From positions 62,001-126,000 of the forward strand of contig NZ_ABCT01000006.1 in assembly GCF_000170915.1 (NCBI RefSeq): DNA of 64,000 nt. Reading direction: 5' to 3'. This document shows, piece by piece, positions 1 through 64,000 of this stretch. The position numbers and the translations under genes were made by a program. The notes below the pieces were generated by a model. The model worked only from the letters and a program-made list of their open reading frames with translations. It did not search any database and was not told where the DNA came from. Origin of the DNA: Limnobacter sp. MED105. Lineage in GTDB: Bacteria; Pseudomonadota; Gammaproteobacteria; Burkholderiales; Burkholderiaceae_B. Every line of letters begins with the position of its first letter. Within the stretch, counting starts at the first letter, position 1.

Positions 1-435
1 TTTGTGTGTACCGGTGCAGACGGCGTGCGGACTTATCAAAACTCGGACGGTGGTGATGGTTGTGTTCCCTTGAACCTGAATCCAATTACTGTGGTACCTG
101 CTCCGCGCTCAGCCTCGAAGAGTGGCGGTATTTCTGACCCAGTCTCGGCTGGCGGGTCAGGGCGACGAGCCACAGCGGCCTATGACAATCGATCGGCCGC
201 AGATTTCAATGCCAAAGATGATCGAATGAAAATTTTGCAAGAAGAATTGCGCATTGAAGAAAGCAAATTGAAGTCTTTGCAAGACGAATACAAAAAAGGT
301 CAACCTGATCGTTTGGGCAGTGAGAAAAATTATCAAAAATATTTGGACCGGGTTTCGCGATTGGAACAAGAAATCATGGTGACCAATGACAATATTGAAA
401 TACTTAAAACTGAATTGATCCGGCTGTCAAAATAG
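1..435 (+). CDS. DUF4124-like protein, C-terminal part (5' end outside window)
   Basis: The reading frame is already open at base 1, so the true start lies upstream. The first visible residues (C-T-G-A-D-G-V-R-T-Y-Q-N-S) resemble the 'DADGxxxYQxxP' signature of DUF4124 domains, usually found at the N terminus of small periplasmic proteins. A low-complexity Ser/Gly/Ala stretch and a charged coiled-coil-like segment (about the last 70 visible residues, rich in Glu, Lys and Leu) follow. In many betaproteobacteria such a gene sits between glnA and ntrB, and ntrB begins 36 bp downstream here. Function is unknown; a role linked to glutamine synthetase is only positional inference. Confidence 0.6.
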   Translation, partial: FVCTGADGVRTYQNSDGGDGCVPLNLNPITVVPAPRSASKSGGISDPVSAGGSGRRATAAYDNRSAADFNAKDDRMKILQEELRIEESKLKSLQDEYKKGQPDRLGSEKNYQKYLDRVSRLEQEIMVTNDNIEILKTELIRLSK

Positions 436-471
436 AGATATTGAAACCAGTCGTATCGCTACGAGGACGAA

Positions 472-1548
472 GTGAAAAAAGAACGGTTTCAAGGTCTGGA
501 GTTGTTGGCCACTGCGGTGGTGGTAAGTAATCTCGAAGGTGTGGTGTTGTACGCCAACCTGTCAGCCGAAACCCTGCTGGAAGTCTCCCGGCGCAGTCTG
601 GACGGGCAGGCACTGGCAGCTTTGTTCGTTGAGGCCAATGCGTTTCGGGAATTTCTCAACAAATCCCATGCCGATCCTTTCGGCGTGAAGCGGCAGGTGT
701 TCGAGTTGATTCGACCCAGTGGCACCTCCGAGCATGTGCACGTCACATTGTCTTGTCCCGATGGTGCCAACGGAGTGACCATCATTGAACTGCGTGAAAT
801 TGAGCAGCAGTTGAAGGTAGACCGTGAGGCCAGGATGATGGATCAGTCACTGGCCAACAAAGAGCTGATTCGCAACTTGGCGCATGAAATCAAGAATCCG
901 CTCGGCGGCATTCGTGGCGCAGCCCAGTTACTCGAAATTGAATTGCCTTCACCTGAACTGAAAGAATACACACAGGTGGTGATTAAAGAATCCGATCGTC
1001 TGCAAACCTTGGTTGATCGCCTGCTTGCCCCTCATAGAAAACCACACATTGTGTCCATGATGAACATTCACGAGGTGTGCGAGCGTGTACGTTCGGTCAT
1101 TCTGGCTGAGCACCCCAAGGGCCTGAAATTCATCCGAGACTACGACATTTCGATCCCCGAGTTCCTGGGGGATCTGGAGCAACTTATTCAGGCAATCCTG
1201 AATATAGTGCGCAATGCTGCACAAGCTTTGGCACCTCAAATCGCGGAAGGCACCGCGCAAATAACACTATGCACCAGAGTGGTGCGTAGGGTAACCTTAA
1301 ACCGCAAACAACACAGGCTGGCATTAGACTTGCAAGTGATCGACAACGGACCCGGCATACCCACCGAGATTATGGAAAGAATTTTTTTCCCATTGGTCTC
1401 GGGGCGTGAGGGTGGCAGTGGTTTGGGCTTGACGTTGGCTCAAACTTTCGTGCAACAACACGAAGGCATTATTGAATGCAGCTCCACACCGGGAAGAACA
1501 CTTTTTAAAGTCACATTGCCGCTGCAGTTTGATCACGCTACCAGCTGA
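472..1548 (+). CDS. glnL: Nitrogen regulation sensor kinase NtrB (GlnL)
   Basis: Histidine kinase/phosphatase that controls phosphorylation of NtrC in response to nitrogen status through PII. The 358-residue protein has an N-terminal PAS domain (about 10-115), a HisKA region with H-box 'NLAHEIKNPLGG' (phospho-acceptor His138) and a C-terminal HATPase domain with an N-box ('NIVRNAAQAL') and a 'GSGLGL' G-box. There are no membrane segments, as expected for cytoplasmic NtrB. The start is GTG at 472; length and N terminus match the family. It is 23 bp upstream of ntrC on the same strand, a standard ntrBC operon. Identification is by the domain set and the partner. Confidence 0.93.
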   Translation: MKKERFQGLELLATAVVVSNLEGVVLYANLSAETLLEVSRRSLDGQALAALFVEANAFREFLNKSHADPFGVKRQVFELIRPSGTSEHVHVTLSCPDGANGVTIIELREIEQQLKVDREARMMDQSLANKELIRNLAHEIKNPLGGIRGAAQLLEIELPSPELKEYTQVVIKESDRLQTLVDRLLAPHRKPHIVSMMNIHEVCERVRSVILAEHPKGLKFIRDYDISIPEFLGDLEQLIQAILNIVRNAAQALAPQIAEGTAQITLCTRVVRRVTLNRKQHRLALDLQVIDNGPGIPTEIMERIFFPLVSGREGGSGLGLTLAQTFVQQHEGIIECSSTPGRTLFKVTLPLQFDHATS

Positions 1549-1571
1549 GCGGTTTTAAGGAACCACAATTA

Positions 1572-3152
1572 ATGCGTCCAATTTGGGTTGTTGATGATGA
1601 CCACTCCATTCGTTGGGTCTTGCAGAAAGCAATTTCCCGCGAAGGAATTCCTTGCGAAATTTTTTCGTCAGCCGCCGAAGTTCTGGAGCGACTGGAAACT
1701 GAGGTGCCACAAGTTTTGGTCTCGGACATTCGAATGCCCGGGCAAAGTGGGCTAACCCTGTTGTCCAAGGTGCGCGAGTTGCAGCCCGATTTGCCAGTCA
1801 TCATCATGACTGCGTATTCTGATCTGGACAGCGCGGTATCTGCCTTTCAGGGTGGGGCGTTTGAGTACTTGCCCAAACCTTTTGATATTGAAAAGGCGGT
1901 TGAGCTGATTTTACGCGCGGTGCGTGAATCTCAAACTGAAGAGTTTGTTGAGGAAGCCGATTCAAGTGCACCTGAAATTCTGGGGCAAGCGCCTGCCATG
2001 CAGGAGGTGTTTCGCGCGATTGGTCGTTTGTCTCAGTCCAATGTCACGGTGCTGATTACCGGCGAGAGTGGCGCAGGCAAAGAATTGGTGGCCCGCGCTT
2101 TGCACCGCCACAGCCCGCGTGCTTCAAAACCTTTTATTGCACTGAATACCGCGGCCATTCCCAAAGACCTGCTTGAATCAGAGTTGTTTGGGCATGAGCG
2201 TGGCTCTTTTACGGGCGCTCAGGCTCAACGGCAAGGCCGGTTCGAGCAGGCCGAGGGCGGCACTCTGTTTCTTGACGAAATCGGCGACATGCCAGCCGAG
2301 TTGCAAACCCGCTTGCTGAGGGTTTTGTCGGACGGGCATTTTTATCGTGTTGGCGGGCAGCAGCCTATCAAGGCCAATGTGCGGGTGATCGCCGCCACAC
2401 ACCAGAACCTGGATGAGCGGGTGAAGCAGGGCATGTTCCGGGAAGACTTGTATCACCGCTTGAATGTGATTCGTCTCCGCTTGCCACCGCTGCGTGAACG
2501 TCAAGAAGACATTCCCATCCTTGCCAAACATTTCCTCAATGTGTCGGCTCGGGAGTTGGGCACGGAAACAAAACGTTTGTCCGACTCAGCCATTCGAATC
2601 ATCAGTGAATTTCCTTTCCCGGGTAACGTTCGCCAGTTGGAAAATGTGTGCCGCTGGATCACGGTAATGGCACCTGCACAGTTGGTGGAAGCGCGTGACT
2701 TGCCCCCGGAATTGAAAGCCTTCCAGAACGGTGGGGCCACCGCATTGGAGAAAATGTCAGCCAACTCCCCAAGCCCCAATCTTTGGCTTGCCGAGAGTAA
2801 TCCTGTATTGCCCGCAACTGGCACACCTACCTTGCAGCCGAACTCGGGCATGTCGGCTGGCAAGTATCCTGTCGACACAGCATCGGTGGATACACTTGTG
2901 AATCCGCCTGTGCCAGTGGGTAGTGCCAGTTGGTTGGAGCTGTTGTTTATTGAAGCCGAGAAAGCACTGGAAAGCGGTCAGCCCGATGTCATGGATGCAT
3001 TGACCGCGAAGTTTGAAACCACCATGATTCAAGCGGCTTTGAAAGCCACGCATGGCAAGCGGATTGAGGCGGCCCAGCGTTTGGGAATAGGGCGCAATAC
3101 CATTACCCGGAAAATTCAGGATTTGAATATTGATGTCAAAGACATTGATTGA
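1572..3152 (+). CDS. glnG: Nitrogen regulation response regulator NtrC (GlnG)
   Basis: Sigma-54-dependent activator of nitrogen assimilation genes, phosphorylated by NtrB. Domain order: receiver (1-120, acceptor Asp52 in 'SDIRMPG'), AAA+ ATPase (about 145-370) with a Walker A motif 'GESGAGKE' and the sigma-54 contact loop 'GSFTGA', then a C-terminal Fis-type helix-turn-helix ('[20 protein letters not shown]'). At 526 residues it is longer than E. coli NtrC (469). The extra length is a Pro/Ser-rich linker at about 390-455 between the AAA+ and DNA-binding parts. A perfect-palindrome terminator follows immediately. Confidence is high from domain order and gene pairing. Confidence 0.95.
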
Positions 3153-3170
3153 GAATCGCCAACGTTCATA

Positions 3171-3200
3171 AAAAAAGCCTCTGCATGCAGAGGCTTTTTT
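3171..3200. terminator. Bidirectional intrinsic terminator between ntrC and the chemoreceptor gene
   Basis: A perfect 30-base palindrome: six A's, the arm GCCTCTGCA, its exact complement, then six T's. It lies between two convergent genes (ntrC stop at 3152, receptor stop at 3223), so it can end transcription from both sides. Confidence 0.9.
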
Positions 3201-3222
3201 GTTGTTGCAAGTGGCGTTGAAC

Positions 3223-5292
3223 TTACATGTTCTTGACTTGAAACTTTTTCAGGATATTTGACAGGTCGGTAGCCACACCTTTCAGACCCGAGACTGCATT
3301 GGCTGCGCGGCGTGCCATGTCCAGGTTGCCTTCCGACAACTGGGCTACCACTTCGACCTGTTGTCCAATGCTTTCCGAAGCCTGATTTTGTTCAAGCAGC
3401 GCGGCGTGAATGTTTTCAACCGAGTGGGCTACAGCCGAGGAGTCGGCCGTGATCTGGTTCATGGCTTGACCTGCGCGGTCTACCAGTTCAACACCCTTTT
3501 TCACGCTTTCGACGGCCATGTCCATGTTGTTCACAGCCACGCCAGAGCTGTTTTGAATGGCTTCGATCATGCCGTGAATGTCATCTGTCGACTTACGGGT
3601 TCGTTCAGCCAGTTTGCGCACTTCATCGGCCACCACCGAGAAACCACGCCCCTGTTCGCCTGCGCGTGCAGCCTCAATGGCGGCGTTCAAGGCCAGCAAG
3701 TTGGTTTGTTCGGCGATGCCTTTGATGATCAGGGCAATCTCTGAAATTTCCCTGGATTGTTCGCCCAACTGTTGAATGACGCTGGCCGTCCCTTGAACAT
3801 TCTCGGAGATTTTGTGCATTTGTTGCGTGGCGGAATTGATCGCACCCAAGCCATCGTCTGCCAACTGGCGCGCTTTGTTGCTTACGTCTTTGGCTTCGGT
3901 GGCTGATTCGCCCACGCTGGAGATTGACGAAGACATTTCTTCAACTGCGGCCGCCATGCCTGACGCAGCATCGCTACCCGAGGCTGCACCTTTGCTGAGT
4001 TCTTCGCTGGTTTGAACAAGATCTTCCGATGCCTCTTGAACCTGGTCCGTGCTGCGTTTTACTGCACCCAAGGCTTGTTCCATGCTTTCAGCCATGCGGT
4101 TCATGCTGCGGGCCAACAAACTGATTTCGTTTTTGGTCGCTACGCTGCCATTGGTCACTTCATCACCGGCACGTGCCGTCATGTCGCCATTGCCCAGTTT
4201 CAAAGCTAGGGCCGTAAGTACCTTGGTCGAGCTTGTCAGGCGGCTTGTAACCCAGAACAAGGCAAGCGCAATGACCACAGAGGCAATCAGACCCATGATC
4301 ACCATCATGCCCGACATCGCGTAAATTGTGCTGAACATCTCGGAGGTGAGTGCTGGTGCAACAATCGCCGCGCCGCCCCACTGGGGTACTTTGGTGAAGG
4401 CAACAAATTCTGTGCGGTTTTCACCTGATTTCGGATCATTCCAGCTAATTTGGGTAATGCCGCTGTCTTCTTTGGTGATTTTGTCGAGCAAGCCTTGCAA
4501 ATCTGATTCTTTGGTCGCCAGTTCTTTGAATTCATCACCTTTGAACTGTGAGTGAATCATCACTTTGCCCGCATTGGCACCTGTGGTGTACAGCACGTAA
4601 GGAATGCCGGTTTCACCAATGCGTGTGCTCAACACCGCATTTTGAACGTCGGCGAACAGGTTGGTCATGTCAAAGCCAATATAAAGCACCAAATCGTGTT
4701 GACCGTCGGTGCTTTTGATCGGCAGGTACTTCGACATGTAACGTTTGCCAAACAGCAGGGCTTCACCCACATAAGTTTCGCCTTTGATCACTTTGGCGTA
4801 GCTGGGATGGCTTCGGTCCAACTTGGTGCCCACTGCGCGGTCACCATTTTCTTTTTTCAGGCTGGTTGAAATTCTCAGGTAGTCGTCACCTGTGCGAACA
4901 AACACCGTGGCAATACCGCCTGTCATTTTTGTGAAATTGTCCACCACACCATAGTTGCCGGTAATGAAAGTCGAATCCAGAGTCACCATAGGCCCGTCAA
5001 TTTCAGGCGTAATGGAAATAGGCTGCTCTGGATCAACCAGCAACTCGCCGTTGAACTCAACTTCAAACAACTCTGCAAGCTGGGTCACAGAGCTTTCAGA
5101 GAGCTTGTAGGCGATGTCCATGGTTTGTCTCAAACCTTCGGCCTGTGTTGATACGGCGCGTTCGGTTCGGGCTGTGGCTGCATTGAAGGTATACGCAGCC
5201 GTAATGCCGACCAGGCTCAATACAATCAAGGCCACCAAGGCGGCGCTGGTAAAGCTGATCTGTTTGGAAAGGGGCAGAGTCTTTAGGTTCAT
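3223..5292 (-). CDS. Methyl-accepting chemotaxis protein with extracytoplasmic Cache sensor
   Basis: Transmembrane chemoreceptor signalling to CheA/CheW. In 689 residues: TM1 (about 12-34), a large extracytoplasmic region (35-320) with Cache-like spacing, TM2 (about 325-350), HAMP (350-410), then the coiled-coil signalling domain. Its highly conserved tip reads '[20 protein letters not shown]' followed by '[18 protein letters not shown]'. The C terminus (LKKFQVKNM) lacks the CheR/CheB-tethering pentapeptide of E. coli Tar/Tsr. The ligand cannot be read from sequence. The gene stands alone, with a 135-bp upstream spacer in which I found no convincing sigma-28 promoter; no other che genes are in the window. 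Confidence 0.93.
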
Positions 5293-5398
5293 GGTGCGAA
5301 GCGATTGGGAAGGTTATGAACAGCATCGATCATCGCACTGCCTACCCCTTACTAATTGCCTAATTAGAGGGGTAAATCGCCTGTTTTACCGAGGTGTT

Positions 5399-5415
5399 CC
5401 CCCTTTTTAAGGGGG
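5399..5415 (-). terminator. Short GC-rich hairpin downstream of the exonuclease III gene
   Basis: CCCCCTT-TTT-AAGGGGG forms a 7-bp stem just past the xth stop codon (5428). On the minus strand no clear T tract follows, so this is at best a weak or factor-assisted terminator. The rest of 5293-5427 shows only a short CTAATT/TAATTAG near-palindrome and presumably the chemoreceptor promoter. Confidence 0.35.
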
Positions 5416-5427
5416 ATGGACTGATAT

Positions 5428-6228
5428 CTATCGAGAGAGAGTTGCCACGGCGGGGGCGTGGTCAGATGGTTTTTCCCATTTGCGGGGTGCACGGTCGATT
5501 ACGCTGGCAGTACAGCGTTCAGCCAAAGGTTTTGACAACAAAACATGGTCAATTCTCAGACCTTTGTTTTTCTGAAAACCCAACATGCGGTAGTCCCACC
5601 ACGAAAAGGTTTTTTCAGGCTGTTCGAACAAACGGAAGCTGTCGACCAAACCCATGTCCAGTAAGGTGTTGAATCGGCCTCGTTCGTCATCCGAGCACAG
5701 CACCTGGCCTGCCCAGGCTTTGGGGTCGTGGACATCCCGGTCATCGGGGGCAATGTTGTAGTCGCCCACCAACGCCAGTTTTGGGTATTGAGCCAGCCAT
5801 GCGTCGCAGTCTTTCAGCAAGGCATCGAGCCACGCCTTTTTGTATTCGAACTTGTCCGACCCCACTTCAGAGCCGTTCACCACGTAGGCGCTGATAAAAC
5901 GTAAATCGCCAAAGGTGGCAGCAATCACCCGTTTCTGCTCATCTGGAAAGCTGGGCAGGTTGACCTGCACATCGACAGGCTCAGGCATCGTGGCTTTCTT
6001 GTACAGAATGGCCACGCCGTTGTATGTTTTCTGGCCAGCATACACGGCGCCGTATCCCGCGGCTTCAAGTTCGGTCAGCGGAAAATTCTCGTCAGTCAAT
6101 TTCAGTTCTTGCAGGCCCAGTAGATCTACCGGGTTGCCCTCAAGCCATTGCAACAGGTGCGGCAGGCGCACCTTGAGCGAATTCACATTCCAGGTGGCCA
6201 GTTGAATATTTGCTGCGCTGTCTGTCAT
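5428..6228 (-). CDS. xth: Exodeoxyribonuclease III
   Basis: Mg-dependent AP endonuclease and 3'-5' exonuclease of base excision repair, from the EEP (endonuclease/exonuclease/phosphatase) superfamily. In 266 residues the ordered family motifs are visible: 'WNVNSL' near the N terminus, the metal-binding 'LQELK', 'LVGDYNIAPDDRDVHDP' in the middle, 'RIDHVLLS', and a C-terminal 'SDHAP' with the catalytic histidine. Length matches E. coli XthA (268). Its ATG overlaps the stop of the upstream oligopeptidase gene by one base (TAATG), so the two are probably translationally coupled in a folD-prlC-xth direction. Confidence 0.95.
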   Translation of the reverse strand: MTDSAANIQLATWNVNSLKVRLPHLLQWLEGNPVDLLGLQELKLTDENFPLTELEAAGYGAVYAGQKTYNGVAILYKKATMPEPVDVQVNLPSFPDEQKRVIAATFGDLRFISAYVVNGSEVGSDKFEYKKAWLDALLKDCDAWLAQYPKLALVGDYNIAPDDRDVHDPKAWAGQVLCSDDERGRFNTLLDMGLVDSFRLFEQPEKTFSWWDYRMLGFQKNKGLRIDHVLLSKPLAERCTASVIDRAPRKWEKPSDHAPAVATLSR

Positions 6229-8291
6229 TACGCGGCCTGCCTGTTGTCGACCATGCCAGTGTGGCGCAGCAGTGCGTCGATGCTGGGCTCGCGGCCACGG
6301 AAAGCCTTGAACGATTCAGCGGCAGGGCGGCTGCCACCCACGGACAAAATTTCCTCCAGAAACTTTTTGCCGGTTTCCGGGCTGACCACACCATTTTCTT
6401 CGAACATGGCAAAGGCATCCGCAGACAACACTTCAGCCCATTTGTAGCTGTAGTAGCCTGCAGCATAGCCGCCCGCGAAAATATGGCTGAACGAGTTCGG
6501 AAAGCGGTTGTAGGCTGGTGGAACCAGCACAGCCACCTCTTTGCGTACTTGGGCCAGCAGCTCAAGAATGTTCGCTTCACCGTGTGGGTCAAACTCAGTG
6601 TGCACCAACATGTCGAACAGTGAAAACTCGATTTGACGAAGGGTTTGCAAGCCGCTCTGAAAGTTCTTGGCAGCCACCATTTTGTCAAACAGGGCTTTGG
6701 GCATGGGTTCGCCTGTAGTTTCGTGTGCGGTCAGCGATTCAACCACACTCCATTCCCAGGCAAAGTTTTCCATGAACTGCGAGGGTAGTTCCACTGCATC
6801 CCATTCCACACCATTGATACCTGCCACATCCAGTTCGTCCACCCGGGTCAACATGTGGTGAATGCCGTGCCCGAATTCATGGAACAGCGTTTGTACATCG
6901 TCGTGCGACAACTGCGCAGCTTTGCCAGCAGCCGGTTTGGTGTAGTTGCAAGTGAGATAGGCCACAGGTGTTTGAACGCCTTGCTCGGTGCGTTTGCGAC
7001 CGCGAGCGTCGTCCATCCACGCGCCTGAACGTTTGCTGGCTCGTGCATAGGGGTCGAGGTAAAAGTGTGCAATGGCTTTGCCTTCTTTTTGCACTTCAAA
7101 GAAGCGCACGTCCGGGTGCCAGGTGTCGGCTTGGGCTTTCACGATTTGAACGCTGAACAACTTTTCTGTCAGTTTGAACAGGCCGTCCAGCACGCGGTCT
7201 TCCTGAAAGTATTGACGTACTTCCAGATCACTGAAGGCATACTTCTTTTCCTTCAGTTTTTCTGAGGCGTAGCTCATGTCCCAGCTTTGCAGATCGTCCA
7301 TGCCCAGCTCGGTTTTAGCGAACGCTTTGATCTCTTCCAGGTCGCGCAGCGCGAATGGTTTCGCTTTCACTGCCAATTCACGAAGGAAGTTCACGACTTC
7401 AGCGGGTGTGTTGGCCATTTTGGGCACCAGGCTAAGTTCCCCAAAGTTTTTGTAGCCCAACATTTGGGCTTCTTCCTGGCGAAGTTGTAGCAGCTCGCGA
7501 ATCAAGGCTGAATTGTCCAGTTCTGCTGGCCCAAATTCTGAGGCGCGTTTGGCGTAGGCTTCGTAGAGCGTTTCGCGCAATTCACGCTTCTCGGCATATT
7601 GCAACACTGGAAAATAAGAAGGGAACTGCAAAGTAAATTTGTAGCCTTCTTTGCCTTCCGATTTTGCAAGTTCCTCGGCCGCTTGCACCGCATATTCTGG
7701 AATGCCTGCCAAATCAGCTTTGTCGGTCACGATTAACTCAAAGGCATTGGTGGCATCCAGCACATTCTCGGAAAACTTCGCAGTAATCGCGGCTTGTCTG
7801 TCCTGAATTTCTGCATAACGCGGTTTTTTATCTGCTGGCAGTTCAGCACCACCCAGCTTGAAACCACGAATGGAATTGGCCAGCACTTTGAGGCGTACAG
7901 GCGTGAATTGTTTGGCCGCATCGCTTTGTTCAATGGCTTTGTAAATGGCGTACAGGCGCTCATCCTGACCAACCATGGTCCAGAACTCGGTGGTCTTGGG
8001 CAAACACGCATTGTAGGCTGCACGCAGTTCTTCAGTGTCAGCCACCGAATGCAAGTGCCCAACCACACCCCAGGCGCGGCTTAGTTGTTCACAGGCAATG
8101 TCGAGCGGCAACAGGGTTTCTTCCCAAGTGGCAAGGTCTGGCGCAGTGCTGGCGGTCATTTCCAGCTGCTTTTCTGCAGCGGCGAGCAACGTATCAATGG
8201 CGGGCTCCACGTGCTCAGTTTTGATATCCGAAAAACGGGGTAGTCCGGAAAAGTCGAGTAAGGGATTGTTGGTGTCCATTTTCATGCTCAT
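6228..8291 (-). CDS. prlC: Oligopeptidase A (M3 zinc metallopeptidase)
   Basis: Cytoplasmic M3-family endopeptidase that degrades short peptides, including cleaved signal peptides. The 687-residue length matches E. coli OpdA/PrlC (680). The zinc site HEFGHGIHH begins at about residue 471, and the downstream third ligand lies in the 'ELPSQFMENFAWE' segment. No signal peptide is seen. The chosen ATG gives 'MSMKMDTNN'; the methionines at positions 3 and 5 are alternative starts. It overlaps xth by one base and lies 33 bp downstream of folD on the same strand. Confidence 0.94.
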   Translation of the reverse strand: MSMKMDTNNPLLDFSGLPRFSDIKTEHVEPAIDTLLAAAEKQLEMTASTAPDLATWEETLLPLDIACEQLSRAWGVVGHLHSVADTEELRAAYNACLPKTTEFWTMVGQDERLYAIYKAIEQSDAAKQFTPVRLKVLANSIRGFKLGGAELPADKKPRYAEIQDRQAAITAKFSENVLDATNAFELIVTDKADLAGIPEYAVQAAEELAKSEGKEGYKFTLQFPSYFPVLQYAEKRELRETLYEAYAKRASEFGPAELDNSALIRELLQLRQEEAQMLGYKNFGELSLVPKMANTPAEVVNFLRELAVKAKPFALRDLEEIKAFAKTELGMDDLQSWDMSYASEKLKEKKYAFSDLEVRQYFQEDRVLDGLFKLTEKLFSVQIVKAQADTWHPDVRFFEVQKEGKAIAHFYLDPYARASKRSGAWMDDARGRKRTEQGVQTPVAYLTCNYTKPAAGKAAQLSHDDVQTLFHEFGHGIHHMLTRVDELDVAGINGVEWDAVELPSQFMENFAWEWSVVESLTAHETTGEPMPKALFDKMVAAKNFQSGLQTLRQIEFSLFDMLVHTEFDPHGEANILELLAQVRKEVAVLVPPAYNRFPNSFSHIFAGGYAAGYYSYKWAEVLSADAFAMFEENGVVSPETGKKFLEEILSVGGSRPAAESFKAFRGREPSIDALLRHTGMVDNRQAA

Positions 8292-8324
8292 GGGGTCCTG
8301 CTAAAAAATTCTTAAAGGCTGCGC

Positions 8325-9173
8325 TTAAAGGCTGCGTTCTACTGCTTCAATCGTATTTTGCAACAGCATGGTGATGGTCATGGGGCCAACACCACCGGGC
8401 ACTGGTGTAATCCAGCCAGCCACTTCTTTGGCTGAATCAAAATCAACATCGCCACACAGCTTGCCATCGGGTAGGCGGTTGATGCCCACGTCGATCACCA
8501 CAGCACCGGGTTTGATCATATCTCCAGTGATCATATTGGGACGACCTACCGCAACTACAAGTACGTCTGCACGCTGACAATGTGATTTCAGGTCTTTTGT
8601 TTTACTGTTGCACAAAGTCACCGTGGCACCTTGTTGCAGCAACAACATGGCTTGCGGCTTGCCCACAATATTGCTGGCCCCGATCACCACGGCTTCTGCA
8701 CCGCGCAGCTCGATGCCGGTCAACTCAAGCATTTTCATGACGCCATAGGGCGTGCAGGGACGAAACAGGGGTTTGCCCGTCATCAACAAGCCAGCGTTGC
8801 TAATATGAAAGCCATCCACATCTTTTTCAGCGCTGATCGATTCAATGACTACATGCGAATCGAGGTGCTTGGGCAGGGGCAATTGCACCAAAATGCCGTG
8901 AATGCTGGGGTCAGAATTCAGTTGTTCGACCAGGCCCACCAGTGCGTCCTGGCTTGTGTTCTCCGGCATGCGGTGCATGACCGATTTGAAGCCTGCTTTC
9001 TCACAGGCCGATACCTTGTTGCGCACATAAACCTGGGAGGCCGGGTCTTCCCCAACCAAAACCACGGCCAGACCGGGCTGATGACCCAATTCGGTCAATT
9101 CGGTAGCGCGTTTTGCAATTGTTTCTCGAATTGAGGCGGCCAGTTCGGTGCCGCTAATTAATTGTGCAGACAT
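8325..9173 (-). CDS. folD: Bifunctional methylenetetrahydrofolate dehydrogenase/cyclohydrolase FolD
   Basis: Interconverts 5,10-methylene-THF, 5,10-methenyl-THF and 10-formyl-THF, using NADP. The 282-residue protein carries the family signatures: catalytic Lys in '[13 protein letters not shown]', the Rossmann 'GASNIVGKP' loop and the C-terminal 'PGGVGPMT'. Length agrees with E. coli FolD (288). It is the first gene of a folD-prlC-xth run, separated from the response-regulator gene upstream by a hairpin at 9211-9240. Confidence 0.97.
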
Positions 9174-9210
9174 GATTGAATGAGTTTGAAAATTTGAAAT
9201 GGTTCAATTG

Positions 9211-9240
9211 AACAAGGCCCGGTGTTGAGCGGGCCTTGTT
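9211..9240 (-). terminator. Hairpin terminator between the response regulator gene and folD
   Basis: Perfect 11-bp stem AACAAGGCCCG / CGGGCCTTGTT with an 8-base loop, located after the regulator stop (9249) and before the folD start (9173). The T tract is short (TTGTT), so it may be a partial terminator or attenuator rather than a full stop. Confidence 0.65.
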
Positions 9241-9248
9241 TGGGGTAT

Positions 9249-9896
9249 TCAGGGCTGTGCCAGTTCCGGTGATTTGCGCAGGGCAATTTTCAACAAATCT
9301 GCCACAGTGGTTACCTGCAGCTTGTCCATGATATTCGCGCGGTGTGCTTCCACGGTTTTAATGCTGATGTTCAGGTCATCTGCAATTTGTTTGTTCAGGC
9401 GACCCGACACAATTCGCTCCAGTACCTGCAATTCGCGCGTGGTCAATTTGGAGTACAGCTTGTTGATCTGTTCATCAAGCTTGGCGGTTTGGGCAAGTTC
9501 GTGGGCGTGGCGCATATGCTGGTGAATCAGGTCTTTGATTTTGCCTTCATCAAACGGTTTTTCCAGAAAATCAACAGCACCGTTTTTCATGGTTTCAACC
9601 GCCAGTGTTACGTCGCCGTGGCCGGTGATAAACACAATGGGAATTGGAATGCCTCGCTCGTTCAGCGTTTTTTGAACTTCAAGGCCAGAAAGTTTGGGCA
9701 TGCGAATGTCGAGCAACAGCACACAGGGCTGCGGCCACACTAACTGTTCAAGAAACAACTCGGGGTCTTCGTAGGTTTTTACCTGATAACCTTCGGTTTC
9801 AATAAGCCATTGCAGCGAGTCGCGAACTGCCTCGTCGTCGTCCACGATGAACACGGTTTCTTGCATTTCTGTGGAGCGTGGTTGAGTGTGGAGCAT
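9249..9896 (-). CDS. FixJ/NarL-type response regulator, partner of the adjacent PAS kinase
   Basis: Two-component transcription factor with an N-terminal receiver ('FIVDDDEAVRDSLQ' acidic pocket; acceptor Asp in 'LLLDIRMPKLSG') and a C-terminal LuxR-type helix-turn-helix ('LNKQIADDLNISIKTVEAHR'). I place the start at the ATG at 9896, because it has a GGAA eight bases upstream and lies 5 bp after the kinase stop. The ATG at 9866 would give the more usual FixJ length (205 residues, acceptor Asp53) but has no visible ribosome site. It is cotranscribed with the kinase. Since the pair diverges from aceE, control of pyruvate dehydrogenase is an attractive inference. Confidence 0.88.
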   Translation of the reverse strand: MLHTQPRSTEMQETVFIVDDDEAVRDSLQWLIETEGYQVKTYEDPELFLEQLVWPQPCVLLLDIRMPKLSGLEVQKTLNERGIPIPIVFITGHGDVTLAVETMKNGAVDFLEKPFDEGKIKDLIHQHMRHAHELAQTAKLDEQINKLYSKLTTRELQVLERIVSGRLNKQIADDLNISIKTVEAHRANIMDKLQVTTVADLLKIALRKSPELAQP

Positions 9897-9901
9897 TGGC
9901 T

Positions 9902-12235
9902 TTATTCCATAACAGGTGGGTTGACGTGCGCAAGCACCGAGTCTTCGGCCAGTGGCAGCGTGAACTTGAATACACTGCCTTGGCCTTGCGCGGGTTCTAC
10001 CCACAATTGGCCTTGATGATACTCAATAATAGTACGACAGATGTTCAGGCCCATGCCCATTCCATCGGATTTGGTGGTGAAAAACGACTCAAATAGCCGT
10101 TGCCGAATTTCCTCAGGCACCCCCACGCCATGATCCCGAACCTCAATCAGTGCGAACTGGGCGGACTGCCCCACCTGAATCTCGATCAATTTTTGCTCAG
10201 GGGGCAGGTGTCCCATGGCTTCAAGGCCATTCTTGATCAGGTTCATCAGCACTTGCTCAATCAGCACCGGGTCGGCCACCACCGACATCAGTGCATCTGG
10301 CAGGTTCATTTCAATTCGCGCCGATTGGTGCTTGGCCTCCAGGCGAGAAAAGCTGATGGCATCTTCAATAATTTTACCGATGGGGCAGGGGCCGCGTTTT
10401 GGCTCCTGCTGTTTCACGAATTCCCGAATTCGCCGAATCACATCACCGGCGCGCTGGGCCTGCACATTCACCTTTTCAAGCACGGGAAGCAGATCTTCGG
10501 GGCTTACTTTGCCGGCTTTAAGCCGGGTTACGCTACCCATGTTGTAATTGGAAATAGCAGCAAGTGGCTGATTGATTTCATGCGCCAACGAGGAAGCCAG
10601 TTCTCCCAGTGTGATCAAGCGCGAGGTGAACTGCAGCTTCTCCTGTTGTTGGCGGGACATGTCCTCGGCTTCCTTGCGCGAGGAAATGTCGGTGGCCACT
10701 TGCATCACCACCGTTGCACCATCTACCCATGAAATCGATCGACGCCGTACCTCGTACCAACGCTGCGAAACAGGATTAAGCCACTCGAACGGCTCGTAGA
10801 GATTGACCCTGTTGCGGCGATTCTTTGACATGCGTGGTGGCGTCGCCTTGCCAAACCACTCGCGGTGCAACCTGTTCACGAAAATATACTCGTCAGGCCG
10901 GGCTTCTGGGCCCTGAACGCACACGGCGGCGTCCAGTTCTTCAAGAATGCGAACGAAGCGTCGGTGGGCAGCTGCCAATTCGTCACGAATGCGGCGCGGC
11001 TCGGTAATGTCGGTCATAGAAGTCATCCAGCCGCTTTGCTGGCCGTCGCTGTCAACCAATGGCGACACGTACATGCGTGCGTCGAACACACTGCCATCTC
11101 GTCTGCGCACCTGTACCTCGATACCTTTTTGCGGGGCATTGCCCGACAAAATCAAATCCAGATTGGTTTGTTGTACTTCGTAGGAACGGTCGGGCCAATA
11201 AGGAAATGGGGGGGCCATACCCACCAGCTCGGATTCCTTGTACCCAGTCATTTTGCAAAAAGCCGGGTTCACGTAGGTAATACGGCCCTGCATGTCAATG
11301 GCCCGCATACCCGTGACCACCGAGTCTTCCATGGCCCGTCGAAACTTGGTTTCGGCCAGCAAACGTTTCTCGGCCTGGCTTCGAAGTTTTGCATGTCGAA
11401 ACAGCAAAATAAAACTCCACACAATCACCAGAGAAAGTCCAAAAACCGCCCATGCCAGCATGTTGGAAAACAACTCGGTGTTCGTTTTATAGAGTACAGC
11501 GCGCAGTTTCAAACCGTGGCCGGGTGGGTCTAGCGGAACTTCATGGCTTAACTTCGCATTGTCGATTGACCTGCTGACATTGGAGGCTACCGGGTTGCCT
11601 CCACCGTCGACGATGCTGACCAAGTAGAGCTGAACAAATGAGTCGGGTACAGCATCATTCAGCAAAGAACCCAAAGGAATGGTTGCCGCCACCGTACCAA
11701 TGAAATCACCTTTGTTGAATATGGGGCTGTGAACCTCGATAAACACCTTGCCGGACGGGTCAAGAAAAGGTCTCGAAAAAACAGGCAGTCTGGTTTCCCG
11801 GGCTGTGTTGAAAGCCCAATAACTCTCGGCATCTTCGATCGTTTGATACAAAGGATGAAGGACTTCGGATGAACGCAAGCTCGGCAGCGCCAGGTTGGTC
11901 ACTCGTCTTTCCTCGTCAATAATCAGCACGCTGCTGACTTCCTGAAACTCATTTAATAGAGCCTGTGCCGAGAATCGGAAACCTTCCACGTCACTTTTGT
12001 TTTGCTCAAATCCTCTAGCAATCTGATTCAGTCGTTCTTGCGAGGCCAGTAAGCGGGTACGGATGGTTTGGCGGGCCAGCTCCACGTCACGAATGACCCG
12101 CAGTTGCGTTTGGTTCTGATCCTCGGAATGCAGGGTGTAGAAAAACGCACCCATAGCGAGCAAAAACAGAATGATGCCCACCAGCGGGGTGGCCCAAACC
12201 AATGGGCTTGTACGGGGTTGATCGCTGAGGCGCAC
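9902..12235 (-). CDS. Membrane-bound PAS-domain sensor histidine kinase divergent from aceE
   Basis: A 777-residue kinase with TM1 (about 13-33), an extracytoplasmic sensor region (about 40-265), TM2 (about 268-290), two PAS-like regions (about 305-545; 'MTGYKESELVGM' in the first), HisKA with 'ASSLAHEINQPLAAIS' (phospho-His552) and HATPase ('NLIKNGLEAM', 'GMGMGLNICRTI'). The H-box with 'HEINQPL' is typical of the FixL/DctB/TodS-type kinases that pair with FixJ-type regulators, and such a regulator follows 5 bp later. The signal is unknown; an organic acid is plausible from the periplasmic domain and the neighbouring pyruvate dehydrogenase operon. Confidence 0.9.
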   Translation of the reverse strand: MRLSDQPRTSPLVWATPLVGIILFLLAMGAFFYTLHSEDQNQTQLRVIRDVELARQTIRTRLLASQERLNQIARGFEQNKSDVEGFRFSAQALLNEFQEVSSVLIIDEERRVTNLALPSLRSSEVLHPLYQTIEDAESYWAFNTARETRLPVFSRPFLDPSGKVFIEVHSPIFNKGDFIGTVAATIPLGSLLNDAVPDSFVQLYLVSIVDGGGNPVASNVSRSIDNAKLSHEVPLDPPGHGLKLRAVLYKTNTELFSNMLAWAVFGLSLVIVWSFILLFRHAKLRSQAEKRLLAETKFRRAMEDSVVTGMRAIDMQGRITYVNPAFCKMTGYKESELVGMAPPFPYWPDRSYEVQQTNLDLILSGNAPQKGIEVQVRRRDGSVFDARMYVSPLVDSDGQQSGWMTSMTDITEPRRIRDELAAAHRRFVRILEELDAAVCVQGPEARPDEYIFVNRLHREWFGKATPPRMSKNRRNRVNLYEPFEWLNPVSQRWYEVRRRSISWVDGATVVMQVATDISSRKEAEDMSRQQQEKLQFTSRLITLGELASSLAHEINQPLAAISNYNMGSVTRLKAGKVSPEDLLPVLEKVNVQAQRAGDVIRRIREFVKQQEPKRGPCPIGKIIEDAISFSRLEAKHQSARIEMNLPDALMSVVADPVLIEQVLMNLIKNGLEAMGHLPPEQKLIEIQVGQSAQFALIEVRDHGVGVPEEIRQRLFESFFTTKSDGMGMGLNICRTIIEYHQGQLWVEPAQGQGSVFKFTLPLAEDSVLAHVNPPVME

Positions 12236-12365
12236 GGTCGAATAGGTCTCGGAATCCAGAAGATGACTGAAGTGTACAAAACAAGCAGCCCAGTGGGTGG
12301 ACTGGATTCAGGGTGATTCGGGAAAATCCTAATAAATTCCACTATGTGAAAACACAAATCATAAT

Positions 12366-12396
12366 TTGAAACTTTCTGAATTAGGTGTGATACTCT
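12366..12396 (+). promoter_or_regulatory. Putative promoter of the aceE-aceF-lpdA operon
   Basis: TTGAAA at 12366-12371 and an extended -10-like TGA-TACTCT ending at 12396, with a 19-base spacer, in the 231-bp divergent region between the kinase gene and aceE. About 70 bp of leader separates it from the aceE start. The long spacer makes this tentative. Confidence 0.4.
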
Positions 12397-12466
12397 AATA
12401 TCAACAGGAAATACAGCCAAAAGCTCGTACTTCTGCAAAAGAACCCAGAGACCCAAGGAGGAAGCA

Positions 12467-15172
12467 ATGTCAGCGCAACTCAATTTGCCCGGATCGGACG
12501 ATCCCGATTTTCAAGAAACCCAAGAATGGCTGGATGCCCTGGAGGCCGTGCTTGAACGTGAAGGCCCGGAGCGCGCGCATTACTTGCTTGAACAACTGAT
12601 TTCTAAAGCGCGCCTGAGTGGCGCGTTTATTCCGTTTTCGGCCAATACCGAATACGTCAACACCATTCCCGTTCATCTCGAAACCCGCTGCCCCGGCAAT
12701 ATGGAGTACGAGGAACGCCTGCGCAGCTGGATGCGCTGGAATGCGATGGCCATGGTGGTGCGCGCCAACAAGAAAAGCCCGCCCGATGGCGGTGACCTGG
12801 GTGGTCACATTGCGTCATTCGCCTCACTGGCGACCATGTTGGGTGTTGGTTTCAACCATTTTTGGCATGCCGAAGATGAAAGCCACGGCGGCGATTTGCT
12901 TTACCTTCAGGGCCATGTGTCTCCCGGAATTTACGCACGCGCTTTTCTGGAAGGTCGCCTGACCGAAGAACAGTTGGATAATTTCCGTCAGGAAGTCGAT
13001 GGCAAAGGCTTGTCCAGCTACCCACATCCCAAGTTGATGCCCGATTTCTGGCAGTTCCCGACCGTGTCCATGGGTCTTGGCCCGTTGATGGGCATTTATC
13101 AGGCTCGCTTCTTAAAGTATCTCCATGCCCGTGGCATTTGCGACACATCCAAGCGCAAAGTCTGGGTATTCTGCGGCGACGGTGAAATGGACGAGCCCGA
13201 ATCACTGGGCGCGATCGGTATGGCCGCGCGCGAAAAGCTCGACAACCTGGTTTTCGTAGTGAACTGTAACTTGCAGCGTCTGGACGGCCCTGTACGTGGC
13301 AACGGCAAAATCATTCAGGAACTGGAAGGTGAATTCCGTGGTTCCGGCTGGAATGTGTTGAAGGTGATCTGGGGCGGCTACTGGGATGAATTGCTCGCCC
13401 GCGACAAAGACGGCCTGATGCGCAAGGTGATGCTGGAAATGGTCGACGGCGAATACCAGAACTGCAAAGCCAACGATGGCGCTTACGTGCGCAAGAATTT
13501 CTTTGGCAAACACCCCAAGTTGCTGGAAATGGTTGCCCGCATGACCGATGAAGACATCTGGCGTTTGAACCGTGGCGGCCACGACCCACACAAAGTGCAT
13601 GCTGCTTACGATGCCGCCATGAAGCATGAAGGCCAACCAACTGTAATTCTGGCGAAAACCGTGAAAGGCTTTGGCATGGGCAAGGTTGGTCAGGGCAAGA
13701 ACACCACCCACCAGCAAAAGAAGCTGGACATTCAGTCCATCAAGGAATTCCGTGATCGCTTCAACATTCCAGTCTCAGACGACATCATCGAAGATGTGCC
13801 TTTCTACAAGCCAGCCGATGACGCGCCGGAAATTAAATACCTGCACGAGCGTCGTCAAGCCTTGGGCGGTTATCTGCCCAAGCGCCGCCGCGAGGCCGAT
13901 GAAAAACTGAAAGTGCCCGGCCTGGATGCATTCGAAGCCGTACTGGAGCCCACCAAGGAAGGCCGTGAAATTTCAACGACCCAAGCCTTCGTGCGAGTGC
14001 TAACCGCACTGGTGCGTGACAAGGAAATTGGTCAACGCATTGTGCCGATTGTTCCCGATGAAGCACGTACATTCGGGATGGAAGGCATGTTCCGCCAGTT
14101 GGGTATTTATTCCTCACAAGGTCAGTTGTACGAACCAGTCGACAAAGACCAGGTGATGTACTACCGAGAAGACAAAGCCGGCCAAATTTTGGAAGAGGGC
14201 ATTAACGAAGCGGGTGCATTCAGTTCTTGGATTGCGGCGGCCACGTCCTATTCCACGAACAACCGCGTGATGATTCCGTTCTACATTTACTACTCCATGT
14301 TCGGTTTCCAGCGCGTGGGCGATCTGGCCTGGGCAGCTGGCGATATGCAGGCTCGAGGTTTCTTGTTGGGCGGCACTGCTGGCCGTACTACATTGAACGG
14401 CGAAGGTTTGCAGCACGAAGATGGTCACAGCCATATTTTGTCCTCGACCATTCCAAACTGTGTCAGCTACGACCCAACCTTTGCCCATGAGTTGGCTGTG
14501 ATTATTCAGCACGGCTTGAAGCGCATGGTGGAAGACCAGGAGAACGTGTTCTATTACCTCACCGTGATGAACGAGAACTACGCTCAGCCTGGCCTGAAGA
14601 AGGGTACCGAAGAAGGCATTTTGAAAGGCATGTATGTGTGCCGCGAATCCACCTTGAAGAAGGCTGGCAAAAAGCGTGTTCAACTGCTGGGTTCTGGCAC
14701 CATTCTGCGTGAATCACTGGAAGCAGCGGAGTTGCTTGAGAAAGACTGGGGCGTTGCAGCCGATGTGTGGTCAGTCACCAGCTTCACAGAACTGCGCCGT
14801 GAAGGTCTGGATGTGGAGCGTGAAAACATGCTGCACCCTGAGCAGAAGTCCAAGCAAAGCTATGTTGAAAAAGCGCTGGCAAAAACCGAAGGTCCGATTG
14901 TGGCTTCAACCGACTACATGAAGCTGTTTGCTGACCAAATTCGTCCTTTCATGCCCAAGGGCCGCGAATACAAAGTGTTGGGCACCGATGGTTTTGGTCG
15001 TTCCGATTTCCGCTCCAAGTTGCGTGAGCATTTTGAGGTGAACCGTCATTTCGTAACCGTTGCAGCACTGAAGGCCTTGGCCGATCAGGGCGACATTCCA
15101 CTAAGTACCGTGGGTGAAGCAATCAAGAAATACGGCATCAACCCCAACAAGCCCAACCCAGCCTACGCATAA
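12467..15172 (+). CDS. aceE: Pyruvate dehydrogenase E1 component (homodimeric type)
   Basis: Thiamine-diphosphate-dependent decarboxylase of the pyruvate dehydrogenase complex, which transfers the acetyl unit to the lipoyl groups of AceF. The 901 residues match the single-chain (alpha-homodimer) E1 of proteobacteria (E. coli 887). The TPP motif is clear: '[10 protein letters not shown]' followed about 30 residues later by '[11 protein letters not shown]'. A strong Shine-Dalgarno (AAGGAGG, 12455-12461) precedes the ATG at 12467. aceF starts 13 bp after the stop, then lpdA, so the complex is encoded by one operon. Confidence 0.97.
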
Positions 15173-15185
15173 AAGGACGATCGAC

Positions 15186-16513
15186 ATGACAATCGAAATC
15201 AAAGTACCCGACATCGGCGATTTTGACGGGGTGGAAATTATTGAAGTGCTGGTGAAGGCAGGCGACACCGTGGTGGCGGAGCAATCCATTATCACCGTTG
15301 AATCTGACAAAGCCAGTATGGAAATTCCATGCCCGCAAGCTGGTGTGGTCAAGGAAATGAAAGTAAAAATTGGCGACAAGGTGAAAGAAGGCACCTTGAT
15401 GCTGATTCTGGAACCCGCTGAAGGTGGCGCTGCTGTGGCACCACCCAAGGTAGAAGAAGCACCAAAAGCCGATGCACCCAAAGTAGAGGCACCCAAGGCA
15501 GAAGCACCGAAGGCGGCTGCCCCTGCGCCGGCTGCCACCGTAGCCCCCACGCCTGCCGAACCACACAACCCGACAGCCGCATCCGTGAATGCGCCGCATG
15601 CAAGCCCCTCCGTGCGCAAGTTCGCACGCGAGTTGGGTGTGAATTTGACCACCGTGCAAGGCACTGGTCCGAAAGTCGTATCACGCCCGACGACGTACGA
15701 AACTTCGTGAAAGCCGCTGTGGCTGGTGTGGGTTCTGCGTCTGCTGGTGCAAGCAAAGATGGCAGCGGTGTTGGCCTCGATTTGTTGCCATGGCCAAAAG
15801 TAGATTTCACCAAGTTTGGTGAAATTGAAGAGCAGGAACTTTCACGCATCAAGAAATTGTCTGGCCCGAATTTGCATCGTAACTGGGTCATGATCCCGCA
15901 CGTCACGCAGTTCGACGAGGCAGACATCACTGACCTTGAACAATTCCGCAAAGACACCAACGCCGCGCTGGCCAAGCAGGGCGTGAAGTTGACCATGCTG
16001 GCCTTCGTGATGAAGGCCTGTGTGGCCGTGTTGAAAAAGTACCCGGCCTTCAATGCTTCGCTGAACGAAGCCGGCGACAAATTAATACTCAAAAAGTACT
16101 GGAACATTGGTTTTGCCGCCGACACACCGAATGGATTGGTTGTGCCAGTCATTAAGGGTGTAGACCAGAAAGGCTTCGCACAAATTGCCAATGAATTGGG
16201 CGAATTGTCTGCGCAGGCTCGTGATGGCAAGCTGAAAGGCGCCGACATGCAGGGCGCCACGTTTACCGTGTCGTCGCTTGGTGGCGTGGGTGGAACCCTG
16301 TTCACACCCATTATCAATGCGCCTGAAGTTGCAATTATGGGCCTGTCCAAATCAGCCATGAAGCCGGTGTGGAATGGCAAGGAATTCGAGCCACGCCTGA
16401 TGCTGCCGCTTAGCCTGAGTTATGACCATCGAGTGATCGACGGTGCCATGGCTGCCCGATTCACCACAGAGCTTGCCGGCGTGTTGGCCGACATGCGCAA
16501 AGTGCTGCTGTAA
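15186..16513 (+). pseudogene. aceF: Pyruvate dehydrogenase E2 (dihydrolipoyl acetyltransferase), interrupted by a one-base frameshift
   Basis: Read across two frames this is a full AceF of about 442 residues: one lipoyl domain (1-75, lipoyl Lys42 in '[10 protein letters not shown]'), an Ala/Pro/Lys-rich linker (80-140), an E1/E3-binding domain ('[20 protein letters not shown]') and the acetyltransferase core ending with the active-site 'YDHRVIDG'. At about 15671-15676 the sequence reads CCGAAAGTCGT where CCGAAAGGTCGT would continue '[16 protein letters not shown]'. One G is missing, and the first frame stops at 15710. The second frame (from 15707 as an open frame, but meaningful from about 15676) encodes the catalytic half. 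The gene is normally needed for pyruvate oxidation, so an assembly or sequencing indel is the likeliest explanation. Confidence 0.9.
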
Positions 16514-16525
16514 GGGGGTGAACAC

Positions 16526-18316
16526 ATGAAACTGATCGTTCCTGATATTGGTGATTTTGATTCTGTAGAAATTATTGAAGTGTTGGTTAACGTTGGCGAC
16601 AAGGTGAGCAAGGAGCAATCTTTGATCACAGTGGAGTCTGACAAGGCCAGCATGGAAATTCCGGCTTCTGACGATGGCGTGGTCACCAAGCTACTCGTGA
16701 AAGTGGGCGACAAGGTGTTCAAGGGCAGCGAGATTTGTGAAATCAGCGGCGGTAGTGCTTCTTCAACTGCTCCCGTAGCTGCTGAAAACAAGCCTGCCAC
16801 TTCAGCACCAGCAGCCACTCAAGTCGACACTGAAGCCGCCACTGAAGCAGCCACTACAGCAGTCGCTGCTGCGGGCCCCGCCAGCAGTTACAACGGTCAA
16901 GTTGATCACACTTGCGATGTGTTGGTGTTGGGTGCTGGCCCCGGTGGTTATTCAGCGGCTTTTCGCAGCGCTGACCTTGGCATGAATACCATTCTGGTTG
17001 AGCGCTACAGCACCTTGGGCGGCGTGTGTTTGAACGTGGGTTGCATTCCTTCCAAAGCATTGCTGCACACCGCACAGGTGTTGGAAGAGGCGCAGCACAT
17101 GGGCGAACATGGCATTGCCTTTGCAAAACCCAAAATTGATCTGGACAAATTGCGCGCGCACAAAGCGGGCGTGGTTGGTAAATTGACTGGCGGTTTGGCC
17201 GGTATGGCCAAAGGCCGTAAGGTTAAAACCGTTCAGGGTGTGGGCAGCTTTTTAAGCGCCAATCACCTTGAAGTGGTAGCGGCCGATGGCAGCAAGCAGG
17301 TTATCCAGTTCAACAAGGCCATTATTGCTGCTGGTTCGCAGCCGGTGCATTTGCCCTTTGTTCCAGAAGATCCGCGCATTGTAGATTCCACCGGCGCGCT
17401 GGAATTGCCCTTCATTCCCAAGCGGATGTTAATCATTGGCGGCGGTATTATCGGCCTTGAAATGGCCACGGTGTATTCAGCCTTGGGTGCCCGCCTGGAT
17501 GTGGTTGAAATGCTGGATGGCTTGATGCAAGGCGCAGACCGCGACTTGGTGAAAGTTTGGCAAAAGCGCAACGCACCCCGGTTTGACAACATCCTGTTGA
17601 AAACCAAAACAGTGGGTGTAGAAGCCACGAAAAAAGGCATTTTGGTGACTTTCGAAGGCGAACAGGCCCCGAAAGAGCCCCAGCTTTACGACATGGTGTT
17701 GGTGTCGGTGGGTCGTACGCCCAATGGCAAAAAAATTGCTGCCGAGAATGCGGGTGTGGCAGTCACTGACCGCGGCTTCATTCCTGTAGACAAGCAAATG
17801 CGCACCAATGTGCCCAATATTTTCGCCATCGGCGATGTAGTGGGGCAACCCATGCTGGCGCACAAGGCAGTGCATGAAGCCCATGTCGCTGCTGAAGCAG
17901 CAGCCGATGAAAAAGCGTTTTTTGATGCGCGAGTTATTCCCAGCGTGGCCTACACCCACCCTGAGGTGGCTTGGGTTGGTTTGACTGAAGACCAGGCCAA
18001 AGACCAAGGCATTAAAGTGGGCAAGGCTGTGTTTCCATGGGCTGCGTCCGGCCGTGCCATTGCTAACAACGCGGACGATGGTTTCACCAAACTGCTGTTT
18101 GATGAGGAAACCAAACGTGTTGTGGGTGGTGGCATTGTGGGCATGAATGCTGGCGATTTGATTGGTGAAGTGTGCCTGGCCGTTGAAATGGGTGCCGATG
18201 CAGTGGACATTGGTAAAACCATTCACCCACATCCCACCTTGTGTGAAAGTGTGGGCATGGCCGCCGAGGTGTATAAGGGTGTATGCACCGATCTGCCTGC
18301 CCAGAAAAAGAAGTAA
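16526..18316 (+). CDS. lpdA: Dihydrolipoamide dehydrogenase (E3) with N-terminal lipoyl domain
   Basis: FAD/NAD flavoprotein that reoxidises the dihydrolipoyl groups of the complex. In 596 residues, an N-terminal lipoyl domain (1-75, lipoyl Lys40) and an Ala/Thr-rich hinge (75-120) precede the E3 fold (about 125-590). That fold has the FAD motif '[13 protein letters not shown]' and the redox-active disulfide Cys168/Cys173 in '[12 protein letters not shown]'. The C-terminal catalytic 'HPHPTL' is present. The fused lipoyl domain is a known variant in betaproteobacteria, and its first 45 residues are nearly a copy of the AceF lipoyl domain. It starts 12 bp after aceF and ends the operon before a strong terminator. 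Confidence 0.96.
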
Positions 18317-18343
18317 GCACTTCACTTTTGCTGCAAAGCCCGG

Positions 18344-18373
18344 AAAAACCAACTGCATGCAGTTGGTTTTTTC
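18344..18373 (+). terminator. Intrinsic terminator of the pyruvate dehydrogenase operon
   Basis: Perfect palindromic stem AACCAACTGCA / TGCAGTTGGTT with an A tract before and a T tract after (18367-18372). It shares the loopless CTGCATGCAG core with the terminator at 3171-3200. Confidence 0.88.
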
Positions 18374-18453
18374 CATTTGCGCGCCAGTTCTGCCTTTAAA
18401 ATACGGTTTACACGCCAGCTCATTCAAAATTTCTCAGGAATATCAAACCCTTC

Positions 18454-19107
18454 ATGGATGCTTTAACACTCAAGAAAATGGTGGCCAAGGCCGCACTGAC
18501 CTATGTTCAACCTGGCACAGTACTGGGCGTGGGCACGGGTTCCACGGTGGATTGTTTCATTGATGCCTTGGCCGAGTCGGGCCTTCAACTCAAGGGGGCT
18601 GTGTCTTCTTCGGTACGCTCCGAGAAAAAGCTGCGTGAAATCGGTGTGCCCATTGTTGACATGAACGATGTAGAAAGCCTGTCGATTTACGTGGATGGCG
18701 CCGATGAAGTAGACCCGGCCAATTGCTTGATCAAAGGTGGTGGCGGTGCCAACACCCGAGAGAAAATTGTGGCTGATATTTCAGACAAGTTTGTGTGCAT
18801 TGCTGACCAGTCCAAACTGGTACAAGTTTTGGGGGCCTTTCCTTTGCCGGTTGAAGTGTTGCCCATGGCGAGTAACGCGATTGCCCGCAAATTGACTGCG
18901 CTGGGTGGGCAAGTCAAAGTGCGTGAAGGTTTCATCACCGACAATGGCAACGTAATTCTGGACGTGGCAGGTTTGAAAATTACCGACCCGGTTGCCATGG
19001 AAAAAGAGATTAATCACTGGCCAGGCGTGGTTACCAACGGGCTTTTTGCGATTCGAAAGGCAGATGTGGTGCTAATCGCAACAGCAGACGGCATAAAAAC
19101 CCTTTAA
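18454..19107 (+). CDS. rpiA: Ribose-5-phosphate isomerase A
   Basis: Interconverts ribose 5-phosphate and ribulose 5-phosphate in the pentose phosphate pathway. The 217 residues match E. coli RpiA (219). Family motifs are '[12 protein letters not shown]' (phosphate loop), '[10 protein letters not shown]' (catalytic Asp pair) and '[14 protein letters not shown]'. It is transcribed in the same direction as the preceding lpdA but behind a terminator, so it probably has its own promoter in 18374-18453. phoU follows after 145 bp that contain a Pho box. Confidence 0.96.
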
Positions 19108-19193
19108 TCCCGCATACAGGCGGGACGAAGGCCTGAATAATTGTGTAGAACATGGCAGAATAAAGTGAAGATGTGGCTTGGTTTGACAAATTC

Positions 19194-19211
19194 CTGTCAT
19201 GTGCCTGTGCC
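19194..19211 (+). promoter_or_regulatory. Putative Pho box upstream of phoU
   Basis: CTGTCAT-GTGC-CTGTGCC: two heptamers at 11-bp spacing, matching the PhoB consensus CTGTCAY-N4-CTGTCAY at 12 of 14 informative bases (first half perfect). A weaker third unit (TTGACAA) lies 11 bp upstream. It ends 41 bp before the phoU ATG. A -10-like TACAAC (19224-19229) lies 12 bp further on, the expected geometry for PhoB replacing a -35 box. Confidence 0.6.
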
Positions 19212-19252
19212 ACATTGCATTGTTACAACAATTATCCGGTTAAGGAAGACAA

Positions 19253-19954
19253 ATGACTGAACACACCTCCAAACAGTACGATGCCGAACTGGAGTCGCTG
19301 CGCACCCGCGTTCTACAGATGGGTGGCCTGGTGGAGAATCAGATCGTGTCAGCCATCGAGGGTTTGGGTGCTGCCGATACCCAAATTTTCAAAGAAGTGA
19401 TTCGTCGTGAAAAAGAAGTCAACGACATCGAACTTGAGATCGATGAACTGTGCAACCACATCTTGGCTCGTCGCCAGCCAGCGGCTGTTGATCTGCGTTC
19501 AGTCATCGTGGCCATTAAAATGATTCGCGATCTGGAGCGCATTGGTGATGAAGCCGAAAAAGTGGCTCGCATGGGCATGATGATCGCGGATGCCGGCAAG
19601 CATTTCGTACCCAAGGTTGATTTGCATCGCATTGCGAGCAATGCAATCGCCATGTTGCGCAAGGTTCTGGATTCATACGCCCGCGTAAACGCGGTTTCGG
19701 CAGCGGAAGTGGTGAAAGCCGACATCGAGGTTGACGACGAATTCAAGGCGATTTTGCGTCAGTTGATCACTTTCATGATGGAAGATCCACGCACCATTTC
19801 CCGTTCGATCGAAATTTTGTTCATCGCAAAAGCAATTGAGCGGATTGGTGATCATTCCAAGAACATGTCTGAACACGTGGTTTACATGGTGAAAGGTCGT
19901 GATGTTCGTCACCAAGGCCCGGAAGCAGTTGCTCAGGAAGCCTCAGGTAACTGA
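19253..19954 (+). CDS. phoU: Phosphate signalling regulator PhoU
   Basis: Cytoplasmic negative modulator that links the PstSCAB phosphate transporter to the PhoR-PhoB system. The 233 residues hold two PhoU helical-bundle repeats (about 15-105 and 115-220). Acidic metal-binding motifs are seen in each, including 'LERIGDEAEKVARM' and 'IERIGDHSKNMSEHVVY'. AAGGAAG lies 3 bp before the ATG at 19253. The gene stands apart from any pst or phoBR genes in the window, which makes the upstream Pho box a notable sign of independent phosphate control. Confidence 0.95.
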   Translation: MTEHTSKQYDAELESLRTRVLQMGGLVENQIVSAIEGLGAADTQIFKEVIRREKEVNDIELEIDELCNHILARRQPAAVDLRSVIVAIKMIRDLERIGDEAEKVARMGMMIADAGKHFVPKVDLHRIASNAIAMLRKVLDSYARVNAVSAAEVVKADIEVDDEFKAILRQLITFMMEDPRTISRSIEILFIAKAIERIGDHSKNMSEHVVYMVKGRDVRHQGPEAVAQEASGN

Positions 19955-19972
19955 TCGTAAGTATCTCTAGAT

Positions 19973-20011
19973 AAAAAAGCCCGTTTCACTCAAGGTGTTG
20001 CGGGCTTTTTT
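19973..20011. terminator. Intrinsic terminator after phoU
   Basis: AAAAAAGCCCG / CGGGCTTTTTT stem with a 17-base loop, between phoU and the convergent small membrane-protein gene (stop at 20028); it can serve both strands. Confidence 0.85.
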
Positions 20012-20027
20012 CTGCGTATTTTCTAAG

Positions 20028-20336
20028 CTAAATCTGGTGTTTGCCCAAGAAAATCCAAGCCACCGTAATTTTTGCAATAGTGCAGGTGCACAAGGCTGCG
20101 ATCGTGTAGAAAAATACGCAAGCTGGGGTATTGAATTGCTCAAGCATGATCCCCGCGAAGTACATCAAGAGGGTTAATGCGATCCAGCGGCGTAGATAAG
20201 CCAACAAGTGGTGTCTGTTGGCTTTGTTGTGGGCAATTGCTGCAGATCGTTGATACAACTCTTTTACACTGGCATCGCGAAACAGCCAGTGGAAGAAAAA
20301 GTAACGAAACAGCACGCTGTCTTGGAAGCTGGTCAT
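20028..20336 (-). CDS. Small membrane protein of unknown function
   Basis: 102 residues with two predicted membrane helices ('IALTLLMYFAGIMLEQF' and 'CVFFYTIAALCTCTIAKITV'), preceded by an aromatic, basic N-terminal region (YFFFHWLFRD, then several Arg/His/Lys). I do not recognise a family. It is supported as a gene by its clean placement between two terminators (19973-20011 and 20384-20414), convergent orientation with phoU, and hydrophobic pattern. No ligand or catalytic motif is visible. Confidence 0.6.
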   Translation of the reverse strand: MTSFQDSVLFRYFFFHWLFRDASVKELYQRSAAIAHNKANRHHLLAYLRRWIALTLLMYFAGIMLEQFNTPACVFFYTIAALCTCTIAKITVAWIFLGKHQI

Positions 20337-20383
20337 GCTGAAAACTCCGGTTGACGGCTTCAGTATGCAACGACTGAGGCAAT

Positions 20384-20414
20384 AAAAAAAGCCCCTGTGT
20401 GAAGGGGCTTTTTT
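20384..20414 (-). terminator. Intrinsic terminator after yggX
   Basis: AAAAAAAGCCCC / GGGGCTTTTTT stem with an 8-base loop between yggX (stop at 20448) and the downstream minus-strand membrane-protein gene. The T tract works on either strand. Confidence 0.85.
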
Positions 20415-20447
20415 GTCGCACTTGCCGTGCTTTTGCAGAGTGGTTGC

Positions 20448-20720
20448 TTAGTTACTTGGTGGTACGTAACCTGCAGCTTGTTCGGCACCATCACCAAAGA
20501 AGTGTTTCTCCATTTGCTCCATCAGGTACTTGCGTGCGCGGGCGTCGGCCAGACTTAAACGGTTTTCGTTCACCAGCATGGTTTGGTGTTTCAACCAGTC
20601 TTGCCAGGCTTGTTTGGATACATTCTCAAAAATTTTCTTGCCCAACTCACCAGGTGCGGGAGGAAAGTCCAAACCTTCTGCCTCTTTGCCCAATTTGATG
20701 CAGTTCACTGTACGTGCCAT
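20448..20720 (-). CDS. yggX: Oxidative damage protection / Fe(II) trafficking protein YggX
   Basis: A 90-residue cytoplasmic protein matching the length and pattern of E. coli YggX (91), which protects iron-sulfur clusters from oxidants and is linked to iron trafficking. The conserved N terminus '[19 protein letters not shown]' with its single cysteine is clear, as are '[19 protein letters not shown]' and '[11 protein letters not shown]'. It is transcribed on the minus strand after folA and thyA and closed by its own terminator. Confidence 0.95.
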
Positions 20721-20777
20721 TTTTCTACTCCTTCTAACCCCTTATGGGCTTAATTCCTGGGTTTAATTCTTCGCGGA

Positions 20778-21344
20778 TTAACTGTTTACTTTTGCGTATT
20801 TTACAAAATCAAAGCCCCATGCGCGTTCCGGGGTGGCGGTATTGGTAATTCGATCAACTTCCCTGAATTGTTGGCGATCCCATTGTGGAAAGCTGGCGTC
20901 GCCTTCGAAGCTTTGATGAATCTCAGTCAGGATCAGTTCGTCGACCAGACCCTGAGCCAGAGCCTGCTCATACAAATTGCTTCCACCAATCAAAAATACC
21001 TGCTCAAAGCTGGAAAGCCAATTCAAGGCGTCGGGCAGGTTCGTGGCTGTTGCAATTTGAGTGGCACTGCCCTCGGGTAATGCCGCGGGGTGGGTAATTA
21101 CACTGCGCGGCGTACCGTCTTTGCCTGGGGCGGGTTTCCAGTCTGAGTTGCTCGATAACACCACATTCAAGCGACCAGGTAGCGGGCGGTTGATGGACTC
21201 GTAGGTTTTTCGCCCCATCAATACAGGGCAGCCCAAGGTGGTTTGCTTGAAAAAAGCGAGGTCTTCGGGCAAGTGCCACGGCAGACTATTGTTGATGCCA
21301 ATAATACCGTTTTCGGCCACAGCGGCCACGATGGATACTTTCAT
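20778..21344 (-). CDS. folA: Dihydrofolate reductase
   Basis: NADPH-dependent reduction of dihydrofolate to tetrahydrofolate, replenishing the cofactor consumed by thymidylate synthase. In 188 residues: the N-terminal 'VAENGIIGINNSLPWHLPED' substrate/cofactor region, the catalytic Asp equivalent (Glu-Asp in 'LPEDLAFFK'), 'MGRKTYESI' and 'VFLIGGSNLYEQAL'. At 188 residues it is slightly longer than E. coli FolA (159), from insertions in the middle (about 70-95). The start lies 3 bp after the thyA stop, so thyA-folA form one unit. Confidence 0.96.
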   Translation of the reverse strand: MKVSIVAAVAENGIIGINNSLPWHLPEDLAFFKQTTLGCPVLMGRKTYESINRPLPGRLNVVLSSNSDWKPAPGKDGTPRSVITHPAALPEGSATQIATATNLPDALNWLSSFEQVFLIGGSNLYEQALAQGLVDELILTEIHQSFEGDASFPQWDRQQFREVDRITNTATPERAWGFDFVKYAKVNS

Positions 21345-21347
21345 GCT

Positions 21348-22142
21348 TTATACCGCCACTGGCGCTTTGATGTGCGGGTGGCAAGTGTAGTTCAGTATTT
21401 CGAAATCTTCGAATTTGTAATCGAAAATACTTTCGGGTTTGCGTTTAATTTGCAATGTGGGCAATGGGTGGGGCTTGCGGCTGAGTTGTTCGGCCACCTG
21501 TTCCATGTGGTTGCTGTACAAATGACAATCGCCGCCGGTCCATACAAAGTCACCGACATCCAGATCGCATTGTTGGGCAACCATGTGGGTGAGCAGGGCG
21601 TAACTGGCGATGTTGAAGGGCACGCCAAGGAAAATATCAGCACTGCGCTGGTACAGCTGGCAACTCAGCTTACCGTCTGCCACATAGAACTGAAACAGCG
21701 CATGGCAGGGTGGCAACTTCATATTGTTGATGTCAGCAACGTTCCAGGCACTCACAATGTGACGACGTGAATCGGGGTTATTCTTGATTTGCTGCATCAA
21801 CTGTGAAATTTGATCGATGTGGCGACCGTCGGCAGTGGGCCAACTGCGCCACTGCACACCATAGACCGGGCCGAGATTGCCGTTTTCATCGGCCCATTCG
21901 TCCCAGATGCTGACCCCGTTTTCCTTCAGGTAACGAATATTGCTGTCGCCCATCAAGAACCACAGCAGTTCGTGAATGATTGAGCGGGTGTGCAGCTTCT
22001 TCGTCGTGACCATGGGGAAACCATCTTGCAGATTGAAGCGCATTTGGTAACCAAACACGGAACGAGTGCCCGTGCCTGTACGGTCCATTTTGTCGGTGCC
22101 GTGGTCCAGCACATGCTGCATCAAGTCGAGGTACTGTTGCAT
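21348..22142 (-). CDS. thyA: Thymidylate synthase
   Basis: Methylates dUMP to dTMP using methylene-THF and releases dihydrofolate for FolA. The ATG at 22142 ('[16 protein letters not shown]') gives 264 residues, exactly E. coli ThyA length. The frame stays open a further 90 codons upstream, but that stretch does not resemble ThyA and contains palindromes. Catalytic Cys lies in '[13 protein letters not shown]'; the folate/dUMP motif '[19 protein letters not shown]' is intact, and the C terminus ends in 'APVAV'. The folA gene follows after 3 bp. Confidence 0.97.
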
Positions 22143-22418
22143 GGTTTTTTGGGTGCGAATTTTGTTGGGATGCTGATTATTAAGTTTACCTTGTTGAGAT
22201 GCCCAATCGTCGCGAGTCCCAACACTTCGCCTGAAAACCTGTTGATCCCTTTTTGATCTCATCGCACTACTCACCGAACTCGGCAAAAGTAACGGCCGAG
22301 CTTCGCTGTTGCCCTTCGGGCAAACGCAGTGCACTGAGTCAAACGGGCAGGTTTTCTTGAAGGCGACGCGATCGGGATCTCGCTGCAGATTGGGCTGAGC
22401 CTTGGCGGGCAAGCTGAT
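22143..22418. other. Structured intergenic region between thyA and the ABC exporter gene
   Basis: Between the thyA ATG and the exporter stop lie 276 bp. Three palindromes sit close together: CTCGGC/GCCGAG (22279-22300), TTGCCC-TTC-GGGCAA (22309-22323) and CAGTGCACTG (22327-22336). The frame is open on the minus strand through this stretch, but the translation has no recognisable fold. It could hold the thyA promoter and leader, a small RNA, or a copy of an interspersed repeat; sequence alone does not decide. Confidence 0.4.
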
Positions 22419-24194
22419 TCATGCCATCACTTTCTGCGCATTTTCATGGATGAATTGAAGCGAGGCCAGCTTGGCATACAAGCCTTGCCGTGCCATCAAA
22501 TCCTTGTGGGTACCCATCTCGACAATTTTGCCTTCGTTCATGACCACAATCCGATCAGCCGCCATGACCGTGGCCAGCCGGTGGGCAATAATCAGGGTAG
22601 TTCGGCCGTGTCGGCTTTTCTCGATCGCTTGTTGCACCAATTGCTCGCTTTCCGCATCCAGGCTGGCAGTGGCTTCATCCAGCAACAGCAAACCGGCATC
22701 ACGAAGAACTGCGCGGGCAATCGATACCCGTTGACGTTCTCCGCCACTCAGGCGCACCCCTTTTTCGCCCACATTGGTATTCAATCCCTCGGGCATTCGG
22801 CGCGCAAAATTGGTGGCGGCCGCATCGGCCAGGGCTTTGTCAATTTCATCTGCGGTGGCATCGGGCTTGCTGTACCGCACGTTGTCCTGAAGGCTGCCTG
22901 AAAAAATCACTGCTTCCTGGGCCACGTAGGCGCAATTGGCTCGCCACTGTTCCAGGTGCAGGCTTTCCAGTGCCTTGCCTTCAATCAGGATTTGCCCCTG
23001 ATTTACGTCGTACCATCGCAGCAACAGGCTGAACAGGGTAGATTTTCCCGCGCCCGAAGGGCCAACCACAGCCAGTGTCTCGCCGCGTTGAATACTCAGG
23101 TTAAAGTCTTGGAGAATGAATTTTTCCGGGGCGGAAGGGTAGGCGAAATCAACGTGGCTGAATTCAATCAAAAAGCCACCTTGTTTGGCTGGAGGGGGAA
23201 GACCGTGTTTGTGAATCGTGGTGTCCAGGTTCAGCAATTCAACCAAGCGCTCGGCCGCACCCGCTGCACGCTGGAATTCGCCCAGTACCTCTGACAACGC
23301 GGCAAACCCCGCGCCAACAAATGCTGCGTACATCACAAATTGGGCCAGTTCACCAGCGCTCATTTCACCGCTGGCCACCGCCTTTGCACCCATCCACAGC
23401 ACCACCACCAAGCCCGCGAATGCAAGGCCAATGGCCACAAACAGCAGGGCTGAGCGGTTCACTGTGCGCCTGCGGGCGGTTTGATAGGTTTGCTCGCTGG
23501 ACGTGGTGAATTTTGAGGCCTCGGCGTGTTCCTGATTAAAGGCTTGCACGGTGGTGATCTGGTTTAAAACCTCTTGCGCAATCGCGCTGCTGTCGGCCAG
23601 TTTGTCCTGGCTGGCGCGCGACAGTTTGCGAACCCGGCGTGCCAAAATAACCACCGGTATCATGACCACGACCACCAGCAAAAGAACTGCGCCCGACAGC
23701 AATGGGCTGGTCAGCAGCAGCATGATCAAGCCGCCAAGAGTGGTCAGGCTGTTGCGCAGGAAAAATGACAAACTGCTGCCAATCAGGGTTTGAATCAGCG
23801 TGGTGTCGGCAGTCAGGCGTGACAACACTTCACCCACTTTCAGTGTTTCAAAAAATTCAGGACGTTGCACCAACAAGTGGCTGTACACGCGGTTGCGTAA
23901 ATCGGCAGAAATGCGTTCGCCCAGCGTGGTGACCAGGTAAAACCGCACCGCACTGGCCATGGCCAGTACAAACACCAAGACCAGCAGGTAGCCAAAGGCG
24001 CTGTTCAAGCCTTCCGGGTTTTCACCTGCAAGAAAACCACTGTCGATCAGCCAGCGAAACATGACCGGCATGGTCAGCGACATGGCCGAACCCAGCAGCA
24101 AAGCGCCAAGCGCAGCAAAGGCCCATGCCTTGTGGGGACTGACCAAGGAGGCCAGGGTAGAGCCCAGTGTTTGAAGTTTGTTGGTGTTGCTCAT
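22419..24194 (-). CDS. MsbA-type ABC exporter (fused permease and ATPase)
   Basis: Half-transporter with an N-terminal six-helix exporter domain (about 25-315) and a C-terminal ATPase (about 340-580). The latter has Walker A 'GPSGAGKSTLFS', signature 'LSGGERQRVSIARA' and Walker B 'LLLLDEATASLD'. I chose the ATG at 24194 ('MSNTNKLQTLGS', 591 residues), 22 bp after the preceding gene's stop. The in-frame ATG at 24239 would overlap that gene. The family covers lipid A/lipid flippases and multidrug exporters, and the substrate cannot be assigned. It is the last gene of a minus-strand run with an FtsX permease, its ATPase and an AttH-like protein. Confidence 0.88.
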   Translation of the reverse strand: MSNTNKLQTLGSTLASLVSPHKAWAFAALGALLLGSAMSLTMPVMFRWLIDSGFLAGENPEGLNSAFGYLLVLVFVLAMASAVRFYLVTTLGERISADLRNRVYSHLLVQRPEFFETLKVGEVLSRLTADTTLIQTLIGSSLSFFLRNSLTTLGGLIMLLLTSPLLSGAVLLLVVVVMIPVVILARRVRKLSRASQDKLADSSAIAQEVLNQITTVQAFNQEHAEASKFTTSSEQTYQTARRRTVNRSALLFVAIGLAFAGLVVVLWMGAKAVASGEMSAGELAQFVMYAAFVGAGFAALSEVLGEFQRAAGAAERLVELLNLDTTIHKHGLPPPAKQGGFLIEFSHVDFAYPSAPEKFILQDFNLSIQRGETLAVVGPSGAGKSTLFSLLLRWYDVNQGQILIEGKALESLHLEQWRANCAYVAQEAVIFSGSLQDNVRYSKPDATADEIDKALADAAATNFARRMPEGLNTNVGEKGVRLSGGERQRVSIARAVLRDAGLLLLDEATASLDAESEQLVQQAIEKSRHGRTTLIIAHRLATVMAADRIVVMNEGKIVEMGTHKDLMARQGLYAKLASLQFIHENAQKVMA

Positions 24195-24216
24195 TCGGGG
24201 GTGTCTTTTACTTGGC

Positions 24217-25338
24217 TTAAAGTTGCATGGGGCGATCATACCCCGTCATTTCAAGATAGCCGCGCCCCCAAGGTGAAGTATTGCTTGAAGCATTGCCGCT
24301 TTTCACGCGCACAGCACCTTCCCAATACAGCGTGCCGGTGCTGGCGCGTGCGTCCAGTTCCTGATCATCAAACAGGGGCTGAAGTTCAAACACCAGATCG
24401 TCCAGCAAAAGTCGCTGGGAAACCGGGTATTCAATGCCGGTTCGGGTTGATTTCCAGCGTTTCAGCACTTCGAATGTGACTTGGCTGAAGTTGCGTACGG
24501 TGCCATCCGCCTGCCTTAGGGCGGCGTGGGTCCACACTGGTGGTTTGGTGTGGTCGCGGTTGCGAATCTGAAATGCCATCAGGGCCTCGCCCTGGTCGCC
24601 ATGCAAACCGACCCAGTCCCAGCCTTGGGCGTTCGGAGCCAGTACGGTGCTTGACCACTCATGGTCCATCCAGAAGCTGCCTTGTACTGGCAATGTTTTA
24701 CCTTCGAGGCGAACAGTGCCGCTGCTGCGCAGGTGGGGCAGGGTGATGTAGTAGCTCGATTGCTCGGCTTGGGGGCCTTTTTGTGAGTAGCCGCCAAGGC
24801 CCTGCATCCAAGGTGTTTGCGTTTGTTCCATGCGCAAGTCGATAGACAATTGCGGGGTCTGGATTTTGCACTCCCACTGTTCGCCTTGAGCGCTTTGCAA
24901 TTGCCAGCCCGGCATTTGAATGTTCAATACCTGTTCATTGGTGCTTTGAATCAAGGCGCCACCGCTGCCCGCACGGCGAATAATTTGATCGTGCTTCAGC
25001 TTGCCCACTGAAGGAATTGCCACTGCGGCATGGGCAAACAACAACTGCTTGGGTGAAAAGGCGCTGGGGTTCAGCACATTGACATTGGGCGCAGACCTGA
25101 AAAATGTAATTTGTACTCCCAAAGGTTGGCTCAATGCAGGGCTTTCAAACCAGCCAGTGAAATACCACCATTCGGTTCTGAATGCCGGGTGTGCGCCATG
25201 GTCTCGGGGCAGAGTGGGTGGCATGCTTGCGTTCGGTTGGGCATATACGCGCTGCAAGCCAGGTTCGGCCAGCGCGATGCCCGCATGCGAAAACAGCGGC
25301 AGGCCAAGACCTGCTTTCAACAAATCGCGCCGCTTCAT
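24217..25338 (-). CDS. AttH/CrtC-like lipocalin-domain protein with Tat-type signal
   Basis: 373 residues. The N terminus has a twin-arginine-like signal 'MKRRDLLKAGLGLP' and a hydrophobic stretch ending at 'ALAEP', so export is likely. The mature part shows the conserved 'EWWYFTGWF' and later 'WMDHEWSS' and 'GWDWVGLH' of the AttH/CrtC-type (hydroxyneurosporene synthase-like) lipocalin family. Its ATG overlaps the upstream permease stop (ATGA). In related bacteria AttH-like proteins are encoded with an FtsX-type permease and ATPase (AttEFGH arrangement), exactly the context here. Its substrate is unknown; a hydrophobic ligand is inferred from the fold. Confidence 0.85.
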   Translation of the reverse strand: MKRRDLLKAGLGLPLFSHAGIALAEPGLQRVYAQPNASMPPTLPRDHGAHPAFRTEWWYFTGWFESPALSQPLGVQITFFRSAPNVNVLNPSAFSPKQLLFAHAAVAIPSVGKLKHDQIIRRAGSGGALIQSTNEQVLNIQMPGWQLQSAQGEQWECKIQTPQLSIDLRMEQTQTPWMQGLGGYSQKGPQAEQSSYYITLPHLRSSGTVRLEGKTLPVQGSFWMDHEWSSTVLAPNAQGWDWVGLHGDQGEALMAFQIRNRDHTKPPVWTHAALRQADGTVRNFSQVTFEVLKRWKSTRTGIEYPVSQRLLLDDLVFELQPLFDDQELDARASTGTLYWEGAVRVKSGNASSNTSPWGRGYLEMTGYDRPMQL

Positions 25339-27893
25339 GCCCAGTCCTCTTTCAATTGCTCAACCAGATGCGTACCGAGTTTGTTGCGCAAGGCCAGTGT
25401 GACTGTGGCGCTGCTCATGGCAACCAGTACCAACACCATGATTGCCAAATCTCGCCAAGGGGTGAACCATTCCATGGTCCAGTGGAATGATTGCGGGTTC
25501 ACCACAAAAATTAAAATGGCAGCAAATGCCAAACCAATGATTAAACCCACCAGGGCGGCCACGGCCGATGCAATCAGTGCCTCACGCGTAATCAGTTTCA
25601 GTATCCAGTTCGGGCTGGCCCCTATGGCACCCAGCAGGGCAAATTCGCGTTTTCGTTGCAAGGCCATGGCGGAAAATGTAGTACCTACACCAAAAAGACC
25701 GATGACCACGGCTGCAATTTCCAGCAGGTAGGTCACCGCAAAGCTGCGATCAAAAATATCCAGGCTTAGCTGTCGAATTTCGCCGGGTTCAGCAAAGTCA
25801 ATTTTTTGCACAAGTGCTGTGGTACTGGCGGCCTGTTCGATGCGGGCCACCATGTCTTTCACTGTCACATTCTCTTGTGGCCAAACTGCGCCCTGCGTGT
25901 CTTTGAACTGCACATTGAATTGTTTGAGCAACTCGGCCTTGGGCAGCACAATTGCGCCGTGTTGGCGGGTGTAGTCACGCCACACCCCCATCACCGTGGT
26001 GGGTATGCGCATGCCTTGGTCCAGTTGCAGTTCAAGTGTGCTGCCGGCTTTTAGGCCGTACAAATCGGTCATTGGCTCGCTGACCCACACTGGCAGTGTT
26101 CCGGTTTCGGGCTCGTCGATTGTATTGCCCGTCATGGGTAGGCGTTGGGCGGCAGCCTGCGTTGAAATGGGTCGGGCAATCAGTTCAACGGCTGGTCGTT
26201 TTGGGTCAAGCACGATCGATTGTTGGCCCCAAAATTCAACCAGTTCAACGCCTGGCAGTTCAGCCACTTTCTGCTGAAAGACATCGGGAAATACTGGAAT
26301 GCTTGCGCTGTTCAGTTTTACATACAGGGGCGCTGGCAATACCTGGGTAAGCCAGTTGTCCAGTGAATGGCGAAAGCTGTAGATCATCACATGCATGGCC
26401 ACCACCAGTGCAAAACTGGCCACCACGCCTGACAAGCCCACTGCCAGTAAATTCGGGGTGCTGGCCAAACGTGATTTGGCAAGATCAGCCAAGCGGGCGA
26501 GCTGTGCGGGTGGTTTGATCAGCCCGCGCACCACCAGGCCAATCATGGCGATGCCACCGAACAAACCAAAGGCCACAGCCAGATAACCACCCACTGGAAT
26601 ATTGCCGTAAGGTGGAATGAACAGGCAGGCCGCGGCCACCCCGCAAAGCAGCAATCCAACCCAGTGTGCCTGGTTGGCAAACTGAAGGCCTGCTTCTTCT
26701 GTGCCTGCACGCAGGCGTTGGTGCAAAGCCATTTGACCGGTTTGCAAGGCGGGCGATAAGCCACCCAACAAGGTCGCGACTACACCAAAGCCAGCAAACA
26801 GCAGGGCATCCAAAGGGGGCAAGGCCACAGTGCCTTGGCTGGTTTGGAAGTAACCCGCACCCAGGTCAACACCCAGATAACGCACCACAGCCATAGACAA
26901 GCCCCAGCCCAAGCCTACGCCCAGCACGCCACCCACCAGGCCACAACACATCGATTCAAACAACACTTGCATGCGCAGTGCGCTGGCCCGAGCGCCCAGG
27001 GCAGCCAGCAGCGCCCACTGGCGTGAGCGTTGCGCCACAGCCAGCATTTGTGTGGAAAAGGTTAAAAAGCCGCCTGTAAGCAAGGCCACCATGGCCAGAA
27101 TCGACAGGTTTGCGCGGTAGGCCTGCGACACACTGGCCCCGCGCGTGCCCTGTTCACTGGGGGTTTCAAGCCGGCCCAACTTCGAAAATTCATCGCCATA
27201 CTGCTTTTGAAAACTTGCAGGGGTTACGCCTTCCTGAAGTTTTAAATCAATGCGGGAAATTTGCCCCAAGGTGCCCAAGCGCCATTGCACTGTTGCAATG
27301 TCTGCCACGGCAAGCAGTTGCCCGCTACCGGCTGCGGGTACTGTGCCCGCCACTTGCCACTCCTGGCTTGTGTTGTTGTGCAATGTGGCCAGTGTATTTT
27401 GTTTAACTGGCAGTTGTTCTTTCAGGGCTGGGCTGACAAAAACATTGGCAGTGCTTAGCAAGGGTATTTCGCCTTGCTGTGCCGCGTCGTTTGTTTCATC
27501 GCTGCTTTGCCCAATGAAGTTGGGCGTGACTGCCGCTGCAGTGAATACATCCAGGCCAAGCCAGCGCACTGGTTTGTCGAAACCCTGAACGGGAATGTTG
27601 ATGTCGATGACAGGCGAGGCCACGGCCACTTCAGGCAAGGCTGCAAGCTGTTCCAGAATGGTTTCAGGCAATAAAACACTGTGTGGCAGCAACTGCAAAT
27701 CGGCCTGCCCAGAGAATTGCCGCACACCATTGTTGAACTGGTCAAGCGCCTGTTTGTGGATAAGGTGGACTGCGAACCCCAGCCCCACACCCACTGCGAT
27801 GGACACCGTTGCAATCAACCATTTCACCGGTTGATCGCGCAAGGCACCGGAGAACAACTGCAGTTTTAAAACAAGGCTTGGTGATAGCGCCAT
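25335..27893 (-). CDS. FtsX/MacB-type ABC transporter permease
   Basis: A large 852-residue permease with an N-terminal membrane anchor (about 22-45, 'IATVSIAVGVGLGFAVHLI'), a periplasmic core and two FtsX domains (about 265-440 and 725-840), the double arrangement seen in AttFG-like or LolCE-like proteins. Several helices lie between 370 and 500. It is translationally linked at both ends: 3 bp after the ATPase gene and a 4-bp overlap with the AttH-like gene. No cytoplasmic ATPase domain is present; the partner is the adjacent 228-residue ATPase. Probably mechanotransmission or lipid/peptide extrusion rather than uptake, from family knowledge. Confidence 0.87.
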   Translation of the reverse strand: MALSPSLVLKLQLFSGALRDQPVKWLIATVSIAVGVGLGFAVHLIHKQALDQFNNGVRQFSGQADLQLLPHSVLLPETILEQLAALPEVAVASPVIDINIPVQGFDKPVRWLGLDVFTAAAVTPNFIGQSSDETNDAAQQGEIPLLSTANVFVSPALKEQLPVKQNTLATLHNNTSQEWQVAGTVPAAGSGQLLAVADIATVQWRLGTLGQISRIDLKLQEGVTPASFQKQYGDEFSKLGRLETPSEQGTRGASVSQAYRANLSILAMVALLTGGFLTFSTQMLAVAQRSRQWALLAALGARASALRMQVLFESMCCGLVGGVLGVGLGWGLSMAVVRYLGVDLGAGYFQTSQGTVALPPLDALLFAGFGVVATLLGGLSPALQTGQMALHQRLRAGTEEAGLQFANQAHWVGLLLCGVAAACLFIPPYGNIPVGGYLAVAFGLFGGIAMIGLVVRGLIKPPAQLARLADLAKSRLASTPNLLAVGLSGVVASFALVVAMHVMIYSFRHSLDNWLTQVLPAPLYVKLNSASIPVFPDVFQQKVAELPGVELVEFWGQQSIVLDPKRPAVELIARPISTQAAAQRLPMTGNTIDEPETGTLPVWVSEPMTDLYGLKAGSTLELQLDQGMRIPTTVMGVWRDYTRQHGAIVLPKAELLKQFNVQFKDTQGAVWPQENVTVKDMVARIEQAASTTALVQKIDFAEPGEIRQLSLDIFDRSFAVTYLLEIAAVVIGLFGVGTTFSAMALQRKREFALLGAIGASPNWILKLITREALIASAVAALVGLIIGLAFAAILIFVVNPQSFHWTMEWFTPWRDLAIMVLVLVAMSSATVTLALRNKLGTHLVEQLKEDWA

Positions 27894-27896
27894 GGT

Positions 27897-28583
27897 TCAA
27901 GCCTTGTTGAATTCGGCCAAGTGGTGGTCGGCCAAATTCAGGCGGTGATTCAAATGGCTGGCTGCCTTGGCAGAATGGGTCACCATGACCAAAGCGCAAC
28001 CCTGCGCTGAACACGCTTCAAGTAACACTTGCAGCACACGCTCGGCATTGTCCTCGTCCAGATTGCCGGTCGGTTCATCCGCAAGAATCAATGGCGGGTT
28101 CATGGCCAGGGCGCGTGCAATCGCCACGCGCTGCTGTTCTCCGCCCGACATTTCTCGCGGAAAGCTTGCGGCTTTGTGGGCCATGCCCACTTGCTCAAGC
28201 AGTTGCATGCAGCGTGAATGATCCGGTTGTTCGCCTGCCAGCAAAAATGGCAGTTCAACGTTTTGTTGCGCGGTCAAATGTGGCATCAGGTAGTAGGCCT
28301 GAAATACCAGCCCAACGTGCCGAAGCCGCTTGGCAGCAATTTGATTGGTGTTCAAGGTGTGTATTGCCGTACCTGCCCAATACACCTGGCCAGTGTCGGG
28401 CTTGTCCAGCCCGGCCATTAAGTGGAGCAGGGTCGATTTACCCGACCCCGACTCACCGATCACGGCCAGGGACTGCCCCTGTTGCAATTGAAGGCTGACC
28501 TCGGTGAAGAGTTTGACGCCACCGAGTGTTTTTGACACCCCCGCCACTGCGAGGGTCGTTGAACTTGTGTGCTGTTGGTTCAC
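27897..28583 (-). CDS. LolD/MacB-type ABC transporter ATPase
   Basis: 228 residues with Walker A 'GESGSGKSTLLHLMAGL', Q-loop 'GLVFQAYYLMPHLTA', signature 'EMSGGEQQRVAIARALA', Walker B 'LILADEPTGNLD' and H-loop 'VMVTHSAKA'. The 'PTGNLD' Walker B and the Q-loop are typical of the LolD/FtsE/MacB subfamily, which couples to FtsX-fold permeases. Such a permease gene follows directly (3 bp). This is the first gene of the minus-strand exporter run, 44 bp downstream of fabI. Confidence 0.92.
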   Translation of the reverse strand: MNQQHTSSTTLAVAGVSKTLGGVKLFTEVSLQLQQGQSLAVIGESGSGKSTLLHLMAGLDKPDTGQVYWAGTAIHTLNTNQIAAKRLRHVGLVFQAYYLMPHLTAQQNVELPFLLAGEQPDHSRCMQLLEQVGMAHKAASFPREMSGGEQQRVAIARALAMNPPLILADEPTGNLDEDNAERVLQVLLEACSAQGCALVMVTHSAKAASHLNHRLNLADHHLAEFNKA

Positions 28584-28627
28584 CCGAATTACCGCCTTGT
28601 GGTGAAACGTTCAAGGAATCAGATTCC

Positions 28628-29413
28628 TTATTCTGCCATGCCACCCACAACTGTGCTGTAGCCCGCATCCACATAGGTAATTTCAGCGGTAATGCCGCGC
28701 GCCAAATCGGAAAGCATGAAGGCTGCAGTATTGCCCACATCGTCAATGGTGACATTGCGGCGTAGCGGCGCTGCTTCTTCTACGGCATGCAAAATTTTGC
28801 TGAAACCTTTAATGCCGGCTGCAGCCAGAGTTTTGATGGGGCCTGCTGAAATACCGTTTACGCGAATACCCTTGGGTCCCAGTGATTCAGCCAGGTAGCG
28901 AACCGACGCTTCCAGCGATGCCTTGGCCAGGCCCATGGTGTTGTAGTTGGGTACCATGCGAACCGAGCCCAGGTAGCTTAGCGTTAACAAGGCGCCTTCG
29001 CGGCCTTGCATCATCGGGTAGGCTGCTTTGGCCAGTGCCGGGAAGCTGTAGGCGGAAATGTCATGCGCAATGCGGAATGCTTCGCGCGAAATGCCTTCCA
29101 GAAAATCGCCGGCGATGGCTTCGCGCGGAGCAAAGCCGATGGCGTGCACCAAACCATCCAGGCCATCCCAGTGTTTGGCCAGTTCTGTGAACAGGCTTTC
29201 AATTTGGGCATCCTCGGCTACATCAAGCGGAAATACCAGCTTGGAGTCGAATTCGGCAGCCATGTCGGTCACGCGGTCAATGAAACGCTCGGTTTGGTAT
29301 GTGAACGCCAGTTCAGCACCCTGCGCGTGGCAGGCCTTGGCAATACCGTAAGCGATTGAACGGTTTGACAGAAGGCCCGTGATAAGAATTTTTTTACCGG
29401 CTAGGAATCCCAA
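28628..29413 (-). CDS. fabI: Enoyl-ACP reductase (NADH) FabI
   Basis: Final reduction step of each fatty acid elongation cycle. 261 residues, matching E. coli FabI (262), with the FabI-specific nucleotide-binding '[15 protein letters not shown]' and the active site '[14 protein letters not shown]' (Tyr-x6-Lys). The start is TTG at 29413 with AGGAG nine bases upstream. A perfect -10 (TATAAT on the minus strand, 29465-29460) lies about 50 bp upstream inside a GCCTATTATAGGC palindrome, a candidate promoter or operator. Genes for the Att-like exporter follow on the same strand. Confidence 0.96.
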
Positions 29414-29488
29414 TTTGTATTGCTCCTGAGAATGAGTTTTGATTTGTCATTTTGTGCCTATTATAGGCAATTCACAGGGCAATCCACT

Positions 29489-30628
29489 TCAGGGTCGGTT
29501 AGACAAAGGCTTGGGGTTGGCTGACAGCTTCTTGGGTGCAGTGCTGCCCAATCCGATCGGGGCCAGGTAACCCTGAAACTGCTCAGCACAATTTTCCCAG
29601 GTGAAGGTACTCGCATGTTTCAAAGGCACATCGCGTTCAATTTTCAATGCGGCCATGGCGGCGGTCTTCAAATTCCAGTCCAACACGCCTGCACCGGAAT
29701 TGCCGACCACATCCAGCGGTCCGTTCACAGGGAACGCCGCCACTGGGCAACCGCTGGCCATGGCTTCCAACAGCACCAAGCCGAAGGTGTCGGTCATGCT
29801 GGGAAACACGAATACATCAGCGCGTTTGTACAACTCTGAGAGCGCTGCGTGGTTCAGCATCCCGAACCACCTGGCCTCGGGGTATTGTTTCTCTAGCCCT
29901 TTGCGGGCAGGACCGTCGCCAGCAATCCATTTCTCGCCCGGCAGTTCAAGGCTTAAAAAAGCCTCCAGATTTTTTTCAACTGCTACACGCCCTGCATACA
30001 AAAAAACCGGTTTCTCGATGCTGCACGCGTTCAAACGGTGCAGCAGTTCAACCTGTTGGGCATCGTCGGTTGGCAGGTCGCGGGGGCTGTAACTCATGTG
30101 TTTGCTGGCTACCGACTGCTCCGGATTAAAGCGTTTCAAGTCCACGCCACGTTGCCACAATACGCAATTGTTCAATCCACGGCCTTGCAAGGTGTTGATG
30201 ACCGACAAGGTGGGCACCATCACTGCGCGGGAAGGTTTGTGGAACCAGCGCAGCAAGGCTGCGGTAAAGCGAATTGGTATGCCCGAACGTGCCCTCACAT
30301 ACTCGGGAAACTGGGTGTGGTAGGCGGTTGTAAATGGCAACTTGCGGCCGTGGGCCAGCAGGCGCATGGCCAAGCCAATTGGCCCTTCGGTCACGATGTG
30401 CACCGCCTGTGGTTTGAATCGGTCCAGCTCATTGCGCAGGCGCGTGAATGGCCACAGTGCCAGTCGAATTTCAGGGTAAGTAGGGCATGGAATGGTTTTA
30501 AACAAGCCCGGGTGGATAACCCGCACATCGTGACCCTGCGCGGTTAGTTGCGCCACCACTTGGCTTAGCGTTTGCACCACGCCGTTGACCTGTGGTGTCC
30601 AAGCGTCAGTTGCAATCAGGATTCGCAT
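29489..30628 (-). CDS. Group 4 glycosyltransferase, Agt-like (probable diacylglycerol glycosyltransferase)
   Basis: 379 residues of the GT4 fold: N-terminal 'ATDAWTPQVNGVVQTL' acceptor-side motif, then the sugar-nucleotide half with 'FLYAGRVAVEKNLEAFL', 'GDGPARKGLE' and the EX7E region 'PSMTDTFGLVLLEAMASG'. The pattern is that of the group containing the diacylglycerol glycosyltransferase Agt, plant SQD2 and mycobacterial MgtA. It starts 6 bp after the phosphoesterase gene and so shares its Pho-box promoter. In phosphate-starved bacteria Agt glycosylates the diacylglycerol that PlcP releases from phospholipid; I infer that role here from pairing and regulation. The sugar donor is unknown. Confidence 0.82.
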   Translation of the reverse strand: MRILIATDAWTPQVNGVVQTLSQVVAQLTAQGHDVRVIHPGLFKTIPCPTYPEIRLALWPFTRLRNELDRFKPQAVHIVTEGPIGLAMRLLAHGRKLPFTTAYHTQFPEYVRARSGIPIRFTAALLRWFHKPSRAVMVPTLSVINTLQGRGLNNCVLWQRGVDLKRFNPEQSVASKHMSYSPRDLPTDDAQQVELLHRLNACSIEKPVFLYAGRVAVEKNLEAFLSLELPGEKWIAGDGPARKGLEKQYPEARWFGMLNHAALSELYKRADVFVFPSMTDTFGLVLLEAMASGCPVAAFPVNGPLDVVGNSGAGVLDWNLKTAAMAALKIERDVPLKHASTFTWENCAEQFQGYLAPIGLGSTAPKKLSANPKPLSNRP

Positions 30629-30634
30629 GCTGGT

Positions 30635-31576
30635 TTACTCCGCCAGGGTGTGCGCAAGCGCTTTTTGTTTGCGAACCGGCAGGTCACGGTGTGGCCAGTG
30701 AACAATGTCCAGTTTCCCGCAGGGGTGCTCAACCAGCGCGGTCAGGCTTTCTACCCAATCGCCGTCGTTGCAGTACAGCAAGCCATCCACTTCTTTGATC
30801 TCGGCTTTGTGAATGTGTCCGCACACCACCCCGTCGTAACCGCGGTGTTTGGCTTCATGAATCAGCGCGTGTTCAAACTCGAGAATGAAGTTCACGGCGT
30901 TTTTGACCTGCTGTTTCAAGAACTGTGACAGCGACCAATACGGGTAGCCCAGCTTGATTCGAATGTTGTTCAACACGCGGTTCAAAGTCAGTGCAAAGTT
31001 GTACAGCGTGTCGCCCAGGTAAGCCAGCCATTTGGCGTAGCGCACAACCTGGTCAAACTCATCGCCGTGCACTACCCACAGGCGTTTGCCATCTGCTGTC
31101 ACATGCACTGCGTTTTCCATGATCGGAATGTCACCGAAGGTCATCCCTGCAAACTGGCGCGCGGCTTCGTCGTGGTTGCCCGGAATGAAAACCACCTGCG
31201 TGCCTTTGCGTGCCTTGCGCAGCACCTTTTGAATGACGTCGTTGTGGCTTTGTGGCCAAAACCAGCTTTTGCGCAACTGCCAGCCGTCGATGATGTCGCC
31301 CACCAGGTAAAGGGTGTCGCTTTCGTTGTGTTTCAGGAAGTGGAGCAGGGCGTCTGCCTGGCAGCCGGGTGTGCCAAGGTGAATGTCTGAAATCCAGATG
31401 GTGCGGTATTTGTTGGAACCCTGCTCATCAGCGGCGGGGTCAACTTCAGATTGATTTTGCTGGTTTGTTGGCTCAGCATGTGGTTCGGTGGTCGCCTTCG
31501 CAAACAGTTGTTCGGCAAGTTGCTGCTTGAAATTCAACTGGTTCGAGCGCATTTTTAATGTCCATGTTCTTGTCAT
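30635..31576 (-). CDS. PlcP-like metallophosphoesterase (UDP-2,3-diacylglucosamine diphosphatase family)
   Basis: Calcineurin-like phosphoesterase with the full metal-binding set: 'ISDIHLGTPG', 'YLVGDIIDGW', 'IPGNHDE', 'VVHGDEFD' and 'VVCGHIHKAE'. The characteristic 'SWFWPQSHNDVIQKVLRKAR' places it with the LpxH-related proteins that include PlcP, the phosphate-starvation phospholipase C of Sinorhizobium and marine bacteria. The first ~55 residues are a polar, low-complexity extension; the ATG at 31552 is an alternative start. A strong Pho box lies 34 bp upstream and a GT4 gene 6 bp downstream. Classical LpxH (lipid A synthesis) is the alternative, but that would not need phosphate control. 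Confidence 0.83.
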   Translation of the reverse strand: MTRTWTLKMRSNQLNFKQQLAEQLFAKATTEPHAEPTNQQNQSEVDPAADEQGSNKYRTIWISDIHLGTPGCQADALLHFLKHNESDTLYLVGDIIDGWQLRKSWFWPQSHNDVIQKVLRKARKGTQVVFIPGNHDEAARQFAGMTFGDIPIMENAVHVTADGKRLWVVHGDEFDQVVRYAKWLAYLGDTLYNFALTLNRVLNNIRIKLGYPYWSLSQFLKQQVKNAVNFILEFEHALIHEAKHRGYDGVVCGHIHKAEIKEVDGLLYCNDGDWVESLTALVEHPCGKLDIVHWPHRDLPVRKQKALAHTLAE

Positions 31577-31609
31577 GGCCCCATTAAACGCGCTCGATTT
31601 GACTACCTT

Positions 31610-31638
31610 GTGACAGTTATATGACTCTTTTTTGACAA
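31610..31638 (-). promoter_or_regulatory. Tandem Pho box upstream of the plcP-agt-like operon
   Basis: On the minus strand GAGTCAT-ATAA-CTGTCAC (31627-31610) matches the consensus CTGTCATAWAWCTGTCAY at 16 of 18 positions. A third unit TTGTCAA (31638-31632) precedes it with the same 11-bp period. It ends 34 bp before the phosphoesterase ATG and points toward it. The -10 hexamer is not obvious (TCAAAT at 31602-31597 is the best, slightly close). Confidence 0.75.
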
Positions 31639-31672
31639 AAAAGCCGCTGCTTCAAAAGTAGTGTGACTTGTT

Positions 31673-31942
31673 TTATTTTGCTTCCAGGCTTTTCGGAAGC
31701 CACCAGGTAAAGCCGTACAACAGGGTTTTTGACACCACTTCCATCGTTGGCAGGTTTTTGCCCCGCAGTCGCAAGAAGGCAATTGGCAACTCAAGCGTGT
31801 GGGCTACCAGCAGCAAAGCGGCCAGCACCAACAGGAAGGGCATCACAAGGCTGATCAGCAAGTAGGCCGGAACCACAATCCAGAAGCCGTTCATGACTTT
31901 GCGCATGGATTCAAACGATTGGGGGCTGACTTTAATGGCCAT
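31673..31942 (-). CDS. Small inner-membrane protein, possibly DUF1145-like
   Basis: 89 residues from the ATG at 31942, which has AGGAAAA six bases upstream; a longer frame to 31984 lacks such a site. Two hydrophobic segments are visible ('FWIVVPAYLLISLVMPFLL' and 'VLAALLLVAHTLELPIAFL'), followed by a basic, Trp-containing tail. The 'HTLEL' motif and overall shape recall DUF1145 (YhhL-like) proteins, but I cannot confirm this. It is upstream of, and in the same direction as, the phosphoesterase gene but separated by the Pho box, so it is probably a separate unit. Confidence 0.6.
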   Translation of the reverse strand: MAIKVSPQSFESMRKVMNGFWIVVPAYLLISLVMPFLLVLAALLLVAHTLELPIAFLRLRGKNLPTMEVVSKTLLYGFTWWLPKSLEAK

Positions 31943-32021
31943 TTGTTTTCCTAAGGGGTGGGTCGGCAAAATTGAATATGACAATAGTTCTTGTCAGAAG
32001 CCTTGTCAAGCGTGTTTGGGC

Positions 32022-32050
32022 TTGCCCCCGCAGGCGCACTGGTGTATATT
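32022..32050 (+). promoter_or_regulatory. Promoter of tRNA-Val
   Basis: TTGCCC (32022-32027), 17-base spacer, TATATT (32045-32050), ending 14 bp before the tRNA 5' end. It has canonical sigma-70 geometry. Confidence 0.7.
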
Positions 32051-32064
32051 TCGCACTCTTCTTT

Positions 32065-32141
<77 letters not shown>

Positions 32142-32243
32142 ACACTTCTCCCCCAAAACTAATTCATCAAGATTTTTTGTTCCGTAGCACAATGATGATA
32201 TCGGGCTCGCGTTTGCGGCTTGAAATCTTCAGGAGTGTCGGCC

Positions 32244-32372
32244 ATGGGGCATGAACAGAAAAGCAACAAAATGGACAAAAAGAAAGCGCTGAGTACCCCC
32301 AAAGAGAAAAAGGCTGCAAAGAAAGTGAAAAAAGACATCAAGGAAGGCATTCACAAACCCAAATTGGTCTGA
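32244..32372 (+). CDS. Very small lysine-rich protein (42 residues)
   Basis: ATG at 32244 with a good AGGAG eight bases upstream, stop TGA at 32370-32372. The product starts MGHEQKSNKMDKKKALSTPK and continues with more Lys/Ala-rich sequence; about a third of residues are lysine. I recall similar tiny 'MGHEQKSNKxxKKxxxxTPKEKKAAK' proteins in other proteobacteria, always uncharacterised. The charge suggests nucleic-acid or ribosome association, but that is inference. It lies between tRNA-Val and thrS. Confidence 0.65.
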   Translation: MGHEQKSNKMDKKKALSTPKEKKAAKKVKKDIKEGIHKPKLV

Positions 32373-32459
32373 TTGAATGTTCAGGCAGCATTCAGAAGGC
32401 TAAAATAGAGGGTTGCTAAAAGTTTTACCCAAGCCAATCCATTCGTAAGGGAAGTACAT

Positions 32460-34367
32460 ATGCCAGTTATCCGCCTGCCTGACGGATCCGAACGTGTTTT
32501 TGATCACCCTGTGACTGTCGCCCAAGTGGCGGCCAGCATCGGGCCCGGTTTGGCGAAAGCCGCCCTGGCCGGCACGGTGAACGGCACGCTGGTTGATACT
32601 TCCTACACCATCGACAACGACTCCAGCCTGTCTATCGTCACTGAAAAAGACGAAGAAGGGTTGGACATGATCCGCCATTCCACCGCCCATTTGCTGGCTT
32701 ACGCCGTGAAGGAATTGTTTCCTACGGCGCAAGTGACCATTGGTCCGGTGATTGAAGACGGTTTTTATTACGACTTTTCATACGAACGCCCATTCACCCC
32801 TGAAGACCTGGAGGCGATCGAAAAGAAAATGGCCGAGCTCGCCAAGCTCGATGAAGTGGTTACCCGAGAAGAATGGGTGCGCGACGACGCTGTGCAATTT
32901 TTCAAAGACCAGGGCGAACACTACAAAGCCGAAATTATTGCCAGCATCCCCAGCAACGAAAACATTTCGCTTTATCGCGAAGGTAAATTCATTGACCTGT
33001 GTCGTGGCCCCCACGTGCCCAACACCGGCAAACTGAAGCATTTCAAACTGATGAAAGTAGCGGGTGCCTACTGGCGCGGCAATTCCAACAATGAAATGCT
33101 GCAGCGTATTTACGGCACCGCCTGGACCAAGAAAGAAGACCTGGCAGCCTACCTGCATCGACTAGAAGAAGCAGAAAAGCGCGACCACCGCAAACTGGGC
33201 AAGCAGCTGGATTTGTTTCACATGCAAGACGAAGCCCCAGGCCTGGTGTTTTGGCACCCCAAGGGTTGGGCCTTGTGGCAACAGGTTGAACAGTACATGC
33301 GCAAGGTGTACGTCGACGGTGGCTATCAGGAAATTCGTTGCCCCCAGATTCTTGACCGTAAGTTGTGGGAGAAGTCTGGCCACTGGGACAACTACAAAGA
33401 AAACATGTTCACCACTGAATCGGAAAAGCGCGACTACGCCCTAAAGCCGATGAACTGTCCGGGTCACATCGAGGTATTCAAGAGCGATTTGCGTTCATAC
33501 CGCGACTTGCCCATGCGCTATGGCGAGTTTGGTGCGTGCCACCGAAATGAAAGCTCGGGTGCCTTGCACGGCATCATGCGTGTGCGTGGATTCACCCAAG
33601 ACGACGGCCATATTTTCTGTACCGAAGACCAGGTGCAGGAAGAGGTCACCAAGTTCAACCAAGTGGCCATGCAGGTATACGCAGACTTTGGTTTCAATGA
33701 AATCAATGTGAAACTGGCCTTGCGCCCTGAAGCCCGTTTGGGTACCGATGAAACCTGGGACAAAGCAGAAGACTCCTTGCGCGCGGCTTTGAAGGCTTGC
33801 GGTGTGCAGTGGACCGAGTTGCCGGGCGAGGGCGCATTTTATGGCCCCAAAATTGAATACCACATGAAAGACTCGATTGGTCGTTCATGGCAGTGCGGCA
33901 CCATTCAGGTGGACTTCCAGTTGCCTGGTCGCTTGGGCGCTGAATATGTGGCCGAAGACAACAGCCGCCGCGTGCCAGTGATGCTTCACCGCGCCATCGT
34001 GGGTTCCATGGAACGCTTCATTGGCATCTTGATTGAAAACCATGCTGGTGCCATGCCAGTTTGGCTTTCTCCAGTGCAGGTGGTGGTTGCCACAATCACC
34101 GAGGCACATAATGAATACGCTCACAATGTGGTGCAAATGTTGAAAAAACAAGGCATTAGGGTTGAGGCGGATTTGCGTAATGAAAAGATCAATCGTAAAA
34201 TCCGTGAGCACACAATGCAGAAAACCCCGTATATCGCCGTAATCGGCGATGCGGAACGTGATGCAAACCAAGTTGCCGTGCGCTTGCGCGGCAATGAAAA
34301 CCTGGGCTCCTTGCCTGTTGATGACTTTATTCAGCGCCTGCTGGGTGAAATCAACAGCAGAGCCTGA
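32460..34367 (+). CDS. thrS: Threonyl-tRNA synthetase
   Basis: Class II synthetase of 635 residues (E. coli 642). Domain order: N-terminal TGS (1-62), editing domain (about 65-225, with '[12 protein letters not shown]' and a later Cys/His in '[13 protein letters not shown]'), catalytic core (about 240-535; motif 2 '[15 protein letters not shown]') with zinc ligands such as Cys in 'MNCPGH', and the anticodon-binding domain (540-635). The ATG at 32460 is preceded by AAGGGAAG. It heads the conserved thrS-infC-rpmI-rplT-pheST-ihfA block. A TAAAAT at 32401-32406 is a possible -10. Confidence 0.98.
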
Positions 34368-34397
34368 TTTTATTTAACCAGAAGAAAGAGGCTAGAC

Positions 34398-34919
34398 ATC
34401 GTAGCAGAAAAGAAAAATCGCATTAACGAGGAAATCCGTATCCCCGAAGTGCGCCTCATTGGAATTGAGGGTGAGCAGTTAGGCATCGTTAAAACACCAG
34501 ACGCTTTGCGCATGGCTGAAGAAGGCGGTGTGGATTTGGTGGAAATTGCACCTCAGGCAGTGCCCCCTGTGGCTAAGCTGATGGACTACGGCAAGTTCCG
34601 CTACCAAGAGCAAAAGAAAGCAGCGGAAGCCAAATCCAAACAAAAACAGGTTCAAATCAAGGAAATCAAGTTCCGCCCCGGAACAGACGACGGCGATTAC
34701 AACGTGAAGCTGCGTAATCTGACCCGTTTTCTGGAAGATGGCGACAAGTGCAAGGTGACCTTGCGCTTCCGCGGACGTGAAATGGCTCACCAAGACATTG
34801 GTGCCCGCCTTTTGGAGCGTGTTCGCACTGACTTGGAAGAAATTGGTCAGGTTGAACAAATGCCAAAAATGGAAGGTCGTCAAATGGTCATGATGATCGC
34901 GCCGCGCAAGAAAGCATAA
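34398..34919 (+). CDS. infC: Translation initiation factor IF-3, with a non-canonical ATC start codon
   Basis: IF-3 binds the 30S subunit and rejects non-canonical start codons. The frame is open from a TGA at 34365 and contains no ATG, GTG or TTG until a GTG at 34449. Starting there would delete the conserved N terminus '[20 protein letters not shown]'. An ATC at 34398 with AAAGAGG six bases upstream gives 173 residues, close to E. coli IF-3 (180). E. coli infC starts with AUU for autoregulation, so an ATC start here fits the same control. Both IF-3 domains and the linker are present. Confidence 0.95.
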
Positions 34920-34931
34920 TTTCCAAAAAGA

Positions 34932-34961
34932 TTGCCAGCATTCGCAAACCCGCGTTATAAT
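34932..34961 (+). promoter_or_regulatory. Promoter of rpmI-rplT
   Basis: TTGCCA (34932-34937), 18-base spacer and a perfect TATAAT (34956-34961) in the gap after infC. It would give a leader of about 120 bases before rpmI, room for an L20-type autoregulatory structure as known in E. coli, although I could not identify the fold. Confidence 0.65.
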
Positions 34962-35087
34962 CGCGGGCTTGCTGCGTTGTGCGTAAAATCACAGCGCAAC
35001 AAATTGCCCACCAGGTCAGAAAAGTGCTTCGTCGAAGCCACCTGCAAGCAGGTTCAATGAATATTGAACAGTAATAGGAGCACCAAG

Positions 35088-35285
35088 ATGCCCAAGATGA
35101 AGACCAAAAAGAGCGCCTCCAAGCGTTTCTTGGTCCGTTCAAGCGGATCGATCAAGCGTGGCCACGCCTTTAAGCGCCACATCCTCACCAAGAAAACGAC
35201 CAAAAGCAAGCGTCAATTGCGCGGCATGGAAACGATTCATAAATCAGACATCGGTCGCGTGCGCGACATGATGCCTTACGCATAA
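35088..35285 (+). CDS. rpmI: 50S ribosomal protein L35
   Basis: 65 residues, highly basic, beginning [14 protein letters not shown] and ending MMPYA, exactly the L35 family length and pattern. The ATG at 35088 has TAGGAG seven bases upstream; an in-frame ATG at 35064 would add eight residues not found in L35. It is followed 15 bp later by rplT. Confidence 0.98.
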
Positions 35286-35300
35286 AGGGAGGAGTGTCAA

Positions 35301-35657
35301 ATGCCTAGAGTAAAACGTGGTGTAACGGCTCGCGCCCGTCACAAAAAAGTAATCGCCCAAGCCAAAGGCTTCCGCGGTCGTCGTAACAATGTATTCCGCG
35401 TTGCCAAGCAAGCGGTCATGCGTGCTGGTCAGTACGCATACCGTGACCGTCGTAACAAGAAGCGCGTATTCCGCGCCCTGTGGATCACCCGTATCAACGC
35501 AGCAGTGCGTGAACACGGCATGACCTACAGCGTATTCATCAATGGCTTGAAGAAAGCTGCCATTGGCCTGGACCGCAAGGTGTTGGCTGACCTGGCAGTG
35601 ACCGACAAAGCAGCATTTGCTGCCATCGTGGGTCAAGTGCGCGCAGCGCAGGCTTAA
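35301..35657 (+). CDS. rplT: 50S ribosomal protein L20
   Basis: 118 residues (E. coli L20: 118), starting [16 protein letters not shown], with the basic N-terminal arm that threads into 23S rRNA and a compact C-terminal domain ('[15 protein letters not shown]'). In E. coli L20 also represses its own operon. It closes the rpmI-rplT unit before a terminator at 35734-35760. Confidence 0.98.
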
Positions 35658-35733
35658 TTCGCTAGCCAAGTCAAATTTTTGTCACAAGTGAAGCCTCTGA
35701 GGTTTTTCACTTAAGTTGGCGAAAAGACTAAAC

Positions 35734-35760
35734 AAAACGGAGCTCTCGGGCTCCGTTTTT
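35734..35760 (+). terminator. Intrinsic terminator after rplT
   Basis: AAAACGGAGC / GCTCCGTTTT stem with a 6-base loop and a T tract. A second, weaker inverted repeat (AAGTGAA...TTCACTT) lies upstream at about 35685-35712. Confidence 0.88.
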
Positions 35761-35831
35761 GTTTTCAGGCGGTACAATTCAGGGCTCTACTCAAAGCCAT
35801 TCCAATCTCAAAAAGAATCGACCCAATACCC

Positions 35832-36839
35832 ATGGATGCTTCGCTTTTAGCCATTCTTACCGAGGCCGAACAGGCCATGTCATCGGCAACCGACCCAGCC
35901 AGTCTTGAAAACATCAAGGCCCAGTTTTTGGGCAAACAAGGCAAAGTCACCGAGTTGCTCAAAGGCATGGCAGCGCTTTCGCCCGAAGAAAAGAAAACCC
36001 GTGGCGCGGAAATCAATCAACTCAAGCAGCAGGTTGAAGCCGTGCTGAACGCCAAGCGCCAAGCGTTGGCCGATGCAGCCATGCAGGCAAAATTGCAAGC
36101 ACAGGCCATTGATGTAACCAAACCTGGCCGCATGCGTGGAACTGGCGGCTTGCACCCAGCCATGCGTACGCTTGAACGCATTGAAGAAATTTTTACCACC
36201 ATTGGTTTTGATTTGGCCGATGGCCCTGAAATTGAAACCGACTTTCACAACTTCACTGCATTGAACACGCCGGAAAATCACCCCGCGCGTTCCATGCACG
36301 ACACCTTTTATGTAGAAGGCACTGGCGGCAACCTGCTGCGCACGCACACCTCGCCCATGCAGGTGCGCTACATGCAAACCAACAAGCCGCCCATTCGCAT
36401 TATTGCGCCGGGCCGTGTGTATCGCGTGGATAGCGACGCCACGCATTCACCGATGTTTCACCAGGTTGAAGGTTTGTGGATCGACGAAGGTGTCAGCTTT
36501 GCTGATTTGAAAGCGGTGTTCATGGATTTTCTGAAAACCTTTTTCGAAACCGACGACATCACCATCCGTTTCCGCCCCTCGTTTTTCCCGTTCACTGAAC
36601 CGTCTGCGGAAATTGACATGGCATTTACCAGCGGCCCCAACAAGGGCAAGTGGCTGGAAATTGCGGGTTGCGGGCAGGTGCACCCGAACGTGTTGCGCCA
36701 CGTGGGCATCGACCCCGAAACCTACACCGGTTTTGCCTTTGGTGTGGGCCCCGATCGCTTGACCATGCTGCGATATGGCATCAACGATTTGCGCCTGTTC
36801 TACGAAAACGACATTCGTTTTCTGCAGCAATTCAATTAA
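35832..36839 (+). CDS. pheS: Phenylalanyl-tRNA synthetase alpha subunit
   Basis: Catalytic alpha subunit of the heterotetrameric class II synthetase; 335 residues (E. coli 327). It has an N-terminal coiled coil (about 1-90, tRNA binding), motif 1 '[14 protein letters not shown]', motif 2 '[20 protein letters not shown]' and motif 3 '[18 protein letters not shown]'. A TACAAT (35773-35778) after the rplT terminator may be its -10. pheT follows 45 bp downstream. Confidence 0.98.
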
Positions 36840-36884
36840 TCAAGCTTAATTAAGTCTAACCAAGCCAGTTTTGGATATTAAAAG

Positions 36885-39317
36885 ATGCAATTCACAGAAT
36901 CCTGGTTGAAGTCACTCGTCAACACCCCTTTGAACACGCAAGAGTTGGGCGACAAGCTCACCATGGCGGGTTTGGAGGTTGAAGAACTGGAACCCCTGGC
37001 TCCGGAATTTTCCGGCGTGGTGGTGGGTTTGGTGGTGAAAAAAGACAAGCACCCCGATGCTGACCGCCTTAGTGTGTGTCAAGTGCAAGTGGGCGAAGGC
37101 GACGTGCGCCAAATTGTGTGCGGCGCCCCCAATGTGGCCGAAGGCCTGAAAGTGCCTTGTGCATTGCCCGGTGCTGAACTGCCTGGCGGCTTCAAGATCA
37201 AGCCCACGAAAATGCGTGGTGTTGAAAGTGGCGGCATGCTGTGCTCTGGCAAAGAACTGGGCGTGCCCAGCGATGTGGATGGCCTGCACATTTTGAACAC
37301 TGATTTCCCGGTGGGTGGCAATGTGCGCGAGCTTCTCGGCTTGAACGAAATGAAGTTCACCTTGAAAATGACGCCGAACCGCGCTGACTGTTTAAGCGTG
37401 TGGGGCGTGGCCCGTGAAGTGGCGGCACTGACCGGTGCCACACTGAATGCACCTTCGTTTGCACCTGTGGCAGCCACGATTGGCGATACGCTGAAAGTCA
37501 ATGTTGAAAACACCGACCTGTGCGGCCGGTTTGCCGGGCGTGTAATTCGCGGTGTGAACAACAACGCAAAAACTCCGCAGTGGATGGTTGATCGCCTTGA
37601 AGGCGCAGGCCAGCGCAGCTTGAACGCGCTGGTTGATATTTCAAACTATGTGATGCTTGAATTGGGCCGCCCCAGCCATGTGTTCGATCTGGACAAAGTG
37701 CAGGGCGACCTGACTGTGCGCTGGGCACGCGAAGGTGAAAAACTGAAACTGCTGAACGACATGGAAGTGGCCCTGAAGCCCCACATGGGCGTGATTTGCG
37801 ATGCCAATGGCCCGGAAGCACTGGCTGGCATTATGGGAGGTGACCACACTGCAGTGAATGAAGGCACTACCAATATTTTTGTTGAAGCTGCGTTTTGGCA
37901 TCCCGATGCAATTGTGGGTCGTGCACGCGAATTCAATTTCTCCTCCGATGCCTCACACCGCTTCGAGCGTGGCGTGGACTTCCAAACCATTCCAGAGCAC
38001 ATCGAGCGCATTACTGCCTTGATTCTCGAAATTTGTGGTGGCCAGGCTGGCCCCGTGTTGGACCAAGTGTTGAGCCTGCCTGCTCGCAAGCCAGTCAAAC
38101 TGCGCCATGCGCGTGCTGAAATGGTGATTGGCATGCCATTCACTGTTGAGCAGGTGAAGGGTGTGTTCTCCAAACTGGGCTTTCAATTCAGCGCCGAAGG
38201 GCAGGGCACCGACACTTGTTACGTGGTCAACCCGCCTAGCTACCGCTTCGACATTAATATCGAAGAGGACCTGATCGAAGAAGTAATTCGCGTGGTGGGC
38301 TACGACAGCCTGCCGCTGCGTGCACCCAGGGGCAAACTGAAAATGTTGCCTGCCGCTGAAGGCAAGATTGGCCGCCATGCCATTCGCCGCCAAGTGGCCG
38401 CGCTGGGCTACCAAGAAGTGGTTAGCTACAGCTTCACGCCCGAGCAATGGGAGGCGGATTTCAATGCCAACACCAACCCGGTTCGCTTGCTGAATCCGAT
38501 TGCCAGCCACTTAAGCGTGATGCGCTCGACCTTGATCGGAAGCCTGACCGGTGTGTTGAAACACAACCTGGGCCACCGTGTAGACCGTTTGCGTGTGTTT
38601 GAAGTGGCGCGCGTATTCGAGAAAGACGACAAAGTGCAAGACGGCGCACAAACCGTGGCTGGTTTTAAGCAAACCTGGAAAGTGGGCGGTTTGGCTTATG
38701 GGTTGGCTGACCAACTGCAATGGGCCGCAGGCAACAACCGCGCACTCGACTTTTTTGATGTGAAGGGCGATGTAGAGCAACTGCTGCATGGCCGCAAAGT
38801 GGATTTTGAGGCATTTGACGCCGCAAACCCCCTCCCAGCCTTACACCCAGGCCGTAGCGCTCGTGTGCTGGTGAACAAGCAGCCCATCGGTTTTATCGGT
38901 GAATTGCACCCCAAATTGGCTCAAGAATACGATTTGCCGCAGGCACCCATCGTGTTCGAATTGCTGTTGGATGGCTTGAACACCCGCAAATTGCCTGCTT
39001 TCAAAGATGTTTCAAAACAGCCTGTGGTGGTTCGGGACCTGGCTTTCGTAGTAGAGCAAAGTATTGCTGCTGCGCAGCTAAAAAAAGCATTCACGGAAGT
39101 GAAAGATGACAACCTTGCTTGGCTGAAATCGGTTATCCTTTTCGATGAATTCGTACCGAAAGAAGAAGGTAAGGGTCTGAATCTAAATGAGAAAAGTTTG
39201 GCGTTCAGGCTTACCCTTCAAGCCAGCGACCGCAGCTTGACCGATGCAGACATCGAGCCTTTGTTGAAAAAAATGATTGACCAGGCAGGCCAGCGTTGTG
39301 CGGCCCGCTTGCGATAA
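36885..39317 (+). CDS. pheT: Phenylalanyl-tRNA synthetase beta subunit
   Basis: 810 residues (E. coli 795). It has an N-terminal EMAP-like tRNA-binding domain (about 40-150; 'KHPDADRLSVCQV'), B3/4 editing domain (about 210-385; 'NALVDISNYVMLELGRPSH'), B5 and the catalytic-like core, and a C-terminal anticodon-binding domain (about 715-808; 'FKDVSKQPVVVRDLAFVV'). It pairs with pheS and overlaps nothing; ihfA begins 26 bp after the stop, as in most proteobacteria. Confidence 0.98.
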   Translation: MQFTESWLKSLVNTPLNTQELGDKLTMAGLEVEELEPLAPEFSGVVVGLVVKKDKHPDADRLSVCQVQVGEGDVRQIVCGAPNVAEGLKVPCALPGAELPGGFKIKPTKMRGVESGGMLCSGKELGVPSDVDGLHILNTDFPVGGNVRELLGLNEMKFTLKMTPNRADCLSVWGVAREVAALTGATLNAPSFAPVAATIGDTLKVNVENTDLCGRFAGRVIRGVNNNAKTPQWMVDRLEGAGQRSLNALVDISNYVMLELGRPSHVFDLDKVQGDLTVRWAREGEKLKLLNDMEVALKPHMGVICDANGPEALAGIMGGDHTAVNEGTTNIFVEAAFWHPDAIVGRAREFNFSSDASHRFERGVDFQTIPEHIERITALILEICGGQAGPVLDQVLSLPARKPVKLRHARAEMVIGMPFTVEQVKGVFSKLGFQFSAEGQGTDTCYVVNPPSYRFDINIEEDLIEEVIRVVGYDSLPLRAPRGKLKMLPAAEGKIGRHAIRRQVAALGYQEVVSYSFTPEQWEADFNANTNPVRLLNPIASHLSVMRSTLIGSLTGVLKHNLGHRVDRLRVFEVARVFEKDDKVQDGAQTVAGFKQTWKVGGLAYGLADQLQWAAGNNRALDFFDVKGDVEQLLHGRKVDFEAFDAANPLPALHPGRSARVLVNKQPIGFIGELHPKLAQEYDLPQAPIVFELLLDGLNTRKLPAFKDVSKQPVVVRDLAFVVEQSIAAAQLKKAFTEVKDDNLAWLKSVILFDEFVPKEEGKGLNLNEKSLAFRLTLQASDRSLTDADIEPLLKKMIDQAGQRCAARLR

Positions 39318-39343
39318 ATATTGATAAATAGGTAGAACTCACT

Positions 39344-39712
39344 GTGGATCAATTTGTGTTGAACGACGACCGAAGCAACGAAACTACTACGCGCTCTGAC
39401 CGCATGGACCTGATTGAAGATGGTCTGGCCTCGGGCTCCCTGACCAAGGCTGAATTGGCTGAAATGTTGTTTGACAGCCTGGGCCTGAACAAGCGCGAAG
39501 CCAAAGACTTCGTGGATGCATTTTTCGATGAAATCCGCACCACGCTTGAAAGTGGCGATTCTGTGAAATTGTCGGGTTTTGGCAATTTCCAGTTGCGTGA
39601 CAAACCCCAACGCCCGGGAAGAAATCCAAAAACTGGCGAAGAGATTCCCATTGCAGCGCGTAGAGTGGTAACCTTTCATCCCAGCCAGAAACTTAAAGCT
39701 TTGGTTGAATAA
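39344..39712 (+). CDS. ihfA: Integration host factor alpha subunit with N-terminal extension
   Basis: DNA-bending protein of the HU/IHF family. From '[19 protein letters not shown]' onward it follows IHF-alpha closely, including the beta-arm '[20 protein letters not shown]' with the minor-groove-intercalating proline. The GTG at 39344 gives 122 residues, about 20-25 more than E. coli IhfA (99); the extra N terminus ([20 protein letters not shown]) is acidic/polar. The ATG at 39404 is an alternative that would remove most of the extension. Its position after pheT is the conserved ihfA location. Confidence 0.94.
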
Positions 39713-39749
39713 TTTTCACTAAATTATTTAAGTACAAGCCAATTACTCA

Positions 39750-40133
39750 ATGCAAAAAACCGTAAACGCAGACGGAGCGCCACCCACAGCAAGCTTGCCG
39801 CCCATCCCGGCCAAGCGCTACTTCACCATTGGTGAGGTCAGTGAGCTGTGCGGCGTAAAAACCCACGTGCTCCGCTATTGGGAGCAAGAATTTACGCAAT
39901 TGAAGTCGATTACCCGCCGCGGCAATCGTCGTTATTACCAGCACCATGAAGTGTTGTTCATTCGCAGAATTCGTGAACTGCTGTACGAGCATGGCTTCAC
40001 CATCAACGGCGCACGCAATCGGTTGGATCAGGAAAAAAATGGCCCTGCTGGTGACGCACCGCTGCCAATTTTGATTGATCGCGAAGTTTTGAAAGAACAA
40101 TTGCTAAATTTGCGCGAAGCACTCAAAGCTTAA
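39750..40133 (+). CDS. MerR-family transcriptional regulator
   Basis: 127 residues with an N-terminal winged helix: 'FTIGEVSELCGVKTHVLRYW' (recognition helix), 'NRRYYQHHEVLFIRRIRELL' (wing and dimer helix). A short C-terminal tail (about 100-127) has no metal-binding cysteines, so the effector is unknown and metal sensing is unlikely. This gene conventionally follows ihfA in beta- and gammaproteobacteria, just before tRNA-Pro as here. Its target is not evident. Confidence 0.92.
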   Translation: MQKTVNADGAPPTASLPPIPAKRYFTIGEVSELCGVKTHVLRYWEQEFTQLKSITRRGNRRYYQHHEVLFIRRIRELLYEHGFTINGARNRLDQEKNGPAGDAPLPILIDREVLKEQLLNLREALKA

Positions 40134-40160
40134 GCGTTTCTGGGTATAATCCAGCCTTCT

Positions 40161-40237
40161 CGGAATGTGGCGCAGCCTGGTAGCGCACTTGCATGGGGTG
40201 CAAGGGGTCGGAGGTTCGAATCCTCTCATTCCGACCA
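40161..40237 (+). tRNA. tRNA-Pro (anticodon GGG)
   Basis: 77 bases with a 7-bp acceptor CGGAATG/CATTCCG, D-stem GCGC/GCGC type arm, anticodon stem CTTGC/GCAAG with loop ATGGGGT (anticodon GGG), T-loop TTCGAAT and encoded CCA (40235-40237). A perfect TATAAT (40145-40150) sits 10 bp upstream; no clear -35 was found. Confidence 0.97.
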
Positions 40238-40245
40238 AAAAATTG

Positions 40246-40280
40246 AAAAAGGCCTAGGTTTAAAAACCTGGGCTTTTTTG
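40246..40280 (+). terminator. Terminator after tRNA-Pro
   Basis: Imperfect stem GGCCTAGGTTT / AAACCTGGGC flanked by A and T tracts (T run at 40274-40279). It also faces the convergent VIT-type gene (stop at 40314). Confidence 0.75.
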
Positions 40281-40313
40281 TTTTTGTACGCCAATGTTAC
40301 GTGGCGCTTATTG

Positions 40314-41003
40314 CTAAGCCGCCACCCCGAACAAGGCACCCACACCTGCGGTCAGGCCCATGGCCAAGGCGCCCCAGAAGGTAACGCGCACCGCAGCCAC
40401 ACGCACGGAAGAACCGCCCGCCTTTGCAGCCAATGCACCCAAAGCTGCCAGGAAAAACAGTGCGCTTCCAGCAACGCCCCACATCAGTAAATTTGCTGGT
40501 AACAGCAAAGCCACCAGCAAAGGCAAAAAGGCACCTGCAGCAAATGTGGCCGCTGAGGCCAAAGCGGCTTGCACGGGTTTGGCAGCGAGTGTGTCAGACA
40601 AACCGAGTTCGTCCCGTGCGTGTGCGCCCAGTGCATCATGTGCCATCAATTGAGTGGCCACCTGTTGTGCCAGGTTCTCATCAAGCCCCCGATCGACATA
40701 AATCGATGTCAACTCAGCATGTTCATGGTCGGGCTGATTGGCCAGTTCAGCGCGTTCGCGTGCAAGGTCGGCGTTTTCAGTGTCGGCTTGCGAGCTGACA
40801 GACACATACTCGCCCGCTGCCATGGACATGGCACCTGCCACCAAGCTGGCTACACCTGCGACCAGTATTGCCTTTGAGCCTGCACCTGTTGCAGCTACAC
40901 CCAACACCAGGCTGGCGGTAGACACAATGCCGTCATTTGCGCCAAGCACTGCGGCGCGCAGCCAGCCGGTACGGTGGCCTTTGTGTTTTTCAAGGTGTCT
41001 CAT
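40314..41003 (-). CDS. VIT1/CCC1-family iron/manganese transporter
   Basis: 229 residues with the family's five-helix layout. The first helix begins 'GANDGIVSTASLVLGVAATG' and the second 'VASLVAGAMSMAAGEYVSVS' carries the metal-selective Gly/Met/Glu residues. A cytoplasmic Asp/Glu-rich segment (about 75-125; 'DTENADLARERAELANQ') corresponds to the metal-binding domain, and three C-terminal helices follow. It probably moves Fe(II)/Mn(II) out of the cytoplasm, from family knowledge. It stands alone, divergent from the GMC oxidoreductase gene. Confidence 0.92.
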   Translation of the reverse strand: MRHLEKHKGHRTGWLRAAVLGANDGIVSTASLVLGVAATGAGSKAILVAGVASLVAGAMSMAAGEYVSVSSQADTENADLARERAELANQPDHEHAELTSIYVDRGLDENLAQQVATQLMAHDALGAHARDELGLSDTLAAKPVQAALASAATFAAGAFLPLLVALLLPANLLMWGVAGSALFFLAALGALAAKAGGSSVRVAAVRVTFWGALAMGLTAGVGALFGVAA

Positions 41004-41089
41004 GCGCAGTTTTCTGGGTAAGTTTTCGTTAGGGGTATTGTGGCGCAGTAGTATGGATCTGTAATCAATAATAACAAGGGTGGGGACTG

Positions 41090-42793
41090 ATGGATGAATT
41101 CGACTTCGTCATCGTGGGCGCTGGGTCTTCCGGTTGTGTGATGGCCAACAGGCTTACTGCATGCGGGCGGTTCAAGGTGTTGTTGCTTGAAGCCGGCCCT
41201 ACGGACCAAAAAAATCCATTAATTAAAATGCCGGCTGGTATTGCCGCACTGGTGTACAGCCAAAAGTACACATGGCGATACTGGAGCACGCCGCAAGCGC
41301 ATTTGGGCAATCGTGAAATGTTTCAGCCTCGGGGTAGAACGCTGGGTGGATCAAGCTCAATCAATGCGTGCGTGAATATTCGCGGCAATGCGGCAGATTT
41401 CAATTTATGGGCTGATTTGGGGTGCGATGGTTGGTCTTACGACGACGTGCTGCCTTACTTTAAAAAGTCTGAAAGCTATGCTCCTTTGCAGCAAGGCCAC
41501 AACAGCGAGCTCTCAAAGTTTCATGGTGCTAACGGCCCATTGCATATTTCAAGTTCGGCGCATTTGAATCCGGTTTCTGCCGCGTTTGTGCAGGCGGGTA
41601 TTCAGGCGGGTTGGCCAGAGAACAATGATTTCAACGGGGTAAGCCAAACCGGGTTTGGAATTTACAAGTCTTATCACAAAGATGGTCAGCGATTCAGCAA
41701 TGCGAGGGCTTACTTGTGGCCGGTTGTCGATCGTCCCAATTTGACAGTAATCACTGATATTCGGGTAAGCCGGGTGGTGTTCGAGGGCAAACAGGCTGTT
41801 GGGGTTGAATACTTGGCTCAAGGTTTGAGAAAGGTAGCCAAAGCCAGGTGTGAGGTGGTGTTGAGTGCGGGTACCTTTAATACCCCCCAAGTTTTGATGT
41901 TGTCGGGTGTGGGGCCGAAGGCTGAACTGGACCGCCACAACATTGAAGTTCAGCACGACTTGCCCGGCGTGGGAAAAAATTTGCAGGATCACCTGGACGT
42001 ATTTTTGGTGATGAAAGCAAAGCCCGGTGTAACCATTTCACTGAACCCTTTGGCCTTGGGCCGCCGGTTTCTGGAATTGTTCAAGTACCTGTTTTTCAAG
42101 AAAGGCGAATTCAGCAGCCACCTGGCTGAGGCAGGTGGTTTTGTGAAATCTGCTGAAAGTGAGCCGATTGAAGACCTGCAGTTTCACGTGGTGCCTTTGC
42201 CAGCCACCAGGCATGGCTTGAATTTGTGGCCCATGTTTGGGCATTACGCTTACTCGGTGATGGCGTACGATCTTCGCCCGCTTTCCCGCGGAGAAGTTCG
42301 TTTGAGAAGTGCAGACCCGATGCAAGACCCAGAGATTGATCCAAATTATGGTGCGCATCAGCGCGACATTGATCGCTTGGTCAAGGCCATTAAAATTCTG
42401 CGAAATGTGGTCCAGCAGCCTGCATTGAAAGCGTACAGTCGATCGGAAATTGCACCTGGTGAGGGTGTGCAAACGGATTCGGAACTGGAGCGCTGGGTTC
42501 GCCAAACCGCGGAAACTGCCTATCACCCGGTGGGCACTTGCAAAATGGGTGTGGACGATATGGCCGTGGTGGATTCGCGCTTGCGTGTGCGGGGGCTCAC
42601 TGGTTTGCGAATTGTGGACTGTTCAATCATGCCGACCTTGGTGGGTGGCAACACCAACGCTGCTGCTACCATGATTGCGGAGAAGGCTGCTGACATGGTG
42701 TTGCAGGAGTTTGCTCGGCAAGCGCTTGGAGAAGGTGTGGAGGCTGCGCAGCAGGTGTTGGGCGCCATACCTGCCATGGCGCGAGGCGATTGA
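41090..42793 (+). CDS. GMC-family FAD oxidoreductase (choline/alcohol dehydrogenase-like)
   Basis: 567 residues. The FAD-binding Rossmann motif '[17 protein letters not shown]' is at residues 4-20, GMC signature 1 in '[19 protein letters not shown]' and signature 2 in '[18 protein letters not shown]'. The catalytic His pair region '[12 protein letters not shown]' and the C-terminal '[19 protein letters not shown]' are present. The family oxidises alcohols, choline or sugars; neither a betaine aldehyde dehydrogenase nor a cytochrome partner is adjacent, so the substrate is open. It is the last core-type gene before the accessory region. Confidence 0.92.
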
Positions 42794-42848
42794 CTTGAGC
42801 TGACCCGATTCACTTGTTCTCACCCTACAGCGATAGTTGCTAGCCTGA

Positions 42849-43383
42849 ATGTTTAATCATTTCAGGAAGTCTAGACTTGGCTCACATTCAGTTTCTAAAT
42901 GCTTCGACCAGCGTGCAGTTTGTATCCGAGTATTCAAATCAGTGTTGATCGACATCATGCATAGGGCTGGTGTCGCATCAATATTGATTACGAGCACTGC
43001 ACGTACCCCAGCCGATCAAGCGCGCATTATGTACGACAACATTGAGAGGTACGGTGTGGCACATCAGAAGCTTCTTTTATGGCAAGTACGGTGATCGAGT
43101 GATTGATGAATACAGCAAACACAAAGCAAAAAATCATCGCAAGGAGTTCATTGTGTCGATGATGAAAGCAAAAATCATCGCGCTAGACCCATCTAAAGTG
43201 TCGAACCATGTTGCTGATCCAACGAAACTCAATGTGATTGATATTGCACCGTCCAGTATTCAGCCAAGTTTGCGCCAGCGATTTGTTGAGGCGGTTAAGG
43301 GCGAGGGTAGGGTGTCGAAGTATTTGGGGCCTCCATCCGATCCGGCCTATCATTTGGAAATTCCTCAGCCGGGCAAATCATGA
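42849..43383 (+). pseudogene. M15-like peptidase gene with a one-base frameshift
   Basis: Two overlapping frames join into one protein of about 177 residues. The first reads '...LITSTARTPADQARIMYDNI' and runs out at a TGA (43092-43094). The second resumes with 'YGKYGDRVIDEYSKHKAKNH' and ends 'DPAYHLEIPQPGKS'. Removing one T from the TTTT run at 43075-43078 restores 'HQKLLYGKYGDRVIDEY'. Residues 'SNHVADPTKLNVIDIAPSSI' and the final 'YHLE' resemble the S-x-H...D and H metal ligands of M15 D-Ala-D-Ala carboxypeptidase-like proteins. The stop overlaps the next gene's ATG (ATGA), so the two form a coupled pair. Sequencing error or true decay cannot be separated here. Confidence 0.65.
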
Positions 43384-43880
43384 TCAAAGCAACTTTAGCT
43401 GTATTGATGTTGACCATTTCCGCATCGATATTCAGCCCAGTGTGGGCTGCATCTTCAACTGCATGTGTTTTTGAAAGCAGTGGGGTGGATTTACAAAAAA
43501 TCAAAAGTTCGAAGCATGTGATCGGTTTTGAAGAGATAGAAAAGAAAGTTCGCTACACCGGAAACCTCAAAGGGGTGGGGGGCTTTTATCTGGAATTGTT
43601 TGGCTGCAACCATTACGGCGCAAGGCTGACAGTTTTACTTGGGCCAGATGACGACGCCAAAGTTTTTCGTAGAGCTTTACGTGTGGTGCCTGAATTGCTG
43701 TTTACCAAGCGTGACAGCCTAAAGGTAAAAAAAGCGCTGCTTGATATTCAAGCGGATGGCTTTACAACACCATTGCATTTGGCTGATTTGGCGAAAGAGC
43801 TTGGACTGACCGACGTGAGTGTTCAGGTGACTGAGGTGGAAGGCATGGGTTTGCTGGTGTTTCAGTTTTACGGGGGGTGA
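43380..43880 (+). CDS. Secreted protein of unknown function, coupled to the M15-like gene
   Basis: 166 residues with a clear signal peptide (MIKATLAVLMLTISASIFSP then VWA, cleavage likely after residue 23). The mature part has two cysteines ('TACVF' and 'LFGCNHYGARLTV'), alternating hydrophobic and charged strands and a C-terminal 'VEGMGLLVFQFYGG'. I recognise no family. The ATG overlaps the stop of the preceding peptidase-like gene by 4 bp, so the products probably act together in the periplasm; an inhibitor or immunity protein for the peptidase is a guess. The window gives no further clue. Confidence 0.6.
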   Translation: MIKATLAVLMLTISASIFSPVWAASSTACVFESSGVDLQKIKSSKHVIGFEEIEKKVRYTGNLKGVGGFYLELFGCNHYGARLTVLLGPDDDAKVFRRALRVVPELLFTKRDSLKVKKALLDIQADGFTTPLHLADLAKELGLTDVSVQVTEVEGMGLLVFQFYGG

Positions 43881-43913
43881 GTGCTTTGACGACGACAGGT
43901 CCAAAGACGGCTT

Positions 43914-43977
43914 TTCGGCCGAAGCGGTCATTCGGACAAGCTGCTGAAACGTCTACTTTGTCATCGAAAACCGACTT
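43914..43977 (+). repeat. Left copy of a ~65-bp inverted repeat flanking the cassette region
   Basis: Aligned with the reverse complement of 46956-47020 it shares AACGTCTAC (9/9), AAACCGACTT (10/10) at equal spacing, and 18 of 24 bases at the outer end (TTCGGCC... and AGCGG). It lies in the 310-bp gene-free stretch 43881-44190. The rest of that stretch is AT-rich and holds a TAACTTG...CAAGTTA inverted repeat (44122-44178) ending in a GTTAGAG at 44175-44181, a possible first cassette boundary. Confidence 0.6.
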
Positions 43978-44190
43978 CGAAAGCTAGATGGCATCTGAAG
44001 ATTGTTCCACTCTTAAGGACGCAATTCTAAGCTCACCATTTGTTGATAAATAACTAGGGTTTATTTTTCATTCGGTTCATGCAATGCTTGCCAAGTATTT
44101 GAAATAGTCAAGTTCATGAAATAACTTGCGACGTTCGGATAAAAGGATATCGCCGTTATTTTTAGATAAATCAAGTTAGAGTGTTTGGCT

Positions 44191-44652
44191 ATGAACATAA
44201 TCAACCAGTCTAATCAACATGAAAATTGGTTTGAGGCGCTTGCCTTGTGGAATCAAATTGCCAACTGGATTTCCTACAAAACATCCGAGCGTCAGTTGCG
44301 GCAACAGTTCAAAACAATGGCGGTCTATCTTTGGAATGAGAAAGATTGGCTAAAGGGTCAGTACCCAGAGCAATCCAAGTTCATAGAAAACCAAATTAAC
44401 ATCTCAAAATACATGCGTGTGATTGGAGATCTAGCCAACACAGTGAAACACCGAAACATCTCAAAGCATCAGCGCTCTGAGATGAGGCAGACTAATTACT
44501 TTGGCAAAGTCACGCTTGGCTGCGGGGCCTCGCGTCGCATGTACTACATTGACCTGGGTAAGGGAGAACACGAAGAGGTGTATCAGATTCTCCGCGGCGC
44601 TCTTGAAGAGTTCTCCACACTTAGGCAGCGTTTGTTGTCGGGAGCGAAGTGA
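44191..44652 (+). CDS. Gene-cassette protein 1, unknown function
   Basis: 153 residues from the ATG at 44191 (a TTG two codons earlier is possible). It is rich in Trp and Gln near the N terminus ('ENWFEALALWNQIANWI'), mainly helical in appearance, with 'IGDLANTVKHRN' in the middle. That recalls uncharacterised proteins often found in integron cassettes and near mobile DNA. R88 and H93 form an R-x4-H, but outside a convincing HEPN context. The stop is followed 5 bp later by an attC-like site, so this is cassette cargo. No function is assigned. Confidence 0.65.
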   Translation: MNIINQSNQHENWFEALALWNQIANWISYKTSERQLRQQFKTMAVYLWNEKDWLKGQYPEQSKFIENQINISKYMRVIGDLANTVKHRNISKHQRSEMRQTNYFGKVTLGCGASRRMYYIDLGKGEHEEVYQILRGALEEFSTLRQRLLSGAK

Positions 44653-44657
44653 ATGCG

Positions 44658-44756
44658 CTCTAACTATTCTGTCGAGAGGGGCCGCCTACAAGCTGCGCTT
44701 GTGGGTTTCCTTCGCGGCTTTACCGCTACGGCGGCCCCTCACGTCAAACGTTAGCT
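44658..44756 (+). repeat. attC-like recombination site 1
   Basis: 99-bp imperfect hairpin: CTCTAAC at the 5' end (consensus RYYYAAC), GTTAGCT at the 3' end (consensus GTTRRRY), and the inner 11-bp perfect arms GAGGGGCCGCC (44676-44686) and GGCGGCCCCTC (44730-44740). Simple-site spacing (TAACTATTC ... GTCAAACGTTAG) is as in known attC sites. Confidence 0.75.
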
Positions 44757-44768
44757 TAAGGAAGTGAT

Positions 44769-45881
44769 GTGACCGATAATTGGCCAATTAGTGAACGTCA
44801 TGTCCATCTTCAAGGTGGGTTACTGGCGATTAATCCTCCTCAATCGGAGAGGGTTTCGCTTTGGCCGACCACCACGGACAATAAAAAGCTGGAACTGAAG
44901 CTACCAACATACGGCAGTCTTTATTCAAAGCTGAAGGCGCTGAAATTAGAGATTGTTGGCGTTGAATTTACCACTCATGAGGGGGAAGCGATCGGTTCTT
45001 CACCTCCGCAGTGGCGCCCGTACGCACAACAGGAAAAAAATTGGGTTAACTGGGATGCATTTCAACTTTGGGGACAGCTTGGGAATTCGGCATACAGCCA
45101 TAAAAATGGGCTTTTCTATGACCTTTCGAAGAGAATTTCTTACCAACTTTCATCGCTAAGTGAACGGCTGAAAGAGTTGTCGCTTGCGTACAGGGCACAG
45201 CTTAATGCTCTTCGCATCAAAGGTAATCCTGAGCTTAGCGGGCGGTTTCAAGACGGCTTCACTGAGTTAACCTATCAAAAATTCCAGTCTTTTTTGTTCG
45301 AGTCCTGCATTTTACGTGATTACCTTTCTGAACTTGTATACAACTTTTCCCGATCCGGAGATTTGAGAGAGGAGAGAGAAATCACGACTGCCGGTGGTTT
45401 ACTGAAGTTATTGAAGAAAAAAACGGATTTGACCGATTTAGAGGCCGCCTTCTTAAATATGATGAGTAGCGATGGCTGGCTTAAAGAGCTTGGTGACTAC
45501 CGCGACTTAGTAATGCACTCTGCACCTATCAGCATGGTAAATCACAAGCTTTATTGTATTAAGGAAGTTGTGACCCTGCCCTCTGACAAAATGATACAAG
45601 TTGTTCGATTCCCAATCCCCAAAGACCCAGAGACCCTCTACAAAGAGAGAAGTAGAAGGGACGATTTTGATAGGTACATACGCCAATTCGAACTGATAGC
45701 AAAGGCTGCGCTTGAAGATTACGGCAAGTATGATTGTCTGCAGTATGCACACAAAGTCACCAATTTTCTTTCTAATCTTGCTCTATCTTGTGCGTCACTT
45801 TCCCCTTACAAACCGATGGTCCAGGAATTCGTAAAATCTGGTTCAGATATGAAGTCAGAATTCAAGTATGTATCAAGCTAA
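44769..45881 (+). CDS. Gene-cassette protein 2 with an R-x4-H motif, unknown function
   Basis: 370 residues from a GTG at 44769 with AAGGAAG five bases upstream. It is soluble, with many Leu/Lys/Glu helices and no signal peptide. Around residue 245 it reads 'ELGDYRDLVMHSAP', where R245 and H250 form the R-x4-H of HEPN-type RNases; the surrounding helices ('LEAAFLNMMSSDGWLKEL') fit a HEPN-like bundle. I do not recognise the full-length family. It ends exactly in the 5' core of attC site 2 (TAA within AGCTAAC), typical of cassette cargo. Confidence 0.65.
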   Translation: MTDNWPISERHVHLQGGLLAINPPQSERVSLWPTTTDNKKLELKLPTYGSLYSKLKALKLEIVGVEFTTHEGEAIGSSPPQWRPYAQQEKNWVNWDAFQLWGQLGNSAYSHKNGLFYDLSKRISYQLSSLSERLKELSLAYRAQLNALRIKGNPELSGRFQDGFTELTYQKFQSFLFESCILRDYLSELVYNFSRSGDLREEREITTAGGLLKLLKKKTDLTDLEAAFLNMMSSDGWLKELGDYRDLVMHSAPISMVNHKLYCIKEVVTLPSDKMIQVVRFPIPKDPETLYKERSRRDDFDRYIRQFELIAKAALEDYGKYDCLQYAHKVTNFLSNLALSCASLSPYKPMVQEFVKSGSDMKSEFKYVSS

Positions 45882-45953
45882 CCAAGGGCTGCAGCGGACC
45901 GCTTTTCCGGCGCGCTGCGCCTCCAAATCGACCGCTGAGCCCAGGCATTAGGT
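45876..45953 (+). repeat. attC-like recombination site 2
   Basis: 78-bp site from AGCTAAC to ATTAGGT. The arms GGGCTGCAGCGG (45886-45897) and CCGCTGAGCCC (45932-45942) pair except for one unpaired G, the extrahelical base characteristic of attC sites. The layout (TAACCAAGGGCTGCAGCGG...CAGGCATTAGG) closely follows typical class 1 cassette attC sites. Confidence 0.82.
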
Positions 45954-45990
45954 TTAAAAAGACGGACTGTCTCAACTTATTAGGAATTTG

Positions 45991-46441
45991 TATGCCAAAT
46001 GAAATCTGGGCGGCACTTGTTGGTGTTGGCGGCGCATTGATTGGGGTTTGGTATGGCGCAAAGCTGACAAAAAAAGCGGCAATCGAACTCGTGGTGCAAC
46101 AAGAGAAAGGCAGATTCTTGTCGAGTTTCAGCGATACACTTCTTCGATTAAGCCGGCCTGTCGAAGAGCAAGGAATCGGCGAAGCAAATTCAGTGCTTCA
46201 GGAGCATTATTCAAAACATCTGGCTGCATATCTCCGTTTGCGTGTAGCTGTTCCTTCCACCTACCATAATGCCATAGAGGCGGCTTGGGCTAAGTACACC
46301 CAAGATGATGAGTACGAGCTGCAAGAGGAAAAGGAAATTTACAGGTTTGCTTATGTACTCAACGGTAAGAACGATGAGGAAATGCAGACGTTGGCAATTA
46401 AGCATATAAACGCGTTGATCGGGGCCATTCATGAAACCTAA
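45991..46441 (+). CDS. Gene-cassette protein 3: small membrane-anchored protein
   Basis: 150 residues from the ATG at 45991, 37 bp past the attC site 2 core. One N-terminal membrane helix ('IWAALVGVGGALIGVWYGA') is followed by a cytoplasmic-looking helical, charged domain (Glu, Lys, Gln rich). No catalytic motif is visible. Proteins with an N-terminal anchor and a short helical tail are common cargo of chromosomal cassette arrays, and their roles are mostly unknown. Its TAA stop lies inside the ACCTAAC core of attC-like site 3. Confidence 0.65.
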
Positions 46442-46507
46442 CATCACAATCCACCGGAACTTCGGCAAGCTAAGCTTGCCTACGTCCAGTGATTTTCAAC
46501 GTTCTGT
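46436..46507 (+). repeat. attC-like recombination site 3 (degenerate)
   Basis: It begins with a perfect RYYYAAC (ACCTAAC, 46436-46442) overlapping the preceding stop codon. It contains a central hairpin GGCAAGC-TAA-GCTTGCC (46464-46480) and outer ATCAC/GTGAT arms, and ends at GTTCTGT (46501-46507), a poor match to GTTRRRY. Confidence 0.5.
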
Positions 46508-46517
46508 GTAGGTGAAC

Positions 46518-46940
46518 ATGGTTCATGCATTCGAAAAGCTGATGTCTGATGCGATGTTTACTCAGAGCCTTGGCGAAATGGTGTTGGCGGTTGGTCGCCT
46601 TGAGGGAGTGCTTTTGGATTTTTTGGCTGAGCAAGGGGTTGCTATCGGAAAAAAGACACCATTGGGCGGGCTTATAAAGCAATTGGAATCTAGAGGGAAT
46701 CTCAGTGACACAGTGAGCTATCACCTGAACTTTCTATTAAGTCAAAGAAACTATTTCGTACATAAAATTGCCCAGCTCATGCATGGGTATGAGGTTGAAA
46801 GTAAAGAAATTGAAACCTTCAGGGACAGGGTTAAAAACCTTCGGGAACAGATAGAGTTTTTTGCAAGCATGTTCAACGAGTCCCCAACTCGCACACACAT
46901 AGAACAAGGCGCTCCAGCCGACCGCCAAAGCGGCGGCTGA
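46518..46940 (+). CDS. Gene-cassette protein 4, HEPN-like (R-x4-H)
   Basis: 140 residues from the ATG at 46518 (GTG at 46512 possible), 11 bp after the core of attC-like site 3. A helical region 'SYHLNFLLSQRNYFVHKIAQ' holds R77-x4-H82 in the context usual for HEPN proteins (RNxxxH before a final helix). HEPN domains act as RNases in many toxin and phage-defence systems; that link is family knowledge, and its activity here is inference. The C-terminal ~20 residues overlap attC-like site 4, which is common for cassette genes. Confidence 0.65.
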   Translation: MVHAFEKLMSDAMFTQSLGEMVLAVGRLEGVLLDFLAEQGVAIGKKTPLGGLIKQLESRGNLSDTVSYHLNFLLSQRNYFVHKIAQLMHGYEVESKEIETFRDRVKNLREQIEFFASMFNESPTRTHIEQGAPADRQSGG

Positions 46941-46954
46941 GCTCATCGTTATCC
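46899..46954 (+). repeat. attC-like recombination site 4
   Basis: 56-bp site overlapping the end of the preceding gene: ATAGAAC at the 5' end and GTTATCC at the 3' end. The arms CAGCCGACCGC and GCGGCGGCTG pair apart from one extra A. The AACAAGGCGCT...GAGCTCATCGTTA pattern is close to common attC sites. Confidence 0.68.
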
Positions 46955-46955
46955 A

Positions 46956-47020
46956 AAGTCGGTTTATGACCACTTTGTAGACGTTCTAAGTAAACAGTCC
47001 CAAAGGCCGCTCTGGCCAAA
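46956..47020 (-). repeat. Right copy of the ~65-bp inverted repeat
   Basis: Reverse complement of the element at 43914-43977, starting two bases after the attC-like site 4 core. It lies in a 291-bp gene-free stretch (46955-47245); see also the palindrome at 47088-47108. Confidence 0.6.
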
Positions 47021-47087
47021 AACCAGCCTCTCAACCATCAATATTTCAACAAAAAATACGAACTTGCACGTGCTTGTTCACATCTAC

Positions 47088-47108
47088 CGACGTTTTCGTA
47101 AAACGTCG
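47088..47108. repeat. Perfect palindrome CGACGTTTT-CGT-AAAACGTCG
   Basis: A 9-bp stem with a 3-base loop in the spacer between the cassette region and exoD. No T tract follows on either strand, so it is not an obvious terminator; it might be an operator or protein-binding site. Confidence 0.5.
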
Positions 47109-47245
47109 TGATGAATTTAAAACCCACTAATCCAACGATAAAAAAATATCCATACCGAGTAACACGTTTACTTTAGTAATCTTGCCAATATCGGGGTGAG
47201 GTGCGTAAATAATTAGCCTTTGCCAACCCCCAAAAACCTTCTTCC

Positions 47246-47818
47246 CTAAACCACCCTCACAATCAGCCACACCAAAAAAACCACCACGCCAACCCCTACC
47301 AAGCCAGTCACAATGCCTGCAATAAGCGCCAGGCCGTCTCGCGCCATTAGGCCAAGCCCAATCAAGATGAGTGCCACAGCGGGGGTTCCGTTGCCGCCGG
47401 GTATGGGCAGAAAAATAATGAAGCCCATCAAGGCGATGAAGGGTACCAGCCAGCCGCGGTGTGTGGGGCTGCTTAGCGACAGCAATCGCGGTTCACAAAT
47501 GCGGTCGGCTTTGGTGTATATCCAGCTTAAAATTTTGATTAGGCGGGTGGCCGTAGCTTTGGACAACGTTACCCGGCATACCCTTTCAGGCAGGCCGTGC
47601 CCGCTGTCGTTGATCCACATCATGTGGGCTATGGCCCATATTCCAAACGAGAACAAAAAGCCTGAAAAGGGAATGGGCAGCAGGGTAAGAACGGCCAGAA
47701 AAAGCAGAAGCGCGCCGTGGGCTGATTCGCCGTGCATGTCGGCGAGAAAGCGCACGGAAACCTGGTCTTCGTGAGGGTGTTCAACAGCCAGTTTAAGGCG
47801 CAGCAGTAAATCATTCAT
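47246..47818 (-). CDS. ExoD-family membrane protein
   Basis: 190 residues with about four membrane segments, including 'ALLLFLAVLTLLPIPFSGFL' and 'FIALMGFIIFLPIPGGNGTP'. The paired 'LLPIP'/'FLPIPGGNGTPA' motifs are the hallmark of the ExoD (exopolysaccharide synthesis) family, first seen in Sinorhizobium, where loss affects exopolysaccharide and alkaline tolerance. Its biochemical role is unknown. It marks the return to core-like genes after the cassette region. Confidence 0.9.
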   Translation of the reverse strand: MNDLLLRLKLAVEHPHEDQVSVRFLADMHGESAHGALLLFLAVLTLLPIPFSGFLFSFGIWAIAHMMWINDSGHGLPERVCRVTLSKATATRLIKILSWIYTKADRICEPRLLSLSSPTHRGWLVPFIALMGFIIFLPIPGGNGTPAVALILIGLGLMARDGLALIAGIVTGLVGVGVVVFLVWLIVRVV

Positions 47819-47861
47819 GCTGATGAGTATACCGTTGCAGCGTTACACCCTTTACACCGTT

Positions 47862-48635
47862 TTAGCGATAGCCTCCATCGGCCATGACAACTTGCCCCAT
47901 TAAATAGGGCATGGTGAGTAAGTGCAATGCACATTGAGCCATTTCATCAGGCTCGGCCCAGCGTTTCATCCAGATTTTTGACGATTCTTTTTCGCGCACG
48001 TCGGGGGGTAGGGTGGCGTTCAGGTCTGTATTGATCCATCCGGGTGCCAATCCGTTAATGCAAATTTGGTCTTCTGATAATTTTTCTGCGGCCACGCGCA
48101 CAAACAAGTTGTTGGCGGCCTTGGATGCATCGTAGTGGGCAGAAACCGGGTCCCAACTGTTAATACCGTTGGTTGAAGTAACCAACACAATGCGGCCGCG
48201 AAAGTCGCCGTGTAGCGGGTTGTTTTTCATTTGCAGGGCTGCGTATTTGGTGACCAAAAAGCTGCCTGTGGCATTGGTGTTTTGAACTTGGTCCCACTCG
48301 GCCTGGGTTTGGTCAAAAAATTCGGTGTTGGGTGATATGCCTGCGCTGTGGATCACATGGTCAATGTTGATGCCCTCGCGCCCAATGGCCTCAAAGAATG
48401 CGGCAACCGATACTTCCTGACCCACTTCGCATGGAAATGCCTTGGCTTGTACCTTTGGGTTGGCTTGCTGGATTTGCAGCAAGGCCGCTTGTGTTTTTTC
48501 AGGTTTGCGGCTGGCCGACACCACCACGTTGCCGCCCGCTTTGGCCACTGCCAGGGCGCAGGTAAGGCCAATGCCGCTGGCGCCGCCGGTGATCACTGTC
48601 CAGGTGTTGGAAAAATCAAAATGCGCTGTAGCCAT
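47862..48635 (-). CDS. SDR-family NAD(P)-dependent oxidoreductase
   Basis: 257 residues with the short-chain dehydrogenase fold: cofactor motif 'VITGGASGIGLTCALAVAKA', structural 'HSAGISPN' and the active site 'SAHYDASKAANN' (Tyr-x3-Lys). The basic residues after the first strand ('SASRKPEK') suggest NADP, by family rule. It lies 90 bp downstream of the TetR gene on the same strand and may be co-regulated with it. The substrate is not evident. Confidence 0.9.
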   Translation of the reverse strand: MATAHFDFSNTWTVITGGASGIGLTCALAVAKAGGNVVVSASRKPEKTQAALLQIQQANPKVQAKAFPCEVGQEVSVAAFFEAIGREGINIDHVIHSAGISPNTEFFDQTQAEWDQVQNTNATGSFLVTKYAALQMKNNPLHGDFRGRIVLVTSTNGINSWDPVSAHYDASKAANNLFVRVAAEKLSEDQICINGLAPGWINTDLNATLPPDVREKESSKIWMKRWAEPDEMAQCALHLLTMPYLMGQVVMADGGYR

Positions 48636-48725
48636 GCCTTACCCCTTTTTTGTTGTTGGGTATTCAGTTTGGCACAGCGGTAAAGTTTTGTTGAAGTCTA
48701 ATTGGGGTGTGGTTTGGGCTTTGTT

Positions 48726-49394
48726 CTACGCATAACCCTTTACGCCCAGTTCGCGGCCCATGCCGCCGAATACGCGTTCGGTGCCGTCGACCAGTTCCGC
48801 CACGGGTTGTTTGAAGTCGGTGGCTATCCAGCTTTGGCACAGGTGAATGATCACGCCCACTGCGCTTTTGGCCATCACCCGCAATACCTTGTCGGGTACT
48901 TTGGGGCCGCCTAAAAATGGGCGGGTGAATTGCAGCAGCAGGTCGACAAAGGCGTCGTAGCGCTCGCCATACATTTCGCCCAGTTGGCCGCGCACGCTCA
49001 TGGCTTCAATCAAAATTAACCTTGCCTTGGCGGGGTTGCGTTCTACAAATCCAAAACTTTCTTGCAAGCCGGCATGCACCAGTTTGCGGGCGTCCATCAA
49101 ATAAGGAGCTACCGCGGCCAGAATGGACTGCATGTATTCACGGGTTGCAGATTCGTAAGCGGCGGTTAATAGCGCTTCTCGGCTGGGGAAGGCTTCATAA
49201 AAATAGCGCTTAGTCAGCCCGGCCTGCGAACAAATGGCATCAATACTCACCGCTGCAAATCCTTGTTCACCGAATAAATGCACGGCGGCGTCCACCAGAG
49301 CCTGCTTGCGGGCGGCTTGGCGTTCTTCGGCGGACTTGCCGCCGTAACTGCGCGGGGTTGCTTGCGCGGGCAGGGTGGTTTTGAGTTCAGTCAA
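48726..49394 (-). CDS. TetR/AcrR-family regulator
   Basis: 222 residues with an N-terminal helix-turn-helix ('AAVHLFGEQGFAAVSIDAIC' then 'AGLTKRYFYEAFPSREALL') and a helical ligand-binding C-terminal part (about 80-222). No internal Met codon fits, so translation starts at a TTG at 49394. It diverges from the SGNH-hydrolase/GH31 gene pair, and two palindromes matching each other lie between the genes (49414-49431 and 49455-49472), the expected layout for a local repressor. The ligand is unknown. Confidence 0.9.
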   Translation of the reverse strand: MTELKTTLPAQATPRSYGGKSAEERQAARKQALVDAAVHLFGEQGFAAVSIDAICSQAGLTKRYFYEAFPSREALLTAAYESATREYMQSILAAVAPYLMDARKLVHAGLQESFGFVERNPAKARLILIEAMSVRGQLGEMYGERYDAFVDLLLQFTRPFLGGPKVPDKVLRVMAKSAVGVIIHLCQSWIATDFKQPVAELVDGTERVFGGMGRELGVKGYA

Positions 49395-49413
49395 TGGAAT
49401 ATCTCAAAGTATT

Positions 49414-49431
49414 TGACACTGAATCGTATCA
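49414..49431. promoter_or_regulatory. TetR operator copy 1, overlapping a promoter
   Basis: TGACAC-N6-GTATCA, an imperfect palindrome. It overlaps a plus-strand promoter: TTGACA (49413-49418), 17-base spacer, TATTCT (49436-49441). Binding here would block transcription of the SGNH-hydrolase/GH31 pair. Confidence 0.7.
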
Positions 49432-49454
49432 CATTTATTCTAGCGTTGAATATC

Positions 49455-49472
49455 TGATACTAAGTCGTGTCA
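49455..49472. promoter_or_regulatory. TetR operator copy 2
   Basis: TGATAC-N6-GTGTCA, the mirror form of copy 1; both fit TGAYAC-N6-GTRTCA, with centres 41 bp apart. On the minus strand it contains TTGACA (49473-49468), which may be the -35 of the TetR gene itself, implying autoregulation. Confidence 0.68.
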
Positions 49473-49510
49473 AATTATCCAAAATTCCAATTAACCTTAG
49501 GCTGTTTGCA

Positions 49511-50869
49511 ATGAAACGCTCGTTTATGTATGGCTTGGCCTTGGCCAGCGCCTTGTTGTTGACAGCCTGTGGAGGCGACTCATCCAACAACTCCAGTGCC
49601 GCAGCTCGGTCAATTCAAGCAAGTGGGGCGGGCTTTTGTACACCCATGCAGGGCACTGCGCAGCAGGGGCGGGTGGTGACTTCCTGGAAGACCGCGCCTG
49701 GCGACGCGCTGATTACGCACCCCATCAGTGGGCTGACAGTTCGCCAATCGTTTGCGCCCCACTGGGCAGGCAATGTGGTCCGCCTGCGTTTAAGCAATCG
49801 GTATTCAAGCCTGCCGGTTACGTTTACCAATATTCATTTGGCCGAGGAAGCCGCACCGGGCAGTGCCAAAATGGTGCCCAACACAGAATGCCTGCTCACC
49901 TTCAACGGCCAGCCCAGCGTGACACTGCAAGCGGGTGAAACCGTGGTGAGCGACTGGATTACATACCCGGTAGAAGCCTTTCGGCGCGTGGGGGTTAGTT
50001 TTTATGCGCCAGGACTTACGCCCCAGGTTACCCGCCATTTGAATGCGAACGAGGTGCTGTACCTCAGCTTGCCCGGCGACCACACAAGCAGTGCCGATGG
50101 CAGCATGTTTATTGCTGCGCCCGAGGGGTACACCGCCAATTTTCTCGTGATTGAAGCGTTGGAGATATTGGCCCCGAAGAATGTAAGCACGGTTGTGGCG
50201 GTGGGCGATTCCATTACCGATGGATCTGATTCAACCACGGCTTTTTTAAGTGGCCAAGGCTCGCCCTTGGTGGCCACTGACCAACGTTACTCCAACCATT
50301 TGCAGCGCAGGTTCAACAGTGCAGGTATGCCTTTCACAGTGGCCAATGCGGGCATTGGTGGCAACGAGTTGCTACGCGACGGTTGGCTGCCCCAGTTTGG
50401 CAAGGCACTGCTGACCCGTTTCGATGCGGATGTACTGCAAACCCAAGGTGTAAGCCATGTGTTGGTGATGATAGGCACCAACGACTTCGGGAACCCCAAG
50501 CCGGGGCAGGCGCCCACATCTGATGCATTGATTGCCGGGTACAAAGAGTTGATTGCCAAAGCAAAAAATGCAGGGTTGAAAATTATTCTGGGCACCATAC
50601 CGCCAGCAGAAGGCACAGTGACTGAATTGTTACCTGTACTACACGGCACTGCCGCGGCACGGCGTGCGCGTGATGAAACCAACGCCTGGATACGCAGCCA
50701 AACCTTGAGCGACGGCATGGTGGATTTTGAGCAATGCCTGGAAGACAAAAACCGCAAGGGTTTTTTGGCTGAAGAATACAACAGTGGTGACAACCTGCAC
50801 CCCAACCCTGCAGGCTACGCCGCCATGGCCGACTGCGTGAATTTGAATCTGTTCGAGAGACAACCATGA
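49511..50869 (+). CDS. Lipoprotein of the SGNH (GDSL-like) hydrolase family
   Basis: 452 residues from the ATG at 49511; the frame is open further up but starts inside the operators. It has a lipoprotein signal with lipobox 'LLTAC' (Cys at about residue 19). The C-terminal half has the SGNH blocks: 'VVAVGDSITDG' (catalytic Ser), 'ANAGIGGNELL', 'VMIGTNDFG' and 'DNLHPNPAGY' (Asp/His). The N-terminal ~200 residues look like a beta-rich accessory domain. Such enzymes de-esterify lipids or acetylated glycans. It overlaps the GH31 lipoprotein gene by 4 bp (ATGA), so carbohydrate deacetylation is the more likely role. Confidence 0.88.
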   Translation: MKRSFMYGLALASALLLTACGGDSSNNSSAAARSIQASGAGFCTPMQGTAQQGRVVTSWKTAPGDALITHPISGLTVRQSFAPHWAGNVVRLRLSNRYSSLPVTFTNIHLAEEAAPGSAKMVPNTECLLTFNGQPSVTLQAGETVVSDWITYPVEAFRRVGVSFYAPGLTPQVTRHLNANEVLYLSLPGDHTSSADGSMFIAAPEGYTANFLVIEALEILAPKNVSTVVAVGDSITDGSDSTTAFLSGQGSPLVATDQRYSNHLQRRFNSAGMPFTVANAGIGGNELLRDGWLPQFGKALLTRFDADVLQTQGVSHVLVMIGTNDFGNPKPGQAPTSDALIAGYKELIAKAKNAGLKIILGTIPPAEGTVTELLPVLHGTAAARRARDETNAWIRSQTLSDGMVDFEQCLEDKNRKGFLAEEYNSGDNLHPNPAGYAAMADCVNLNLFERQP

Positions 50870-53172
50870 AATTCCTGTGTTCAAGCAGTACTAGTGCGGC
50901 CTCAATTTTTTTATCGGTCGTGTTTTTGGCGGGCTGTTTAAGCAACAGCGAAAGCCCGGTTGTAGCCAACACCGCAACAGTTTCTGGCAGTGCAGTGCAG
51001 CCCGCGCAAGTCAACATGGGCGAGCAAACCATTGCCATGCGCAATGCCAATGGCCGGGTAGAAGTGTTGAAGAATCCGTTGCGGATCCGGTTTTTTAATG
51101 CGGCCGATGAGTTGGTGCTTGAACAGGTCAGCAGCAGCGGTGGACTATTTGAGCCGGGCTTTGCAGTGGATGAACCTTTGGGCAGCGACTACCTGCCACG
51201 GCGTTTGTTGAATGCACCTTTCAGCTACATGGTGGGGGCTGAAATTGCACCGCAGTTGCGCGCTACGCCCTGGGTGGGCAACTACATTACACAGGCTTTG
51301 GTGGGTGTGCAGTACCACGGCACGGAGGTTTTGGAAGCCAAAGAAACAGCCAGGGGCGTTGAACTGACCATTGCTACCAACGACCCCACAGGAAGGGTTA
51401 TCAATGTGGAGCTAAAACCTGCGGACAACAACAGCTTTGAGGTGCGCATGGCCGTGAACCCCGCTGAAGGTGTTGTGATGGTGGCAGACAGTTTTGTGTT
51501 GCGCGATGAAGAATCGTTTCATGGTTTTGGTGGTCGCCACAACGCAATCAACCAGCGTGGTAATTTGCTGACCAATTTTATTCAGGCGCAGAACATTGGA
51601 GCCGGGCCTTTGGCACCTGTCGCCAATTTGGCCTCAGGGCAAGGCGAGGGGTACATGTTTCCTTCCGGGCCAGACGCAGCGTATTACATTTCAACCGCAT
51701 TTGCTTCAACGGGTGGGTATGGCTTCATGCTCGATAGCACTCGGCCTTCGCGCTACGACCTTGGTGCTTCCAACGCCGATGCCTGGCAGGTGAATGTGTC
51801 AGGCACGGAGATGACTTATCTGGTTGCACCTGGTGCTGAGAAGAAAGCACTGCAAAGTTTGTCGGGCCTGCAAGGGCGACACCGTTTGCCTTTGCAAGCT
51901 GACCTTGGCCCAACCTTGTCGCGCGCAGTGCGGGTGTTGTCCGCCGAAGCGGATGATGCGACCAGCTATGAAGCAAAAATTTGGGACGACATTGCGAAGA
52001 TTGATGCATTCAAATTGCCCGTGAAAGGCTATGTATTCGAGGGCTGGGAAATACTGCCGCGCGAAACCAGCAAAACTGTGATCAAGGCTTTGCACGACCG
52101 CAACATTCGAGCGTATTTGTATATTCGAAATTACGTGGGTGTTGATGTGGCCAATACTGAGCGGCCCGAGACTTTTACAGAGGCCTTGCAAGAAGGGTAT
52201 GTGGTCAATGACGCAGCCGGTTTGCCTTATCTGTTCGGTACGCCATTTGGTGGTTTGGGCGCTGCAATTGACTTCACCAACCCGGAAGCGATTGCCTGGT
52301 GGGAAGGCCGCATTCGGGAAATGCTGGTGGACCTGAAGGCCGACGGATTCATGCAAGACTTTGGTGAACACATTGCATTGGACATGCACTTTTTTGATGG
52401 CAGCACAGGCGTTACCATGCACAACCATTACCCCACTGTATTTCACCAAACCACGCGAAAAATTATCGACGACATTGAGGCCAAAACCGGGCGACACATT
52501 TTTTTCTGGACGCGTGCTGGTTATTCCGGGCGGCAGGGCAGCTCGGGTTTTGAGTCATCCAATTTTCCAGGCGATGAAACCAGTGATTGGTCGCGCGCCT
52601 CGGGCATTGCATCGCTGACCACTGACATGCTGAGCCGAGGTGCCACTGGTTCCTACGGTTACAACACCGACATTGGTGGCTACTTTGATTTTCATGTGGG
52701 TGCGGCCAGCGCCGAGTTGTATACCCGTTGGTCTTTCTGGGCTGCATTGTCGCCTGTGTTTAGGGTTCACAATTCGTCAAGCAATGGGGTGCGCATGCCC
52801 TGGTTTTACGGTGAAGAAACATTGGAGCATTGGCGCAAGGCGGCTGAACTGCACTTGAAAGCGGCACCCTTGATCATGCGTTTGTGGCAAGAAGCGCAAA
52901 CAACAGGCGTACCCCCTGTGCGCGGGCTGTGGGTGGAATATCCCAAGGATGAGCGCGCCCGGCAGGAAGACCAACAATGGCTGTTGGGGCCCAATGTGTT
53001 GGTGGCCCCGGTGGTGGAGCAGGGCGCAAGCACGCGCAATGTGTATTTGCCCCAAGGTTGCTGGAAGCACGTGGACACCGGCGCGCAGTTTGAAGGCCCG
53101 CGCGATGTGACCGTGCCCGCGCCGATTGATTCATTGCCGTATTTTTTTAAATGTGGCACAAACCCTTTCTGA
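50866..53172 (+). CDS. Glycoside hydrolase family 31 lipoprotein
   Basis: 768 residues with a signal peptide and lipobox 'FLAGC' (Cys about 25). The mature protein has an N-terminal beta-sandwich (about 60-330) and the GH31 barrel (about 340-640). The likely nucleophile Asp lies in 'GFMQDFGEH'; the acid/base region is 'SNFPGDETSDWSRASG', and 'YNTDIGGYF' and 'LSPVFRVHNSS' are typical of the family. Activity could be alpha-glucosidase or alpha-xylosidase. It is translationally coupled to the SGNH lipoprotein and under the same TetR-type operators, suggesting breakdown of an acylated alpha-glycan at the outer membrane. Confidence 0.88.
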   Translation: MKFLCSSSTSAASIFLSVVFLAGCLSNSESPVVANTATVSGSAVQPAQVNMGEQTIAMRNANGRVEVLKNPLRIRFFNAADELVLEQVSSSGGLFEPGFAVDEPLGSDYLPRRLLNAPFSYMVGAEIAPQLRATPWVGNYITQALVGVQYHGTEVLEAKETARGVELTIATNDPTGRVINVELKPADNNSFEVRMAVNPAEGVVMVADSFVLRDEESFHGFGGRHNAINQRGNLLTNFIQAQNIGAGPLAPVANLASGQGEGYMFPSGPDAAYYISTAFASTGGYGFMLDSTRPSRYDLGASNADAWQVNVSGTEMTYLVAPGAEKKALQSLSGLQGRHRLPLQADLGPTLSRAVRVLSAEADDATSYEAKIWDDIAKIDAFKLPVKGYVFEGWEILPRETSKTVIKALHDRNIRAYLYIRNYVGVDVANTERPETFTEALQEGYVVNDAAGLPYLFGTPFGGLGAAIDFTNPEAIAWWEGRIREMLVDLKADGFMQDFGEHIALDMHFFDGSTGVTMHNHYPTVFHQTTRKIIDDIEAKTGRHIFFWTRAGYSGRQGSSGFESSNFPGDETSDWSRASGIASLTTDMLSRGATGSYGYNTDIGGYFDFHVGAASAELYTRWSFWAALSPVFRVHNSSSNGVRMPWFYGEETLEHWRKAAELHLKAAPLIMRLWQEAQTTGVPPVRGLWVEYPKDERARQEDQQWLLGPNVLVAPVVEQGASTRNVYLPQGCWKHVDTGAQFEGPRDVTVPAPIDSLPYFFKCGTNPF

Positions 53173-53272
53173 GTGACATTTGATTATTCAATTGCAGCAA
53201 CGATTAGAATCGGGCGATGATTGCACTTTGGCATCGTGTTGAAGCATTGCTGCTATTGGATGAATTGAATTC

Positions 53273-54724
53273 ATGAAACCGACCACGTTGTTGACAGGCT
53301 CTTTGGGCTTTGCCTTGTGGGCTGCCCTGATGTTGCTTCTGGTTTATCCGCACGAATGGATCACGCTAGCCAATGCGCCTGTGGTTCTTATTCTGGTCTC
53401 GTCGATTTATTCACTGTTGTTGCCTTTGGGGATTTCGCTTGCGTTGAGCGCACTTGCCGTGCTCATGTTCAACTACCAAATGGTGCCGCCTGTTCACACC
53501 TTTCATGTGGACCTGCAAGAGCATGGCATTTTGCTGATCACGATGATGGGTGTGTCGTGGTTGGTTACTTATTTATTGCGGCGGCAAAAGCAAATTGCTG
53601 CGCTTGAACGGCGGCAGGCGCAGCGTACTCTGCAGCTCATGCAATGGAGCGAAAAGCTGCGTGAGGTTGATCATCCGCAACAATTACTGTCAGATTTGCA
53701 GCAGTTGTTGCTCAGCTTGGCCGATGGCACTCGCCAATTCTTCGTGGGATTTGGTTCTATTGAAGTTGATTTGCTTAACGCTTCTCAAACAAAGGCATTT
53801 GACGCGTGTTTGCAAGAAAACAAGGCGCTTGGAAAAAGCACAGGGCGCTACGACAATCTGGAAGATCTGTACTTGCCTATGCGTGGAAAATCGAAAGCAT
53901 ATGGGGTGTGCGTTTGCGTGGGTGACGACCTGGATTCTAGCGAAACCTTGTGGGTTCGAGATGCACAGGCATTGCTTGACCAAATGGGCCTGGCCTGTGA
54001 ACGGCGAGACAATTTGCTGCGTGCTCAAAGCGCCCGGGAATCGGCACAAACCCAGCAAACCCGTAGCCTGTTTTTAACATCAATTGCTCACGATCAGCGA
54101 ACACCGCTGGCCAGTATCATGACTTCCGCTTCGGCGATACTGGAGCAAACAGACCGCTTGAGCCACGATGAAATTCGACACTACGCCGAATTGATTCAAG
54201 AGGAAACCCAGCAGGTTGCTCGCCTGACCGACAACACGCTGACCTTGGCACGGTTAAGTGGTGAAAAGGTTAAGGTACCCATGCAACTTGAATCGGTGGA
54301 AGACATGGTAGCGGCCGTGTTGCAACGCTTGAGGAAACGCAAGACCTTGTATATACCCACCGTGAAAGTTGCTGCAGGTTTGCCTTTGGTGAATTGCAAT
54401 ATGGTGCTGGTGGAACAGGTGCTGGACAATTTGATCGACAATGCAATCAAACATTCGGGTGTCCCTGGTTCAGTTGAACTTAAGGTGTTGCAACAGCAAG
54501 GTGAGGTGGTGTTTCAGGTGTCTGATAGCGGCCAAGGTATGCAAAGCCAACTTAAATCGAAGGGCGATGAATCACGGGGTTTGGGTATCGGCTTGCAGCT
54601 GTGTAAGGCTGTGGCACAAGTTCATTCTGGGCGCTTGGAGTTTTCTTCAGCTGCAAGTTCTGGCATTGGGGTGCTGGCCACCTTCGCGTTGCCGTCGACC
54701 ATCGCGCAGGAACATGGCGCATGA
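53273..54724 (+). CDS. KdpD-like sensor histidine kinase without the KdpD N-terminal domain
   Basis: 483 residues. Four membrane helices in the first 105 residues match the DUF4118 module of KdpD ('VLILVSSIYSLLLPLGISLA'). A GAF-like region (about 130-255) is followed by HisKA with 'TSIAHDQRTPLASI' (phospho-His273; Asp-Gln replaces the usual Glu-Leu/Phe) and HATPase ('NLIDNAIKHSG', 'GLGIGLQLCKAV'). The long N-terminal KdpD/Usp part is absent. Its stop overlaps the regulator ATG by 4 bp, and the potassium transporter gene kup follows. Potassium or osmotic sensing is inferred from this context. Confidence 0.87.
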   Translation: MKPTTLLTGSLGFALWAALMLLLVYPHEWITLANAPVVLILVSSIYSLLLPLGISLALSALAVLMFNYQMVPPVHTFHVDLQEHGILLITMMGVSWLVTYLLRRQKQIAALERRQAQRTLQLMQWSEKLREVDHPQQLLSDLQQLLLSLADGTRQFFVGFGSIEVDLLNASQTKAFDACLQENKALGKSTGRYDNLEDLYLPMRGKSKAYGVCVCVGDDLDSSETLWVRDAQALLDQMGLACERRDNLLRAQSARESAQTQQTRSLFLTSIAHDQRTPLASIMTSASAILEQTDRLSHDEIRHYAELIQEETQQVARLTDNTLTLARLSGEKVKVPMQLESVEDMVAAVLQRLRKRKTLYIPTVKVAAGLPLVNCNMVLVEQVLDNLIDNAIKHSGVPGSVELKVLQQQGEVVFQVSDSGQGMQSQLKSKGDESRGLGIGLQLCKAVAQVHSGRLEFSSAASSGIGVLATFALPSTIAQEHGA

Positions 54725-55422
54725 GCATTCGTATTTTATTAATTGAAGACGACCGTGAACTTGGCAAGGCCTTGCGCAACAGCCTCAGCACCGAAGGGCA
54801 TTCGGTAGTTACTGCGGCCAGTCTTTCAGAAGCCAGAGCCTTGTTGGACAATCAGGCCACCGGGCAGCCATTCGATTTGTATTTACTCGATTTGGGTTTG
54901 CCCGATGGCGATGGGAAACTTTTTCTGGAAATGGCCCGCAGGGTGAGCACTGCGCCCGTGATTGTGATTTCCGCACGCCCGCACGACGACAGCAAAATTG
55001 AATTGCTCGATGCGGGTGCTGACGACTACCTGGTCAAACCATTCAGCGTGGGAGAATTGTTGGCACGCATTCGTGTGGCCTTGCGCCACCGGGGAAATTT
55101 GGCGCAGGCGGCCACTCTGGTCTATCAGCGCGATGGTTTGAACATTGATTTGGTGAAGCGTGAAATTACCCTGAATGGTGCTGAGGTTAAATTAACGCCC
55201 ACTGAGTATGAACTGTTGGCGCGTTTGGTCCGAAGTGCTGGGCAGGCGGTAAGCCACCGGCAATTGTTGGCCGATGTATGGGGCCCCGAGTTTCTGGAGC
55301 ACACACAATACACTCGTTTGTATGTGGGCCAATTGCGCGCGAAAATCGAGATTAATCCCGCAGACCCACACTTTATTTTGACGGAAACCGGTGTGGGTTA
55401 CCGCATGTTGGCAGTCGCTTAG
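54721..55422 (+). CDS. OmpR/KdpE-family response regulator
   Basis: 233 residues with an N-terminal receiver (acceptor Asp57 in 'LLDLGLPDGDG', conserved Lys in 'DDYLVKPFSVGEL') and a C-terminal winged helix ('LTPTEYELLARLVRSAGQAV', 'YTRLYVGQLRAKIE'). The sequence is KdpE-like in the DNA-binding part. It is translationally coupled to the KdpD-like kinase. OmpR-family proteins bind tandem sites 10-11 bp apart, and just such a repeat lies 15 bp after this gene, in front of kup. Confidence 0.91.
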   Translation: MSIRILLIEDDRELGKALRNSLSTEGHSVVTAASLSEARALLDNQATGQPFDLYLLDLGLPDGDGKLFLEMARRVSTAPVIVISARPHDDSKIELLDAGADDYLVKPFSVGELLARIRVALRHRGNLAQAATLVYQRDGLNIDLVKREITLNGAEVKLTPTEYELLARLVRSAGQAVSHRQLLADVWGPEFLEHTQYTRLYVGQLRAKIEINPADPHFILTETGVGYRMLAVA

Positions 55423-55436
55423 TTTTCTGCTCATGT

Positions 55437-55456
55437 TTCCTTATAACTTCCTTATA
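55437..55456 (+). promoter_or_regulatory. 11-bp-period direct repeat, candidate response-regulator site for kup
   Basis: TTCCTTATA (55437-55445) repeats exactly at 55448-55456. The second copy overlaps TTATAT, a possible -10. It lies 52 bp before the kup ATG. Confidence 0.55.
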
Positions 55457-55507
55457 TGTTGCAGCGCATGATGCAGTCTGTGTTTCTACTACAGATGCGT
55501 TACAACC

Positions 55508-57397
55508 ATGAACAAACCAGAATCAAAAGACAAAACGAAGGCTGGCTTGGCCGCGCTTACCTTGGGTGCAATTGGTGTTGTATATGGTGACATTGGTACC
55601 AGCCCGCTGTACACGGTCAAGGAAGTGTTTGGCGAGAACAGTGGCGTACCATTGAACCCTGAGAATCTCACCGGCGCCATTTCTGTGATCTTTTGGGCAC
55701 TGATGTTGGTGGTCACCTTGAAGTATGTGATCCTGATTTTGAAGGCCGACAACCATGGCGAAGGGGGTGGCCTGGCGCTGACTGCACTGGCGTCGGAAGC
55801 GGTACGAAAAAACCCGAAACTGAAAACCTTGTTGCTGTTGATTGGTGTATTTGGTGCCACTTTGTTTTATGGCGACAGCGTGATTACACCTGCAATTTCA
55901 GTATTGGGGGCCATGGAGGGGCTTACGCTAATTACCCCGACATTAACGCCTTACATCATTCCGCTCAGCGTATTGATTCTGATCGGCCTATTCGCTGTGC
56001 AGCGTTATGGAACTTCAGTGGTGGGGCGCTTCTTTGGGCCGATTATTGTGTTGTGGTTTGCTACTTTGGGTGCAGTGGGTGTGGCCAATATTTTGAGCGC
56101 GCCTGAAATTTTGTATGCCCTGAATCCTGTACACGGCATTCAATTCATTCTGGATCGGGGTTGGGGTTTGTTTGCAGCATTTGGCGCAATTGTGCTGGCT
56201 TTGACCGGTGCGGAGGCGCTGTACGCTGACATGGGCCACTTCGGCAAAAAACCGATTCGCATGGCCTGGACGTTTTTGGTGTTTCCGTGCTTGGCCTTGA
56301 ATTACCTGGGACAGGGTGCTTTGCTGATTGCCGATCCCGGTGCCATTGAAAATCCTTTCTATCGTTCTTTCCCTGATGCCTGGGTAATCCCCGTACTTTG
56401 CCTGGCAACCATGGCCGCAATTATTGCCTCACAGGCAGTGATTTCCGGCGCTTATTCCATGAGCAAGCAGGCCATTCAATTGGGCTTTTTGCCACGCATG
56501 AAAATTCAATACACGTCGGCCAAAGAGTCGGGTCAAATTTACATGCCGGCCGTGAACTGGTTGTTGTTGGCGGGTGTTTTGTTGGCGGTGTTGATGTTTC
56601 AGAATTCGTCGAACCTTGCAGGCGCCTATGGCATTGCAGTGACGCTGACCATGCTGATTACCACCACGCTAACTTATTTTGTGATTCGCCACAGCTGGGG
56701 TTTGCCAGCGTGGTTGTCGGTGGGGGCCACGATCTTCTTTGTTCTGATTGACTTGTTGTTGGTCATCAGTTGTGCATTCAAGTTGTTCGATGGTGGTTGG
56801 TTCCCGATTGTGTTGGGTTTGGCTTTGTTTGTGGTGATGTCCACCTGGTGGCGCGGTCGCAAATTGCTGATGAAAAGTATCCAGAAAGACGGCATTGATC
56901 TAAACGATTTCTTGCCTACGTTGAATGTAGACCAAATCAACCGCGCTTACCGCACAGCCGTGTACCCGGTTGCCGACCCTGGCAAAGTGCCCATGGCTTT
57001 GCTGCACAACTTGAAGCACAACCAGGTGTTGCATGCATCGAATGTGATATTGACGGTGGTGTTTGAAAGTGTGCCTTGGGTAAGCGAAGCGAGCCGGGTT
57101 GAAGTGAAGTCGCTCAGCCGAGGATTCTGGCAGGTAACAGTGCGCTATGGCTTCATGAATACGCCAGACATTCCCAAGGCGCTTGAGTTGACCGATGAGG
57201 TGGGTCTTAAAATTTCTCTGTTCGAAACCACCTATTTTTTAAGCCGGGAAACCGTGGTGCCTACGGCAGGTTCTGGCATGGTCAAGTGGCGCGAGCAACT
57301 GTTTGCCACCATGAGCCGCAATGCAGGGGGTGTGGTTGACTTCTTCAGGTTGCCTTCAAACGCGGTGGTGGAGTTGGGTACACGGGTACAGATTTGA
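55508..57397 (+). CDS. kup: Low-affinity potassium transporter Kup
   Basis: 629 residues (E. coli Kup 622). The signature N terminus '[20 protein letters not shown]' is present, then about 12 membrane helices to residue 440 (including '[20 protein letters not shown]') and the cytoplasmic C-terminal domain (about 450-629). Kup imports K+ with protons and works at low pH or high osmolarity in E. coli. It directly follows the KdpDE-like genes, and no kdpFABC is in the window, so this two-component system may control Kup instead. Confidence 0.96.
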
Positions 57398-57446
57398 TGA
57401 ATGAAAGCTGATCGAGTGTTGACTGCATTGCTTTATAATTTCGCAC

Positions 57447-57668
57447 ATGAATCCAGACGATCTACAAAAGCTTGTCACCATGAAGATGCCTTTTGGTAAA
57501 CACCAGGGTAAGTTGCTTGCCGACTTGCCCGGCAATTATCTGAACTGGTTCGCACGCGAAGGCTTTCCGAAAGGCGAGATTGGCCGTTTGCTTGCCCTGA
57601 TGCAGGAAATTGATCACAACGGTTTAAGCCATTTGCTCAAACCACTGCGCAACCCCACCTCAAATTAA
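57447..57668 (+). CDS. DUF3820-family protein
   Basis: 73 residues with the family core 'MPFGKHQGKLLADLPGNYLNWF' split by the usual glycines, and 'GEIGRLLALMQEIDHNGL' at the end. The DUF3820 family is annotated in some genomes as a quorum-sensing-regulated virulence factor but has no established activity. Upstream is kup (49 bp away); the flavoprotein gene begins 12 bp downstream, so the two are probably cotranscribed. Confidence 0.9.
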   Translation: MNPDDLQKLVTMKMPFGKHQGKLLADLPGNYLNWFAREGFPKGEIGRLLALMQEIDHNGLSHLLKPLRNPTSN

Positions 57669-57680
57669 AGTAATCGTTGC

Positions 57681-58931
57681 ATGCCTGACTCCTTGAATAA
57701 AACCGTGGCAATTATTGGCGGCGGCCCCGCAGGTCTGATGGCTGCAGAGGTGCTCAGCAACGTGGGTGTGCAGGTGGATGTGTTCGATGCCATGCCTTCA
57801 TTTGGGCGCAAGTTTCTGCTGGCGGGCATTGGTGGTTTGAACATCACGCACAGCGAGGATTACACCAAATTTTGCACCCGCTATGCGGACAGGCAGTCTC
57901 ATTTACAAACCACACTCAACTTGTTGCCGCCAGAACAATTGTGCGAATGGGTGCATGGCTTGGGCATAGAAACATTTGTGGGTACTTCTGGCCGGGTGTT
58001 TCCGAAGGAAATGAAAGCAGCGCCCTTGTTGCGGGCCTGGTTACACCGCCTGCGCAGTAAGGGTGTGCGCATGCATGTGCGCCACAGGTGGCAGGGTTGG
58101 GGTGCGAAGGGACAATTGCAGTTTTCAACACCAAATGGGGTCATCGAATATGCACCCACTGCCACGGTGCTTGCCCTGGGTGGGGCCAGTTGGCCCAAGC
58201 TGGGTTCCGATGGGGCCTGGGTGCCTTGGCTGCGAAATGAAGGCGTTGAGGTGACTGAGCTTGAAAGCGCCAATTGCGGTTTCGAGGTGAAGTGGAGTGA
58301 TTACCTGCGCGAAAAATATGCAGGAGCACCCTTGAAGTCGGTTGCCTTGAAGTTCACCAACCTGCACGGCCAGGAAAGCGAGCGGCAGGGTGAAATGGTG
58401 ATTGGCCAGCATGGGGTAGAAGGCAGCCTTGTTTATGCGTATTCACGCGAAATTCGCCAACGCTTGAATGCGCAGGGTAGCGCAACTTTCACGCTCGACC
58501 TGTTGCCCGGGCGCAGCGTTGATCGTGTTCGATCTGAAGTGGCAGGGTTTGCACGCAGCAGCCATTCTTTGCCCGCTTACTTCAAAAGTAAACTTGGCCT
58601 TGCTGGCGTGAAGCTGGCCCTGCTGCATGAAGTGTTGAGCAAAGAGGATTTCCAGAATTCAGAAAAACTGGTGTCAACCATCAAGGCGCTGCCGATCACG
58701 GTGCAGGCCGTACGGCCAATCGATGAAGCCATCAGTACGGCAGGTGGTGTGCGCTTCGAAAGCATGAACAGCAATTACATGCTGACCAACAAGCCAGGTA
58801 CATTTGTCGCGGGCGAAATGCTGGACTGGGAAGCACCCACCGGTGGTTATTTGCTCACCGCGTGCTTTGCAACCGGCATGGCTGCCGGGCAAGGTGTGTT
58901 GCAGTGGCTGAATGATTCAACTACGGGTTGA
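57681..58931 (+). CDS. TIGR03862-type NAD(P)/FAD-dependent flavoprotein (HI0933-like)
   Basis: 416 residues. The FAD motif 'VAIIGGGPAGLMAAEVLSNV' is at 9-28, then the HI0933/YhiN-type 'GRKFLLAGIGGLNITHSE', 'FPKEMKAAPLLRAWLHRL' and the C-terminal 'VAGEMLDWEAPTGGYLLTAC'. These enzymes are uncharacterised, with proposed roles in rRNA or small-molecule oxidation. Its 3' end overlaps the convergent methyltransferase gene by 11 bp (58921-58931), with no terminator between them. Confidence 0.92.
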   Translation: MPDSLNKTVAIIGGGPAGLMAAEVLSNVGVQVDVFDAMPSFGRKFLLAGIGGLNITHSEDYTKFCTRYADRQSHLQTTLNLLPPEQLCEWVHGLGIETFVGTSGRVFPKEMKAAPLLRAWLHRLRSKGVRMHVRHRWQGWGAKGQLQFSTPNGVIEYAPTATVLALGGASWPKLGSDGAWVPWLRNEGVEVTELESANCGFEVKWSDYLREKYAGAPLKSVALKFTNLHGQESERQGEMVIGQHGVEGSLVYAYSREIRQRLNAQGSATFTLDLLPGRSVDRVRSEVAGFARSSHSLPAYFKSKLGLAGVKLALLHEVLSKEDFQNSEKLVSTIKALPITVQAVRPIDEAISTAGGVRFESMNSNYMLTNKPGTFVAGEMLDWEAPTGGYLLTACFATGMAAGQGVLQWLNDSTTG

Positions 58932-59640
58932 TGAAGGTAATCATGTTTTGCCAACTCAGGCTTTCGGCTTTCTCGTATTTCAAGCCTAGGTCTTCGGCTT
59001 CTTTTTGAACCTGCGCCACGCTCATGGTGTGTAGCGCTTTGATGGGTACGTCGGGATCAAAAGCCCGGTATTCCACAAATACAATCTTCCCGCCTTTTTT
59101 CACCGCTTTCATCAGCGATTGAAGTGTTTCGCGCGGGTATTCAAGCTCGTGGTACACATCCACCATAATGGCCATATCCAGAATTCGATCCGGAAGATTC
59201 AAATTCTTTTCAGTGGACTGTTGAATTTGCAGCCTGCCTTTGGGCAAACCATCCGCCTTCTTTTGCAGCATCTTGATCATTTGCGGTTGAATATCGACCG
59301 CCCACACCACACCATTGGGTGCAATTTTTTCGGCCATCATTTGTGCAATGTGCCCAGTGCCCGCCCCAATGTCGCCCACCACCATACCCGGTTTCAGGTT
59401 CAGTTTCTGGATCAGTAAATCGGTGCGCTCCTCTTGAAGGCGCTGCGGGCGTTCAAGCCAGGGGGCACCTTGCCAGCCCATTACTTTCGAGATTTGGCGA
59501 TCGCAATAGGATTTGCCAATGCCATCGGGGTGGGGGTTGGGTAGGGTGGCGTAGGTGCAGCCTGCTTGGGCCGCGCCAGTAATCCAGAACGATGACGCAG
59601 TCATTAAGATTGCCAAGAACATATTGACTCGATTGTTCAT
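58921..59640 (-). CDS. Exported class I SAM-dependent methyltransferase-fold protein
   Basis: 239 residues from the ATG at 59640, with AAGGAAG just upstream; a longer frame to 59742 has no such site. The N terminus (MNNRVNMFLAILMTASSFWI then TGAAQA) looks like a cleavable signal peptide. The mature domain has the SAM motif 'VVGDIGAGTGHIAQMM' and 'GVVWAVDIQPQMI'. Periplasmic methyltransferases of this kind exist in several proteobacteria, but the acceptor and the SAM source there are unknown. It ends inside the 3' end of the flavoprotein gene. Confidence 0.85.
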   Translation of the reverse strand: MNNRVNMFLAILMTASSFWITGAAQAGCTYATLPNPHPDGIGKSYCDRQISKVMGWQGAPWLERPQRLQEERTDLLIQKLNLKPGMVVGDIGAGTGHIAQMMAEKIAPNGVVWAVDIQPQMIKMLQKKADGLPKGRLQIQQSTEKNLNLPDRILDMAIMVDVYHELEYPRETLQSLMKAVKKGGKIVFVEYRAFDPDVPIKALHTMSVAQVQKEAEDLGLKYEKAESLSWQNMITFINP

Positions 59641-59745
59641 TGCTTCCTTCCCCGCATTACTTCGACCACTTGCTTCTGTTAATCTGGTTTTTGACTCAGC
59701 ATAAGCTGAAAAATAAAAAAATAGAGAATTCGGAGACAACAATCA

Positions 59746-60585
59746 ATGAACAACTTCAACGGCAAAACAGCCGTGATCACCGGGGCAGCCAGTGGAATTG
59801 GCTTGGCTTTGGCCAAACATGCCGGTGCCATGGGTATGAACCTGGTGCTGGCCGATATCGATGAAGCCGCACTTCAGGCCGCAACAGAACAGTTGAGCCT
59901 GCCAGCAGACCGTGTTTTGGCCTTGCGTACCGATGTGCGCCATGCAGCAGAAATCAAGGCGCTGGCTGATGCTGCCTATGCCCGGTTCAATGGTGTGCAC
60001 CTGTTGTTCAACAATGCGGGTGTGGCTTTGGCACGCACCACTTGGGAACACACTGTGGCCGATTGGGAATGGATTTTGCAGGTGAATTTGTGGAGTGTGG
60101 TACACGGTATTTCCGAATTCCTGCCGCGCATGCAGGCGCAAGGTGGCCCCGCGCACATTGTGAATACGGCATCGGTTGCGGGCCTTGTGTCCAACCCCGG
60201 TATGGCGGCATACAACGTCAGCAAGCACGGTGTGGTCACTCTGAGCGAAACCTTGAGCCTTGAGTTGCAAATGACTCAATCGCCCATTGGTGTTTCCTTG
60301 TTGTGCCCGGCTTGGGTGCCCACCGGGATTGGCAATTCTGAACGCAACCGGCCTGGCGATGTGGCGCACACCAATTCGATTGAAGGATTTTCTGCACAGT
60401 TGAACAAGCGGATTGGCAAAGCCATTGCAAGCGGGCAATTGACCGCCGATGACATGGCGGTGGAAACGTTCAAGGCAATTTCTGAAAAGCGCTTTTACGT
60501 GATTCCGCACGGCTACATGTTCCCGGTGATTGAAACCCGGATGAAGGAAATTCTTTCGCAGCAAAATCCCACCTTACCCAAATAA
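59746..60585 (+). CDS. SDR-family oxidoreductase
   Basis: 279 residues: cofactor motif 'VITGAASGIGLALAKHAGAM', the 'ADIDE' acidic residue after strand 2 (favours NAD), 'NNAGVALA' and the active site 'YNVSKHGVVT' (Tyr-x3-Lys). It lies 14 bp upstream of the quinone oxidoreductase gene on the same strand and probably forms an operon with it. The substrate is unknown. Confidence 0.9.
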   Translation: MNNFNGKTAVITGAASGIGLALAKHAGAMGMNLVLADIDEAALQAATEQLSLPADRVLALRTDVRHAAEIKALADAAYARFNGVHLLFNNAGVALARTTWEHTVADWEWILQVNLWSVVHGISEFLPRMQAQGGPAHIVNTASVAGLVSNPGMAAYNVSKHGVVTLSETLSLELQMTQSPIGVSLLCPAWVPTGIGNSERNRPGDVAHTNSIEGFSAQLNKRIGKAIASGQLTADDMAVETFKAISEKRFYVIPHGYMFPVIETRMKEILSQQNPTLPK

Positions 60586-60599
60586 AAAGAGGACAAAAA

Positions 60600-61580
60600 A
60601 TGAAAGCATTGATGTGTAAAACCCTGGGTCTTCCCGACACTTTGGTATTCGAGGAAACCGCCGATCCACAGCCCGGGCCAGGCCAAGTGGTGGTTGATAT
60701 GAAAGCGGCCGGTGTCAATTTTCCGGATGCGTTGATGATTCAAGGCAAATACCAGTTCAAACCCGCTTTGCCTTTTGCGCCAGGCGCTGAACTGGCCGGT
60801 GTGGTGGCAGCACTGGGTGAGGGCGTCAAGAATGTGAAAGTGGGTGATCGCGTGATTGCCATGTGTACACATGGTGCTTTCGCCGAAAAAGTGCTGGTGC
60901 AGGCCAAACAGATTATTCCGATGCCACCGGCCATCAGTTTCGAGACTGCGGCATCGTTCACCTTGGCCTATGGCACCTCTTACCACGCACTGAAAGGCCG
61001 TGCCCAATTGAAAGAGGGCGAAACCCTTTTGGTGTTGGGCGCTGCAGGTGGGGTAGGCCTTGCGGCCATTCAGATCGCGAAAGCCCTGGGGGCCAAGGTG
61101 ATTGCGGCAGCCTCCAGCGCGGAGAAGCTGGCGATTTGTAAAGAGAATGGCGCAGATGAACTGATTAATTACAGCAATGAAGATTTGCGTGAACGCGTGA
61201 AAGAACTCACAGGTGGCAAAGGGCCCAATGTGATTTTTGACCCCGTGGGCGGCAAGTTTGCAGAGCCTGCATTTCGAAGCATTGGCTGGAATGGACGCTA
61301 CCTGGTTGTCGGTTTTGCAGACGGTGAAATTCCAAGTATTCCACTGAATCTGCCCTTGCTGAAAGGTGCTTCTATCGTGGGAGTATTCTGGGGCGATTTT
61401 GTGAATCGACAGTTGTTTGACTTCATCAAAGACCTGGGTGAAATGTTTGCCTTGATCGAACAAGGCAAATTGAAACCACTGGTGTCTAAAGTGTATTCAC
61501 TCCCGCAGGGCGCACAGGCCCTGCAGGATTTACTGGACAGAAAAGTGGTGGGTAAAGTGGTGATTACTGCCAACACTTGA
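60600..61580 (+). CDS. NADPH:quinone oxidoreductase (zinc-independent MDR family)
   Basis: 326 residues of the medium-chain dehydrogenase fold: N-terminal 'PGPGQVVVDMKAAGVNFPDA', 'PGAELAGVVAALGEGVKNVK' and the nucleotide-binding 'VLGAAGGVGLAAIQIAKALG'. The structural-zinc cysteines are absent, and the pattern fits the quinone reductase/enoyl reductase branch. It lies downstream of an SDR, 4 bp from the convergent rnk gene end. Confidence 0.92.
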   Translation: MKALMCKTLGLPDTLVFEETADPQPGPGQVVVDMKAAGVNFPDALMIQGKYQFKPALPFAPGAELAGVVAALGEGVKNVKVGDRVIAMCTHGAFAEKVLVQAKQIIPMPPAISFETAASFTLAYGTSYHALKGRAQLKEGETLLVLGAAGGVGLAAIQIAKALGAKVIAAASSAEKLAICKENGADELINYSNEDLRERVKELTGGKGPNVIFDPVGGKFAEPAFRSIGWNGRYLVVGFADGEIPSIPLNLPLLKGASIVGVFWGDFVNRQLFDFIKDLGEMFALIEQGKLKPLVSKVYSLPQGAQALQDLLDRKVVGKVVITANT

Positions 61581-61584
61581 GAGG

Positions 61585-61983
61585 CTAGGTGGTGTAGTCA
61601 CCACTGGCCTCTGGTTGAAACAGTATTTCTTTGACCACCGCAAAATGCTGCTCTCCGTTGGGGGTTGCCCACTGCGCCACTGTGCCCGCTTTTCGACCAA
61701 GCAGGCTTGCGCCGACTGGCGAAAGCACTGAAATGTAGCCCTTTGCAGGCTCTGCATCGCTTGGGTAACACAGCATCAGTTTGTTGGTTGATCCACTTTC
61801 TGTTTCAACAATTGTGAACAGGCTGTTCATGGTGACAACGTCTGCGGGAATATCTTGTGGCTTGATGAATTCGGCATTATCCAAGGCCGCATTTAATTCG
61901 GGTGGAAATGGCGCATTCAGTTTGGAAATCCGAGCTAGATCAAGCTCGTTCATCCATCGCTCGGACGTCAGTAGTTTTTTCAT
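61585..61983 (-). CDS. rnk: Nucleoside diphosphate kinase regulator Rnk (GreA/GreB C-terminal fold)
   Basis: 132 residues, a short N-terminal coiled coil ('WMNELDLARISKLN') followed by the FKBP-like GreA/B domain ('VSMN'-type 'VTMNSLFTI', 'SPVGASLLGRKAGTVAQW'). The length and missing long coiled coil distinguish Rnk from GreA/GreB. In E. coli and Pseudomonas Rnk binds RNA polymerase and affects NTP balance. Its gene ends 4 bp from the convergent quinone oxidoreductase stop. Confidence 0.92.
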   Translation of the reverse strand: MKKLLTSERWMNELDLARISKLNAPFPPELNAALDNAEFIKPQDIPADVVTMNSLFTIVETESGSTNKLMLCYPSDAEPAKGYISVLSPVGASLLGRKAGTVAQWATPNGEQHFAVVKEILFQPEASGDYTT

Positions 61984-62202
61984 TGTTTAACTCTCAGGCA
62001 GTTGCGCTTGGAGTGTGCCCGGCGATGCGTGTGTTGTGCGCAAAATTGGGGGGTAGGTGATCGCCGGGCTTAAGAATGTGCGGCCGGCGGACAAACATGC
62101 ATGCGACCAGCTGCCTTGCTATTGAGCAAGGCGAGCAGTTGGGCAGCGAAGTGTTTGTTAAAGGTCAGCATGGCCGAATGGTAGGCCGCTTCCCTGATTA
62201 GG
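61984..62202. other. Structured intergenic region between rnk and the Lon-domain gene
   Basis: 219 bp holding two sizeable inverted repeats: GCCCGGCGAT (62018-62027) with ATCGCCGGGC (62060-62069), and GCCTTGCT-ATTG-AGCAAGGC (62111-62130) inside a CAGCT/AGCAGTTG outer pairing. These may be terminator structures for the Lon-domain gene or part of a small RNA. No convincing gene is present. Confidence 0.4.
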
Positions 62203-62826
62203 TCAACTCTTGAGCAAACCTTGTGCCGCCAAGGTGTCGTCAATTAACTCAAGCCGAAGCAAAGGATTGTCCAAAGCAAGCAGTTGCAGCTTGGTGGGCT
62301 TGTCCAAGGGCAATAATTCGCACCAGCGGTTGGCCACCCAGCCACAATCCATGAGTTTGTAGGGTTTGCGAAACGGTAGTTGTTCTTCGGCGATTTCTTG
62401 CTCATCAATCGAGTTAATCAGTCGTGCCAAGGCATTTGCGCTGCCTTGCAGGTAGTCTGGAATTTCAACCACAGGGTCAACTGGCAGGGGCTGAGTTTCA
62501 CCTATCCACAGGCCGTTTTTCTCTTGTGAAGCATTTAACAGCTTGAAGCGCTGGCTGCCCACTGTCGAAATTTCTATCAGTGTTGGGGTTACAAATTCAT
62601 GCTTTTCTATATTCACCAGCGTGCCGATTTTTGCCAGTTGAATTTTCTCATCAGGACGGCGTACCTCGTTGCCGTCCAGCAGGCTGATTACTCCAAACGG
62701 TGCTTTGTCGCGCAGACATTTTTTCATTAAGTCGAGATAGCGGACTTCGAAAATTTGAAGGTTTAAAACACCTTGTGGATACAGCACCGTGGTGAGCGGG
62801 AAAAGGGGCATGGCCGCTTGAGACAT
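62203..62826 (-). CDS. Lon substrate-binding-domain protein (no protease)
   Basis: 207 residues from the ATG at 62826, with AAGGAA eight bases upstream (a TTG two codons earlier is weaker). It is the N-terminal LON domain alone ('FPLTTVLYPQGVLNLQIFEV', 'FGVISL', 'GTLVNIEKHEF'); the AAA+ and Ser/Lys protease parts of Lon are absent. Standalone LON-domain proteins are common in betaproteobacteria and may bind misfolded protein or damaged substrates; none has an agreed function. rnk lies 220 bp downstream. Confidence 0.9.
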   Translation of the reverse strand: MSQAAMPLFPLTTVLYPQGVLNLQIFEVRYLDLMKKCLRDKAPFGVISLLDGNEVRRPDEKIQLAKIGTLVNIEKHEFVTPTLIEISTVGSQRFKLLNASQEKNGLWIGETQPLPVDPVVEIPDYLQGSANALARLINSIDEQEIAEEQLPFRKPYKLMDCGWVANRWCELLPLDKPTKLQLLALDNPLLRLELIDDTLAAQGLLKS

Positions 62827-62869
62827 TGTCAAATTCCTTGGATAAATCTTCTACAACAATCCAAGCATA

Positions 62870-63505
62870 TCAACCCAAGGCTTGTATTGCCATCTCGGCG
62901 CTCAAAGCAAGCAAGGTAATTCCCATCAGCAAACGCTGAGCAAGAAGCCATGCCGGTTTACGTGCAAGAAATTCAGCTATGCTGCCGGAAAATATTGCCA
63001 TACAGGCATTCACACCCGCGAACATCGCGATTAGCAAGCCGCCGTAAAACAGCGATTGCTGCAATACCTGGCTTTTTGTTTCATCAATAAACTGAGGCAG
63101 CAAGGTCAAAAAAATTAGTGCAAGTTTGGGGTTAAGCAGACTGGTGGTCGCCCCCATGGCAAATAATTTACCTGCATGTTCGCGAGGCAAATGTTCATGG
63201 ATTTCAAGAGGTGATCGACCACCTGGGCGAATGGCATTCCAACCTAGCCATCCCATGTAAACAGCGCCAAGGGCACTCAAAATTTGAGTGGCATGTGGCT
63301 GCGTTTTGAAGAAAGCTGTGATGCCATACGCAGCGCCAAACATGTAAAAAAGATAACCAACTACCACGCCACCCAGCGAAGTCAGTCCCGCCCGTCGTCC
63401 TTGCGTGATTGAACGTGAGATGACATAGACCATGTTGGGGCCGGGCGTAACAGACAACAAACCGCCCACCACCAGAAAAGCATATAGAGAACTCAGGTCA
63501 TGCAC
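62870..63505 (-). CDS. LysE/RhtB-family exporter
   Basis: 211 residues with about six membrane helices and the family N terminus 'VTPGPNMVYVISRSITQGRR', whose proline-glycine motif is conserved in RhtB/LysE. 'NPKLALIFLTLLPQF' is the second signature. It likely exports amino acids or related metabolites; the substrate is not readable. It diverges from a LysR-type gene 104 bp away, the usual arrangement for an inducible exporter and its regulator. Confidence 0.93.
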   Translation of the reverse strand: MHDLSSLYAFLVVGGLLSVTPGPNMVYVISRSITQGRRAGLTSLGGVVVGYLFYMFGAAYGITAFFKTQPHATQILSALGAVYMGWLGWNAIRPGGRSPLEIHEHLPREHAGKLFAMGATTSLLNPKLALIFLTLLPQFIDETKSQVLQQSLFYGGLLIAMFAGVNACMAIFSGSIAEFLARKPAWLLAQRLLMGITLLALSAEMAIQALG

Positions 63506-63609
63506 TTTAAATATTCCTTGTTGGGTGAGTCGCGAGGTGGATTATTCAATACTGGAAAAATTTCGTAAAACGAATTAAATTGAACTGATTAATCAGAAAA
63601 GTTGATGAA

Positions 63610-64000
63610 ATGAAAAAACTCGATCTGGATGCATTAACCATATTGGTTGCAGTGGCTGATTCAGGTAGTTTTGCGGCTGGCGCAGCTTTGGTGCACCGCT
63701 CGCCGTCGGCGGTCAGCATGCAAATCAAAGGGCTTGAGAGTCTTCTGGGCAAACCCCTGTTTTTGCGCGACACACGCAACTTACAGTTAACGGCGGAGGG
63801 CCATACCTTGTTGGGCTATGCCCGACAAATGCTCGCCTTGCGGGATGAAGCCTTTGCAGAATTAACCCGACCCGCTGTGACCGGGCGCGTTAGCATCGGT
63901 GTTCCTGATGATTATGCGTCGTCTTTGTTGCCACCAGTTTTGCGTAAATTTTCTGCCACTTATCCCCGTGTGGAAATACAGGTGGTAGGGCGACCCAGCA
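63610..64000 (+). CDS. LysR-family transcriptional regulator, N-terminal part (cut by the window end)
   Basis: The frame from the ATG at 63610 runs off the window. The first 130 residues contain the winged helix ('LTILVAVADSGSFAAGAALV' and 'RSPSAVSMQIKGLESLLG') and the start of the effector-binding domain ('TGRVSIGVPDDYASSLLP'). Being divergent from the LysE-type exporter gene, it is its likely activator. Confidence 0.92.
   Translation, partial: MKKLDLDALTILVAVADSGSFAAGAALVHRSPSAVSMQIKGLESLLGKPLFLRDTRNLQLTAEGHTLLGYARQMLALRDEAFAELTRPAVTGRVSIGVPDDYASSLLPPVLRKFSATYPRVEIQVVGRPS

Follow-up and report, generated by a model that had tools for sequence, protein, structure and literature searches.

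A Pho-type promoter precedes a plcP-agt-like gene pair in Limnobacter sp. MED105 and points to phosphate-responsive membrane lipid remodelling in Betaproteobacteria

The window analysed here is a 64,000-nt stretch of the Limnobacter sp. MED105 genome. On its minus strand lies a plcP-like gene (30635..31576; 313 aa; alternative in-frame ATG at 31552) whose product carries calcineurin-like phosphoesterase domains. An agt-like gene encoding a 379-aa GT4 glycosyltransferase (29489..30628, minus) follows it after 6 bp, and the open reading frames 31576..30635 and 30628..29489 bear out the junction described in the first-pass annotation. The fabI gene (28628-29413, minus; 483.6 bits, cut-off 440) starts 75 bp after agt on the same strand, and is downstream of agt in 12 other loci of the genus too. 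We considered fabI as a part of the plcP-agt system and found nothing that shows its membership; outside the genus, FabI occurred near plcP in 7 of 80 betaproteobacterial loci (the best 80 of 589), as weak matches of 26-28%. Upstream of plcP, a gene for a 92-aa protein (31673-31951, minus) recurs in a further 12 loci of the genus; this protein had no family match, and none in the best 80 of the 589 betaproteobacterial loci. These 80 loci are mostly from Burkholderiales with some from other Betaproteobacteria, and fractions calculated on them lean towards close relatives because they are the best-scoring of the 589.

Ahead of plcP, the minus strand from 31638 to 31583 reads TTGTCAA AAAA GAGTCAT ATAA CTGTCAC AAGG TAGTCAA ATCGAGCGCG TTTAAT. 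The tandem Pho units that had been claimed for this strand are thus confirmed in sequence, at 31638..31599. The third unit, TTGTCAA, is in phase as had been proposed, and a fourth unit, TAGTCAA, which had been missed, is in phase with the other three on the 11-bp repeat. Exactly 10 nt separate this last unit from TTTAAT (31583..31588, minus), a putative -10 hexamer. Our test for a Pho-regulon promoter was an array of tandem 11-bp units with regular spacing to a -10 element, and this layout would place the site in the Pho regulon. With TTTAAT as the -10, transcription would start near 31576. The plcP-like gene has in-frame ATGs at 31576 and 31552. Because the -10 is so near 31576, the message would be leaderless at the first ATG, or would carry some 24 nt of leader if the second is used.

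The two-unit match by itself carries little weight. The first-pass annotation had reported that GAGTCAT-ATAA-CTGTCAC agrees with the PhoB consensus at 16 of 18 positions, which holds if any A/T-rich spacer is accepted and either C or T is allowed at the last base. At the fixed positions of CTGTCATNNNNCTGTCAT the pair matches 11 of 14, and this is not significant alone, since two-box matches at 11/14 stringency were at chance level in the window (5 observed vs. 4.7 expected). Genome-wide, the two-box pattern gave 191 matches vs. 90 for the reversed pattern in 3.39 Mb, which is mildly informative. Because the pattern is uninformative in the window and only mildly informative in the genome, we used phasing and conservation as criteria. 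On both strands of the window, the plcP site is the sole place where at least three GTCA cores follow one another every 11 bp. Forty simulated windows (second-order Markov) yielded 0.05 runs of at least three per window and none of four. Unlike the two-unit match, the four-unit phasing is significant.

We then compared the promoter among relatives. In the 11 closest genus loci (the window's own and ten close congeners), mean pairwise identity is 0.90 over the 56-nt footprint and falls to 0.49 in the 40 columns that immediately precede it; coding stretches nearby have identities of 0.87 and 0.93. Of the 14 genus loci (the window's own and 13 relatives), 10 retain the GTCA core in all four units, 2 in three and 1 in two; the remaining locus (L126), with a poorly aligning upstream region, retains it in a single unit. 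Among the 11 closest loci, 7 have TTTAAT as the -10 hexamer and 4 have TCTAAT; TGTAAT, TCCAAT and TTCCAT occur in the other three genus loci. Beyond the genus, 78 loci from the best 80 of 589 were scanned; they are not independent, and the 80 include many near-duplicate species of Burkholderia and Paraburkholderia. With up to 2 mismatches allowed, 45 of these 78 had a Pho box upstream of plcP, while the reverse strand gave 0 and shuffles 0.2. Allowing 3 mismatches raised the count to 55, with 14 on the reverse strand and 3.05 in shuffles, and left 23 of these 78 loci with no upstream Pho box. These data bear on whether the site is a fossil, or is bound by PhoB without effect while the plcP-agt pair is expressed constitutively. 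Each unit does carry one to three differences from CTGTCAT, as such a view would have it. We judge it very unlikely, given that conservation is far higher in the footprint than in the intergenic sequence beside it, that the phase is regular with 10 nt to the -10, and that boxes recur in more than half of the scanned relatives' loci.

The phosphoesterase had been proposed to be PlcP-like, and the comparisons agree. The window protein is 53% identical to Sinorhizobium meliloti PlcP over 247 residues and 55% identical to Pseudomonas aeruginosa PlcP, vs. 29% over 123 aa for Escherichia coli LpxH. In a tree of 41 sequences, the four LpxH rows split from the PlcP-like rows with a support of 1.000, which places the protein nearer to characterised PlcP and outside the LpxH clade; on the PlcP side, the branches near the references are poorly supported, some at 0.46 to 0.5. 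The motif GNHD is found in 36/36 PlcP-like rows of the tree set and GNRD in 4/4 LpxH rows. Two of these LpxH rows are established, E. coli by annotation and the window genome's own by exceeding the cut-off; the other two (L139 and L142) were assigned by motifs. Residues D64, H66, D94, N134, H170, H254 and H256 are invariant in an alignment of 26 sequences. We take them to be the metal ligands expected of a PlcP-like protein, and the protein would accordingly have the intact metal site of a metallophosphoesterase.

The S. meliloti and P. aeruginosa reference proteins were drawn from annotated records (L155 and, on a plasmid, L156). In the S. meliloti record plcP adjoins LuxR and AHL-synthase genes, which we take to be the SMc00171 neighbourhood. 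In the P. aeruginosa record (NZ_CP137508.1) plcP, glycosyltransferase and adenylate cyclase genes are consecutive, presumably in the order PA3219-PA3218-PA3217. The two PlcP proteins are 46.6% identical to each other, in agreement with the 46% printed in a passage of PMC8528852. Three P. aeruginosa plasmid records have a plcP match, and the plcP-agt1 block of L156 resembles a chromosomal segment on a plasmid.

LpxH belongs to the same metallophosphoesterase superfamily and has metal-ligand motifs similar to those of the window PlcP, from which it differs in having GNRD in place of GNHD. The phosphoesterase might then be a second LpxH-type lipid A enzyme. LpxH is the nearest family of solved structure, and it gives the best NCBIfam match, at 44.8 bits vs. 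a cut-off of 134 (NF003743); with TIGR01854 the score is 32.3 bits vs. 190.35. S. meliloti and P. aeruginosa PlcP are likewise far below the LpxH cut-offs. Relatives of the protein are also annotated as a lipid A enzyme: "UDP-2,3-diacylglucosamine diphosphatase" is the NCBI label of PlcP from both S. meliloti and P. aeruginosa, so for relatives the first-pass annotation was right to foresee this kind of label. A predicted structure of middling confidence (pLDDT 75.6) has LpxH as its best match with a TM of 0.44 and a large rmsd, and with these values the model would confirm the superfamily only. Set against a second LpxH are the tree split, the replacement of GNRD by GNHD, and a separate LpxH of the same genome (C41:9097-9807; 207 bits, above the curated cut-off of 190.35), whose absence would have spoken for a lipid A role. 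We regard a second LpxH as extremely improbable.

For the glycosyltransferase, the closest characterised protein is P. aeruginosa Agt1 (45% identity over 352 residues). Identity to plcP-adjacent glycosyltransferases is 51% in Sphingomonas and 44% in Roseomonas. By its clear homology to a characterised Agt and the same gene order, we assign the protein as a probable Agt; all remaining GT4 matches of this genome are short and score weakly (best 27.7 bits). A homologous glycosyltransferase gene directly follows plcP in all 14 genus loci and in 69 of the best 80 of 589 betaproteobacterial loci. The other 11 of those 80 have no adjacent glycosyltransferase by the criterion used; at least two of them are uninformative, as one (L108) ends 99 bp after plcP and the other (L067) has an interrupted frame. 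It is conceivable that PlcP is real and the glycosyltransferase uses another acceptor, a surface polysaccharide or a phospholipid, in which case the operon would serve envelope modification. GT4 acceptors are hard to infer from sequence, and the best NCBIfam matches of the protein include GlcN-phosphatidylglycerol synthase and monoglucosyl-DAG synthase, both far below cut-off. P. aeruginosa Agt1, however, yields these same weak matches, and the order of plcP and glycosyltransferase gene is kept in most betaproteobacterial loci. A different acceptor thus seems to us quite unlikely.

Among 200 genomes sampled from the order to which the window belongs, 92 gave a PlcP match at E 1e-40 or better, and matches at E 0.001 were found in 27 of 40 relatives, one of these (G021) being weak and LpxH-like. 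Two further genus genomes (completeness 85 and 65%) had no PlcP match, and 11 of the 24 other relatives searched had either none or a weak LpxH-like match alone.

We consider it highly probable, from these sequence comparisons, that plcP-agt is a PhoB-controlled operon by which phospholipid head groups are removed and glycolipid is made under low phosphate. The proposal of a phosphate-starvation lipid-remodelling operon made in the first-pass annotation is in this sense supported. Under low phosphate, phosphorylated PhoB would bind the four tandem units, which would replace a -35 element, and recruit RNA polymerase to the TTTAAT -10. PlcP, a predicted two-metal phosphodiesterase inside the cell, would cut off the phosphate head group and leave diacylglycerol, to which the Agt-like enzyme would add glucose or glucuronic acid. 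The outcome would be a membrane lipid without phosphorus, together with freed phosphate. The most likely products under phosphate shortage are thus predicted to be glucosyl- or glucuronosyl-diacylglycerol, and perhaps ornithine lipids are made as well.

Passages of four papers (PMC8528852, PMC4796936, PMC9239053 and PMC5082522) describe PlcP producing diacylglycerol and Agt glycosylating it, with PhoB as the proposed or shown regulator; among them are experimental precedents in marine bacteria (PMC4796936), Methylosinus trichosporium (PMC9239053) and P. aeruginosa (PMC8528852). According to passages of the last of these papers, P. aeruginosa likewise has plcP followed by agt1 (PA3219-PA3218) with a Pho box upstream. 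The comparison with the window covered gene order and protein identity. The two genes overlap by 4 bp in P. aeruginosa and are separated by 6 bp here. Those passages also place a second agt elsewhere in the P. aeruginosa genome, whereas here the other GT4 matches are weak and short. The S. meliloti record, unlike the window, lists no glycosyltransferase beside plcP, in a gene table that may be incomplete. Passages on Methylosinus trichosporium OB3b, an Alphaproteobacterium (PMC9239053), describe a plcP-agt cluster as here, and a mutant without GADG which grew more slowly under phosphate limitation. Passages of a Baltic Sea study (PMC13086504) name plcP and Betaproteobacteria, and contain no betaproteobacterial plcP-agt operon. 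A literature search, covering the titles and abstract openings listed and with most subscription papers outside its range, found no description of a betaproteobacterial plcP-agt.

The genome has the regulator and other sites of this type. It encodes PhoB (363 bits, cut-off 296), and the best box in the genome by pattern, GTGTCATATTACTGTCAT, lies just upstream of phoB. Among the pst genes (pstS at 415 bits; pstC, pstA and pstB named by reading of the open reading frames), TTGTCATTTTTTTGTCAT precedes pstC by about 60 bp, and a third unit, ACGTCAA, is in phase with it. A nucleotide-sugar dehydrogenase gene (C20:17848-19240; L031, L189; 444 bits to TIGR03026) probably encodes UDP-glucose dehydrogenase. 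Upstream of it are three in-phase units, CTGTCAC AATC CAGTCTT AAAT CTGTCAA, with no convincing -10. Two genes, on contigs C20 and C46, exceed the TIGR03026 cut-off, and the site scan covered the former. A Pho-type site ahead of the dehydrogenase suggests that glucuronosyl-diacylglycerol may be among the products.

An OlsB-like N-acyltransferase gene (C33:56878-57675; L170:1879-2676; 156 bits to the OlsB model, cut-off 320) carries CTGTCAC upstream of TACATT at a distance of exactly 10 nt, and the in-phase units above it are weaker. All 12 aligned genus rows, the window genome's own included, have CTGTCAC or CTGTCAT at this site; a thirteenth, partial genus locus was left out. Outside the genus the signal is weak: among 22 loci of other genera, 3 boxes at up to 2 mismatches compare with 2 on the reverse strand (12 vs. 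3 at up to 3 mismatches). The chance of a right-strand match in a 150-nt upstream stretch is about 0.4%, calculated from the 191 matches in 3.39 Mb. Because the dehydrogenase and OlsB-like genes were chosen for their function, the Pho support for both is suggestive. An inverted repeat, GTCAT-CGA-AATGAC, immediately precedes the OlsB-like gene (L172) and is kept in most congeners. In passages of published work, UDP-glucose 6-dehydrogenase and OlsAB of Pseudomonas putida are PHO-dependent (PMC5082522), and Pho boxes are predicted ahead of olsB in 21 of 43 Burkholderia sensu lato genomes (PMC7814305). No match to betaine-lipid synthesis (PF11899) was found in the window genome.

The OlsB-like gene is also a neighbour of plcP in other genomes. 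It was found near plcP on the same strand in 21 of the best 80 of 589 loci, 12 times upstream within about 150 bp and 9 times downstream within 1.8 kb. Homologues of ppk1 and ppx were near plcP in 19 and 11 of these best 80 of 589, respectively. In this genome the OlsB-like gene, ppx and ppk1 (the last two named from open reading frames) are together on contig C33, apart from plcP. An ancestral cluster that later split would be the simplest reading of this layout. We see an even chance that Burkholderiales and their kin have a two-armed PhoB-run programme, in which plcP-agt makes glycolipids with sugar supplied by a PhoB-run UDP-glucose dehydrogenase and the OlsB-like gene provides an arm for ornithine-type lipids, and that an ancestral plcP-agt-olsB-ppx-ppk1 cluster split into two loci in this genus. 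If true, such a cluster would link the freeing of phosphate from membranes with polyphosphate metabolism.

The pathway is already known in other bacteria, and the betaproteobacterial case is, as judged from the features of the locus, a well-supported addition to it. The plcP-agt pathway, studied in marine bacteria, rhizobia, methanotrophs and Pseudomonas, can now be placed in Betaproteobacteria, in a group that is common in fresh water and soil. Because the database records examined label the genes as a lipid A enzyme, the trait is hidden from surveys. For lipidomics of cells starved of phosphate, the finding also yields a straightforward prediction.
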